Shown one piece after another: positions 1 through 46,818 of a stretch of 46,818 nucleotides of DNA. The position numbers were made by a program, and so were the translations under genes. The notes under the pieces were generated by a model. That model was given only the letters and a program-made list of their open reading frames with translations. It searched no databases and was not told the origin of the DNA. The DNA comes from Pseudorhodobacter aquimaris (lineage in GTDB: Bacteria > Pseudomonadota > Alphaproteobacteria > Rhodobacterales > Rhodobacteraceae). The stretch's first letter is position 1. Every line of letters starts with the position of its first letter. The DNA lies in the NCBI RefSeq assembly GCF_001202025.1, contig NZ_LGHS01000009.1:1-46818 (forward strand), given 5' to 3'.

Positions 1-209
1 GGGAGAAAGCATGGCGTCTGAGCAACCTGCTCTTTAAATATCGCTCGATCCGGCGCAAACTTGGGATCACGCAACCATTTATGGATCAAATTGGGGTTCA
101 TGGCATACCGCCGCGCGACCTGCGCGACAGATACCCTCGGCGCGCAGGATTACCCGCAGATCGACACCTTCTCCTCATCAGGCCAGAACCGCTTCTTCTT
201 ACCCGTCAT
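1..209 (-). pseudogene. IS66-type orf1 (TnpA-like) remnant, truncated by the window edge
   Basis: Read on the minus strand from an ATG at 209, the frame gives MTGKKRFWPDEEKVSICG, then a stop codon. The same frame continues as a VSVAQVARRYAMNPNLIHKWLRD-type helix-turn-helix segment. That pattern, a charged start followed by VAQVARRY and a W-x-R segment, is typical of the small first protein of IS66-family elements, which is needed for transposition but is not the DDE enzyme. The in-frame stop at about residue 19 means it cannot be translated as one protein, so it is called a pseudogene. The rest of the IS would lie left of the window. Family assignment is by motif only. Confidence 0.6.
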
Positions 210-281
210 ATCTGCACTCAAGATGTCCACTATCAACGGGGGACACTTATCAACACACTCTATGACGCGTCAGTAAAGGCA

Positions 282-295
282 GGACGGACGCTTAC
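282..295 (-). repeat. probable IS66-type terminal end
   Basis: Read on the minus strand, this gives GTAAGCGTCCGTCC, starting with the GTAA that commonly begins IS66-family ends, about 75 bp upstream of the orf1 remnant. The other end is outside the window, so the inverted-repeat match and the target duplication cannot be checked. Confidence 0.4.
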
Positions 296-562
296 CGTCG
301 CTTTCGAGCGTAAGATGGCTAAAACGAGCACTTGGGGCGGCATGAAAGCGCGACAGGTCCCGGCTGCTACATTGAGAACATATATGACGCCGTAGAGTGG
401 AATATGGATATGTCACCTGACCTGAAACGACAAAAACGCAGACGAAGGAATCGATCTGGAAGACTCAAAAACTGCAATTGTGCGCTTGAGAATTGCAGCG
501 CAATCATAACAAGAAAGGAAGGAGTTGTAAGAGATTTCCATGGAGTTCGTCACACAAATCGA
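296..562. other. intergenic stretch with no recognisable gene
   Basis: About 270 bp between the IS end and tRNA-Arg. Short ORFs exist on both strands, but none has a recognisable motif or a convincing ribosome binding site. I see nothing else in it. Confidence 0.5.
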
Positions 563-639
563 TGGCGATCCCTACACGATTCGAACGTGTGACCTCTACC
601 TTCGGAGGGTAGCGCTCTATCCAGCTGAGCTAAGGGACC
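563..639 (-). tRNA. tRNA-Arg (anticodon CCG)
   Basis: The minus strand folds as a normal tRNA. The acceptor GGTCCCT pairs with AGGGATC (one G-T pair). The D arm is AGCTCAGCTGGATAGAGC, the anticodon arm is CTACC-CTCCGAA-GGTAG, and the T arm carries GTTCGAATC. The 7-nt loop puts CCG at the anticodon, which reads the Arg codon CGG. CCA is encoded, giving 77 nt with it. It lies between the suf operon and the IS66 relic. Confidence 0.93.
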
Positions 640-832
640 GCAATGATTCCACACAAAGCGTGCAGGAAACTATGCAGACTTATATTAACAAGTCTTTTTT
701 CTCTTTACTTACGGCTCCTTAACCGTCCAAGCCTCTGGCTTCCTATGGCACTGCTCTACTCAACCGAGCTATGGATACCGTTAGACCTAGGTAGCGAAAC
801 TGCGCGACAGTTGCAACGGGGTTTCTTTGTGA

Positions 833-2053
833 TTAGCCGAAAAGCTCATGACAGAATTCGAGTGCTTCTACGAGCTTGTCCGCCTCTTCGCGTGTGTTGT
901 ACATCGCGAATGATGCGCGGCATGTGGCACCGACCCCCATATGCTCCATCAACGGCATGGCGCAATGTGTGCCGGCCCTGACAGCGATCCCGCGCTTATC
1001 CAAAATAGTAGAAATATCATGTGCATGCGCGGCACCTTGCAAGGTAAAACTGAAGATCGCCCCCTTGGACTCTGCATTCCCCTGCACGTTCAACCAATTT
1101 AGCCCGGACAATCTGTCACGCGTATAATCGCGCAAACCGGCCTCATAGGCCGCAATCGCCTCCATCCCGATGCCCATCATATAGTCAAGCGCAACACCCA
1201 GCCCGATTTGTTGGATGATGCCAGGGGTGCCTGCCTCAAACTTCATCGGCGCATCGTTGTAGGTGACGACATCGCGCGTCACCTCACGGATCATATCGCC
1301 ACCACCAAGGAAGGGGCGCATCTCCTCCATCCTGTCACGGCAAATGAAGATCGCTCCGGAACCACTTGGCCCATATAGTTTATGTCCGGTGATCGCGTAA
1401 AAATCACAGCCCATCGCAGCAACATCGACTGGCATATGCACCGCCGCTTGCGATCCATCCACCAAGCTTGCCACACCGCGCGCACGCGCCGCATGGCAAA
1501 TCGTAGCCACATCGACCACAGTACCCGTAACATTCGACATCTGGGTAATGGCAACCAGCTTGGTCCGCGGGCCGATTGCATCAATCACCGCTTGCGGGTC
1601 CAGATCGCCATTGGCGTCGCAATTCACCCATTTCAGCACGACGCCAAGACGTTCGCGCAAGAAGTGCCACGGCACGATATTGGCGTGATGCTCCATAATC
1701 GACAGAACAATCTCATCGCCCGCTTTGAAACGGGGGGCCGCCCATGCGTAAGAGATCATATTGATGGCCTCGGTCGTGCCTGTGGTAAAGACGATCTCAT
1801 CTGGTGTGGGGGCGTTCAGAAACCGGGCTACCTTGCCGCGAACCGCCTCATACTTGTCAGTCGCAAGATTAGAAAGATAGTGCAAACCACGGTGAACATT
1901 GGCATATTCGTGCGAGTATCCCGTGGCGATGGCATCGATGACCACCTGCGGCTTTTGCGCCGAGGCACCGTTGTCAAGATAGACCAAGGGCCGGTCGTTG
2001 ACCTTTCGTGACAGGATGGGAAACTCTGCACGGATTTTTTCAACGTCAAACAT
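833..2053 (-). CDS. sufS: SufS cysteine desulfurase
   Basis: A 406-aa pyridoxal-phosphate enzyme that takes sulfur from L-cysteine, leaving alanine and an enzyme persulfide that feeds SufBCD iron-sulfur assembly. The cofactor lysine lies in ITGHKLYGPSGSG (K225) and the persulfide cysteine in RAGTHCAMP (C364), the spacing usual for group II desulfurases. The length is normal. It is the last gene of the minus-strand suf operon, starting 3 bp after the end of a YIP1-like gene, so it is probably translated from the shared transcript. No SufE or SufU partner gene is visible in the window. No T-rich hairpin was seen downstream. Confidence 0.95.
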   Translation of the reverse strand: MFDVEKIRAEFPILSRKVNDRPLVYLDNGASAQKPQVVIDAIATGYSHEYANVHRGLHYLSNLATDKYEAVRGKVARFLNAPTPDEIVFTTGTTEAINMISYAWAAPRFKAGDEIVLSIMEHHANIVPWHFLRERLGVVLKWVNCDANGDLDPQAVIDAIGPRTKLVAITQMSNVTGTVVDVATICHAARARGVASLVDGSQAAVHMPVDVAAMGCDFYAITGHKLYGPSGSGAIFICRDRMEEMRPFLGGGDMIREVTRDVVTYNDAPMKFEAGTPGIIQQIGLGVALDYMMGIGMEAIAAYEAGLRDYTRDRLSGLNWLNVQGNAESKGAIFSFTLQGAAHAHDISTILDKRGIAVRAGTHCAMPLMEHMGVGATCRASFAMYNTREEADKLVEALEFCHELFG

Positions 2054-2056
2054 AAT

Positions 2057-2650
2057 CTATACCCCTACCGCTGCGGCACCGAACAATAGCGTGAAAATAA
2101 AGGCCAGCAAAAAAGTAAGCGTGATCAAGGTCAAGATGATCCCCAGAAAGGTGAGGACCAAAGATGAAAATCCGTGTAGCTGGGCGACGAAATTCGTAAG
2201 CAACCACATAAACAGCACCAGCCCAAGAACCCCAAGCAGATCCGCAAGCGGCGGCACAAAGACCTGCGCAATAAGCTGCACGATCTGCACAGACAGCAGG
2301 ACAAACTGCAGCCAAGCCACCAGAATGACAGCCCCCTCAAGCCGCCCGTTGCCCCCACGCCATTGGCCGATGCGGTGGATTGCGTGAACCGAGATCAACA
2401 AGATCACCCACTGCAGAATTGCGGTGCGTATCGGGCTGCCCATCGCAGCACCCCAGAACTCTTGCGCATCAACGGGCATCATCGCAAAGCTGACATGTGT
2501 CAGCAAAGTAGAGCCGATGGCCATCAGCATCAGCGCCATCCACCCGACCATGGGCGAAAGCCCGAGGCCAAGCACCGCCGCCGCCGCGGCCCGCGGTGTC
2601 GCAAGTGTTTCTTTTATCATCCGCATCAAAAATGCCGGCGTCAGTTCCAT
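2057..2650 (-). CDS. YIP1-like membrane protein in the suf operon
   Basis: A 197-aa protein with several hydrophobic segments (roughly residues 20-50, 75-90, 105-130, 135-160 and 165-195), so it is integral to the inner membrane. The start METPAFLMRMIKETL-like helix followed by LGLGLSPMVGWMALMLMAIG fits the YIP1 family (my recognition; the biochemical role in bacteria is unknown). It sits between a second YIP1-like gene, 3 bp upstream, and sufS, 3 bp downstream, so it is transcribed with iron-sulfur assembly genes. Whether it takes part in cluster assembly cannot be told from the sequence. Confidence 0.8.
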   Translation of the reverse strand: MELTPAFLMRMIKETLATPRAAAAAVLGLGLSPMVGWMALMLMAIGSTLLTHVSFAMMPVDAQEFWGAAMGSPIRTAILQWVILLISVHAIHRIGQWRGGNGRLEGAVILVAWLQFVLLSVQIVQLIAQVFVPPLADLLGVLGLVLFMWLLTNFVAQLHGFSSLVLTFLGIILTLITLTFLLAFIFTLLFGAAAVGV

Positions 2651-2653
2651 GAT

Positions 2654-3130
2654 TTACCGTTCCGCCTCAATCAAATTGAGGATCCAAAAGCCAAGGAATG
2701 CCACAGCCGTAACGAGCGTAACCGCCGTCAATCCCGGCCCGGGCCCGATCATGCCTTTGACCAAACCTTGCAGCAACATCAAGGGGCTAACCACCACCAA
2801 GGCCCAAAATAAGGCAAGCCTTGCGCCGTAGTGATCCCCCCGGCCGCCCAAAGCGCGGGCGATCCAGCGGCTGATCGCTGCAAGCAGATACCAAGCCGGC
2901 ACAAGCGCCAAAATTCCCATCCCGATCGCAAACATCTGCGCAAAAAGTGGCACCTCGGGATTATAAAAACTATTGCGACTGGCAACCGGCCATTGCGCAA
3001 TAAAGGCCACGATCATAAAGGCCACCAATAATGAGAAGGCCCAAGGTTCGGACCGTCCGCGCGCAAGATGCGACTGCATCACTGCGCGCGGACGGCGCCA
3101 AGACCTAACAATATCCGTGGTTACGGCCAT
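2654..3130 (-). CDS. second YIP1-like membrane protein in the suf operon
   Basis: A 158-aa integral membrane protein with hydrophobic stretches near residues 30-45, 65-90, 103-125 and 133-152 and a basic N-terminus (RSWRRPRAVMQSH). It looks like a shorter relative of the next gene. It starts 6 bp after sufD and ends 3 bp before the following gene, so the three are tightly coupled. The WALVVVSPLMLLQGLVKGM segment resembles YIP1-type proteins. The function is unknown, and the family name is less certain than for its neighbour. Confidence 0.72.
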   Translation of the reverse strand: MAVTTDIVRSWRRPRAVMQSHLARGRSEPWAFSLLVAFMIVAFIAQWPVASRNSFYNPEVPLFAQMFAIGMGILALVPAWYLLAAISRWIARALGGRGDHYGARLALFWALVVVSPLMLLQGLVKGMIGPGPGLTAVTLVTAVAFLGFWILNLIEAER

Positions 3131-3136
3131 ACTGAC

Positions 3137-4420
3137 TTATGCCCCGCCGTGGCGCGCAAGCCAGTTTTCCATGCCAATACGGACATCTTCAGCCAAGACT
3201 TCATCCTCAATCTCGGCAAGTGCTTCCGCCAGAAAGGCCAGCACAAGCAGGCTTTGCGCCTCTCGTTCCGGCACTCCGCGAGAGCGCAAGTAAAACAGCG
3301 CCCCCTCATCAATGGCACCAGAAGTGGACCCGTGCGAGCATTGCACATCGTCAGCATAGATTTCCAGCTCTGGCTTGGCCAGAAACTGCGAATCGCCGTC
3401 GAGCAGCAGCGCCTGACTGATCTGATAGCCATCCGTTTTTTGCGCGTTGCTCTTAACCAGAATCTTGCCTTGGAAGACCCCGACCGCGCCATTCTTCAGA
3501 ACTTTCTTGAACACCTGACTGCTTTCGCACCGTTCCGCGCCGTGGGTTACAAAAACAGTATCGTCATGATGGAACGCACCGTCACCAATCGCCGCCCCTG
3601 CCACATGGGCAATGGCATCATCGCCGGTAAATTCGATCACGGCTTCGTTGCGGGTCATGCGACCATTGGCGGTGAGGGTGAAGCTTTTGAACGAAGACTC
3701 CTGCCCCAAGCGCCCGAAAAGATGCGTTGCGGCACGACGGTCATGGTCGCGGCCCTGCGTGCGGATATGGTGGAAACGCCCGTCATCAGCGACGTCCACC
3801 TCCATCACGGAATTGAAGCGCGCAGCCGCTGGACCGTTTTCCAGAATGGTCAACTCAGCACCCGATTCTACCTTAATGCAATGATGCAAGATTACGTCAG
3901 AGGTATCTGATTTATGGAGATAAATCAGAGAAATCGGCATCTTGGCCTGACCTGTTGCACGGATCAGGATACCGTCAGTGGCAAAGGCGGTATTCAGCGC
4001 GGCCAGAGGGCGTTGAACAGGTGTTTGCCCCTGCGTTTCCAGCACGCCATAGACATCGCGCGCCCAATGTTGATCCGCAGCATCGGCCAATCGCGAGATC
4101 TCAAGCCCTGCCATTTCCAGATCATCGGAAACATCGGCATCGAAAACCCCATCGACAAAGACGATGCGCAAACGGTCGATCCCGCTGAAAACCATCTTTT
4201 CATCCGCGGCAATAAATGGCGCCGCTGGCGCCGCCTCAACCGCTGTCAGGCTGCTTGGGTCGGTATAGCGCCAATACTCATCGCGCTTGCCCGGCAGCCC
4301 CATGGCCGAGAGACGTGTCAACGCGTCAGCCCGCAGAGATGCAGTCCAACCTTCGCGACACAGATCAAGCCCCGAGATGCGCGCAGAAAGCGCGTCTTGT
4401 TTTGCTTGCAACTGGGCCAT
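3137..4420 (-). CDS. sufD: SufD, Fe-S scaffold subunit
   Basis: A 427-aa subunit of the SufBC2D scaffold on which iron-sulfur clusters are built in the cytoplasm. The C-terminal half carries the right-handed beta-helix core shared with SufB, including FQGKILVKSNAQKTDGYQ and the CSHGSTSGAIDEGALFYLRSRG motif with its conserved Cys-Ser-His. The N-terminal half has the family's YWRYTDPS segment. The length is normal. Its ATG overlaps the sufC stop by one base (TAATG), so SufC and SufD are translationally coupled, in keeping with their joint role in the complex. Confidence 0.95.
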   Translation of the reverse strand: MAQLQAKQDALSARISGLDLCREGWTASLRADALTRLSAMGLPGKRDEYWRYTDPSSLTAVEAAPAAPFIAADEKMVFSGIDRLRIVFVDGVFDADVSDDLEMAGLEISRLADAADQHWARDVYGVLETQGQTPVQRPLAALNTAFATDGILIRATGQAKMPISLIYLHKSDTSDVILHHCIKVESGAELTILENGPAAARFNSVMEVDVADDGRFHHIRTQGRDHDRRAATHLFGRLGQESSFKSFTLTANGRMTRNEAVIEFTGDDAIAHVAGAAIGDGAFHHDDTVFVTHGAERCESSQVFKKVLKNGAVGVFQGKILVKSNAQKTDGYQISQALLLDGDSQFLAKPELEIYADDVQCSHGSTSGAIDEGALFYLRSRGVPEREAQSLLVLAFLAEALAEIEDEVLAEDVRIGMENWLARHGGA

Positions 4421-5175
4421 TATGCCACCTCAGTCAAAATATCCGCATAGCCGTTTTGTTCAACTTCCAGCGCCAGTTCCGGCCCGCCGGTTTTGATAAT
4501 CCGCCCATTGGCCATGATATGTACGAAATCAGGTTTAATATGATCCAGAAGCCGTTGATAATGCGTGATAACAAGGAACGACCGACCTGCATCGCGCAGT
4601 GCGTTCACACCTTCGGAAACCAGTTTCATCGCATCCACGTCAAGACCGGAGTCGGTTTCATCGAGGATGCACATCTTTGGTTCCAGCATCGCCATCTGAA
4701 GGATCTCATTGCGCTTTTTCTCACCGCCCGAGAAACCCACATTGACCGGGCGCTTCATCATTTCCGATCCGATTTGCAACGCCTTCCCCTTCTCGCGCAC
4801 CACTTTAAGGAAGTCGCCTGCCGACAACTCTTCCTCGCCGCGGGCCTTGCGCTGTGCGTTCACTGCTGTGCGCAGAAACGTCATATTGCCAACGCCGGGA
4901 ATTTCTACCGGATATTGGAAGGCCAGAAAAAGACCGGCTGCTGCCCGCTCTTCTGGTTCCATATCAAGCAGCTCCACCCCTTCCAGCTTGGCTGAGCCTT
5001 CGGTCACCTCATAACCGCCTTTGCCCGAAAGCACATAGGCAAGCGTCGATTTCCCCGACCCGTTCGGGCCCATGATCGCATGCACGCTGCCAGCCTTGAT
5101 CGACAGGTTCACGCCTTTGAGGATGGCCTTATCCTCTTCCTCAAGCTCTACGTGCAGGTTATTGATTTCCAGCAT
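4420..5175 (-). CDS. sufC: SufC, ATPase of the Fe-S scaffold
   Basis: A 251-aa ABC-type ATPase that binds SufB and SufD and drives scaffold rearrangement. Walker A GPNGSGKST is at residues 36-44, the signature SGGEKKRNE begins at about 149, and Walker B ILDETDSGLD begins at about 170. The ETDSGLD form is characteristic of SufC rather than transporter ATPases. A GAGGAAAAA ribosome binding site directly precedes the ATG. A 65-bp gap separates it from sufB, and its stop overlaps the sufD start. Confidence 0.97.
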   Translation of the reverse strand: MLEINNLHVELEEEDKAILKGVNLSIKAGSVHAIMGPNGSGKSTLAYVLSGKGGYEVTEGSAKLEGVELLDMEPEERAAAGLFLAFQYPVEIPGVGNMTFLRTAVNAQRKARGEEELSAGDFLKVVREKGKALQIGSEMMKRPVNVGFSGGEKKRNEILQMAMLEPKMCILDETDSGLDVDAMKLVSEGVNALRDAGRSFLVITHYQRLLDHIKPDFVHIMANGRIIKTGGPELALEVEQNGYADILTEVA

Positions 5176-5240
5176 TTTTTCCTCGTTCTTATATTCTGTG
5201 TACTGGCTTTTTTGCCAGAAAATTAACGAATGTCTGGCGA

Positions 5241-6770
5241 CTAGCCGACGGACCCTTCAAGCGAAATTGCAACCAGTGCCTGCGCCTCCATGGCAAATTC
5301 CATCGGCAAGGATTGCAGAACTTCTTTGCAGAACCCGTTGACCACAAGGGCTACGGCCTCTTCCTCATCCATCCCGCGAGAGCGGCAATAGAACAGCTGG
5401 TCATCATCCACCTTGCTGGTTGTGGCCTCATGTTCGACCCGCGAGGAATTGTTTTTCACCTCGATATAGGGCACTGTATGCGCGCCGCATTTATCCCCGA
5501 TCAGCAAGCTGTCACATTGGGTATAATTGCGTGAGTCCTTGGCCTTAGGGTGCATACTTACCAAACCGCGATAAGTGTTCTGCGCCCGTCCTGCCGAGAT
5601 CCCCTTGGAAACGATGCGCGATTTTGTGCGCTTGCCCAGATGGATCATCTTGGTGCCGGTATCGGCCTGTTGTGCGTTATTGGCGATGGCAATGGAGTAA
5701 AACTCCCCCTGCGAATCGTCGCCGCGCAGAATGCAGGACGGATATTTCCACGTGATCGCAGAGCCGGTCTCAACCTGCGTCCACATCACCTTGGCACGGT
5801 CGCCCCGGCAATCGGCACGTTTGGTCACAAAGTTATAGATCCCGCCCACGCCGTCTTCATCGCCCGGATACCAGTTTTGCACCGTGGAATATTTCACCTC
5901 GGCGTCTTCCATGATCACGATCTCCACTACCGCCGCGTGCAGCTGGTTGGTGTCACGTTTCGGCGCGGTGCAACCCTCCAGATAGGAGACATAGGCACCC
6001 TTGTCACAGACGATCAGCGTCCGCTCGAACTGGCCGGTGTTCTCGGCGTTGATACGGAAATAGGTCGAAAGCTCCATCGGGCAGCGTGTGCCCGGCGGGA
6101 TGTAGACAAAAGACCCATCCGAAAACACAGCCGAATTCAGCGTGGCAAAGAAGTTATCCGACTGCGGCACAACCGAGCCGATATATTTCTGCACCAGCTC
6201 AGGATGGGTGCGAATAGCCTCGGAGATAGAGCAGAAAATCACCCCAGCCTTCATCAATTCGGCCTGAAAGGTGGTGCCCAAGGATACCGAATCAAACACC
6301 GCATCGACGGCAACCTTGCGTCCCTCGGCGGGAACCTCGCCTGCGCCCTCTACGCCTGCAAGGATCATCTGCTCTTGCAGCGGAATGCCAAGTTTTTTGT
6401 ATGTTGCCAACAGCTTGGGGTCGACATCATCCAGCGATTTAGGCTTGTCTTGCATGCTTTTGGGAGAGGCATAATAATAAATATCCTGATAATCGATCTT
6501 GGGATATTCCAACATCGCCCAATCCGGCTCTTCCATCTCTTTCCAGCGTGCAAAGGCGGCAAGACGCCAATCCAGCATCCACTGCGGCTCTTCGTTCTTG
6601 GCCGAGATAAGGCGCACGATATCCTCATTCAGGCCTTTGGGCGCGAAATCCATCTCAATCTCGGTTTCCCACCCGTGTTTATACTTGCCCGCCATGGCCT
6701 CGACGGTCTCGACGGTTTCACGGTCCACGCCCTCGCGGACCTCGGTTTCAACCTTTGGCATGGCTGTCAT
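5241..6770 (-). CDS. sufB: SufB, Fe-S scaffold subunit
   Basis: A 509-aa core scaffold subunit of SufBC2D. It has the family's [20 protein letters not shown] region, the [20 protein letters not shown] segment with the cysteine used in persulfide transfer and assembly, and [20 protein letters not shown] near the C-terminus. The length is slightly above the 480-500 usual because of the N-terminal extension. An AAGGAG site 8 nt before the ATG supports the start. The IscS-like gene ends 41 bp upstream, so it belongs to the same operon. Confidence 0.97.
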
Positions 6771-6811
6771 ATCGCTTACTCCTTCGCCGGGTGTTTCCCG
6801 CTGTCATCCTT

Positions 6812-7858
6812 TCAGGCGTGCCGCGCACGGTGCCTGTTGTACTGTTTAGCCCATGTGTCCGCAAACCGCAGAACCATGTCTTCTGATACGCCCGGCCCGA
6901 TGGAAATGCGGATCGCCGAAGCGGCCATCGCCTCGTCATACCCCATCGCCTTCAGGACACGGCTGGCCCGCACCTTGCCCGATGAACAGGCCGAGCCCGC
7001 CGAAATGGCGAAACCGGCAAGATCCATCTGCATCACCTGTGTCTCACCCTTCCATCCGGGGGCGATGAGGCAAAGGGTGTTGGGCAGACGCGCAACCTCT
7101 TTCCCGACAAAAATAGTATCTTTTGCATGAACAGACAATGCCCTTTCTAGAATATTTCTAAACTGGCCAATTTCTTCCCAGACCCCATTGGCCAGATCCC
7201 GGGCTGCCGCCTCTGCTGCGGCGCCAAATCCGGCGATGCCGATCAGGTTTTCAGTGCCCGCGCGACGCCCCATCTCTTGGCCGCCGCCCTTGATCTGTGG
7301 CGCCAGATCCAGCCCTTGGCGCAACGCTACGGCACCAATGCCCTTGGGCCCGCCCAGCTTGTGCGCCGAGATCAGTCCGGCATCAACGCCCAGCCAATTA
7401 AAGGAAAGGGGAACCTTGCCAAACGCCTGCGTCAGATCCGATACCGCTAAACCTTGTGGCAGATCCTGCATCACGCCAGTCTCGGAATTGGCAAGTTGTA
7501 GCGCGCAATACCTTGGATGGGACACCGATACCCGCCCGGCATCATTGGTCGGCAAATCCGTTTTGCACCAACTGGTTACGGCGTCATGTTCAACCTCTGA
7601 ACAATGCAGGTTGCGGCCAGCACAGGCAAGCGCGGCCCCCTCGGTCGCCGAGCCGGTAAAGACAATATCCGCACCATCCGCCCCCAAGGCTGCCGCCACC
7701 TGTGCCCGCGCGCGCTCCATCAACGCTTTGGCCGCGCGGCCTTCGGCATGGACCGAGGACGGGTTGCCCACCACATCCATCGCCGCAATCATTGCCGCGC
7801 GCGCCTCCGGTCGCAGGGGCGTGGTCGCATTCCAGTCGAGATAGATCCGTGATGCCAC
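6812..7858 (-). CDS. IscS/NifS-like cysteine desulfurase
   Basis: A 348-aa class V aminotransferase-fold desulfurase. The N-terminus MASRIYLDWNATTPLRPEA is the group I (IscS/NifS) signature. The PLP lysine is in ISAHKLGGPKG (K167), the PLP-contact Asp in SDLTQAFG (D141), and the persulfide cysteine in SAGSACSSGKV (C291). It is about 50 residues shorter than E. coli IscS, as is common for alphaproteobacterial suf-operon copies. It lies between iscR and sufB, so this operon encodes one desulfurase of each group. Which one supplies SufBCD, and whether this one serves tRNA thiolation, cannot be told here. Confidence 0.88.
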   Translation of the reverse strand: MASRIYLDWNATTPLRPEARAAMIAAMDVVGNPSSVHAEGRAAKALMERARAQVAAALGADGADIVFTGSATEGAALACAGRNLHCSEVEHDAVTSWCKTDLPTNDAGRVSVSHPRYCALQLANSETGVMQDLPQGLAVSDLTQAFGKVPLSFNWLGVDAGLISAHKLGGPKGIGAVALRQGLDLAPQIKGGGQEMGRRAGTENLIGIAGFGAAAEAAARDLANGVWEEIGQFRNILERALSVHAKDTIFVGKEVARLPNTLCLIAPGWKGETQVMQMDLAGFAISAGSACSSGKVRASRVLKAMGYDEAMAASAIRISIGPGVSEDMVLRFADTWAKQYNRHRARHA

Positions 7859-7917
7859 CTAGGCCCCCATTTTCATCCCGGTCAAATCCGTAAGCTGACA
7901 AAGCCATACATCGGGCG

Positions 7918-8391
7918 TCAGTCCTCGTCCACCACCCTGAATAATGCCGGAACCGCCGGGCATGGTTGCATCTCGTTGCGGATGACATCCGAAAGGCGCG
8001 TCTGGTGCAAGAACACATAGACATGCGCCGACAGCCCCTCCCACAGACGGTTGCTCAGCGATTGCGCGCGGCTGCCTGAACTGCCGCCCGATGCACCCGC
8101 ACCGGCATGCATCGCGCTGACGGATTCGTCCACCGCCTCCAGTATCTGGCTGATCCGCACCTCGACGGCGGGACGGGCAAGCCGGTAGCCACCACCGGGG
8201 CCGCGAACCGCCTCGACCAGACCGGCCCGGCGCAGCTTGACAAAGAGCTGCTCCAGATAGGGCAAAGAGATGCTTTGCCGTTTAGAAATCTCGGAAAGGG
8301 AAATCAGCCCCTCCGGCCCCTCCTTTTGTGCCGCCAGTGCCAAATCTGTCAGCGCCACCATGGCATAACGCCCCTTGGTCGAAAGTTTCAT
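7918..8391 (-). CDS. iscR: Rrf2-family regulator, IscR-like
   Basis: A 157-aa transcription factor with the Rrf2 winged helix: MKLSTKGRYAMVALTDLAL, then SLSEISKRQSISLPYLEQLF as the recognition region and VRGPGGGYRLARP as the wing. It most likely senses iron-sulfur or iron status and controls the operon it heads. The three cysteines that hold the [2Fe-2S] cluster in E. coli IscR (near residues 92-106) are absent; that stretch is Ser/Gly rich. The only cysteine is C144 near the C-terminus. A single-cysteine IscR is known from Rhodobacter sphaeroides, so this fits the family group. It is divergent from the hydrolase gene. Confidence 0.92.
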   Translation of the reverse strand: MKLSTKGRYAMVALTDLALAAQKEGPEGLISLSEISKRQSISLPYLEQLFVKLRRAGLVEAVRGPGGGYRLARPAVEVRISQILEAVDESVSAMHAGAGASGGSSGSRAQSLSNRLWEGLSAHVYVFLHQTRLSDVIRNEMQPCPAVPALFRVVDED

Positions 8392-8493
8392 GCCCTACCC
8401 CTGCTAAACATCCTGAAAGCCCACTGAAATCACCGTCAACCCACCTTGCGCATTGACCTGCACCACCCGTGCGCTTAACTCAACAAGAACCGC

Positions 8494-8510
8494 AGGCCAA
8501 GCCTTGGCCT
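8494..8510. promoter_or_regulatory. perfect palindrome between iscR and the hydrolase gene
   Basis: AGGCCAAG-C-CTTGGCCT is an 8-bp perfect dyad around one central base, in the 194-bp divergent region. It could be an operator or a short hairpin (GTTTT follows on the plus strand). Which protein, if any, binds it is unknown. Confidence 0.4.
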
Positions 8511-8585
8511 GTTTTCAACCGTTCTAGATATGCGGGTTTGCTTTGTCCATCAAAGCCACCGCAGGAAAGTGACAAGGCAGACCCG

Positions 8586-9245
8586 ATGCCCGAAGTAATT
8601 TTTGCCGGCCCCGAAGGCCGCCTCGAAGGACGTTATCACCCCCAAAAGGAACGTGATGCCCCGATTGCCATCGTGCTGCATCCACATCCGCAATTTGGCG
8701 GGACAATGAACAACAAGGTTGTCTATAATCTGCATTACGCATTTTATAACATGGGCTTTACGGTTCTGCGCTTCAACTTTCGGGGTGTGGGCCGCAGTCA
8801 GGGCGAATATGATCAGGGTGTTGGCGAGCTGTCGGATGCGGCCTCGGCGCTGGATTATCTGCAGTCGATGAACCAGAATTCCAAGCATTGCTGGGTTGCG
8901 GGCTTTTCCTTTGGGGCCTGGATCGGGATGCAGCTTTTGATGCGCCGTCCTGAAATCACCGGTTTCATCTCGGTGGCACCGCCTGCGAATATGTATGACT
9001 TTTCTTTCCTCGCGCCCTGCCCGTCGTCGGGTTTGGTGATCAATGGCACCGCCGATAAGGTGGCGCCGCCCAAGGATACCGTGAACCTCGTCGGGAAACT
9101 GCACGAGCAAAAAGGGATCACCATCACCCATACGCAGATCGAAGGGGCGGATCACTTCTTCAAGGACGAAGAGACGCATATGAAGCCGATGCTTGACAAT
9201 GTCACCACATACGTCAAGCGCCGGATCACCGAGCAGACCAGATGA
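8586..9245 (+). CDS. alpha/beta hydrolase
   Basis: A 219-aa cytoplasmic protein starting MPEVIFAGPEGRLEGRYHP. It has the alpha/beta hydrolase pattern: the HPHPQFGGTMNN oxyanion region, RFNFRGVGRSQG, the nucleophile elbow GFSFGAW (Ser at about residue 105), VINGTADKV with the acid, and the histidine in GADHFF. The fold is clear but the substrate is not; relatives are often annotated as serine hydrolases of unknown function. An upstream ATG at 8469 is in frame, but the start at 8586 begins at the conserved N-terminus. It is divergent from iscR and is followed 7 bp later by a 72-aa gene. Confidence 0.85.
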   Translation: MPEVIFAGPEGRLEGRYHPQKERDAPIAIVLHPHPQFGGTMNNKVVYNLHYAFYNMGFTVLRFNFRGVGRSQGEYDQGVGELSDAASALDYLQSMNQNSKHCWVAGFSFGAWIGMQLLMRRPEITGFISVAPPANMYDFSFLAPCPSSGLVINGTADKVAPPKDTVNLVGKLHEQKGITITHTQIEGADHFFKDEETHMKPMLDNVTTYVKRRITEQTR

Positions 9246-9252
9246 GCAAAAC

Positions 9253-9471
9253 ATGAGCATTGTCGAAGATATGGGCGACGCCCTTGCCAAAACCACATTG
9301 GAGGCGATGGATCATATCGACGACGATCGCTTTTACGACAAGGTGGCGGTCGGGGCCTCCTCGCCGACCTTGCAAGAGGCGTTTATGACGGCGATCCGTG
9401 TACGCCTTGCCGATCAGCGCGCGCGTGATTTTATTGCCAAGGCGGTCGCATCCGCCAAGGTTGCCGGATGA
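9253..9471 (+). CDS. small conserved-looking protein of unknown function
   Basis: A 72-aa protein, MSIVEDMGDALAKTTLEAMD through KAVASAKVAG, predicted mostly helical and soluble with an acidic N-terminal half. It starts 7 bp after the hydrolase stop and its TGA overlaps the next ATG (ATGA), so it is translationally coupled on both sides. That coupling and the coding-like composition support a real gene. I do not recognise a family. Confidence 0.65.
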   Translation: MSIVEDMGDALAKTTLEAMDHIDDDRFYDKVAVGASSPTLQEAFMTAIRVRLADQRARDFIAKAVASAKVAG

Positions 9472-10613
9472 ATGACATGCTGGATGCGCAATTCGCGTTT
9501 CTCAATGAGGCGGACCGGCTGAAATCGGTCAACCGGGCCAATTGCCTGCTGGATGGGTCGCGCGATGAAAACAGCGCGGAACATTCCTGGCATGTGGCGC
9601 TTTGGGCCTTGGCATTTGCGGATTATGCCGCCACTGGCACGGATATCGGCCGCGCCATCGCGATGCTGCTTTTGCATGATCTCGTCGAGATCGACGCAGG
9701 CGACCACCCGATCCATCTGCCCAACCCCGGTCAGGCCGAGGCCGAGGAAAAAGCCGCGCGCCGTTTGTTTGGCCTGTTGCCCCCTGCTCTTGGCACGTCG
9801 ATGCGTCAGATCTGGGACGAGTTCGAACAGGGCCAAAGCGCCGAGGCGCGTTTTGCCAAGCAGATCGACCATGCACAGCCATTGTTTCAGGTGCTTTGCG
9901 CGCAAACGCCCCGCCCTGACCATCTGCAAATCGTGCGCGACAACCTGACTGTGGGACGTGCTGCGGATCTTTGCACCCGCTGGCCTGATGCCTTTGGGGC
10001 GGCGCAGGCCATGCTTGCGGGCGATGCCCCCCAAGGACGCTTTGCCCAAACCCTTGCGTTTCTGGCCGAGGCGGATGCGCTGAAATCAGTCAATCGTGCC
10101 ACCACCCTCTGCGATGCCTCGCGGACCGAAAATTCAGCCGAACATTCATGGCATATCGCGCTTTATGCCTTGATCCTTGCCGATCAGGCGGGTGTAGGTG
10201 TCGAGATCCCCCGCGTGATCCAGATGTTGCTCCTGCATGATCTGGTCGAGATCGACGTCGGTGATGTCCCAATCCATTCCGCCAATGGCACGGCCCATAG
10301 CTCTGCCGCGGTGCAAGCGGATGAAGCGCAGGCCGCCGCGCGCATTTTTGGGATGCTTCCCCAGCCAACGGGCGACCACCTTCATGCGCTGTGGCAAGAG
10401 TTTGAGGCGACCCAATCCCCCAGCGCCCGTTTCGCCAAAAGCCTCGACCGGGTTCAGCCGGTGATGCAAAACATCCAGTGCAACGGCGGAACATGGCATT
10501 CGTATAATGTAAGTTTCGACCAGCTCCAATCGCGGGTTGGCGTCAAGATCGCCGATGGCGCACCGCGTCTGTGGCCCTATGTCCGTGACCGCTCTATGCC
10601 GTTTTTCCGATAA
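9468..10613 (+). CDS. tandem HD-domain phosphohydrolase (HDDC2/YfbR-like)
   Basis: A 381-aa protein made of two copies of an HD metal-phosphohydrolase domain (about residues 5-185 and 192-381). Each has the ADxLKSVNRA start, SAEHSWH (His near 39 and 226), MLLLHDLVEID (HD pairs at 70-71 and 257-258) and a later ARFAKxxD segment. Both metal-binding sets look intact. The relatives I have in mind, HDDC2 and YfbR, are 5'-deoxynucleotidases of single-domain size (about 190 aa), so this is an in-frame duplication or fusion. The substrate is inferred, not shown. It overlaps the 72-aa gene by 4 bp. Confidence 0.82.
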   Translation: MNDMLDAQFAFLNEADRLKSVNRANCLLDGSRDENSAEHSWHVALWALAFADYAATGTDIGRAIAMLLLHDLVEIDAGDHPIHLPNPGQAEAEEKAARRLFGLLPPALGTSMRQIWDEFEQGQSAEARFAKQIDHAQPLFQVLCAQTPRPDHLQIVRDNLTVGRAADLCTRWPDAFGAAQAMLAGDAPQGRFAQTLAFLAEADALKSVNRATTLCDASRTENSAEHSWHIALYALILADQAGVGVEIPRVIQMLLLHDLVEIDVGDVPIHSANGTAHSSAAVQADEAQAAARIFGMLPQPTGDHLHALWQEFEATQSPSARFAKSLDRVQPVMQNIQCNGGTWHSYNVSFDQLQSRVGVKIADGAPRLWPYVRDRSMPFFR

Positions 10614-10622
10614 TCTGCCGGC

Positions 10623-10648
10623 GGGCGGTATACAATTGCATACCGCCC
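10623..10648 (+). terminator. hairpin after the HD gene, possible terminator or operator
   Basis: GGGCGGTAT and ATACCGCCC form a perfect 9-bp stem around an 8-nt loop, 10 bp after the HD-gene stop and 69 bp before icd. No T-run follows, so a rho-independent terminator is not certain; an operator for icd is also possible. Confidence 0.45.
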
Positions 10649-10716
10649 TAGCCAAACCATATATAATACGCTAAACACATGCCAACTCCGAATCCATTCA
10701 AACCAAAGAGGGCCGT

Positions 10717-11931
10717 ATGACCAAGATCAAAGTCGCAAACCCCGTTGTCGAGCTTGACGGCGATGAGATGACCCGGATCATCTGGGATTTCATCAAACAA
10801 AAGCTGATCCTGCCCTATCTGGACATCGACCTGAAATATTACGATCTGGGTATCGAAGAGCGCGACCGCACCGACGACCAGATCACCATTGATGCGGCCC
10901 ATGCGATCAAGAAATACGGCGTTGGCGTTAAATGTGCGACCATCACCCCGGATGAGCAGCGCGTTGAGGAATTCGGCCTCAAGCAAATGTGGCGCAGCCC
11001 GAACGGCACGATCCGCAACATCCTTGGCGGCGTTATCTTCCGTGAGCCGATCATCTGTAAAAACGTTCCACGTCTTGTCCCCGGCTGGACCCAGCCTATC
11101 GTCGTTGGCCGTCACGCATTCGGCGACCAGTATCGCGCCACCGATTTCCGTTTCCCCGGCAAGGGCAAGCTGACGATCAAATTCGTTGGCGAAGATGGCG
11201 AAGTGATCGAGCGCGAAGTCTTTGACGCACCTGGCGCCGGTGTCACCATGGCGATGTACAACCTTGACGAATCGATCATCGACTTCGCACGGGCGTCGAT
11301 GAACTACGGTCTGGTCAAAGGCTGGCCTGTGTACCTTTCGACCAAGAACACGATCCTCAAAGCCTATGACGGGCGCTTCAAGGATCTGTTCCAAAAGGTC
11401 TATGACGAGGAATTCGCCGATAAATTCAAAGCGGCCGGCATCACTTATGAGCACCGCCTGATCGACGATATGGTCGCATCCGCGATGAAATGGTCCGGCG
11501 GCTATGTCTGGGCTTGTAAAAACTATGATGGCGATGTGCAGTCCGATACGGTTGCCCAAGGCTTTGGCTCGCTTGGTCTGATGACCTCTGTGCTGATGAC
11601 GCCCGATGGCGACACGGTTGAAGCAGAGGCCGCGCACGGCACCGTAACGCGCCACTACCGTCAGCATCAGGCCGGCAAAGAAACCTCGACCAACTCTATC
11701 GCGTCGATCTTTGCCTGGACCGGTGGCTTGAAGCACCGCGCCAAGCTGGACAACAACGAGGAACTGGCAAAGTTTGCGGCGACACTGGAAAAAGTCACCG
11801 TCGATTGCGTCGAGGATGGCCATATGACCAAAGACCTCGCCCTGCTGGTTGGCCCCGATCAGAAATGGTTGACCACCATGGGCTATCTGGAAAAAGTTGA
11901 CGAATATCTGAACAAAGCCTTGAAGGGCTGA
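10717..11931 (+). CDS. icd: NADP-dependent isocitrate dehydrogenase
   Basis: A 404-aa TCA-cycle enzyme that converts isocitrate to 2-oxoglutarate and CO2 with NADP+. It matches the homodimeric eukaryote-like class found in alphaproteobacteria: [20 protein letters not shown] at the start, the substrate segment [12 protein letters not shown] with its phosphate-binding Ser, and [23 protein letters not shown] near the cofactor site. The length is normal. It is a single gene, with a hairpin upstream and a strong terminator downstream. Confidence 0.96.
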
Positions 11932-11964
11932 TCCCTTCCATTAGACTAAAAACCATGCGAAAGG

Positions 11965-11995
11965 TCCGGGGGCAGCATATGCCTCCGGATTTTTT
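11965..11995 (+). terminator. rho-independent terminator of icd
   Basis: TCCGGGGGCA and TGCCTCCGGA form a 10-bp stem with one G-T pair around a 5-nt loop, followed by T6, starting 34 bp after the icd stop. Confidence 0.85.
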
Positions 11996-12019
11996 CTATT
12001 TCAACCTGCGGCCAACCCG

Positions 12020-12622
12020 ATGACAGATCCCAACCGTCACAGCCTGATCGAAGATGCCCAAGGCCTTGCCTTCGGGTCCACGATGGCCGCATTCGGTATC
12101 CTTATCTTGACGCATCTGGGGCTTGTGACCGGTCAGACAGCGGGGCTTGCGGTCTTGATCTCTTATGCGACGGGATGGGGGTTCGGGCCGGTTTTCTTTG
12201 CAATCAACCTGCCGTTCTACTGGATCGGGTATAAGCGCATGGGGCGGGTCTTTACGCTGAAAACCTTTGTCGCAGTCGGGACCATGTCGGCGCTGACCAT
12301 GGTCATGCCGGGGTGGATCAGCTTTGAGACCCTTAGCCCGATTTTTGGCGCTGTGCTTTTCGGCGCGGTTTCGGGTGTTGCGCTGATTGTGCTGTTTCGT
12401 CACGGGGCCAGCCTTGGCGGTATCGGCATTGTCGCCCTGCTGCTTCAGGAGAAAACGGGCTTTCGGGCGGGCTATACCCAGCTTATCTTTGACGCGGGGC
12501 TTTTCACGCTTGCGCTGTTTATGCGCGATGTGCCCACGGTTGCGATCTCGGCGCTGGGGGCGCTGATTGTGAACCTGATTATTGCCATCAACCATCGCCG
12601 CGACCGCTATATTGCGACCTGA
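12020..12622 (+). CDS. YitT-family membrane protein
   Basis: A 200-aa integral membrane protein with about five to six hydrophobic segments (residues 15-35, 38-65, 80-98, 105-128, 130-145 and 170-192). GLVTGQTAGLAVLISYATGWGF and HGASLGGIGIVALLLQEKTG carry the glycine-rich repeats of the YitT (DUF161) family, whose transport role is not established. It sits alone between the icd terminator and typA, about 112 bp upstream of typA, so it may have its own promoter. Confidence 0.82.
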   Translation: MTDPNRHSLIEDAQGLAFGSTMAAFGILILTHLGLVTGQTAGLAVLISYATGWGFGPVFFAINLPFYWIGYKRMGRVFTLKTFVAVGTMSALTMVMPGWISFETLSPIFGAVLFGAVSGVALIVLFRHGASLGGIGIVALLLQEKTGFRAGYTQLIFDAGLFTLALFMRDVPTVAISALGALIVNLIIAINHRRDRYIAT

Positions 12623-12734
12623 GCGCCGTTTTGCGCCATTAATCGCGCTGGTTTTCATCTAAGGGGTGGTGTTTATCCCCTCTGTGCTGTAACGCCACGC
12701 CAACCCGAAATGATTTGAAAAAGAGACACCTCCG

Positions 12735-14555
12735 ATGGAGCTTCGCAACATTGCCATTATCGCCCACGTCGACCATGGCAAGACCACCCTTGTCGACGAG
12801 CTGCTGAAACAATCCGGCACCTACCGCGACAACCAGGCCACGACCGAGCGCGTGATGGACAGTAATGACATCGAACGTGAGCGCGGCATCACCATTCTTG
12901 CCAAGGCAACGAGCGTGGAATGGGGCGGGATTCGCATCAACATCGTCGACACCCCCGGCCACGCCGATTTCGGTGGTGAGGTAGAGCGTATCCTGAATAT
13001 GGTTGACGGTGTTGTCTTGCTGGTCGATGCCGCCGAAGGTCCGATGCCGCAAACCAAGTTTGTGACCTCCAAGGCGCTGGCGCTTGGGCTGCGCCCGATT
13101 GTTGTGCTCAACAAGGTCGACAAGGCCGATGCCGAGCCTGACCGCGCATTGGACGAATGTTTCGACCTCTTCGCCAATCTTGGTGCCGATGACAATCAGC
13201 TCGATTTCCCCCATCTCTATGCCTCTGGCCGCTCTGGCTGGGCGGACACCGAGCTTGACGGCCCGCGCAAGGATTTGCAGGCGTTGTTTGAATTGATTGT
13301 CAAACATGTCCCCGCACCCAAGCAGGTCGCCAAAGCCGCCGAACCGTTCAAGATGTTGGCCACGACCCTTTCTGCCGACCCGTTCATCGGGCGTATTTTG
13401 ACCGGCCGTGTCGAGTCTGGTACATTGACAACCGGCGCCCAGATCAAAGCGATTTCACGCACAGGTGAGCGGATTGAAACATTCCGCGCCACCAAGATCC
13501 TTGCGTTCCGCGGCATCGGCCAACAGCCGATCGATGAGGCCGTTGCAGGCGATATCGTGACCATCGCCGGCATGACCAAGGCGACCGTGGCCGATACCCT
13601 TTGCGATATGTCCGTCGAAGAAGCGATCGAGGCTCAGCCGATCGACCCGCCAACCATCACCGTCACCTTCGGGATCAACGACAGCCCGCTGGCCGGCAAA
13701 GACGGCTCCAAGGTACAATCGCGCGTGATCCGTAAACGTCTGATGGATGAGGCCGAAACCAACGTCGCGATCAAAATCGCAGACACCCCCGGCGGCGAGG
13801 CCTTTGAGGTTTCCGGCCGTGGTGAGCTTCAGATGGGCGTATTGATTGAAAACATGCGCCGCGAAGGGTTCGAGCTTTCGATCTCTCGCCCCCGCGTTAT
13901 CTTCAAAGAAGAAGACGGCGTGCGGATGGAGCCGGTCGAAGAGGTCACCATCGATGTGGATGACGAATATTCCGGTGCGGTTATCGAAAAGCTGACGGGT
14001 GAGCGTAAAGGCGATCTGGTTGAAATGAAACCGGCCGGTGCAGGCAAAACGCGTATCGTGGCCCATGTGCCATCACGCGGGTTGATCGGCTATCACGGGC
14101 AGTTCCTGACCGACACACGCGGCACCGGTATTCTGAACCGGTTGTTCCACGGCTGGACCCCGCACAAAGGCCCAATCCAGGGACGCCGTCAGGGCGTTCT
14201 GATTTCGATGGAAAACGGGACCTCAGTGTCCTACGCTTTGTGGAAACTAGAAGATCGCGGCAAGTTCTTTATCGGCGCGCAGGAAGCGGTTTATCAAGGC
14301 ATGATCCTTGGCGAGCATTCCCGCGACAATGATCTTGAAATCAACCCTTTAAAGGGCAAGCAGTTGACCAACGTGCGTGCCAGCGGCACCGATGAGGCCG
14401 TGCGCCTGACAACACCGGTCCGTATGTCGCTCGAGGAATCCATCGCCTATATCGCGGATGATGAATTGGTCGAAGTAACGCCCAAAAACATCCGTTTGCG
14501 CAAGCGCTACCTCGACCCGCATGAACGCAAACGTCAATCCCGTTCCGCTGACTGA
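12735..14555 (+). CDS. typA: TypA/BipA ribosome-associated GTPase
   Basis: A 606-aa translational GTPase related to EF-G that acts in ribosome assembly and stress adaptation. G1 [15 protein letters not shown] is at about residues 10-24, [10 protein letters not shown] is switch [15 protein letters not shown] is G3 and [10 protein letters not shown] is G4. The C-terminal BipA-specific part includes [15 protein letters not shown]. The length matches the family. An AAGAGACACC region just precedes the ATG. A two-way terminator follows directly. Confidence 0.97.
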
Positions 14556-14558
14556 TAA

Positions 14559-14586
14559 AAGCCCGCTCTGATGAGCGGGCTTTTTC
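14559..14586. terminator. two-way terminator between typA and the fibre/lysis cassette
   Basis: AGCCCGCTC and GAGCGGGCT form a stem of 9 bp around a short loop, with A4 on the left and T5 on the right. It can therefore end transcription of typA (plus) and of the minus-strand cassette ending at 14607. Confidence 0.88.
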
Positions 14587-14606
14587 CTTGGTCTTGCAAG
14601 CGTTGA

Positions 14607-15416
14607 TTACAATCCCATCGCCGTGTTCAGATAGCTGTCCAAACTGGCCATCTCTGCGTCAGTAAGCGCGCGATTGATGCAAAGCGCGTGGACCATCTGT
14701 GCCGCACATTGGTAGCCGACCGCACCTCCCGATGTCGCACCAACATGGATGTTCCCGTTTGTAATGCTGGTCGCGTCGGTGCTGCGGATATGGTCGACAC
14801 CGTTCAGCCGGCCCAATTGCCGCCACCCATGGGTGTTGGCCGGATCATAACCCATCATCACGACATTTCCGAGCGTGTGGTTGTTTCCGTTATACTCATG
14901 ATTCGCGCCCCCCAATCCAAAACGGACCGTCAGCGTTCCCCTTTGCTGAACATACCACCTGGGATTTGTCGCAGAAGATCCTGAAAGGACCCCATTTACA
15001 CTCGAGGTGCTGCGATAGGCCATCACCATGGTAGAGGTCGGACCATTGACAAAGCCACTCACATATTGCTGTGCATTATTGCCCAGAAAATCCACATAGC
15101 CCGCCGTATACCATCTGGGCGCGGGCCCCCCGGTCACGACGCCGTGGTGACCCTTTTGGGATTTGTCCTGAATGCCATAGGCCTCTTGTCCGTTTGCGAC
15201 AGCACTGCTGCGCCCAGCATCCTGAAACACCGAGGCCCCATCCGTAAAGTCATACCAAAAGCCGTCATCCGAGGGCAAAAACAGATCCTTAGGGCTGAAT
15301 GCCTCATCTGCGGGTTTGCTCCAACCTGATCCCGAACCGACCCAGAACCGTTGCGCCTCTGATTGCCCGACCCATATGCGTCGGGCATCGCGCAAATTGA
15401 TCAGCGGCCCACTCAT
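14607..15416 (-). CDS. lectin-like phage fibre or tail protein
   Basis: A 269-aa protein. The N-terminus MSGPLINLRDARRIWVGQSEAQRFWVG looks like a particle-attachment segment. The rest (from about residue 50, DGFWYDFTDGASVF onward) resembles a concanavalin/LamG-type sandwich ending in CINRALTDAEMASLDSYL, a C-terminal pattern seen in phage and gene-transfer-agent fibre proteins. It probably binds a cell-surface glycan. It overlaps the collagen-like gene by 4 bp (ATGA) and ends the cassette. The function is inferred from fold pattern and context. Confidence 0.65.
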   Translation of the reverse strand: MSGPLINLRDARRIWVGQSEAQRFWVGSGSGWSKPADEAFSPKDLFLPSDDGFWYDFTDGASVFQDAGRSSAVANGQEAYGIQDKSQKGHHGVVTGGPAPRWYTAGYVDFLGNNAQQYVSGFVNGPTSTMVMAYRSTSSVNGVLSGSSATNPRWYVQQRGTLTVRFGLGGANHEYNGNNHTLGNVVMMGYDPANTHGWRQLGRLNGVDHIRSTDATSITNGNIHVGATSGGAVGYQCAAQMVHALCINRALTDAEMASLDSYLNTAMGL

Positions 15417-16153
15417 TTCAGAACCGTAATCTGAAGCGGTGTGGCGCTGGCAGCAAAGGCCACGGCGGCGGACTCATCGGTGAATTCATGTACGCTAACG
15501 GATTGTCCATCACTGCCATCGGCACCTGCGGGCCCGGCAACAGTGCTGGCTGCGCCATCATCACCCTTGGGACCAACCAAAGACGCCAGCCAATCCGCTG
15601 CAGAGCCGGCATATCCCCCCGCAACAGCTACCTCATAGGCCGAAAGCCCGTCAGCACCCTGCGGGCCGGTTCCGCTGCTGCCACCCGCGGCCTGATCAAC
15701 CCATGCAAGATCAAAATCCGTATCAGAGGCTTTGGCCAGAACCTGCCCCGTCATACCGCCCAAGGGCATGCCTTCACCCGGATCCCCCTGCGGGCCTTGA
15801 GGACCTTGCGGGCCGGTGGGCATGATCGGCAAAGGATCTTCGGCGAACCGCGCCGAAGTTGTCACCTTGATCATGTACCTATGGGTCGTGATGTCTTGCT
15901 CACCCCGCCGGATACCGATTTGAAAGCCCATATGGGTGCCGGTCTCAAAGCGGTCATCCCATTCGATACGGCCGATAATCTCACCTGCTTCGGCATCGCC
16001 TTTGGTCAGGGTCAGGCTGTCCAATAGATCTGCATGGGGCTCAAAGGCGTAGACCGTCCAATCGGTCAGGTCAAACCGGGAGCCGTCTGTGGCAGGCCAA
16101 AAGCGGGTAAAATCGACATCGCTGCCGCGCATCATTGTGATAATTTCTGTCAT
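15413..16153 (-). CDS. collagen-like phage fibre protein
   Basis: A 246-aa protein. Residues 1-105 form a non-collagen domain (MTEIITMMRGSDVDFTRFWP). A Gly-X-Y run, PTGPQGPQGPQGDPGEG, follows at about 111-127. Then comes the fibre motif LSAYEVAVAGGYAGSAADWL at about 168-190, and a second Gly-X-Y stretch VGPKGDDGAASTVAGPAGADG. Such pieces are typical of trimeric tail fibres. It overlaps the Rz1-like gene by 4 bp and the lectin-like gene by 4 bp, so all three are coupled. Which particle it belongs to is unknown. Confidence 0.72.
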   Translation of the reverse strand: MTEIITMMRGSDVDFTRFWPATDGSRFDLTDWTVYAFEPHADLLDSLTLTKGDAEAGEIIGRIEWDDRFETGTHMGFQIGIRRGEQDITTHRYMIKVTTSARFAEDPLPIMPTGPQGPQGPQGDPGEGMPLGGMTGQVLAKASDTDFDLAWVDQAAGGSSGTGPQGADGLSAYEVAVAGGYAGSAADWLASLVGPKGDDGAASTVAGPAGADGSDGQSVSVHEFTDESAAVAFAASATPLQITVLK

Positions 16154-16395
16154 TGTGTTGCCTCTGCTTTTGTCAGGATTTCATCAATCGCGCCGATTTT
16201 TTCATTCGCCGCTCTCAGCCCGGCCTCAAGCCGGATCAGACACACCCCTGCCCGCGCCAAAGTGTCGCCGGACGGGCAGCGAACAATCACCGCCTGCCGC
16301 AGATCGGCCGACACTTGTGGCACGGCATAAACGGTGCGCCGCTCTTCACCGCACGCGGTCAAGAATATCGCGCAGATAATCAGGTAACGGTGCAT
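16150..16395 (-). CDS. Rz1-like outer-membrane spanin lipoprotein
   Basis: An 81-aa protein with a short hydrophobic signal and a lipobox, MHRYLIICAIFLTAC, so Cys15 would be lipid-modified. Its start lies about 50 bp inside the 3' end of the preceding Rz-like gene in another frame, which is the classic nested Rz/Rz1 layout of phage lysis cassettes. It lacks the proline-rich body of lambda Rz1, so the assignment rests on position, size and lipobox. It overlaps the collagen-like gene by 4 bp. Confidence 0.65.
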   Translation of the reverse strand: MHRYLIICAIFLTACGEERRTVYAVPQVSADLRQAVIVRCPSGDTLARAGVCLIRLEAGLRAANEKIGAIDEILTKAEATQ

Positions 16396-16651
16396 CGGCC
16401 CCCTCCATTGTCAAAGCTGCGGTTTCATCCTCGGCGGCCTGTGCCGCGGCGACCTGCATCCGTTCGATATAGGCCCGATGCACCGCGGCCGCCTGTGCCG
16501 CATGGTTCAGGCGCTGCTCTGCTGTGATAAGTTGCATACGCAAGGATTTGGCCTCGCTCTGGGCTACGTCACGCTGGCCCGACACCCAAAACAGGGCCGC
16601 ACCTAAGCCAAGACATCCCGTCAGTGTCGCGATCAGGGCATAGCGTGTCAT
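16346..16651 (-). CDS. Rz-like inner-membrane spanin
   Basis: A 101-aa protein with one N-terminal membrane anchor (MTRYALIATLTGCLGLGAALFWV) and then a long helical, Ala/Glu/Gln-rich periplasmic stretch (QRDVAQSEAKSLRMQLITAEQ onward). This is the usual i-spanin build. With the Rz1-like protein it would bridge and fuse the inner and outer membranes at lysis. It overlaps the amidase stop by 4 bp and contains the start of the Rz1-like gene. No sequence-level match was tested. Confidence 0.68.
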   Translation of the reverse strand: MTRYALIATLTGCLGLGAALFWVSGQRDVAQSEAKSLRMQLITAEQRLNHAAQAAAVHRAYIERMQVAAAQAAEDETAALTMEGADAPLPDYLRDILDRVR

Positions 16652-17160
16652 AGCGCAATGCTCTCGCGGTTGATCTGGCCGATGTTCTCCTCAATCAGCC
16701 AGCGGAGCCGGTCGCCAACTGTTACCGGGTCGCCGGTTGCCTTCATACCGGGCAGCCAGGCAACATCCCATTTGCCGCGCTGCCAGACGTTCAGGGTCGG
16801 TTCCACCTCGGCATGGGTCAGAACGGTCTTGCGTGTCACACGAATTTTATAGGTCAAGGCAAGCTCTGCCACCAAATCGGTGAAGGTCGCCAATTGGACC
16901 GGCGTGATTGGAAATGCGCCCGCGTCAAACGGCCGTTCCCGCGCCCCCAGCATCGCCGCCATCGCCACACCGATTGAACCGGTATTGAGCCCCCGCGTGT
17001 GCGCCGCATAGCGACCGCTGTTGATAACACGGTTCGACTCAGGTCGCAGATCGCCTTCGATCACGCTGCCATCACCGGCCACGATGAAATGGTAATGCGC
17101 ACGGTCAAGCGCCGACACATGATGCGTCCCAGCCGTCCAATGCAGGATGATGCGTTTCAT
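16648..17160 (-). CDS. N-acetylmuramoyl-L-alanine amidase (endolysin)
   Basis: A 170-aa amidase_2/PGRP-type enzyme that cuts the bond between MurNAc and the stem peptide. MKRIILHWTAGTHHVSALDRAHYHF supplies the first zinc ligand (His in LHWTAGTH) and HYHF; the second metal region is TVLTHAEVEP. N-terminal signal sequences are absent, so a holin or other export route is needed, and none is visible. It heads the cassette and overlaps the Rz-like gene by 4 bp. The size matches phage T7-type lysozymes. Confidence 0.85.
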   Translation of the reverse strand: MKRIILHWTAGTHHVSALDRAHYHFIVAGDGSVIEGDLRPESNRVINSGRYAAHTRGLNTGSIGVAMAAMLGARERPFDAGAFPITPVQLATFTDLVAELALTYKIRVTRKTVLTHAEVEPTLNVWQRGKWDVAWLPGMKATGDPVTVGDRLRWLIEENIGQINRESIAL

Positions 17161-17162
17161 TT

Positions 17163-17219
17163 CTTCAGGTCCTTCCGGTCAAACGTCCAATCAGAACGGT
17201 CCTGAAGCATCATCCTCTG
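17163..17219 (-). pseudogene. 3' remnant of a gene upstream of the endolysin
   Basis: A reading frame ending in an ATGA overlap with the amidase start gives MMLQDRSDWTFDRKDLKK. The open frame continues upstream as GGGAAYGAFPEFQSQR, but further upstream the composition stops looking coding and enters the receiver-like gene. It looks like the tail end of a phage gene truncated near 17265. A short 18-aa leader peptide is the alternative. Confidence 0.35.
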
Positions 17220-17266
17220 CGATTGAAATTCCGGAAATGCACCGTACGCTGCCCCGCCGCCAAGCC

Positions 17267-17668
17267 TCAGCCGATAGCGCTGGTGGCAGTGCTGCCCATG
17301 GCCGCGTTTCGCAGCAACATCAGGATATCCTCGGCGAAAAATGGTCTGAAAAGAACCGGCCAGCCGCCCTTTTCCGCCTGTTGCTCCGCGCTGTCCCCAA
17401 GCAAAACAGCGCGACCCAAAGGCACATCAAGCCTTTGGGCCAAGGGTGATGCCGCGAAATCTGAATGACCTGCCTCAACAAAGGCAAGCGCTACGGATTC
17501 GGCTTCACCCAACAACTCGCACGCCTCCTGAGGCGTGCTGGCAGTAATGATCCGAGCGTAGGGCATGAAATCGCGGATCGTTGCGGCAAGGTCCCCGGCG
17601 ATCAGGAAATCACCGTGAACGATAATCACCGTGGTGCGGACTTGATCCATCGAACCTGGAACTGCCAA
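17267..17668 (-). CDS. degenerate receiver-domain protein
   Basis: About 133 aa when started at the TTG at 17668 (AVPGSMDQVRTTVIIVHGDFL), which has AAGGAG 6 nt upstream; an ATG at 17650 is the alternative. The fold pattern is a CheY-like receiver: an acidic start strand (VIIVHGDFLIAGDL), a central strand VALAFVEAG and a C-terminal VLFRPF. The phosphorylated Asp appears replaced by Glu and the conserved Lys by Arg, so it may signal without phosphorylation. No output domain is present. It is divergent from a Crp/Fnr regulator. Confidence 0.7.
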   Translation of the reverse strand: MAVPGSMDQVRTTVIIVHGDFLIAGDLAATIRDFMPYARIITASTPQEACELLGEAESVALAFVEAGHSDFAASPLAQRLDVPLGRAVLLGDSAEQQAEKGGWPVLFRPFFAEDILMLLRNAAMGSTATSAIG

Positions 17669-17758
17669 GGTAATCTCCTTCACCCAAAAAGAAATGATGG
17701 AACCAAACCTGCAATCGTGCATTAAACTATGACATAGGACCTGACGAATAGGCGAGCC

Positions 17759-18490
17759 ATGGCCGGAATCAGATGCAGTGCTTGTCCGCTGCGCGTAAAG
17801 GATATTTTTGTCCCTTTCACGGATGATGAAATCGCCTTCATGCAATCTTTCAAGAAAGGTGAGCTTGAGGTCGAGGCTGGCACGACCGTTTTGATGGAAG
17901 GGTCCAGCAGCCCGCAGCTTTACACCGTGTTAAGCGGCATGGGCACCCGTTACAAAACGCTGGAAAACGGGCGGCGCCAGGTCATCAACTTCTTGTTTCC
18001 CGGCGATTTCTCAGGGCTTCAAGCCAGCCTCATGGGCGAGATGAAACACTCGGTCGAGGCCTCTACCCACATGCGCCTGTGTGTTTTCAAACGTGAGGAT
18101 ATCTGGACCCTGTTTCGCGCCCATCCCGAACGCGCCTATGATTTGACATGGATCTCAGCCGTCGAGGAATATTTCCTTGGAGAGACATTGGCCTCGATCG
18201 GTCAAAGAGATGCGGCACAGCGGATTGCATGGGCTTTCGTCCGGATGTTCGAACGGCTGCGCGCCGTTGGTATGACACAGGAAAACACCGTCCCTCTGCC
18301 ATTTCGTCAACGTGATCTTGCCGATGCTTTGGGTCTATCGCTGGTCCATACCAATAAAACGTTGCAAAAGCTTCGCTGCCTTGATCTGGCACATTGGATG
18401 GACGGCAAGCTGACAATCCGCAACCTGCCTGCCCTTGCTGATCTTGCAATGATAGACCTAGAAAAGCCCGCACGCAGGCCGATCATGTAA
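17759..18490 (+). CDS. Crp/Fnr-family transcriptional regulator
   Basis: A 243-aa regulator with an N-terminal cyclic-nucleotide-type sensor barrel (about residues 20-130, LFPGDFSGLQASLMGE), a dimer helix and a C-terminal helix-turn-helix (LPFRQRDLADALGLSLVHTNKTLQKL). The N-terminus has a CSACPLR motif (C6, C9), found in a group of alphaproteobacterial Fnr-like proteins; the four-cysteine set of true Fnr is not complete. It may sense redox or another signal. It is divergent from the receiver-like gene, with about 90 bp between them. Confidence 0.85.
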   Translation: MAGIRCSACPLRVKDIFVPFTDDEIAFMQSFKKGELEVEAGTTVLMEGSSSPQLYTVLSGMGTRYKTLENGRRQVINFLFPGDFSGLQASLMGEMKHSVEASTHMRLCVFKREDIWTLFRAHPERAYDLTWISAVEEYFLGETLASIGQRDAAQRIAWAFVRMFERLRAVGMTQENTVPLPFRQRDLADALGLSLVHTNKTLQKLRCLDLAHWMDGKLTIRNLPALADLAMIDLEKPARRPIM

Positions 18491-18516
18491 AGCGCTGCGT
18501 CTAGGGGGTTGCATGA

Positions 18517-18870
18517 CTATTGCGGGATGGGGGCCTGGGCAGAGATCGCACAATATTCACTCGCATCCGCGTTACAGCTACCGGCCGCGACAGGGCGCAG
18601 CGCAAAACCGTCTTCGACCGCATCACCTTGGATTGTCACATGATAATGCCAGTTCAGTTCCGCCTCGGCGTGATCATGGCCATAAGGGGTGAAGGCCATA
18701 GCTGTCTCACCACAGCGCACAGCGACAACTTCGGTCCCTGCATCGGTCAGAATCTGCGAAACAACCCCGGCCCTGGCTTTGCAAGCCTCCATCGTTTCGG
18801 CCTGCGTAAAGGCGATATGCAACGGCTCGGCCTCATGCATGGTCAAGATTATGAGTACGATATTCAGCAT
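18517..18870 (-). CDS. small secreted protein of unknown function
   Basis: A 117-aa protein with a short hydrophobic N-terminus (MLNIVLIILTMHEAEP) that may be a signal peptide, and cysteines at several places (EACKAR, VRCGE, GSCNADASEYC) that could form disulfides in the periplasm. AAGGAAGAAAA just before the ATG is a good ribosome binding site. I do not recognise the family. It is convergent with the Crp/Fnr gene. Confidence 0.6.
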   Translation of the reverse strand: MLNIVLIILTMHEAEPLHIAFTQAETMEACKARAGVVSQILTDAGTEVVAVRCGETAMAFTPYGHDHAEAELNWHYHVTIQGDAVEDGFALRPVAAGSCNADASEYCAISAQAPIPQ

Positions 18871-18897
18871 TTTTCTTCCTTATATCAAACAGCACTT

Positions 18898-18932
18898 TCC
18901 CCCCGGCCAAGCGGTTTGACCGAGGGGGGGTG
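18898..18932 (-). terminator. GC-rich hairpin downstream of the decarboxylase
   Basis: C6-rich and G7-rich arms flank a loop containing AAGCGGTT, with a bulge. It directly follows the decarboxylase stop, so it probably ends that transcript, though the T-run on the minus strand is poor. Confidence 0.4.
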
Positions 18933-18935
18933 TTT

Positions 18936-20081
18936 TCAGGCGTGCAGGTCCAAGACAAGCTCCAGCCCCAACTCTCCAAACCCGTTAAAGCGGGTGTTGG
19001 TGACCGTGGAATAGGCGCCCATACCGTGGATCAACAGAAAATCCCCTTCGGCCAGATCATCGGGCAGCATCAGCTCTCCGGGCAAACGATCAACCGAATC
19101 GCACGTCGGGCCAAAGACGATGCGCGCAATCGGCTCACCGGTCCGTGGTTGGCCATCTGGGGCCAGAACCTCGGTCCGGTCAATGACACCGATCATCGGA
19201 AGCTCGGTCAAGCTGCCGTAAACCCCATCGTTCAGGAACACATGCGCATCATCGCGTAAGGCTTTGACGCGCGTGGCGACGGTAAAGGCATCGCCACACA
19301 GGCCGCGGCCCGGCTCACAGACCAAAAGCGGGCGTTTTTCGCCAAAGGCCTCGGTTGCGACACGGTCGATCATCTCGAAAATCGCGTCCAGATCGGGGGT
19401 GACCGCGTTCAAACGGTGGTTCGGAAAACCGCCGCCCACGTTCAACCGCGCAATGGTCACACCGGCATCCTCGGCAATCTCGGCGGCGGTGCGGATATAG
19501 GTTTCCCACGCGGCAGGCTCAGTACATTGCGTGCCGGGATGGAAGGTGAGCGAGGGCACGAAACCGGCCTTGGCCACAGCTTGCAACAACTCGACCGCCA
19601 ACTCCGTCGTCGCGCCGAATTTGGCACCGAAGTTATAGGCCGCACCGCCCACCGGCAGCTTGAAGCGCACGGTGATTTCGGTCCCCTCTGCTGGAACCGC
19701 CTCGATCAGCTTGGCCAGTTCCGACACAGAATCAACGGAATAGGATTTCACCCCCAGCCCCACCGCCACCTGAATTTCCGAGCGCGAGCGCACCGGGTTA
19801 TTGTAATGCAAGGCCGCATCCGGGCACAGGCGGCGGATCAGCTGCATCTCAAAGGGAGAGGCCACATCAAAGCCGCGCAAACCGGCCTCTGACAGGTTTT
19901 GCACCACCTCTTCCATCGGGTTGGATTTGACCGCATAGGTCACCATGCCGGGAAAGCTGTCGATAAACTTGCGGGCCATCGCCTTTAGCGCGGAAGGTGC
20001 GAAAAACAGCACCGGATTTTCAGGTTGAACCGTTGACAGATATTCCGTCGGATTGGTCCAGATTGTTTTCGAGTGTCCCAT
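18936..20081 (-). CDS. ornithine/lysine decarboxylase, alanine-racemase fold
   Basis: A 381-aa PLP enzyme of the group IV decarboxylases (Orn/DAP/Arg decarboxylase 2 family) that makes putrescine or cadaverine in polyamine synthesis. The PLP lysine is in TYAVKSNPM, the cofactor-binding glycines in LNVGGGFP, the phosphate site in EPGRGLCG, and the catalytic cysteine in GPTCDSVDR. The size and motifs fit ornithine decarboxylase better than DAP decarboxylase. The ATG at 20081 has AAAGGAA upstream, so it is preferred over the one at 20099. It is divergent from an Lrp-type regulator. Confidence 0.88.
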   Translation of the reverse strand: MGHSKTIWTNPTEYLSTVQPENPVLFFAPSALKAMARKFIDSFPGMVTYAVKSNPMEEVVQNLSEAGLRGFDVASPFEMQLIRRLCPDAALHYNNPVRSRSEIQVAVGLGVKSYSVDSVSELAKLIEAVPAEGTEITVRFKLPVGGAAYNFGAKFGATTELAVELLQAVAKAGFVPSLTFHPGTQCTEPAAWETYIRTAAEIAEDAGVTIARLNVGGGFPNHRLNAVTPDLDAIFEMIDRVATEAFGEKRPLLVCEPGRGLCGDAFTVATRVKALRDDAHVFLNDGVYGSLTELPMIGVIDRTEVLAPDGQPRTGEPIARIVFGPTCDSVDRLPGELMLPDDLAEGDFLLIHGMGAYSTVTNTRFNGFGELGLELVLDLHA

Positions 20082-20264
20082 CAGCGTTCCTTTCCGCATT
20101 GGTCATGGCGCAAACACCTGTCCCATCCCCTCAGGGAAATCAAGCGCCCGCATGGTTTAACAAAACCAGGCCAGGTGCGTATGAGCCGCCCTTTTCCTGA
20201 AAACAAGAATAGGCTATTTGGGATACAATTTCACCGATTAAAACTGTATAAATATATGAAACCA

Positions 20265-20279
20265 TCGTCATAATGACGA
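20265..20279. promoter_or_regulatory. perfect palindrome upstream of the Lrp-type gene
   Basis: TCGTCAT-A-ATGACGA, a 7-bp dyad around one base in an AT-rich stretch, 18 bp before the regulator start. It is a plausible autoregulatory operator that could also act on the divergent decarboxylase gene. No binding data. Confidence 0.5.
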
Positions 20280-20297
20280 AACAATCGGGCATATTGT

Positions 20298-20729
20298 ATG
20301 GATGATCTGGATCGACACATAATCGGGCTCTTGGGGGCCGATGCGCGCATTTCGGTGGCCACGCTTGCGCGACGGCTCAAGGTTGCGCGTTCCACTATTC
20401 AGGCGCGTTTGGAACGGCTGGAAACCAATGGTACCATTGCGGGCTATACGCTCAAGCTTGGGGATGCGGGGCGGCAGGGTCGGCTGCGTGCCTCGGTCCT
20501 CTTGATGATAGAGCCGCGCACACAGGCCGCCTGCCTGACGCGTCTTCGCGCCATCGCCGAGGTGGAGCGGGTCTTTACCACCTCCGGCCGTTTTGATCTG
20601 TTGCTGGAACTGAGCGCGCCGAATACTCAGGTACTGGATCAGGTGCTGGATCAGATCGGCTCTATGGCCGGGGTGAAATCATCAGAAAGTCTGATCCACC
20701 TGTCGACGAAAATTGATCGGGCCGTCTAG
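20298..20729 (+). CDS. Lrp/AsnC-family regulator
   Basis: A 143-aa regulator. The N-terminal helix-turn-helix is MDDLDRHIIGLLGADARISVATLARRLKVARSTIQARLERLE. The C-terminal RAM (ligand-binding) domain begins at about residue 65 and includes VERVFTTSGRFDLLLEL. Such proteins bind amino acids and form octamers. Divergent placement next to the ornithine-type decarboxylase suggests it controls polyamine or basic amino acid metabolism, which is inference from position. Its stop lies about 90 bp before valS. Confidence 0.9.
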   Translation: MDDLDRHIIGLLGADARISVATLARRLKVARSTIQARLERLETNGTIAGYTLKLGDAGRQGRLRASVLLMIEPRTQAACLTRLRAIAEVERVFTTSGRFDLLLELSAPNTQVLDQVLDQIGSMAGVKSSESLIHLSTKIDRAV

Positions 20730-20822
20730 ATCGCACCATCCGGGGCATCTGCATCGAAACCGCGCTTCCCCTTGGCACGCGGGCGCGGTAGAACACCCCA
20801 AATGCCGAAAAGGAAGCCCAAG

Positions 20823-23800
20823 ATGCCGATGGAAAAAACCTTCAACGCCGCCGAGGCCGAAGCCCGTATCTCTGCCAAATGGGAGGCCGATGGCGCATTT
20901 CGTGCCGGTGCCAATGCCAGCCGCGATGAAACCTTCTGCATCATGATACCGCCGCCCAATGTGACCGGCTCCTTGCATGTGGGGCACGCCTTCAACAACA
21001 CCATTCAGGATATTCTGGTGCGTTGGAAACGGATGCAGGGCTATGACACCCTATGGCAGCCGGGTCAGGACCACGCGGGCATCGCAACCCAGCTTGTGGT
21101 CGAACGTCAGATGGCCGCGGATGGCCTGCCCACGCGCGCCGAAATGGGTCGGCCTGCTTTTCTGGAAAAAGTCTGGGAATGGAAAGAGCAATCCGGCGAC
21201 ACAATTATCAACCAACTCAAACGTCTTGGCGCGTCTTGTGATTGGGAACGCAACGCCTTCACCATGGATGAGGGGTTCCACGATGCCGTCATCAAGGTCT
21301 TTGTGGAGATGTATAACAAGGGCCAGATCTATCGCGGCAAGCGTCTGGTCAACTGGGACCCCCATTTCGAAACCGCCATTTCCGATCTCGAGGTCGAGAA
21401 TGTCGAGGTTGCGGGCCATATGTGGCACTTCAAATACCCGCTGGCCGGCGGGGAAACCTATGAATATGTCGAACGTGATGAAGACGGAAATGTAACCCTG
21501 CGCGAGATGCGCGACTATATTTCCATCGCCACCACGCGGCCTGAAACCATGCTGGGGGACGGCGCGGTTGCTGTTCATCCATCGGATGAACGTTATGCGT
21601 CAATCATCGGAAAACTATGCGAAATTCCGGTTGGCCCCAAGGCAGAACGTCGCCTGATCCCGATCATCACCGATGAATACCCCGATAAGAATTTCGGCTC
21701 CGGTGCGGTGAAAATCACCGGCGCGCATGACTTTAACGACTACGGCGTGGCACAGCGCAACAGCATCCCGCTTTACGCGCTGATGGATACCAAGGCCCGC
21801 ATGCGCACCGATGGGCTGTCCTATGCCGAGTCTGCCGCCATCGCCAAGGCAATCGCCAAGGGCGAAGAGCCGCCGACAGACACCACCCATATCAACCTCG
21901 TCCCTGACGATTACCGCGGCCTCGACCGTTTCGAGGCCCGCAAGAAGGTGATCGCCGATATCACCGCCGAAGGGCTTGACGTGACCGAATTGGTCAAAAG
22001 CATCGACCCCGAAACCAATTCCGAACATCTGGAAAAGGTGGCGGTTGTAGAGAACAAGCCGATCATGCAGCCCTTTGGCGACCGCTCCAAAGTGGTGATC
22101 GAGCCGATGTTGACTGACCAATGGTTCGTCGACACCGCCAAAATCGTACAGCCTGCGCTGGATGCGGTGCGTGAAGGCCGCACCAAGATCATGCCGGAAT
22201 CGGGCGAGAAGGTCTATTTCCACTGGCTGGATAATATTGAACCGTGGTGCATCTCACGCCAGCTTTGGTGGGGGCATCAGATCCCGGTCTGGTACGGTCT
22301 TGACCTTGGCTATGAGGGCAAGCTGGAGGATGACGGCGATCTGGATGAGGTCGACCTGCTCGGGCTGCTCTTGCCTGACGGGATGCTGCAAAGCGGCACT
22401 GTGATGCATTGCGCGCCTTCATTCGAGGATGTGAAAAACGGCTTCTTTGACGATAACGCAGATATTCCCGCCCCGCTCAACAATGCGCGCATCATTGAGG
22501 TCGCCAATAAACACGAGGCGGTAGAGGTCCTTGCCGCCAGTCTGGCAGAATATAACGTCAGCCAGGACCCGACCCATCTGGTCTATCCGGTTTGGCGCGA
22601 CCCCGACGTGCTTGATACTTGGTTTTCCTCCGGTCTCTGGCCCATCGGAACATTAGGATGGCCCAATAACACGCCGGAATTGCAGAAGTATTTCCCGACG
22701 AATACGCTTGTCACTGGTCAGGACATCCTGTTCTTCTGGGTTGCCCGCATGATGATGATGCAGCTTGCCGTGGTCGGTCAGGAACCTTTCGACACCGTCT
22801 ATCTCCACCAATTGGTGCGCGATGAGAAGGGTGAGAAGATGTCCAAAACCCGCGGCAATGTGATTGACCCGCTGGTGATTGTCGATGAATACGGTGCCGA
22901 TGCCCTGCGCTTTACCATGGCGCAGATGGCGGCAATGGGCGGTGTGCTCAAGCTGTCCGAAGACCGGATTAAGGGTTATCGCAACTTTGGCACAAAGCTT
23001 TGGAATGCCTGCCGTTTTGCCGAGATGAACGGCGTTTGGGAAGGTCACGCCACCAGCGCAGCCCCAGCCGCCGAGGCCCGCGTGAACCGCTGGATCATCG
23101 CCGAGGCCGCCAAGACCCGCGCCGAGGTCGACGCCGCGTTGGAGGCCTATAAGTTCAACGATGCCGCCAACGCGCTTTATGCCTTTGTCTGGGGCAAGGT
23201 CTGCGATTGGTATGTCGAATTTGCCAAGCCGCTGTTTGATGGCGACCAAGCCGATGAGACCCGCAAGACGATGGCCTGGGTGCTGGATCAATGTATGATC
23301 ATGCTGCACCCGATCATGCCCTTCATCACCGAAGAGCTTTGGGCCACCACCGGCACCCGCGCCAAGCCGCTGGTCCATGCCGATTGGCCAACCTATGGCA
23401 CAGAGCTGATCGATGCGGATGCGCTACGCGAGATGAACTGGGTCACCGGCCTGATCGAGGATATCCGCTCGGCGCGCGCGCAAATGCATGTGCCTGCCGG
23501 TCTGAAGGTAGAGCTGCTTTGTGTCGGGCTGGATGAAAACGCCAAGGCGGCACTGGCGGCGAATGAGGCGTTGATCTTCCGTCTTGCCCGGATCGAGAGC
23601 GCGCAAGAGGCGGCGCAAGTTCCCAAAGGGGCGATCACCGTCGCCGCCGAGGGCGCAACCTTTGCTATCCCGCTGGAAGGGCTGATCGACATCGCCGAAG
23701 AACGCGCGCGGCTGTCGAAAACGCTGGAAAAGCTGGAAAAGGATATGGGCGGGCTGCGTGGCCGTTTGAACAACCCCAAATTCGTGGCCAGCGCCAAGCC

Positions 23801-23897
23801 CGAAGTGGTTGAGGAAACCCGCGAAAAGCTGGCCTTGGGTGAGGAAGAAATCACCAAGATCCAGGCCGCCTTGGCGCGCCTTGCCGAAATGGAATAG
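20823..23897 (+). CDS. valS: valyl-tRNA synthetase
   Basis: A class I synthetase of 1024 aa that charges tRNA-Val and edits mischarged threonine. The HIGH motif is SLHVGHAFN, the KMSKS motif is EKMSKTRGN, and the middle CP1 editing domain includes the [17 protein letters not shown] segment. The C-terminal coiled coil ([19 protein letters not shown]) is the tRNA-binding arm. The start at 20823 has AAAAGGAAG 6 nt upstream, so it is preferred over 20772. A hairpin terminator follows. Confidence 0.95.
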
Positions 23898-23918
23898 GGC
23901 ATCGCCCGACCTGAAAAC

Positions 23919-23942
23919 AAAGGGGGGCAATCTGCCCCCTTT
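23919..23942 (+). terminator. probable terminator of valS
   Basis: AAAGGGGGGCA and TGCCCCCTTT pair around ATC, with one unpaired G, about 20 bp after the valS stop. The T-run is short. It lies 20 bp before the next ATG. Confidence 0.6.
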
Positions 23943-23961
23943 CCACAACCCGGAGCCGCCG

Positions 23962-25068
23962 ATGACCCCCCCTCGCTTTACCCCGCTAAGCCAATCCCTG
24001 CCCGCAAGCGTGCCTTTTGTCGGCCCCGAAACGCAGGAACGGGCCATGGGCCATGCCTTCAAGGCGCGTCTTGGTGCGAATGAAAACATGTTTGGCCCCT
24101 CGCCCCGCGCGCTAGCGGCAATAGCCGCGGCGGCGCGTGATGTCTGGATGTACGGCGATCCGGAAAACCATGACCTGCGTGTGGGCCTTGCGGCGCATCA
24201 TGGGGTGGCCCCCGAAAATATCGTCGTGGGCGAAGGGATTGACGGGCTTTTGGGCTATCTCGTGCGGTTGGTGATCGCAGCGGGCGATGCGGTTGTGACC
24301 TCTGACGGGGCTTATCCGACGTTCAACTTCCATGTGGCGGGCTTTGGCGGCGTGTTGCACAAGGTGCCCTACCGCGATGATTTTGAGGATCCTGATGCGC
24401 TGTTGGCACGCGCTCGCGCGGTGGATGCCAAGCTGATCTATCTGTCAAATCCCGACAATCCGATGGGCAACCAATTGCCAGCCGAGACTGTGGAACAGAT
24501 GGTTGAAAACCTGCCCGAGGGCTGCCTGCTGATTCTGGATGAGGCCTATATCGACCTTGCCCCCGATGACAGCGCACCGAAAATTGCCCCCGATGATCCG
24601 CGTGTCATCCGTTTCCGCACGTTTTCCAAGGGCTATGCCATGGCGGGGCTTCGGGTTGGCTATGCAATTGCAGCACCCGAACTGGCACAGGCCTTCAACA
24701 AGGTGCGCAATCACTTTGGCATAGGCCGTATCGCACAGGCCGGCGCGCTGGCGGCCTTGGCCGATCAGGACTGGTTGCGCCAGATAAAGGCAAAAATCGT
24801 CGCGGCGCGTGAGGGTTTTGCCACGGTGGCGCGCGAAAACGATTTACAGGCACTGCCATCCGCGACGAATTTCATCTGCATCGACTGCGGTAAGGATGGA
24901 GACTTCGCGCGCCGGGTTCTGGCAGAGCTGGGCAGTCTGGGTGTCTTTGTCCGCATGCCCGGAACCGCACCTATGGATCGCTGTATCCGCGTCAGCCTGG
25001 GCGATGCAGATGCGTTGGAGATCTTTAGGGATGCCCTGCCGCGCGCTTTGGCGGCGGCAAGGGATTGA
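23962..25068 (+). CDS. HisC-like class I/II aminotransferase
   Basis: A 368-aa PLP-dependent aminotransferase. The core motifs are RLGANENMFGPSPRA, YLSNPDNPMGN, LILDEAYIDL and the cofactor lysine in RTFSKGYAMAGLRVGYA. This pattern fits histidinol-phosphate aminotransferase and its paralogues, which also act on aromatic amino acids. No other histidine-synthesis gene is near, so the substrate is uncertain. It starts 20 bp after the valS hairpin. The ATG at 23962 begins just before the conserved region. Confidence 0.85.
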   Translation: MTPPRFTPLSQSLPASVPFVGPETQERAMGHAFKARLGANENMFGPSPRALAAIAAAARDVWMYGDPENHDLRVGLAAHHGVAPENIVVGEGIDGLLGYLVRLVIAAGDAVVTSDGAYPTFNFHVAGFGGVLHKVPYRDDFEDPDALLARARAVDAKLIYLSNPDNPMGNQLPAETVEQMVENLPEGCLLILDEAYIDLAPDDSAPKIAPDDPRVIRFRTFSKGYAMAGLRVGYAIAAPELAQAFNKVRNHFGIGRIAQAGALAALADQDWLRQIKAKIVAAREGFATVARENDLQALPSATNFICIDCGKDGDFARRVLAELGSLGVFVRMPGTAPMDRCIRVSLGDADALEIFRDALPRALAAARD

Positions 25069-25077
25069 TCAATCCGC

Positions 25078-25425
25078 CTATGGCGCTTTGCTGACCGCTT
25101 CAATCGGATCAGGGGCTTTGGGCACGGCCGAAAGCTTAGGTTCGGCTCGGACCGGTATAGCTTCTGGGGTCAGCATTTCTACGGCCTCGGCCCGGGATTC
25201 GCGGCGAAAGGTCAACATGTTCTGGAACACTGATTTGGTGCCGGTCAGGCCCGAACGCTCTTCACAGGGCAAGGTATCGGCGCGGACATATTCCCAGCCC
25301 GCAGCCCCCATTTCATTCATCAATCGGGTCAAACGATAGGCAAATCGTTCAGCCGGGGTTTTGACTCCTTTGGCCTTCTCACCTTTGTTCGGGGCCGGAA
25401 TGACCTTGTACTCATAGAATTTCAT
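25078..25425 (-). CDS. DUF4177-type small protein
   Basis: A 115-aa protein. Residues 1-75 (MKFYEYKVIPAPNKGEK, then MNEMGAAGWEYVRADTLPCEER) fit the DUF4177 domain, a small beta-alpha fold of unknown function. The C-terminal 40 residues are low-complexity, Ala/Pro/Glu rich. It is convergent with the aminotransferase gene, with only 9 bp between their stops. Confidence 0.72.
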   Translation of the reverse strand: MKFYEYKVIPAPNKGEKAKGVKTPAERFAYRLTRLMNEMGAAGWEYVRADTLPCEERSGLTGTKSVFQNMLTFRRESRAEAVEMLTPEAIPVRAEPKLSAVPKAPDPIEAVSKAP

Positions 25426-25496
25426 GGGGCCTCCAAGCGCCTTTTTGCACGGGATATAGCCGATTGGCCAATCGAGGGAAAGAAAAATGGCCCCTG

Positions 25497-26180
25497 TTAA
25501 TACACATCCGAAAGCCCCACTGACCGAACCGAGGGCAAAACCGTCACTGCGGCCCCGTGGACATGGCGATCATAAAGATCGATCGCGTCCTGGTTCAGCA
25601 TCCGGATACAGCCCGAGGAAACGGCATGTCCCAACTCTTGCGCGCTAGCGTCGCCGTGAATGCGGTAAAGCGTATCCTTGCCGTTCTGGAACAGATAGAG
25701 CGCGCGCGCGCCCAATGGATTGCCCGGCCCCGCATCCATCCCACCATTGGCAACGGAATAGGGCGCAAGCTCTGGCCGCCGTTTGATCATATCGTCGGGC
25801 ACCTTCCAACGGGGCCATTCACGCCCGAACTGCAAACGCGCCGTGCCATCCCATGAAAAGCCCTGTGCGCCAACGCTAACGCCGTAGCGGATCGCCGTTT
25901 CCCGCCCCTCGACAAAATGCAAAAGCTTGGCACCGGGGTCGATAATAATGCTGCCGCGCGGGCTGTTGGGCCACGGGTTTTGCACCTCTTGGCGCCACAG
26001 CTCAGGCGCAAGGCTGCCTTCCTCAATCGCGGGAATCGGAAAGGGTTCACCATATATCGGGCCGTAAAACATAGGCAGCGGCGGGTACGCGGGCGGGGCC
26101 GCTTCGGGGGCTATCGGGCGCGCACAGGCGGAAAGCGCCGCCATCGCACCGAATGCGGCAAAACATCTTCTGGTCAACAT
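25497..26180 (-). CDS. L,D-transpeptidase (YkuD/ErfK family)
   Basis: A 227-aa envelope protein. The N-terminus MLTRRCFAAFGAMAALSACARP has twin arginines followed by a hydrophobic stretch and a lipobox-like LSAC, so it is exported and may be a lipoprotein. The catalytic region is RIHGDASAQELGHAVSSGCIRM, with the His and Cys of YkuD enzymes. It would form 3-3 peptidoglycan cross-links or attach proteins to peptidoglycan. It follows a small secreted-protein gene in the same direction. Confidence 0.88.
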   Translation of the reverse strand: MLTRRCFAAFGAMAALSACARPIAPEAAPPAYPPLPMFYGPIYGEPFPIPAIEEGSLAPELWRQEVQNPWPNSPRGSIIIDPGAKLLHFVEGRETAIRYGVSVGAQGFSWDGTARLQFGREWPRWKVPDDMIKRRPELAPYSVANGGMDAGPGNPLGARALYLFQNGKDTLYRIHGDASAQELGHAVSSGCIRMLNQDAIDLYDRHVHGAAVTVLPSVRSVGLSDVY

Positions 26181-26220
26181 GTTGTGTTCCTCAAGGTCTG
26201 ATATAGGGCTGATTGTGGTA

Positions 26221-26535
26221 TCAGACCACTCGCGGTGGCCCGCGCGGCGGAGAGGGAATGGTGCCCTGCCCCAGTATGGCGCGCGACATCTGGAAAACTG
26301 CGTCCACTTGTATCTGCGGCGGCACTGTAAATCCGGCCATTAAGGCCATGTCCACCTGACAGGGCAGAATCGCGCTGCGGCAGGGCTTGGGGGTATTCTG
26401 CAGCGTGCTGGGCACAGTTTGTTGCGAGGCAGCAACCAAAGCAGGTCGCGCAGAAACCTGCGTGGCCGAAAACGCCCCCCAAGGCAAAACCAGCAAGATC
26501 AGCAAAGCCTGACAAAAAGAACGCAATATCATCAT
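26221..26535 (-). CDS. small secreted protein of unknown function
   Basis: A 104-aa protein with a clear signal peptide, MMILRSFCQALLILLVLPWGAFSA, cleaved near residue 24. The mature part has two cysteines (PKPCRSAILPCQVD) and a proline-rich tail. I do not recognise a family. It lies between gatB and the L,D-transpeptidase gene, with 40 bp between its stop and the transpeptidase start. Confidence 0.55.
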   Translation of the reverse strand: MMILRSFCQALLILLVLPWGAFSATQVSARPALVAASQQTVPSTLQNTPKPCRSAILPCQVDMALMAGFTVPPQIQVDAVFQMSRAILGQGTIPSPPRGPPRVV

Positions 26536-26616
26536 AGAGCGAACATCGGCGATTTCACCCTGAAAGGAAAGCGGAGCGCCGATCAGCTTGTCGTGATCGG
26601 CGCACGGATACCCCTA

Positions 26617-28128
26617 CTAGAGGCCCAGTTTTTGCGCAACAAGCTGCTGCACGACCGCCGGGGCTGCCTTGCCGCCTGTAGCCTTCAGCACCTGTCCGGT
26701 AAACCAACCGGCCAGCTTTGGGTTGGCCTTGGCTTTTTCGACCTGCGCAGGGTTGGCGGCAATGATCTCATCCACTGCGGCCTCAATCGCGCCGGTGTCG
26801 GTGACCTGTTTCATGCCGCGGGCACTGGCAACCTCTGCCGGATCGCCCCCCTCGGTCCAGATGATCTCGAACAAATCCTTGGCCATTTTCCCCGAGATTT
26901 CGCCAGAGCTGATCAAATCAATGATCCCGCCCAGTTGCACGGATGAGACCGGGGTCTCGGCAATGGTCAGCCCCTCTTTGTTCAACCGGCCAAAGAGCTC
27001 GTTGATGACCCAGTTCGCCGCGATCTTGCCGTCACGGCCCTTGGCCACCGACTCAAAATAGCCGGCGGAATCGAGGTCCGCCGTCAGCACATTCGCGTCA
27101 TAATCGGTCAGGCCGAAATCCCCCATAAAGCGGGCTTTCTTGGCATCTGGAAGCTCGGGCATATTGGCCGCGATCTCATCGACCCAAGCCTGCTCGATCT
27201 CTAGTGGCAACAGATCCGGGCATGGGAAATAGCGGTAATCATGCGCCTCTTCCTTGGAGCGCATGGAGCGGGTTTCGCCCTTATCGGGATCATAGAGGCG
27301 GGTTTCCTGATCCACGCTGCCGCCGTCCTCAAGGATCGCAATCTGGCGGCGGGCCTCAAAATCAATGGCTTGGGTCATGAACCGCATGGAGTTCATGTTC
27401 TTGATCTCACAGCGGGTGCCGAGATGGCTGAAATCCTGGGTCGCCTGATATTTCTCATATTGGCCGGGGGGACAGACGGAAACGTTCACATCCGCGCGCA
27501 GGTTGCCGTTTTGCATATTGCCGTCACAGGTGCCAAGATAGCGCAGGATCTGGCGCAGCTTGGTGACATAGGCGGTGGCTTCCTCGGCCGAACGGATATC
27601 GGGGCGTGACACAATTTCCATCAGGGCCACGCCGGTCCGGTTGAAATCCACAAAGGACATATTCGGGTCCATGTCGTGAATGCTCTTACCCGCGTCTTGC
27701 TCCAAATGGATCCGTTCCACCCGCACCAGACGGGCAACACCGGGGGCAAGCTCCACCAGCACCTCGCCCTCACCCACGATGGGGTGGTAAAGCTGGCTGA
27801 TCTGATAGCCCTGCGGCAGGTCGGGATAAAAGTAATTCTTGCGGTCAAAGGCCGAACGCAGGTTGATCTGCGCCTTCAGCCCAAGACCGGAGCGCACCGC
27901 CTGTTCCACACAGTAGCCGTTGATCACCGGCAGCATCCCCGGCATCGCGGCATCCACAAAGGCCACGTTGGAGTTCGGCTCCGCGCCCACCTGGGTCGAC
28001 GCGCCCGAAAACAGCTTGGCATTAGAGGAAACCTGCGCGTGGATTTCCATCCCGATCACAAGCTCCCAATCCTGCTTGGCCCCGGCAATGACCTTAGGCT
28101 TCGGGTTTTCATAGGTCAGATCAAGCAT
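26617..28128 (-). CDS. gatB: GatB, aspartyl/glutamyl-tRNA amidotransferase subunit B
   Basis: A 503-aa subunit that binds the tRNA and activates mischarged Glu-tRNA(Gln) or Asp-tRNA(Asn) for amidation. It has [22 protein letters not shown] near the N-terminus, [15 protein letters not shown] and [17 protein letters not shown] in the core, and the YqeY-like tail with [18 protein letters not shown]. The length is usual. gatA and gatC are not in the window. Confidence 0.96.
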
Positions 28129-28191
28129 AGCGCGTCCCTTATATCAGCTTGCTGCGGTTCTAAGCCCAAGCTGAACCGTGTTCAAGCGGGG

Positions 28192-30801
28192 TTATGTGCC
28201 CAGCATCCGGCCCACCATCTCGGTCAGGTTGCGGCTTAGGTTCGGGGTGGCGGCAATCCGGGCCAGTTCCGCACGGATCAAGGCCTGACGGTCGGCGTCA
28301 TAGCGGGGCCATGTCTCAAACGCCGTCGACATGCGCGCGGCGGTTTGCGGGTTGACCGGATCCAGTTTGATCAGCCAATCGGCCAACAAGCGGTAGCTGT
28401 CCCCCGAGGCATGGTGAAACCCAGCGTGGTTGCTTGCCAGTGAGGCGATGACCGCGCGGAAACGGTTGGGGTTCTTCCAGTCGAAATCCGGATCTTTGGT
28501 CAGCGCATCTGTCACAGCCGCCACACGGTCGGGCGCGGCAGAGACAACCTGAAGCCCGAACCACTTGTCCATCACCAAACGGTCCCCTTGCCATTTATGG
28601 CGGAAGGCAGCGGCGGCCTCATCGCCCTGCCCGATATCAAGCAAGATCGCCAAGGCGCCCAGCTCTTCGGTCATCGAATTGGCATTTTCCATGGCTACCT
28701 GTGCAGATGCCCCGCCATCCAGCCGCGCCATCAAGGCAAGGGCCGCAAGCCGCAGCGCACGCCGCCCCGCCGCAACAGCGCCCGGATCAAAGGCACCGGG
28801 GGTTTGCAAGCCGTCGATCAGGGCAGGCAGACGTTTGGCCAGATGCCCCGCCAGATCATCCTGCATCGCACGGCGCGCGCTGTGGATCGCGGCTGGGTCC
28901 GGCACATGGCCCGCGGCATGCAGGCTCTGGGCGATGTCATCCTCACCCGGCAGGCGCAGGGTCAATGCGCGAAACGCCGGATCAAGGCTTTCGTCAAAGG
29001 TCACAGTCTCAACCGCTGTCAGCCAATCCGTTGGCGACTCATCGCCCCCGATAACCTTGCGCATTAGCACATCCTTGGCCAAGGCGCGCCCTGCCTCCCA
29101 TTTGTTGAACGGGTCGGTGTCATGGGCCAGTAGAAACGCACGCTCCTCGGCCGAGCTTTCACGCTCAAGGATCACAGGGGCGGAAAACCCGCGCAGGATG
29201 GACGGAACCGGACGGTTGGCAAGCCCTTCAAATGCAAAGCTTTGCCGTTCTTGCGTCAACTCCAACACGGTCGTCGGCAGCACCTCATCACCATTCGACC
29301 CCAAAAGCCCAACGGCCACGGGGATTACTTTTGAATCCTTAGACGGCTGACCCGGCGTTGCAGGGTTTTTCTGTTCAATCGTAAGCGTATATACGCCGTC
29401 CTTAAAGTCATCTGTTACCGTCAGATGCGGGGTTCCGGCTTGGGTATACCAATGTCTGAACTGTGCCAGATCGCGCCCCGTGGCGTCCTCAAACACCTTC
29501 AGCCAATCCTCGATGGTGGCCGCCTGCCCGTCATGGCGGTCAAAATAAAGGTTCAGCGCCTTGGAGTAACCCTCATCGCCCACCAGCGCGCGCAGCATGC
29601 CGATCACCTCGGCGCCTTTTTCATAGATGGTGGCGGTGTAGAAATTATTGATCTCTACATAGCTATCGGGGCGCACGGCATGGGCCAGCGGGCCGCCATC
29701 CTCACGGAACTGACGGGCGCGCAGGGCCAGAACATCCTCGATCCGTTTGACGGCATGGCTGCGCATATCGCCCGAAAATGTCTGGTCACGGTAAACCGTC
29801 AGCCCCTCTTTGAGGCAAAGCTGGAACCAGTCGCGGCAGGTGATGCGGTTGCCGGTCCAGTTGTGGAAATACTCATGCGCGATCACCGCCTCGATCCGCG
29901 CGTAATCATCATCGGTGGCGGTTTCGGGCGTGGCCAGCACCAGCTTGGAGTTGAAGATATTCAACCCTTTGTTCTCCATCGCGCCCATGTTGAAATCATC
30001 AACCGCAACGATATTAAAGATATCGAGGTCATATTCGCGGCCGTAGACCTCTTCATCCCATTTCATCGAGCGGATAAGGCTGTCCATCGCATAGGCGCAT
30101 TTGCCCTCATCACCGGGGCGGACATAGATGTTCAGCGCAACCTTGCGGCCCGACATGGTGGTGAACGTATCGGAATGGGCCACCAGATCGCCCGCGACCA
30201 AGGCGAAGAGATAGGCGGGTTTGGGCCAAGGGTCATGCCACGCGCCCGGCCCCGTCGGATTGCCGTTCGACAGTTGCACCGGCATATCCGTGTCCATCGT
30301 CACATCAAAGCGCGCCATGACATCGGGGCGGTCGGGATAATAGGTGATCTTGCGAAAGCCCTGCGCCTCACATTGGGTGCAATACATGCCCCCCGACATA
30401 TAAAGCCCGTCCAGCGAGGTATTGGTTTCGGGTGAGATCTCCACCTCGGTTTCCAGGACAAAGGGGCCATTGGGTAAATCCGCCGCCGGAATCGTCAGCC
30501 CCGTGGCATCGGGTTTGTGTGCCAGTGGCCTGCCATCCAACGACAGCGCGTGCAGGATCAGGTTCTCCCCGTCCAGCCGCATATCCTGCCCCGCCTCGGC
30601 CGCCGGATTGGGCGCAAAGGACAGCCGCGCCTTCACCCGTGTTTGCGCCGGATGCAATTTGAAATGCAGGGCCACATGATCCAGCAAAAAGGGAAAGGGT
30701 TGGTAGTCGGCAAGAAGAATCGCTTTGGGTGAAGTTTGCACAGAAGAGGTTTCCACGGGGAGCGGCCTTTCGCGTAATGGGGCGGTCAAATTGGGAACCA
30801 T
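28192..30801 (-). CDS. pepN: aminopeptidase N
   Basis: A 869-aa M1 zinc metalloprotease that removes N-terminal residues from peptides in the cytoplasm. GAMENKGLN is the exopeptidase motif, and HEYFHNW with a glutamate in KEGLTVYRDQ completes the zinc site (HExxH-x18-E). The start is uncertain: ATG at 30801 gives MVPNLTAPLRERP, but the ribosome binding site is weak and a GTG at about residue 16 is possible. The length fits E. coli PepN (870). It is divergent from a small membrane-protein gene. Confidence 0.93.
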   Translation of the reverse strand: MVPNLTAPLRERPLPVETSSVQTSPKAILLADYQPFPFLLDHVALHFKLHPAQTRVKARLSFAPNPAAEAGQDMRLDGENLILHALSLDGRPLAHKPDATGLTIPAADLPNGPFVLETEVEISPETNTSLDGLYMSGGMYCTQCEAQGFRKITYYPDRPDVMARFDVTMDTDMPVQLSNGNPTGPGAWHDPWPKPAYLFALVAGDLVAHSDTFTTMSGRKVALNIYVRPGDEGKCAYAMDSLIRSMKWDEEVYGREYDLDIFNIVAVDDFNMGAMENKGLNIFNSKLVLATPETATDDDYARIEAVIAHEYFHNWTGNRITCRDWFQLCLKEGLTVYRDQTFSGDMRSHAVKRIEDVLALRARQFREDGGPLAHAVRPDSYVEINNFYTATIYEKGAEVIGMLRALVGDEGYSKALNLYFDRHDGQAATIEDWLKVFEDATGRDLAQFRHWYTQAGTPHLTVTDDFKDGVYTLTIEQKNPATPGQPSKDSKVIPVAVGLLGSNGDEVLPTTVLELTQERQSFAFEGLANRPVPSILRGFSAPVILERESSAEERAFLLAHDTDPFNKWEAGRALAKDVLMRKVIGGDESPTDWLTAVETVTFDESLDPAFRALTLRLPGEDDIAQSLHAAGHVPDPAAIHSARRAMQDDLAGHLAKRLPALIDGLQTPGAFDPGAVAAGRRALRLAALALMARLDGGASAQVAMENANSMTEELGALAILLDIGQGDEAAAAFRHKWQGDRLVMDKWFGLQVVSAAPDRVAAVTDALTKDPDFDWKNPNRFRAVIASLASNHAGFHHASGDSYRLLADWLIKLDPVNPQTAARMSTAFETWPRYDADRQALIRAELARIAATPNLSRNLTEMVGRMLGT

Positions 30802-30880
30802 GACCGTTTTCGCGACGTTAGTCCTCCGGGTGGCGGTGATCAACCCGCACCGCTGCGCAACTCTTGGAAAGGAGCGCCCC

Positions 30881-31081
30881 ATGTCTGCCCCGAACACAAA
30901 TATCGAGCGTCAAAAGAAAAACCATCGCGGCCCGCTTGTCGGGATTGCGGCTGTTTTGGTTGTTGTCGGTCTGGCCTTAGTCGTCTTTCTTGGTGACGAG
31001 ACCGACCCGGATGGCACTTTGCTTGGTGAAGGTGCCGCAACCAGCGCGCCAGAAGGCGTAGAGACCACGACAAGCGATTGA
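30881..31081 (+). CDS. small single-pass membrane protein
   Basis: A 66-aa protein: a basic N-terminus (MSAPNTNIERQKKNHRG), one hydrophobic segment (PLVGIAAVLVVVGLALVVFLG) and an acidic, Thr-rich tail. AAAGGAG sits 7 nt before the ATG. The function is unknown. It is 50 bp upstream of the photolyase-type gene and may be co-transcribed with it. Confidence 0.65.
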   Translation: MSAPNTNIERQKKNHRGPLVGIAAVLVVVGLALVVFLGDETDPDGTLLGEGAATSAPEGVETTTSD

Positions 31082-31130
31082 CCGAAACTTTCGACTTGCC
31101 GAATCCGACTGAATCCTGTCCATTTGTTCT

Positions 31131-32510
31131 ATGAATGTTCTCTTGTGGTTCAAGCGTGATTTAAGGGTCTATGACCACCCTGCCCTCTGCCTTGCGGCAG
31201 GGTGGGGCCGTGTTTTGCCGCTCTATGTCGCGGAGCCTGACTATTGGGCCTTGCCAGATACATCGTCCCGCCAATGGGCCTTTACCGCCGAGACGCTGGC
31301 GGGCCTGCGCACCGATCTGGCGGCTTTGGGCGGGCCTTTGATTGTGCGCACAGGGGATGCAATCGAAGTGCTGCCGCGCCTGTGCAAGCAAAATGCCATC
31401 ACCCGTATCATCAGTCATCAGGACGTCGGCAACACCTGGACCCGCGCAAGGGACCGGCGCTTGGCCGCTTGCGTGCGTGATGCGGGTATTGAATGGAAAG
31501 AGGTCCCTTTGGCGCGTGGTGCGCAGAAATGTGATGATCCGGCCTTGCCCGCCCCCCGCTTCCAGCCCATTGACGGGATCGAACCCGGAGAGATCCCCCC
31601 CGCTCGGGCGCTCCGTCTGCAAGCCGATTCCTGCCCGCACCGTCAAACCGGCGGACGCGTACAGGCCGGGGCACTGCTGGACAGTTTTCTGGAGCATCGC
31701 GGCGCCGGCTATCTCCGGTCAATGCCCTCACCCCTGAAGGCAGAGCGGGCCTGCTCGCGGCTTTCACCCTATCTTGCCGCAGGTGTGATCTCATCCCGCA
31801 GCGTCGTCGCCGCGAGCGTCGCAAGGCGGGCCACACGACCGGGCGGGCCTTGGGCAGCAAATCTGCGCGGCTTTGAGACCCGTCTTGTCTGGCGCGCGCC
31901 CTCTGCCCAAAGCGCACAGGGCATGGATCGACATGCCGCGCCCCATCTGGCGGGCAGCCCCACATCGGGCGCACTCATGGAGGCATGGGCGCAGGGGCAA
32001 ACCGGCTATCCCTTTCTGGATGCCTGCATGCGCTATCTGACCGCCAGCGGCTGGCTGAATTTCAAGGCGCGGGCGATGCTGCTGTCTTTTGCGACCTATT
32101 ACCTTGGGCTTGACCGAAGCGCTGTCGGCAATGTTTTGGCGCGCCGCTTTACCGATTACGACCCCTCCATCCATTGGCCACAGGTACAACAACACTCAGG
32201 CCTTTCGGAGAATGGCCGTTTGCGCGGCATCGATCCCGTCAAACAAGGGCTGGAACATGACCCCCGTGGCAGCTTTACCCGCCGCTGGGTGCCAGAGCTG
32301 GCCCCGGTTCCCGACCGCTTTGTGCACATGCCCTGGATCTGGCCCGGTGCGCAAAGCCTGCTGGGGCGCCGCTATCCCGAGCCGATTGTCGATCTGGCAA
32401 CCGCCGCCAAAGAGGCAAGGGCCGCCATCGCCCCCTTACGCGGCGAAACACCCCCCAAAACCCGCCGCAGCCGCCCCGCCCACCTCGGGCAACTCGCGCT
32501 TGACCTTTAG
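31131..32510 (+). CDS. photolyase/cryptochrome-family flavoprotein
   Basis: A 459-aa protein. The N-terminal alpha/beta domain starts MNVLLWFKRDLRVYDHPAL. The C-terminal FAD domain has SPYLAAGVISSR, TGYPFLDACMRYLTASGWLNFK, FTDYDPSIHWPQVQQHSG and RRWVPEL. Light-driven repair of UV pyrimidine dimers is the family's usual job. The FTDYxPxIHW block marks a divergent subgroup compared with classical class I CPD photolyases, and the expected WRDHF-like segment reads WRAPSAQ here, so a repair role is likely but not certain. Confidence 0.82.
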   Translation: MNVLLWFKRDLRVYDHPALCLAAGWGRVLPLYVAEPDYWALPDTSSRQWAFTAETLAGLRTDLAALGGPLIVRTGDAIEVLPRLCKQNAITRIISHQDVGNTWTRARDRRLAACVRDAGIEWKEVPLARGAQKCDDPALPAPRFQPIDGIEPGEIPPARALRLQADSCPHRQTGGRVQAGALLDSFLEHRGAGYLRSMPSPLKAERACSRLSPYLAAGVISSRSVVAASVARRATRPGGPWAANLRGFETRLVWRAPSAQSAQGMDRHAAPHLAGSPTSGALMEAWAQGQTGYPFLDACMRYLTASGWLNFKARAMLLSFATYYLGLDRSAVGNVLARRFTDYDPSIHWPQVQQHSGLSENGRLRGIDPVKQGLEHDPRGSFTRRWVPELAPVPDRFVHMPWIWPGAQSLLGRRYPEPIVDLATAAKEARAAIAPLRGETPPKTRRSRPAHLGQLALDL

Positions 32511-32669
32511 GGTTGCCCTGCAACAATCCCTAAAACGGCGGTATTATTTTCAAAAAAACCAAGAAAGTCATTTCTCCAAAGACGGCCGAAAACAAGGCCA
32601 TTCCAATTGCTTTTTACCGCTTTTCGGCCTAACTGTGTGCCATCGTATGCAAATGGAGGTGGCGCGCGA

Positions 32670-34811
32670 ATGGCACAGATGTTGGATAAGGCTGGGATCA
32701 AGGTCGATGCGCAACTGGCGCAGTTTATCGAGGAACGCGCGCTGCCCGGAACCGGCATAGAGGCGGATGTTTTTTGGGAAGGGATGTCCGGGATCGTCAA
32801 TACGCTTGGCCCCAAGAACCGTGCGCTTTTGGAAAAACGCGATGCGATCCAATCCAAGATTGACGCATGGCATATTGCCAACCGCGACAAGCCGCATGAC
32901 CCCGATGCCTATATGTCCTTCCTCAAAGAGATCGACTATCTGGTGCCCGAAGGCGGGGATTTCAAAATCGACACCGCCAATGTGGATGCGGAAATCGCCA
33001 AGATTCCCGGCCCGCAGCTGGTGGTGCCAATTACCAATGCCCGTTTTGCGCTTAATGCCGCCAATGCGCGTTGGGGCAGCCTTTATGATGCATTTTACGG
33101 CACCGATGCGATGGGCGTAGAGCCGCCCAAGGGGGCCTATGACCGCGGCCATGGCGCGCGTGTTGTGGCCCGTGCGCGGATGTTTCTGGACATGGCTTTT
33201 CCGATTGCGGGAACCAGCCACTCCGATGTCAGCCGCTATCATGTGCACAAGGGCCAGTTGATGGTCGATGATCTGCCGCTGGTCGATCCTGCAAAATTCG
33301 CGGGCTACCTCGGCAACCCCAAGGCGCCGGATTCCGTGCTTTTGGTCAATAACGGGCTGCATGTGGAGCTGGTCTTTGACCGCGCCCATCCAATGGGCAG
33401 CCGCGACCGTGCGCTTTTGGCGGATGTGCGGATGGAATCTGCGATCTCGGCCATCATGGACTGTGAGGATTCCGTCGCCTGCGTCGATGCCGAAGATAAG
33501 GTTCTGGCCTATTCCAACTGGCTTGGCCTGATGAAGGGCGACCTTGAGGAAACGCTTGAAAAAGGTGGCAAAACCATCACCCGCCGCCTTGCCAGTGACC
33601 GCGATTTCACCGCCCCCGATGGCAGCACATTCACCGTCAAGGGGCGCGCCTTGATGCTGGTGCGCAATGTCGGCCATCTGATGACAAACCCCGCCGTTCT
33701 GGATGCCGAGGGAAATGAGGCCTATGAAGGCCTGCTGGACGCCTGCATCACCACTTTGCTCGCGATGCATGACCTGAAACGGGATGGCGGCAACTCATTG
33801 ACCGGGTCGGTCTATGTGGTCAAACCCAAGATGCACGGCCCCGAAGAGGTCGGTTTTGCCGATGAGATTTTCACCGCTGTGGAAAAGATGCTCGGCCTGC
33901 CGCAGAACACCGTCAAACTGGGCATCATGGATGAGGAGCGCCGCACCACGGTCAACCTCAAGGAATGTATCCGCGCCGCCAAAAGCCGGGTCTGCTTTAT
34001 CAACACCGGCTTCCTCGACCGTACCGGCGACGAGATCCACACCTCAATGGAGGCAGGCCCCTTCAGCCGCAAGGAGTTCATCAAGCGCAAGGGCTGGATC
34101 GGCGCTTATGAGAATATGAACGTCGATACAGGCCTTGCCTGCGGACTGTCGGGTCGCGCACAGATCGGCAAGGGCATGTGGGCCATGCCCGACAAGATGG
34201 CCGCGATGCTGGAACAAAAGGTGGAACATCCCAAAGCCGGGGCGAATTGTGCTTGGGTGCCCTCGCCCACGGCGGCGACATTGCATGCGCTCCATTATCA
34301 CAAGATCGATGTTTTTGCGGTGCAGGAACGGCTTGCGGCGGACGGGGCCCGGGCGCATGTGAATGCGGTGCTGGATATTCCGCTGGCCAGCTATCGCAAA
34401 TGGTCGGATGCACAGATCCGCCAAGAGGTCGAAAACAACGCCCAAGGGATTTTGGGCTATGTCGTGCGCTGGATTGATCAGGGGATCGGCTGCTCCAAGG
34501 TTCCGGATATCCATGATGTCGGCCTGATGGAGGACCGCGCGACCTGCCGGATCTCTAGCCAGGCGATTGCCAACTGGTTGCATCACGATGTTGTCAGCGA
34601 AGCACAGGTGATGGAAGCGATGCATAAAATGGCCGAGGTCGTGGACCGCCAGAATGCGGGGGATCCGGCCTATCGTCCGATGGCCCCCGGCTTTGACGGG
34701 ATCGCCTTTCAAGCCGCTTGCGATCTGGTGTTCAAAGGGCGCGAACAGCCCTCGGGATATACCGAGCCTGTCCTCCATGCCCGCCGGCTGGAGCTAAAGG
34801 CCAAAGGCTAA
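32670..34811 (+). CDS. glcB: malate synthase G
   Basis: A 713-aa enzyme that condenses glyoxylate with acetyl-CoA to malate in the glyoxylate cycle and glycolate use. Key stretches are [49 protein letters not shown] and [18 protein letters not shown]. The length is that of the G isoform (about 720), not the A isoform (about 530). GGAGGT 9 nt before the ATG at 32670 makes this the better start than 32607. No isocitrate lyase gene is in the window. Confidence 0.95.
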
Positions 34812-34821
34812 GCCATCGAAC

Positions 34822-34851
34822 AAAGCCGCACCCATCATCGGGCGCGGCTTT
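34822..34851 (+). terminator. terminator of malate synthase
   Basis: AAGCCGC and GCGGCTT form a 7-bp stem around a 14-nt loop, followed by TTAT, 10 bp after the stop codon. The T-run is short. Confidence 0.6.
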
Positions 34852-34911
34852 ATCATTGGTATTTACCTGATGTTTACCTGTCCCACACTAGATAGTCGGG
34901 TCCAGATCCGG

Positions 34912-35166
34912 CTATTCTATATCCAACGCCAATGCATGAATACGGCCCATCAGATCCGCCCCGATTGCGGCATGTACCGCGCGGTGTCGTTGTAGCCGCC
35001 CCATTGTGGCAAAAGCAGGCGCGCGGATGATGACATTGAAATGTGTCTCACCGGTGCCATCGTCGCCGGAATGCCCCGCATGGCTGGCGCTGTCATTCAC
35101 CACCTCAAGCGTATCGGGGGAAAATGCTTCATTTAGTTTGCGGTAAATCTCGTCTGCGACCGGCAT
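34912..35166 (-). CDS. BolA-family protein
   Basis: An 84-aa protein starting MPVADEIYRKLNEAF, with the BolA core: LEVVNDSASHAGHSG, HFNVIIRAPAF and a C-terminal HALALDIE. BolA proteins pair with monothiol glutaredoxins and take part in iron-sulfur or iron handling. The ATG at 35166 has GGGGG upstream; longer in-frame extensions would run into the J-domain gene on the other strand. It is divergent from that gene. Confidence 0.9.
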   Translation of the reverse strand: MPVADEIYRKLNEAFSPDTLEVVNDSASHAGHSGDDGTGETHFNVIIRAPAFATMGRLQRHRAVHAAIGADLMGRIHALALDIE

Positions 35167-35238
35167 AAGTCTGTCAACCCCCTTCAATCCTTTGACCAAT
35201 AGTCTAAACTCTCGCGTTCGAGTCGGAAAGGCAACACC

Positions 35239-35877
35239 ATGGCAGAACGTCCCCCCTTTGAATTTGATATGCGCGTTTCTTCGGACAAGAAGAAGCGCAA
35301 GACCGGACGGCGCGGCATGTCCGGCGCGTTCGAGACGTCGACAAGAACCTGCGATGCGGTCAACTGCAACGAGCCGGGGCTCTATCGTGCGCCCAAAAGC
35401 CCTGACCTGCTGGACGAATTTTTCTGGTTCTGCAAAGCCCATATTCGGGAGTATAACCTGAAGTGGAACTTCTTTCAGGGCAACACCGAAGAAGAATTCG
35501 AAGAGTTCCTCGATAAGGACCGTGTTTGGGGGCGCGAGACAAAGCCCTTTAACAAGCGCCCTGACGAGGGGCGGGTCTGGTCACGGCTCGGGGTTAATGA
35601 TCCCATGTCTATCCTTGGCGAAAAAGCTACGCAAAATCCAGGCAAGATCAATCCTGCTGCCGCCTCTCGCAAGCTGCCCTCGACCGAGCGCAAAGCCTTG
35701 GAGATCCTGGATGCGCGCGATACTTGGACCAAACATGAAATTCGCAAGCAATACAAAGGCTTGGTAAAAGATCTTCATCCCGACATGAACGGCGGGGACC
35801 GTTCGGATGAGGAGCGGTTGCAAGAGGTGGTCTGGGCATGGGACCAGATCAAGGACAGCCGGTTTTTCCGCGAATAA
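35239..35877 (+). CDS. J-domain (DnaJ-family) protein
   Basis: A 212-aa protein with a C-terminal J domain (about residues 155-212). The HPD motif is in VKDLHPDMNGG, preceded by KHEIRKQYKGL, so it would stimulate an Hsp70 partner. The N-terminal 150 residues include a CDAVNCNEPGLY segment with two cysteines and a further C-x-H (FCKAH), possibly a zinc site. The bolA / J-domain divergent pair is a common arrangement in this bacterial family. tRNA-Cys and the mobile element follow directly. Confidence 0.88.
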   Translation: MAERPPFEFDMRVSSDKKKRKTGRRGMSGAFETSTRTCDAVNCNEPGLYRAPKSPDLLDEFFWFCKAHIREYNLKWNFFQGNTEEEFEEFLDKDRVWGRETKPFNKRPDEGRVWSRLGVNDPMSILGEKATQNPGKINPAAASRKLPSTERKALEILDARDTWTKHEIRKQYKGLVKDLHPDMNGGDRSDEERLQEVVWAWDQIKDSRFFRE

Positions 35878-36086
35878 CACAACCGCTGGCCCTGCACAGT
35901 GTCTTTTTTCAGAGGGACAACGCGGAGTCGGCGTTTGGGGAAAAATGCGAGACCCCAGCCCAATCTTGCGACCTTGCTGACATCCTGTTCTATTGCGGGG
36001 CTGACGCGCCATGCAGCATTATGGCCCCGTCAATCGTATGTGTAAAATGTAGTGTAAAAAGAATGTGGAAGCGGCTGTGAAACGGG

Positions 36087-36115
36087 TTGACCTCTACGAA
36101 AAGAACACATATCAA
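36087..36115 (+). promoter_or_regulatory. promoter of tRNA-Cys
   Basis: TTGACC, a 17-bp spacer, then TATCAA, ending 12 bp before the tRNA start. Spacing and position fit a sigma-70-type promoter. Confidence 0.6.
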
Positions 36116-36127
36116 ACGCAGCACTAT

Positions 36128-36201
36128 GGCGGGTGGGCAGGCAGGCTATGCACCGGATTGCAAATCCGAGTAGACCGGTTCGATTCCGGTACCCGCCTCC
36201 A
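36128..36201 (+). tRNA. tRNA-Cys (anticodon GCA)
   Basis: The acceptor GGCGGGT pairs with ACCCGCC, the anticodon arm CGGAT-TGCAAAT places GCA in the loop, the T arm carries GGTTCGATTCC, and CCA is encoded. It is complete. An integrase gene begins about 70 bp downstream in convergent orientation, so its 3' end is a likely integration site. Confidence 0.93.
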
Positions 36202-36248
36202 TTGTTTTCAATGACTTGCGCCATGCTCTGCCCTTTCATGGTTTCGTT

Positions 36249-36268
36249 TTGAAACACCTGTTGAAACA
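36249..36268. repeat. direct repeat TTGAAACA, twice
   Basis: TTGAAACA at 36249-36256 and again at 36261-36268, between tRNA-Cys and the integrase. Short direct repeats here could be integrase arm-binding sites. This is a weak call because the repeats are short. Confidence 0.3.
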
Positions 36269-36269
36269 T

Positions 36270-37297
36270 TTACGTTCTGTCCCTGTTCTGTTCTGCACGA
36301 TTCCGCGCCTCTTGCGCCTCACGTGCGAATGACACTTGGCGAACGGTTCCACCGTACTTTTTCAGCATCTCGGTGCTGGAATGCCGGTCACTGCCTTGAC
36401 CAGTTCATCGCTGTTCCCGGCCTGATAAAGTTCGATTGTCGCATTCTTGCGCAGGCCGTGGGTGACATAGGTCTTGGCATCTGGGTGCTGCATCTTGGCT
36501 TTAACCGTGCGCATTTCTTGGGCAATGGTCCGATAGATCGCAGGTGCGCCCTTTGCGTCGGTTACGATTGTCAGCCCGTTTTTGGTCACGGTCGCCAGGT
36601 AAGCCTTAAGTCGATTGGTCAGCAGGATAGTCAAACCCTTGTCGCCCTTCCCCTGCATCACTGTGATCTCATCATCCTTGATATGATCCCAGCGCATCCG
36701 CAGAACGTCACCGATGCGCTGCCCCGTCCCTACGCAAAGTTCATAGATCAGGCGCGCCCGTGGCGTTGCAATCGCCTCAAACTCGGCCCGCACATCATCC
36801 GGCCACGGTTCCCAGCCCTCGCCCTGTTGCTTAAACAACGGAATACCCTTTGCGGGATTGCTATGTTCTTTTTTTAAGAAGCCGATCAACCGCGCATGGT
36901 TCAGTAGTATGACCATGACCTGAACCAGATAGTTTGCCTGCCGCCAATGATCAGCGTTAGCCCGGTGCAGTTCGTATATATGTTGCGTCTCGATCTTTTG
37001 CGGATCGCGGTCGCCCCAAATTTTGCGAATATGCTCGATGTAGTGCCGGTAATCTGATTGGGTACGCGGTTTTAGCTTGGTGTAGCCATCGCTCTCAAAG
37101 TAGCTAAGGGCAAGCGTCTCGAATGTCCGCTTGTTTGGAATGGGATCGCGGCCTTTCAGCAGGCGGTTGTAATGGTCCCAAAATTCAGGGGTGCCCGGCT
37201 CTTCTTGCATCATCACAGATACGCCCCTCGCACGGCGGATAAAGCGGACATATCCCCGATCCTGATAGACGTACTTAGGCAGGCTCTTTTTTGTCAT
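36270..37297 (-). pseudogene. tyrosine-recombinase integrase, frameshifted near the active site
   Basis: A phage-type integrase. The N-terminal region binds arm-type DNA, and the catalytic domain carries GTGQRIGDVLRMRW (first Arg), MQGKGDKG (Lys region) and THGLRKNA (His-x-x-Arg). The frame as written stops at 36362, after VTGIPAPRC. Adding one base near 36383 restores VTGHSSTEMLKKYGG, which supplies the second His and the catalytic Tyr, and the frame then runs to a stop at 36270 (about 341 aa). The missing base removes the nucleophile, so the enzyme is inactive unless the base is a sequencing error. The 63-aa gene upstream overlaps its start by 4 bp. Confidence 0.85.
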
Positions 37298-37485
37298 TTT
37301 CTGCCCATACGTAAATCAGAGCTAAGGAAGTCATCATGACTTTCGGGGCCATTCATCGCGGCATCAATTGTAACGCTACCATCAAGTTTGACCTCGAGCC
37401 GCGCTTGCAGCCAGCCAGCCGCCCGCGCCTCACGCATAAGCGCGGCGGCAAGGGTCTTCGCTTGGTTTTGCGGAGATACAGCCAT
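37294..37485 (-). CDS. small protein before the integrase
   Basis: A 63-aa protein (MAVSPQNQAKTLAAALMREA through SSDLRMGRK), soluble and charged. It overlaps the integrase start by 4 bp (ATGA) and follows the MerR-like gene by 9 bp, so it is part of the integration operon. I recognise no family; an excision-related role is only a guess from position. Confidence 0.6.
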   Translation of the reverse strand: MAVSPQNQAKTLAAALMREARAAGWLQARLEVKLDGSVTIDAAMNGPESHDDFLSSDLRMGRK

Positions 37486-37494
37486 TTCGTTGCC

Positions 37495-38139
37495 CTACTC
37501 GCTCAAGTGGACAATGGGGTGCGGCAAGCGAGACGCCAGCAGAGAAGCCATGGCACCGATGGAAAGCATGATTGCAGGTCCTTGCCATGCGGCCATATGG
37601 AAAGCATGATCTGCAAATGGGTGGTCTTCACCATAGAAAAATTCAGGATGGCCGTTAGCCCAGTACACGAATAATTCAGGGGCCTTTTCCCCACTAACCC
37701 CAAGATCCGATTCTAGTGACGTTACAAGATGATTTTTCGCGTGGGTGCCGTGAAGCCACCGAAGGCTTTTTTCGTCAATTTTAGCGCCCATAGACAGTGC
37801 AAGTGCCTCTTGGTGTTTATCTAACGCAAAGCTCTCACTGGTGGCCTCATGCGCAGCAATTGCGGATCTTTCCGAGTATAGTTCCGACTGCCAGAGGACT
37901 TTGAGCAAAATTCCTCTGGCAGCAGTATCTGCAAAAGTCACCGCAACTTTTGGCCCGATCCCGCGCTCCGATAGTGCGCCAATGACCAGCAGGCGACAAA
38001 CCTCCAGCAAAGAGAAACGAGCATGGCCCTTATTCTTTGGCAAATAGCCCTGCTTCCGCAAGTTTCTTTGGTTATCTAGTGAAACGCCAGTCACTTCGGC
38101 AGCCTCGCTTGGTGTAAGTGGATCAATGGTGAGTTTCAT
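37495..38139 (-). CDS. MerR/AlpA-like DNA-binding protein
   Basis: A 214-aa protein. The first 60 residues look like a MerR-type winged helix (LTPSEAAEVTGVSLDNQRNLRKQGYLPKNKGHARFSLLEVCRLL). The rest shows no domain I know. Proteins of this type act as excisionases or regulators of integrase in phage satellites and prophages. A consensus-like promoter lies just upstream at 38166-38194. It probably heads the operon ending in the integrase. Confidence 0.7.
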   Translation of the reverse strand: MKLTIDPLTPSEAAEVTGVSLDNQRNLRKQGYLPKNKGHARFSLLEVCRLLVIGALSERGIGPKVAVTFADTAARGILLKVLWQSELYSERSAIAAHEATSESFALDKHQEALALSMGAKIDEKSLRWLHGTHAKNHLVTSLESDLGVSGEKAPELFVYWANGHPEFFYGEDHPFADHAFHMAAWQGPAIMLSIGAMASLLASRLPHPIVHLSE

Positions 38140-38165
38140 GCTGCCCTTCCGCTCCGTATCGGTTC

Positions 38166-38194
38166 ATATGACCCGAATTTTAGAACCGTGTCAA
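38166..38194 (-). promoter_or_regulatory. strong promoter for the integrase operon
   Basis: On the minus strand: TTGACA, a 17-bp spacer, then TCATAT, about 27 bp before the MerR-like start. The -35 matches the sigma-70 consensus exactly. Confidence 0.75.
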
Positions 38195-38215
38195 TACTCC
38201 CGTTTTGTACGAGTG

Positions 38216-38238
38216 CAAAAAGGGCCTAACCATGCCCT
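38216..38238 (-). terminator. terminator between the regulator genes of the element
   Basis: On the minus strand AGGGC and GCCCT pair around an 8-nt loop, followed by T5, directly after the stop of the gene ending at 38241. Confidence 0.65.
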
Positions 38239-38240
38239 CC

Positions 38241-38609
38241 CTATTCACTGATCGCGTTGTCTTGCAGTTTTTTTAGCAAGGCTGCGCGGGCGGACGGGTC
38301 TAGCGCGCGGATTGCCTTTAGCTCTTCTCGCTCTAGGCTTCGTGCTTTGCTCCACTCGCGTAACATGGCGCAAGGGCTTCCTCCGAACAGCCAGTCCATG
38401 TTGACATTGTGGTCTCCGATCCATTGCATAAACGGCTCGGTCAGTGTTGGCTCGCCGTCTTCATAGGTGATCTTTGGCGGGTCAATTTCAAACAGTGCGC
38501 AGGTATGAGCAAGGCGCTCTTTGAATGTGCCAAATTCATAATGGCGGTGCGTTTCTGGGACTGTAGGCAAGCCGGGGGCATTACCCAAAATAGGGATGAT
38601 GTTTGTCAT
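38241..38609 (-). CDS. phage-type protein of unknown function
   Basis: A 122-aa soluble protein. GDHNVNMDWLFGG resembles the NxDWLxxG piece found at the end of some small phage regulators, and the C-terminus (LDPSARAALLKKLQD) is helical. A regulatory role is possible but not shown. It lies upstream of the terminator at 38216 and follows the 92-aa gene by 12 bp, on the same strand. Confidence 0.6.
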   Translation of the reverse strand: MTNIIPILGNAPGLPTVPETHRHYEFGTFKERLAHTCALFEIDPPKITYEDGEPTLTEPFMQWIGDHNVNMDWLFGGSPCAMLREWSKARSLEREELKAIRALDPSARAALLKKLQDNAISE

Positions 38610-38621
38610 GGTGGTTTTCCT

Positions 38622-38900
38622 TTAATTCAATTTTGTTGCGTTTTGAGGCTCAAAATCAATGTCCTCAAGATCCACTTCCATGCGTGTGGCTAGGTCGTAA
38701 AACGAAGAGCAAACACCTTGCAGGGCGCGCTTTTTGCAGCCAGTCATAGGTTCGCCAAATTCAGGAAGCGTGCAAATTAGGGTGTGAAGCGCATCTACCA
38801 GATTGCTAAGCTGCAACACTGAGTAGAAGAGGTCCTCAATTCTCCCTTTGTCGACAAGGCATGTTTCTTCGGTCGCCTCTTGGGCGTTGCTTTTCGGCAT
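38622..38900 (-). CDS. phage-type protein of unknown function
   Basis: A 92-aa protein starting MPKSNAQEATEETCLVDKG, mostly helical, with four cysteines. The ATG at 38900 has AGGGAA upstream. No family was recognised. It is in the run of small genes transcribed toward the integrase. Confidence 0.6.
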   Translation of the reverse strand: MPKSNAQEATEETCLVDKGRIEDLFYSVLQLSNLVDALHTLICTLPEFGEPMTGCKKRALQGVCSSFYDLATRMEVDLEDIDFEPQNATKLN

Positions 38901-38916
38901 GGTGTTTTCCCTTGGT

Positions 38917-39069
38917 TTAGGCTGGTTGGTGGCTGGTGCGTTCCATGCGGTCACGAATGGCCCGAATGATCTCGCTGTTTTGGCTAGATCCGTTTTTTTC
39001 TGCTTCCCCTTCGATCCACTCCTTTAGATCGGTAGGTAGGCGCAACTGCAAAGGTTTGCGGGTTGTCAT
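38917..39069 (-). CDS. ribbon-helix-helix (Arc-like) repressor
   Basis: A 50-aa protein, MTTRKPLQLRLPTDLKEWIE followed by GEAEKNGSSQNSEIIRAIRD and a short tail. The beta strand plus two-helix pattern (LQLRLPTDLKEWI, SSQNSEIIRAIR) is the Arc/MetJ fold. The gene is too short for usual ORF tracks but is well formed. It is divergent from a second Arc-like gene with tandem palindromes between them. Confidence 0.78.
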   Translation of the reverse strand: MTTRKPLQLRLPTDLKEWIEGEAEKNGSSQNSEIIRAIRDRMERTSHQPA

Positions 39070-39083
39070 GTCTGGCCCTTTCA

Positions 39084-39113
39084 TGGCTCACAGCCATACA
39101 TGGCTCACAGCCA
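39084..39113. promoter_or_regulatory. tandem palindromic operators
   Basis: TGGCTCACAGCCA occurs twice, at 39084-39096 and 39101-39113, 17 bp apart. A weaker copy, TGGCTTTATGCCA, is at 39136-39148. The sites fill the space between two divergent Arc-like genes, where autoregulatory repressor sites are expected. Confidence 0.7.
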
Positions 39114-39150
39114 CCATTGCGTCAAGCTCTAAATGTGGCTTTATGCCAGC

Positions 39151-39486
39151 ATGACAGACAGAAAGCCCCAAGATCAGGATAAATTTGTTCTTCGCCTCCC
39201 CGATGGAATGCGCGACAGGATCAAGGCTGCCGCAGATGCTAATAGCCGCAGTATGAATGCAGAAATTGTGGATAGACTGGATACAAGTTTCGGGGGAGAT
39301 ATTTTCAGCGGTGTTATGCTTGGCGAGATTAAAAATCCCAAAGCAAAAGCTCTCGCTCAAAAAATGATCGCCATGCAGATTAAGCAGATGATTGATCTGC
39401 TGGTTGAAAACGACAGCCAGCCTGAAACAGGCTTGGGCACATCATCCCCCTTGGATAAGGATAGGCCGGATCAGCGTCCTGCATGA
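39151..39486 (+). CDS. Arc-family ribbon-helix-helix repressor
   Basis: A 111-aa protein started at the ATG at 39151 (MTDRKPQDQDKFVLRLPDGM). The FVLRLPDGMRDRIKAAADAN-SMNAEIVDRL segment is the Arc/Mnt fold (DNA-binding strand FVLRL). The C-terminal half, with the helical AKALAQKMIAMQIKQMIDLL, may mediate oligomer formation. An in-frame upstream ATG at 39133 lies in the weak operator copy, so it is less likely. It is the only plus-strand gene of the element. Confidence 0.82.
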   Translation: MTDRKPQDQDKFVLRLPDGMRDRIKAAADANSRSMNAEIVDRLDTSFGGDIFSGVMLGEIKNPKAKALAQKMIAMQIKQMIDLLVENDSQPETGLGTSSPLDKDRPDQRPA

Positions 39487-39493
39487 TCCGGCC
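39464..39493 (+). terminator. hairpin overlapping the stop of the Arc-like gene
   Basis: GGCCGGATCA and TGATCCGGCC form a perfect 10-bp stem around a 10-nt loop; the stop codon is the start of the right arm. TTAGTGTT follows. It separates this gene from the portal gene, which converges on it. Confidence 0.55.
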
Positions 39494-39621
39494 TTAGTGT
39501 TCCATGTCGCGCCCTGCTGAAAACTTTGGACAGGGCCACACGGTGACGGGGTTTTCCTACTTGCCGTCTAAAGGGGGTGCTTTGCGGGGATGAATAAACC
39601 GCAGGCGCACCCTGCCAATTC

Positions 39622-40698
39622 TTAAACTGCGTTGTCGCCCTCTCCCCAATTCACCAGGGTAAGGGCTTGGTTCAGATCGCCTGGGGCAATGCCTGCCCCT
39701 TTGGCCTCAACCAGCGCCTTGACGATAGTTGACAGTGCACGGGCGCGGCCCCCTACGTCATAGGCTTGCACGGGGCGCATGGTGTCGATCGAGACTTCCA
39801 CGCCCAGCTTGACGGTTGCTTCCTCGGCCAGTAGGGCGGCAATCGGCTGCAAGGTCCAGCCCGCAAGGTGGCGCTGCCCTTCCCTGATCACTGGCCCTGT
39901 TGATGCATGGTTGAACATGCCCGGCAACACCCCGAAGGCCATTTCGATTGCATGACGTGCCGCTGCCAAGGTTTCAACTGTCATGGATTTTGAAAGGTCA
40001 GGGGAAAGCTGATCCGGCGATTTGCCAATATTGGGGTTCATACCAGCCGCCGTTGACTGCGCTACACCCTCGATCAAAAGGCTTGCGCCTCGCCTCCCCT
40101 TAAATTGTTGCCGCATGGTGTCCATATCATCGACAGAGCCTTCTGGCAGCGGGATGATCGTAGAGCCAAGCGGTGCATCACGGTAAACATCTCGCAAGGC
40201 GGTTTCCACCTCGCCCAGCAATGACGCCGAAAGGGGCGCACGGCGCAGGGGGGCAGACCCGGCCCAAGGTGATACACTATCAGACCCGATACGCAGGTGC
40301 AGAACCTCGGCGGCAAGGGCGGTCACAGATCGCGCGCCGCCCGCGTCTGACAGGCTTAGGCGATAGGCTTTTGGGGTGCCGTCACGGGTTGATAAATCCC
40401 AATCGGCGCAAGGCAACAAGCCGCGTTCAGTGATCAGCATCACCGCTTCACCTCGCAAGGCCACAGCCCGCGCAATCAGGGCCATGGTGCGGCGATCCAG
40501 TATCGGCGCGCCTTGCACATCGGCAAGGGCGAAACCGCCTTCCCAGAGGCTAACGCAGCTTTGAACGGTCGCGGTCAGCTCTGCCACGCCTTGCCCGCCG
40601 CTGATAAATCCTTCCCGCGCGGCCATCATCAGCCCCGTATAGCCCGCGCCGCTGGAACGGGTTTCGATTGGTGCTTTGCGTTTGAATAATCCGAACAT
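39622..40698 (-). CDS. HK97-type portal protein
   Basis: A 358-aa protein starting MFGLFKRKAPIETRSSG. The dodecameric portal forms the DNA entry gate of the phage head. Family marks include the AAREGFISGG region, the HLRIGSDSVSPWAGSAP stretch and the C-terminal LVNWGEGDNAV. It is shorter than many portals (about 400 aa) but internally continuous. Its ATG overlaps the protease stop (TAATG). It is the last gene of the head operon on the minus strand. Confidence 0.85.
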   Translation of the reverse strand: MFGLFKRKAPIETRSSGAGYTGLMMAAREGFISGGQGVAELTATVQSCVSLWEGGFALADVQGAPILDRRTMALIARAVALRGEAVMLITERGLLPCADWDLSTRDGTPKAYRLSLSDAGGARSVTALAAEVLHLRIGSDSVSPWAGSAPLRRAPLSASLLGEVETALRDVYRDAPLGSTIIPLPEGSVDDMDTMRQQFKGRRGASLLIEGVAQSTAAGMNPNIGKSPDQLSPDLSKSMTVETLAAARHAIEMAFGVLPGMFNHASTGPVIREGQRHLAGWTLQPIAALLAEEATVKLGVEVSIDTMRPVQAYDVGGRARALSTIVKALVEAKGAGIAPGDLNQALTLVNWGEGDNAV

Positions 40699-41263
40699 TA
40701 GGCTCTCCAACGGTTAAAGGCGGCATAAAAGCGCGCCCAGTCTTGGGGTGCGTCTTTTGGCGCTTGCCAATCCCGCGCCTCAATCTGTGCCTCTGAATAT
40801 GCCGGCACAGTTACGGCGCTAATCTCGAACAGGTCGGCAGATCGAACGGTGCGCAAGATTGCCCCGCCGCGCGCCTCAATTCCCTCACCACCCGGGCGAA
40901 CGCGAAAGCCCGGTGACAATCCGCGGATAAGCCCCGATTCATGCGCAGACAGGAGTCGCGCGCCCAAGTGGTGCCGCCTCTGATCACGGCTTCCACTTCT
41001 AGCGCCGTGTCGGTATCGCGCAGGGTCAAGGTGCCCGCCCGTGTCGATGCCAATGGCTTGTTATAGTCATGCCCGGAAAGGAAGTGGATTTCCTCGCCGC
41101 GCTCGATGCGGTCAGCGAAAGCACGGCTTTCGATGATCTCTTTGCGGGGTTGCGCACCATCCGAAAGCACGGTTTCCCGGCCATATGGAAAGGATGCCCG
41201 AAGGCGAGTTTCCCCGCCCTCGGTGCGCAATTCCAGCCCGCCTTGGTGCGAACCCCAAAGCAT
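40698..41263 (-). pseudogene. HK97-type prohead protease, frameshifted
   Basis: Two overlapping frames encode the halves of a prohead protease (S78-like) of about 188 aa. The first, from 41263, has FLSGHDYNKPLAS (catalytic His about 65) up to TTWARDS. The second, ending at 40698, has ESGLIRGLSPGFRVRP and FEISAVTVPAYSEAQI (catalytic Ser). Joining them needs one extra base near 40960. The protease would process the capsid shell. The start overlaps the capsid stop (TAATG), so translation would be coupled. As read, the enzyme is broken. Confidence 0.8.
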
Positions 41264-42528
41264 TAGGCCAGTTCCAGCCCGGTCAGGATTTCAAGCTGTG
41301 CAGGTCGCGCAACCGTCACATCCATTGTGGCAAGCGCCGTGATGCGCAGCCCGCCCGATTGTGCATCGCTGTAGGGGTCTCGGATCAAATCAACCGCACC
41401 CCATGCCCCGACAAAGATAGGCGCAACGCCGCCCGCTGCCGTGGTCAAAAGAGAAGTGCAAGCCAAGGGGCTGCCAGCCGGGGCGGCAAGGCCGTTTGTG
41501 GTCATGGCGATATTGACCGCCGGAATGTTCTTGACCATGCGGTCCCACTCCGAAACAGCCGTGCCGCTAATCAGGGTATCATCAAGGAAGCTCCACAATT
41601 CGGGCCGGATCATTGCCTTGATCGCATCGGGACCACCCGCCGCATTGCCAGCCATGAAGCGCACCACAGCCGCGCGGAACGCCGCCCAGCTTGCCGCGTC
41701 GTCGACAGCCGTGCTTGTGATGCCGTAGGTTGCCGCCCCGGTGATCACGCCCAAGGGCTGACCATCGGCCCCGGTGCCAAGGAAAACCGCCTTGTCCATC
41801 GCCGCGCCCATAGCGCCGGACATATCGCGCCGGATCGCTTGTTCAAGCGCCGCGCCCGATTGCTGCAATGCCTTGCGGGTGATGCGCATTTGAACACCCA
41901 AATTATGGTCAGGCGACATTGCCTTGTCTGTGGTGGCATAGGCGGTCGGCCCTGCAACGTTGCCCGTTTCGGATGCTGCCCATCCCGCAGAAACCGCGCT
42001 TGTCGTAACGGGCCATGCCACAGAACCTTGCGCGATGCTGATCATCTGCGCCCCCATGCGGGCCGCTACGCTATCAGGAAACAGGCGGTCGATGATCGGG
42101 CGCTGCTGCACGGGGTCGGGGGTGCCGCTTGCGACAGTCTCGCCCGCGCGTTGCTCCAATGCCTGCCACGGCACGGGGATGCCACGGAACCCGCCCGCGC
42201 TGCGCAGCTCCTGCACGATTTCGGCGGTCTTGCCGTCCAGTTGCCGCCCTTCGTCCAGGTTCAAAGCAATCTGGCGCAATTCAAAGCCCGCCATCATCTC
42301 GGCCCATTCCTTGCCCGAACGGGTTTCAAGCTCGGCCCCGGCGTCCCGGCGCTCGGTATCCTCGGCAATCAATGCCGCGCGATAGCGGGTTTCTCCGTTC
42401 CGGTATTCCAGATCGAGCGCGGCCATTTGGCGGGTTTCGTCCTCGGTGGGCTTTTCTTTCCCTACCAGCTCGGCAAGGTTTTGGCGAATTTCATACTGAC
42501 GCCGGGTGATTTCAACAGACTTAAGCAT
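41263..42528 (-). CDS. HK97-fold major capsid protein
   Basis: A 421-aa capsid precursor. The first 120 residues are a charged helical delta domain (TRRQYEIRQNLAELVGKEKP), which acts as scaffold and is cut off. The rest carries the HK97 core: AGWASSETG-like AGWAASETGNVAGP, LQQSGAALEQAIRRDMSGAMG, DKAVFLGTGADGQPLGVI and VDLIRDPYS. The ATG at 42528 has GGAG 8 nt upstream, better than the ATG at 42534, which overlaps the HNH stop. The reading frame is intact. Confidence 0.9.
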   Translation of the reverse strand: MLKSVEITRRQYEIRQNLAELVGKEKPTEDETRQMAALDLEYRNGETRYRAALIAEDTERRDAGAELETRSGKEWAEMMAGFELRQIALNLDEGRQLDGKTAEIVQELRSAGGFRGIPVPWQALEQRAGETVASGTPDPVQQRPIIDRLFPDSVAARMGAQMISIAQGSVAWPVTTSAVSAGWAASETGNVAGPTAYATTDKAMSPDHNLGVQMRITRKALQQSGAALEQAIRRDMSGAMGAAMDKAVFLGTGADGQPLGVITGAATYGITSTAVDDAASWAAFRAAVVRFMAGNAAGGPDAIKAMIRPELWSFLDDTLISGTAVSEWDRMVKNIPAVNIAMTTNGLAAPAGSPLACTSLLTTAAGGVAPIFVGAWGAVDLIRDPYSDAQSGGLRITALATMDVTVARPAQLEILTGLELA

Positions 42529-42530
42529 AC

Positions 42531-42865
42531 TCATTTCTCCATTGGTTTGGTGGTTTCTGCCGCCAAAGTGGCGACAGCATCTGCCCAAGCTTTACGCTCA
42601 GGGGATTTCTCTTTGTGTCCGCACTCGATGCGGGTCTTCTTCGTGTGACATGGACCGCAAAGCGGTTGCAGGTTACGCGGGTCGAAGGATAATTCGGGGT
42701 GAGTGCGCACGGGCTTGATGTGGTCGATCTCAGCCTGCGACGTTCTCCACAGCAGCGGCATTTCCAGCCATCCCGCTCAAGGATTTGTTGCCGTAGCACC
42801 TGCCAACGGCGGGTCGATGTGACCTTTTTTGAGTGACGGGCGTGTTCTTTGCGGATCACAGCCAT
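42531..42865 (-). pseudogene. HNH endonuclease, frameshifted
   Basis: The first frame gives VLRQQILERDGWKCRCCGERRR and the second gives AEIDHIKPVRTHPEL with SFDPRNLQPLCGPCHTKK, together a normal phage HNH nuclease (paired CxxC zinc sites and the DHI catalytic His) of about 110 aa. The two meet near 42730, where one missing G breaks the frame. HNH proteins beside the terminase help cut the packaged DNA in cos-type phages. It overlaps the terminase stop by 10 bp. The capsid gene follows. Confidence 0.82.
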
Positions 42866-44505
42866 AGCGCCCTCTCTTTCCGAATGGGCGCGGCTTTCAT
42901 CCGCGCACCTTGCGCCACGGCAAGGACAGCGGCCGCCGCCGCGTCAATACGGCCAAGGCTGCGCGCCTTTGCCAGCTTATGGTTGCCAGCCGGATCGATC
43001 AGCGTGATCGCGTCAGCGAAGGCAAAGCGCAGCAACAGCGAGGGCACGGACTGCACTTCGCCGTCGAACAGCGCACGGCGGAACCGCTCAACATCCTCGG
43101 AACCATCTTTCCATCCGAAGCCGCGCCAGATAAACGGGACACGGCCCAGACCTGCCGACATCATGGCTTCGGAAAACTCTGCATGTCGAAAGCGGTCACC
43201 GACCACGCAAGCCACCTCGGCGCCGTCAAGGTGGCGCACGATCTGCGCAAGCCAAGGCCCAGGCGGAACAGTGTTCTCACCCATAACCGATAATTCGCCC
43301 CGCTCGTGCATTTGTGTATATCGGTCTGATACACCGTCAGCCGCGCCACGATCTGCAAGCGAAGGCATCGCGGGGAAAGTACCGAGAGCCTCAAGCCGTC
43401 CAGTCTCGGGCCAATAGAAAGCCGCTGCCGACATGGAACGACTGCCGCCGAGGTCTACGCCAAGGATGCAAGCGCCTTCGCGTGGCGGCAAATCATCGGG
43501 CGAAACTTCTGCGTTCATCCATTCGTCGGCAGTTACCAACACAGAACGATCTTCGGAAGAAACGCGCTCATTTCTGTTTAAATTACGAAAACTGGACAGA
43601 GCCGAACCACCACGAGCGAGGGCGCGGCGGGCTTGCGACACCAGCCAGTCAGGGGCCGCGCCAATGCCTTCTTTCGCGCCGGGGTTTGCTTCGAGCAGCG
43701 ATTCCAAATCATCTGCTGGCAAGCCATAGCGCGGGCGATGTTCCTGGACGTATGTGCCGGGGGGCGGCTCATCGAGCCAGCGGGAAAAGGTGTTGGCATC
43801 ATCAGGGGCAGAGGTTGATATGATCAGGGCGCGACCATCTCGCTTGCCCAAGCCTGACAGGATCGCGTTCTCGAGATTGTCGCCTTTTTCGCGTTCCCAT
43901 GCTGCCCGCTCATCCAATATTGCCAGCGTAGGCGCGCCGCCAAGGATGGATTTGCCATCGGCTGCGATCACTCTAACCAACCCGCCGCCATTGCCTTCGA
44001 ACTCGATTTCAAGCTTAGAACCGCGCCGGATGATAAACTTGGCCTGATCCTCTTCCGGCAGTCCCTGGATGAAACCGAGCACAAAACTAAATGCTGTCTT
44101 GGCCTGATCGCGGTTGCGGGCTGCGATGATCACTTCGCGCTTAGGCTGGGGCTTAACTTCAAGCGCACCGACCAACTCACCCAGTGCAAGGCCAGCCGAC
44201 AGGGCAGTCTTGGCATTCCCGCGACCAATCGACAGGACGCCGACCATAACACCCTTGGAAAGTGCGCCTTTCACGAATTTACGTTGAAAATCAGCTAGTT
44301 TTAGCGTTTTTCCTGCTTTTTTGCCCTCTGGAACATTCAAAAGCCCTAAAAACTGAATTGCGCGGATCGCTTGCGATTTTCCCCGGATTTTTTCGAGAAG
44401 AGAGAAAGGAACAGTCCCATCATCGGTCCTACCCCGCAAAGACTTGGGGGCATTGGGACCATTTCCGAAGAGATCATGCGCCACGGCAGCATCCTCCATT
44501 TTCAT
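42856..44505 (-). CDS. phage terminase large subunit
   Basis: A 549-aa DNA-packaging motor. Walker A-like SIGRGNAKTA is at residues 92-101, Walker B TLAILDE with its catalytic Glu is near 193-199, and the RNase H-like nuclease domain begins at ACILGVDLGGSRS (D351). It belongs to the Terminase_1 type found with HK97 heads. Its ATG overlaps the winged-helix gene stop by 4 bp (ATGA). No separate small-terminase gene of known type is visible; the winged-helix gene is the positional candidate. Confidence 0.9.
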   Translation of the reverse strand: MKMEDAAVAHDLFGNGPNAPKSLRGRTDDGTVPFSLLEKIRGKSQAIRAIQFLGLLNVPEGKKAGKTLKLADFQRKFVKGALSKGVMVGVLSIGRGNAKTALSAGLALGELVGALEVKPQPKREVIIAARNRDQAKTAFSFVLGFIQGLPEEDQAKFIIRRGSKLEIEFEGNGGGLVRVIAADGKSILGGAPTLAILDERAAWEREKGDNLENAILSGLGKRDGRALIISTSAPDDANTFSRWLDEPPPGTYVQEHRPRYGLPADDLESLLEANPGAKEGIGAAPDWLVSQARRALARGGSALSSFRNLNRNERVSSEDRSVLVTADEWMNAEVSPDDLPPREGACILGVDLGGSRSMSAAAFYWPETGRLEALGTFPAMPSLADRGAADGVSDRYTQMHERGELSVMGENTVPPGPWLAQIVRHLDGAEVACVVGDRFRHAEFSEAMMSAGLGRVPFIWRGFGWKDGSEDVERFRRALFDGEVQSVPSLLLRFAFADAITLIDPAGNHKLAKARSLGRIDAAAAAVLAVAQGARMKAAPIRKERALWL

Positions 44506-44921
44506 AGCATGACCCGCCGTTGAACGGGGAACGCCGCTACGTTCGATGTGCTACGGTCAGGGCTATAAGAGTTCGTGCGCACCACGTGCGCCCCCGCTGT
44601 TCCGTTTCCTGCGCCCCCCCCCGCGCATCTGGTGCGCCCCTTCGCGTTACGAAACAGGTCATATTGGTTGCTGGTTTGGATGTTGTGTTGGGTGCGTGTG
44701 GAGACTGTTATGAGGCCGTTAGCCTCAAGCGCCTGCACGGCCACCTGCACGGCACGGCGCGACAGCCCTGTCTCGGCCCGTAGCGTCTCGTTGGATGGCG
44801 TACAGACGCCGCCCCTGTCGTTGTAGTGGTAGGCCAGCGTCAGCAGCACAACCCGCTGCACGGTGGTCAGCCGGGCGTGTTGTGATGCTTCCATTGCCCA
44901 TTTGATTGCGCTCCAGCTCAT
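44502..44921 (-). CDS. winged-helix protein upstream of terminase
   Basis: A 139-aa protein. Residues 15-75 form a helix-turn-helix of the phage replication/regulator type (TVQRVVLLTLAYHYNDRGGV, SNETLRAETGLSRRAVQVAVQALEANGLI). The C-terminal part is low-complexity, Gly/Arg/Thr rich. Position directly before terL suggests a small-terminase role, but the domain is also common in phage replication proteins. It overlaps terL and the upstream gene by 4 bp each. Confidence 0.7.
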   Translation of the reverse strand: MSWSAIKWAMEASQHARLTTVQRVVLLTLAYHYNDRGGVCTPSNETLRAETGLSRRAVQVAVQALEANGLITVSTRTQHNIQTSNQYDLFRNAKGRTRCAGGGAGNGTAGAHVVRTNSYSPDRSTSNVAAFPVQRRVML

Positions 44922-45154
44922 CGCACGTCCTCGATCAGTTTAAATTCATCATCGTCTTCGGTGTTGCCCCCGTGCATGAACAGGTCCGAGACCATGCTGT
45001 TCATCAGTGACAGTTGCTTGGCAGAGGGCTGCCAGTCGGCGCGTCCTCTTGCCTTTTGAATGGATAGGGCAAAGTTTCGGGCGAACCCCTTGGGCGCTGC
45101 GCCGATCACAGCGCGCCAATGGAACAGCAGCTCGTCAACCGTCCTCGTGGTCAT
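44918..45154 (-). CDS. small phage-type protein
   Basis: A 78-aa protein (MTTRTVDELLFHWRAVIGAA through EDDDEFKLIEDVR), helical, with an acidic end. It overlaps its neighbours by 4 bp on both sides, so it is translated as part of the head operon. No family was recognised. Confidence 0.6.
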   Translation of the reverse strand: MTTRTVDELLFHWRAVIGAAPKGFARNFALSIQKARGRADWQPSAKQLSLMNSMVSDLFMHGGNTEDDDEFKLIEDVR

Positions 45155-45690
45155 AGCGATACCCGACGATAGCGGGCCGCAATGCGCGCCGCATGAGGTG
45201 ATAATCCACTAGATTTACCATCGCCCGCGCCGCGCAGGTCATAGAAGGCAGAAGCCTGGTCCATGATCGCCAAAGCTAAATCTGCCGGAATATTTGAAGC
45301 CTTATCTCCGAAGCCCGCTTTGTACTCGATCACCACATCACCGCGCGGCGCAGGCCCATCAATCCAAAGTTTTGGGCGGTGCCCAGTAGTTACTGTGAAG
45401 CCTTCAAATTCGTCACCCCGTGCTGTTACGGTGACGGTCGCGGGGTCGAGCAGGGGCGCTATTGGCAAGGCCATCCATGCCACATCGGGCCACTCGGCCA
45501 TGCTGATGTATATGGTTTGATGCAGCAGCGCTATTGAGGCGTAGGCCTCAATCTCCAAAGCCGCCGCAGTTGCGTGGAGGGTAGCCTCATTGACCGCATC
45601 AGTGTCATTCCCTAACCGGCAGTGCAGCAGCACCGTAGCCAGATCGAAGGGGGCGGGCAGCCCGCTAAGGGGCGAACGATCAACAATCAT
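45151..45690 (-). CDS. phage head-tail connector-like protein (gp6/gp8 type)
   Basis: A 179-aa protein starting MIVDRSPLSGLPAPFDLATV. The C-terminal part fits the phage connector family: VVIEYKAGFGDKASNIPADLALAIMDQ, then ARIAARYRRVSL. These proteins sit below the portal and join the head to the tail. The presence of a connector with no tail genes is notable. The ATG at 45690 overlaps the preceding stop by 4 bp; the upstream part of the longer frame is not conserved-looking. Confidence 0.65.
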   Translation of the reverse strand: MIVDRSPLSGLPAPFDLATVLLHCRLGNDTDAVNEATLHATAAALEIEAYASIALLHQTIYISMAEWPDVAWMALPIAPLLDPATVTVTARGDEFEGFTVTTGHRPKLWIDGPAPRGDVVIEYKAGFGDKASNIPADLALAIMDQASAFYDLRGAGDGKSSGLSPHAARIAARYRRVSL

Positions 45691-46022
45691 GCCGATTTCC
45701 TCCCCTGCACATAGTGCAGGAACCCGGTGCGGTCCTTTGGTGACATGGCGTTGAACGATGCTAAGCAGTAAGCCTTGTGTTCGGCGGGGGTGGCATAACC
45801 AGCCCACCAGCTTGCTTCATCCATCACGTTGTAGAGCGTGTTGCTTGGCTGGCCGAAGGCAAGCTTCTCTAGCTCTTCATCCATGATGATTGCGGCAAGC
45901 GCGGGGTCGCAAGCATCAATTGCCGCCTGCAAGTTTTTCACGCCTGCCAAGCGGTCAAAGCAGGATGCGCTCAATATAGATTTGAGGCTTTTCCAGTTTT
46001 CAGCGGGAATTTCGGTTTGCAC
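45687..46022 (-). CDS. first gene of the head operon, unknown function
   Basis: A 111-aa protein with a GTG start at 46022, giving QTEIPAENWKSLKSIL and ending FLHYVQGRKSA. AGGGA lies upstream. The protein is soluble, mostly helical (EELEKLAFGQPSNTLYNVMD). I do not recognise it. Its start lies inside the left arm of a 48-bp inverted repeat, which may control the whole minus-strand head operon. Confidence 0.6.
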   Translation of the reverse strand: MQTEIPAENWKSLKSILSASCFDRLAGVKNLQAAIDACDPALAAIIMDEELEKLAFGQPSNTLYNVMDEASWWAGYATPAEHKAYCLASFNAMSPKDRTGFLHYVQGRKSA

Positions 46023-46068
46023 CGTCCCTGTAACCCATTGATCTGAAACGGTGGGTTTTAAGGACGGT
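46021..46068. repeat. 48-bp nested inverted repeat at the start of the head operon
   Basis: ACCGTCC (46021-46027) pairs with GGACGGT (46062-46068), and AACCCA (46032-46037) pairs with TGGGTT (46052-46057), with 4-bp gaps on each side and a 14-bp centre. The symmetry is exact. It overlaps the GTG start of the first operon gene. It could be an operator pair, a packaging (cos-like) site or an RNA hairpin. Confidence 0.65.
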
Positions 46069-46107
46069 TTGCTAAATTCTTCTTTATTTTCATAGCAGTG
46101 GGATAGG

Positions 46108-46152
46108 CTACGAATCTGAGGGTCGGGCGTTCGAATCGCTCCGGGTGCACCA
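46108..46152 (+). other. 3' half of tRNA-Arg(ACG), attachment-site-like
   Basis: CTACGAATCTGAGGGTC, then a T arm GGGCGTTCGAATCGCTC, acceptor CGGGTGC, A and CCA. This is the anticodon loop (ACG) to the end of a tRNA-Arg. The matching acceptor 5' half is absent, though the degenerate TAGCAGTGGGATAG just before it resembles a D arm. Such 3' tRNA pieces mark the far end of elements that integrate at the anticodon loop. It could instead be a degraded tRNA gene. Confidence 0.7.
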
Positions 46153-46554
46153 TTCTACATTTGTGTCAAATGCCAAGCAAAAGCGACTTTTGTGACAGAT
46201 AACTGACCCATTTGGCAGAATTTCCTGAATTCATCGCAGCGTTGCTCAGTTGAGCGGGTGATCGTAAGGTCAAGTAAATCTTGCCCTTGTCTGATCTCGG
46301 AAGCCTCGCTTGGGCAAAAGCTTATCTGCCACTCCCGGAACGAATTTCCCGCAGTCGCCGCTGACGGTGGCACATGCCGCGTGCGAGCCTGCTGCTTCCT
46401 TGCTGTCACGACTTGCGGCCAGGAATGGCGCCATTTCGATGCAGAGGTTCTGCGGCGACATTGCCTTTCCGATCGACCCGCTCTTTCGTGGTGAGAAGGT
46501 GGCCATAGAGCAATTGGCGCAGCTTGCAGGGTGTGACGTGGGCGCATTGGTGCG
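46153..46554. other. stretch with no confident gene
   Basis: About 400 bp right of the tRNA-Arg fragment. Overlapping ORFs on both strands exist, including a long minus-strand one, but none has a recognisable motif and their composition is not coding-like. It may be decayed IS DNA. Confidence 0.4.
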
Positions 46555-46818
46555 GGTAGCCAGGGTCGGCCTCGCATGACGGAGGAACTGCGCGATCCCG
46601 GTCTTGTTGTCGGGCACCCGTTGTCAGGCAACGGTTTGCTTGCAAACGGTAAGAGGGGCCGGTTGATGCGTGAGAACGCGATCAAGGTATTCGAGCCCGT
46701 AAACATAACGTCACGACTGACAGCAATTACGCCTTCAATGTCGCCCCCGATTTTCTGGATCAGGACTTCTTTGCTGATGGCCCGAACCACAATGGGCCGG
46801 GGAGATTTCCTACATCTG
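46555..46818 (+). pseudogene. IS3-family transposase OrfB fragment, frameshifted, running off the window
   Basis: Successive pieces on the plus strand match the OrfB pattern: GSQGRPRMTEELRDPGLVVGH, then RGRLMRENAIKV, then (next frame) ARKHNVTTDSNYAFNVAPDF and LDQDFFADGP, then (next frame) WAGEISYI, which would lead into the DDE core. The frame breaks near 46690 and 46796 each need one added base. An extra segment of about 33 bp sits after VGH. It is a decayed copy, cut by the window edge. Family by motif only. Confidence 0.65.

Follow-up and report, generated by a model that had tools for sequence, protein, structure and literature searches.

A tail-less element in Pseudorhodobacter aquimaris, probably a capsid-forming phage satellite that is no longer active, and its relatives in alphaproteobacteria

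Capsid-forming phage-inducible islands (cf-PICIs) have been described as making their own capsids, which form three radiations, and as being mobilised by named helper phages (PMC11389934). The element reported here occupies 10 kb (positions 36128–46152) of a 46,818-nucleotide contig of P. aquimaris, which was analysed in its entirety and is called the window hereafter, and combines an integrase and regulatory genes with a head/packaging operon on one strand. It resembles cf-PICIs such as EcCIEDL933 in that it is small and integrated, and encodes an integrase and its own capsid and packaging set without tail genes; in addition, AlpA-like genes are present in part of its family (10 elements). 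However, the hosts of the present family are alphaproteobacterial, one adaptor subtype is similar to that of gene transfer agents (GTAs), and the likeness to cf-PICIs is drawn from their published description. The sequence-only reading had proposed a candidate capsid-forming satellite, and our data support this: the element is very likely such a satellite in integrated form, with a presumable dependence on a helper, and this copy has probably lost its activity. No description of the family was found in the literature searched; the founding cf-PICI paper, which lies outside that search, may mention it.

On the integrase side, the element abuts an intact tRNA-Cys(GCA) gene (36128..36201, plus strand), which is the integration target; two relatives (L042 and L070) whose integrases are about 73% identical to that of the window are likewise sited at tRNA-Cys. 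The right end is the 3' part of a tRNA-Arg(ACG) gene (46108..46155, plus strand). It has no match to the left tRNA-Cys; its 48 bp recur without a mismatch in the intact tRNA-Arg(ACG) gene carried by contig C7. The earlier placement of the element between a tRNA-Cys and a tRNA-Arg fragment was therefore correct as to both genes, while the mismatch between the Cys and Arg ends had been missed: no matching att pair was found for this copy, nor did a search for a second tRNA-Cys end reveal one in the window or, at up to three mismatches, in the draft genome. The window, which is the whole contig, ends about 660 bp beyond the element in repeated, insertion-sequence-like DNA, and its right flank (46140–46818) has matches in its own genome and in 20 relatives only from about 46558 onward.

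The tyrosine integrase (36362..37297, minus strand; PF00589, 9.8e-13) had been recognised, but not its frameshift near position 36383. Residues 306–342 of the relatives align in another frame, so that the C-terminal part, where we presume from the motif that the catalytic tyrosine lies, is out of frame. Beside the integrase, on the same strand, lie p63 (37294..37485), a small protein accompanying the same integrase type in relatives, and the MerR/AlpA-like helix-turn-helix protein (37495..38139), whose matches to HTH_17 (0.0038) and MerR_1 (0.0068) are both below the Pfam cut-offs, and which is a probable regulator or excisionase. Two further minus-strand proteins of the regulatory end (38241..38609 and 38622..38954) were assigned to no family by the Pfam and PHROG scans. 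Both Arc-like repressors noticed earlier were recovered, one on the plus strand, divergent from the head operon (39133..39486; PF03869, 5.4e-15), and the other a short minus-strand ORF (38917..39084) which shares a blastp cluster with it.

The head/packaging operon lies entirely on the minus strand. Its conserved first gene, p111 (45687..46022), gave an all-helical model (pLDDT 77); it was considered as a small terminase (TerS) candidate; no solved fold matched the model at E 0.001, nor did p111 match the GTA tail terminator. No TerS was found in the window, and among the families listed a TerS match occurred in one element only. The head–tail adaptor follows (45151..45807; phrog_442, 9.3e-14; family start at about 45696), and then p78 (44918..45154), a small protein which comparison with relatives showed to be conserved in this subtype. 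The winged-helix protein (44502..44921) matches replication-initiation families (phrog_270, 1.7e-15; PF13730, 7e-13) and is similar to RepO-type replication initiators in their N-terminal part; the statement that the element has no recognisable replication gene was thus too strong. A replication gene is present in about half of the family members.

The large terminase (TerL) is a single open frame (42856..44505) with PF03354 and PF20441 above cut-off and phrog_9 at 2.9e-53, and its profile matches the solved terminase 6z6d at 1.2e-52. The HNH endonuclease gene (42521..42865) is split by a frameshift near 42690–42770; the window protein has no Pfam match, and PF01844 was present in both relatives scanned. 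The HK97-fold major capsid protein (41263..42588; PF05065, 8.7e-17, above cut-off) has an N-terminal helical region in its structure model, and the starts of its relatives suggest that the true start is at 42528. The prohead protease (40698..41263; PF04586, above cut-off) is split by a frameshift near 40928–40955 into ORFs 40811–41263 and 40698–40967, and is the sole split protease among the 43 elements of the family that were profiled. The portal (39622..40710) is the weakest call of the operon: PF04860 matches it at 1e-7, below the cut-off, as in all five portals scanned (the window and 4/4 relatives), no PHROG matched it, and a PF04860 search of its own genome did not recover it. Every gene of the head operon as first read was called, but the frameshifts in the protease and HNH genes had escaped notice. 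Each of the head-closure profiles matched eight of the 43 elements, and never the window.

Since three genes are frameshifted relative to relatives (integrase, protease and HNH) and the ends are mismatched, decay of the window copy is likely, and it is probably inactive now. Other decayed copies exist: TerL is in fragments in three genomes (G110, G215 and G252), in-frame stops fall within the TerL match in four (G001, G145, G147 and G288), and no portal was called at three loci (L135, L147 and L150) although their contigs continue.

With HK97-like siphophages, the satellite shares a TerL of the HK97 type (28% identical to that of HK97), an HNH gene adjoining TerL and an HK97-fold capsid. The usual order of siphophage head genes is portal–protease–capsid; in the satellite, TerL is followed by capsid, protease and portal, which is the reverse. 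Unlike these phages, the satellite yielded no tail or lysis genes, and the combination of head, tail and lysis modules of a complete temperate siphophage is not present in the element. The absence of tail and lysis genes noted earlier held in the full Pfam list for 132 accessory ORFs, which comprise 19 clusters with one representative apiece and 113 of 114 singletons (the remaining one, L117:4628-5878, is an integrase and was scanned separately). Nor did a tail or lysis family appear among the PHROGs (first 25 of 82) and NCBIfam families (first 25 of 41) listed, although a weak tail match may lie among the remainder. Ten further cluster representatives were scanned, as were 150 of the 168 flank ORFs of 38 other named loci (16 shorter than 100 aa and two antisense were dropped). 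A close relative in which the head operon is joined to a full tail module was also sought and not found. None of 50,697 phage records was close (TerL 28% among the matches listed), and none of the best 80 IMG/VR matches for TerL, or of the best 80 for the capsid, lay on a contig of phage length; the longest contigs, the two longest of which were viewed in part, were 26.8 kb (TerL) and 15.6 kb (capsid). When the most divergent TerL (48%) was used as a query for a bridge to full phages, it gave three contigs, all of 11.4 kb or less.

Of 294 further genomes from the host family, 30 have TerL relatives at 48–88% identity (31/295 with the genome of the window counted, four of the 31 holding fragments only), and all the remaining TerL matches in the 295 genomes are at 33% identity or below. 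Relatives are also encoded on 220 GTDB contig stretches (E 1e-3; the best 80 of 220 at 62–85% identity) assigned by their record titles to Rhodobacterales, Rhizobiales and Sphingomonadales. Of 80 named loci, 47 are bounded by repeats of the tRNA end (exact over 28–58 bp in 30 of the 47), as are 14 of 16 G-loci examined, some of which are the same contigs as named loci. The recurrence that had been proposed as a check was thus observed, i.e. the same head operon with defined ends and without tail genes at many sites. A set of 42 repeat-bounded elements, picked by TerL similarity and presence of repeats, measures 9,367–11,346 bp (mean 10,413, SD 482) and sits at 17 tRNA anticodons; five loci were excluded despite a repeat (L120, L122, L135, L150 and L152, spanning respectively 10,625, 11,245, 6,585, 8,539 and 10,684 bp). 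TerL, HNH, capsid, protease and portal were found in 43/43 elements by family profiles built from the same 42 elements that they scored (the window's protease and HNH being frameshifted), and an integrase is also present in all 43, in 41 as one cluster and in the other two via PF00589; ORFs came from a simple custom caller, and cluster counts are approximate. The family therefore consists of discrete islands with integrase, att sites and PICI-like size, the ends of the window copy being mismatched. Its head genes are under purifying selection, with dN/dS about 0.15 (medians 0.14–0.17). At the same tRNA-Cys, Pseudorhodobacter turbinis has a head operon that shares 77.6% identity with that of the window over 4.6 kb, and an integrase only 28% identical, which points to modular exchange.

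These data bear on whether the element could simply be a prophage whose tail half was deleted here. The three frameshifted genes and mismatched ends of the window copy, and the few other broken copies, would agree with this; however, the same tail-less set, boundaries and size recur in 42 elements across many genera and 17 tRNA anticodons, the head genes are selected, and no tailed close relative was found in phage records or the best IMG/VR matches. Because the set recurs, keeps its size and is under selection, a one-off loss of the tail is rejected for the family and improbable for this locus, so that the alternative raised in the earlier reading is largely refuted for the family. It is even harder to credit a domesticated host head operon, making a GTA-like or encapsulin-like particle instead of being a mobile satellite. 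In its favour, the adaptor is GTA-like and the folds closest to the capsid model are the capsids of roseophage R4C and of the Rhodobacter-type GTA (RcGTA), with encapsulins high in the list; yet all 43 elements have an integrase, sites are variable with att repeats, distribution is patchy (31/295 genomes) and length is narrow, and GTAs are not known to integrate at tRNA att sites. An autonomous tailless virus requiring no tail would account for the lack of any tail family in the members scanned, but is just as hard to reconcile with the portal, TerL, prohead protease and dedicated adaptor, and with the head-closure proteins of some members, all of which fit an attached tail, or with the lack of any lysis family among the 132 accessory ORFs.

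We therefore favour a capsid-forming satellite family that would need the tail of a helper, taken either from a phage or from gene-transfer particles of the host; that members excise, form particles and borrow tails is inferred, as is which element would act as helper. In the presence of an active helper, an intact relative would excise from its tRNA gene and replicate, small HK97-type heads would be assembled around its own genome of about 10.4 kb, and these would dock via the satellite's own adaptor to tails produced by another element, which would also supply lysis. The analysis documents a widespread, size-constrained family of tail-less, presumably head-forming elements in alphaproteobacteria.

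The satellite's adaptor is 33% identical to the Rhodobacter-type GTA adaptor of the host, and no protein resembling the satellite's adaptor was found in phage records. Besides adaptor and capsid fold, weak similarity to RcGTA-type GTAs extends to the prohead protease and to the head closure of one subgroup. In contrast, the GTA of the host has tail genes, and none were found in the satellite; the satellite TerL, portal and capsid have no sequence match to the GTA proteins of the host, and the element has no head–tail cluster with homologues of these three GTA proteins. GTA-type tails are a candidate partner of the satellite heads. That the family is a satellite of GTAs, its heads docking via the GTA-type adaptor on host GTA tails, or in a milder form that a siphophage whose neck is of GTA type serves as its helper, is a tentative idea which we consider rather unlikely. 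If true, a selfish element would exploit the bacterium's gene-sharing particles and their lysis, and the adaptor makes it a testable question whether satellites can parasitise GTAs. A phage-like piece with a GTA-like neck, broken off at the contig ends, was seen in one genome (G023). GTA genetics are well developed in Rhodobacter capsulatus, and strain DSM 1710 of this species carries a member of the family at tRNA-Thr (L076:8306-18515, about 10.2 kb), none of whose five head genes is split between frames.

The tail-less element is a member of a family and not a single accident. The recurrence without tail genes at several sites, which the sequence-only reading had named as support for a satellite, was indeed found: 42 repeat-bounded elements occupy tRNA genes of 17 anticodons, and no tail family was seen among the matches listed for their accessory ORFs. 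The genes listed in that reading were likewise recovered, by gene calls and family scans, between the tRNA-Cys at the left end of the element (36128-36201) and the 3' part of a tRNA-Arg(ACG) at its right end (46108-46155). The window is the entire contig C9 of a host draft genome in 77 contigs, and its element also occurs in IMG/VR as a predicted viral contig of 10,456 bp (L156).

The head operon lies on the minus strand in the order p111, adaptor, p78, winged helix, TerL, HNH, capsid, protease, portal, where p111 and p78 are small conserved proteins. The portal scored below the cut-off of PF04860, as did those of all four relatives scanned, and the window protein had no PHROG match; the HNH call is confirmed by PF01844 in both relatives scanned. 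The winged-helix protein is similar to replication initiators in the family scan, and near its position 21 of the 43 elements (the 42 plus the window copy) encode a protein of a cluster whose single scanned member is a DnaB/primase-like ATPase. The capsid is predicted to adopt the HK97 fold with an additional N-terminal helical region, and the top solved structures in a fold search were the capsids of roseophage R4C and of the Rhodobacter capsulatus gene transfer agent (RcGTA), at low identity, followed closely by encapsulins. PMC12846349 groups the RcGTA capsid with that of one E. coli capsid-forming phage-inducible island (cf-PICI).

Protease, portal, TerL, capsid and HNH were all detected in 43/43 elements by family profiles derived from those same elements; because the elements were found by TerL, this count is informative for the other four genes. 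More than 80% of the model was matched in one frame for portal, TerL and capsid in all 43, for protease in 42 and for HNH in 40. The integrases of 41 elements form one cluster, and the two others were recognized through PF00589. Among 132 accessory ORFs, none of the 23 Pfam families matched was a tail or lysis family beyond those of neck proteins, and the same held for the first 25 of 82 PHROGs and the first 25 of 41 NCBIfam families. Single accessory ORFs of the 42 elements matched a sigma-70 factor (NCBIfam names including RpoD and MzaA), a Prim-Pol primase and a small terminase. The family shows those cf-PICI sequence features that were examined and would work like cf-PICIs, of which it is a candidate member.

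A portal was called in 27 of the 38 other named loci (of the 80 retained from GTDB contigs). Eight of the remaining 11 stop at a contig end; L135, L147 and L150 go on without a portal, and their satellites are therefore probably broken. Among 150 flank ORFs of these 38 loci, no tail family was present in the first 25 of 119 PHROGs or of 99 Pfam families. Two flank ORFs, however, have matches to a different portal family (PF06381, phrog_146); placed by length only, they probably lie outside the satellite in L140 and L147, some 1 kb past the tRNA-Asn, where another phage remnant may adjoin the satellites.

A copy of the tRNA 3' end was found at the far side of the element, 9.6-11.0 kb away and exact over 13-52 bp, in 14 of the 16 host-family loci examined, and in 47 of the 80 named loci (over 28-58 bp in 30 of them and over 14-22 bp in the other 17); the two sets have several contigs in common. 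By base-count arithmetic, about 0.004 exact 14-bp matches are expected by chance for a 70-base query against 15 kb. For the remaining 33 named loci, some of them contig fragments, the search gave no such repeat. The 47 loci use 20 tRNA anticodons, and the 42 elements analysed further span 9,367-11,346 bp (mean 10,413, SD 482). Such a narrow size over many sites would be expected of selection from packaging in a fixed small head. In a second architecture (L082, L094, L100, L102, L108, L124 and others), the integrase is at the end far from the intact tRNA, which the portal side adjoins, and an AlpA-like gene is near the integrase in most cases. Paracoccus sp. 2205BS29-5 carries three satellites in one genome, at tRNA-Asn, tRNA-Arg(ACG) and tRNA-Phe (L093, L098, L099).

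Between the window and Pseudorhodobacter turbinis, of the same genus as the host (TerL at 397910-399427 in NZ_CP039965), dN/dS was 0.10 for both capsid and TerL and 0.16 for portal. Over the family, the medians were 0.167 for capsid (41/496 pairs usable), 0.173 for portal (19/703) and 0.144 for TerL (391/861); the single usable protease pair of 210 gave 0.153. At the same tRNA-Cys as the window, P. turbinis has a 13.7-kb element (L266, 1516-15320) whose head operon is the same (capsid 92%); it carries two different integrases, one per end, and an IS3-like insertion.

TerL matched in 42 of 295 host-family genomes. In 31, the host's own included, identity to the window TerL was 48-88% (own aside); the 11 others reached at most 33%, the gap between 33% and 48% being empty. 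TerL is a fragment in four of the 31 (G110, G215, G252 and, at a contig end, G290) and contains an in-frame stop in four further genomes. At E 1e-60, the TerL profile matched 2/385 genomes of a class sample and 5/398 of a phylum sample, all of the same class, the host's own being included in both. GTDB contigs hold 220 stretches encoding a TerL relative at E 1e-3; the best 80, at 62-85% identity, were retained as the named loci; going by their titles, 62 belong to Rhodobacterales, 11 to Rhizobiales and 5 to Sphingomonadales, and 2 are unplaced. In IMG/VR, TerL matches at least 574 stretches and capsid at least 577; among the best 80 of each, the longest contigs are 26.8 kb and 15.6 kb, and the two longest (L170, L183) were examined in part. 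Against 50,697 phage records, the portal had no match, the capsid matched two records, both phage VP882, at 25% identity, and TerL matched 58, all below 60%, the 30 listed being at 28%.

The window copy itself is probably an inactive member of the family. In its alignments, integrase residues 306-342 and the second halves of protease and HNH of the relatives fall in another frame; the split protease is found in the window alone among the 43 elements, and HNH is under the one-frame threshold also in L097 and L117. Between about 16.6 and 34.6 kb, the long host genes compared each keep a single frame in alignment with P. turbinis, and the three two-frame matches there are short ORFs antisense to longer genes. 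If frameshifts fell evenly over the roughly 28 kb compared, the chance of all three lying inside the element would be about 0.05, so that decay is favoured over sequencing error as their probable origin. The left end is a tRNA-Cys, as in L042 and L070, whose integrase is about 73% identical, and the intact tRNA-Arg(ACG) gene corresponding to the right end is on contig C7; a search of the draft genome for a second tRNA-Cys end, allowing up to 3 mismatches, gave none. Either rearrangement between two islands or misassembly would explain these mismatched ends. The contig end (46558-46818) is repeated insertion-sequence-like DNA, its 261 bases being 100% identical to contig C66, with shorter stretches elsewhere in the genome. 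Beside the intact tRNA-Arg(ACG), C7 (1269-4851) encodes a 600-aa ATPase like those of the OLD family and a 598-aa UvrD-like helicase, which by eye resemble a Gabija-type defence pair.

As to the partner of the satellite heads, host contig C64 (20000-39000) carries portal, protease, capsid, adaptor, head closure, tail terminator, major tail protein and hub genes, and from their order, judged against the typical layout, we take this cluster to be the host's Rhodobacter-type GTA. The same hub domain, PF13550, is on four other host contigs. Over 161 residues, the adaptor of the satellite and that of the host GTA share 33% identity (56.6 bits); the satellite adaptor matched no phage record at E 0.1. 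When family proteins were compared with those of five phage/GTA stretches fetched from the host, 18 of 21 adaptors matched the GTA adaptor. An adaptor profile matched at 51 places in 43 of 61 family genomes, and the 30 places fetched comprise 4 satellites, 25 places beside a GTA capsid gene and one phage-like piece; the nearest non-satellite relative seen of this adaptor subtype is therefore the GTA. The elements with the alternative adaptor and the other head genes lend no comparable support: against the five stretches, the alternative adaptor candidate (c8, 0/14), the capsid cluster (0/60), TerL (0/43) and portal (0/43) had no match, protease matched weakly in 11/23, and head closure in 1/5 of one subgroup and 0/9 of two others. 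The adaptor matches suggest that GTA-type tails may be the partner. PMC11409702 describes a Mesorhizobium phage that can be induced and encodes 12 RcGTA homologues, which makes a phage helper with a GTA-type neck at least as possible as GTA-type tails. A phage-like piece in G023, which breaks at two contig ends (end of L396 and L397 1-1700) and has adaptor and head closure genes of GTA type, is possibly a helper-type phage.
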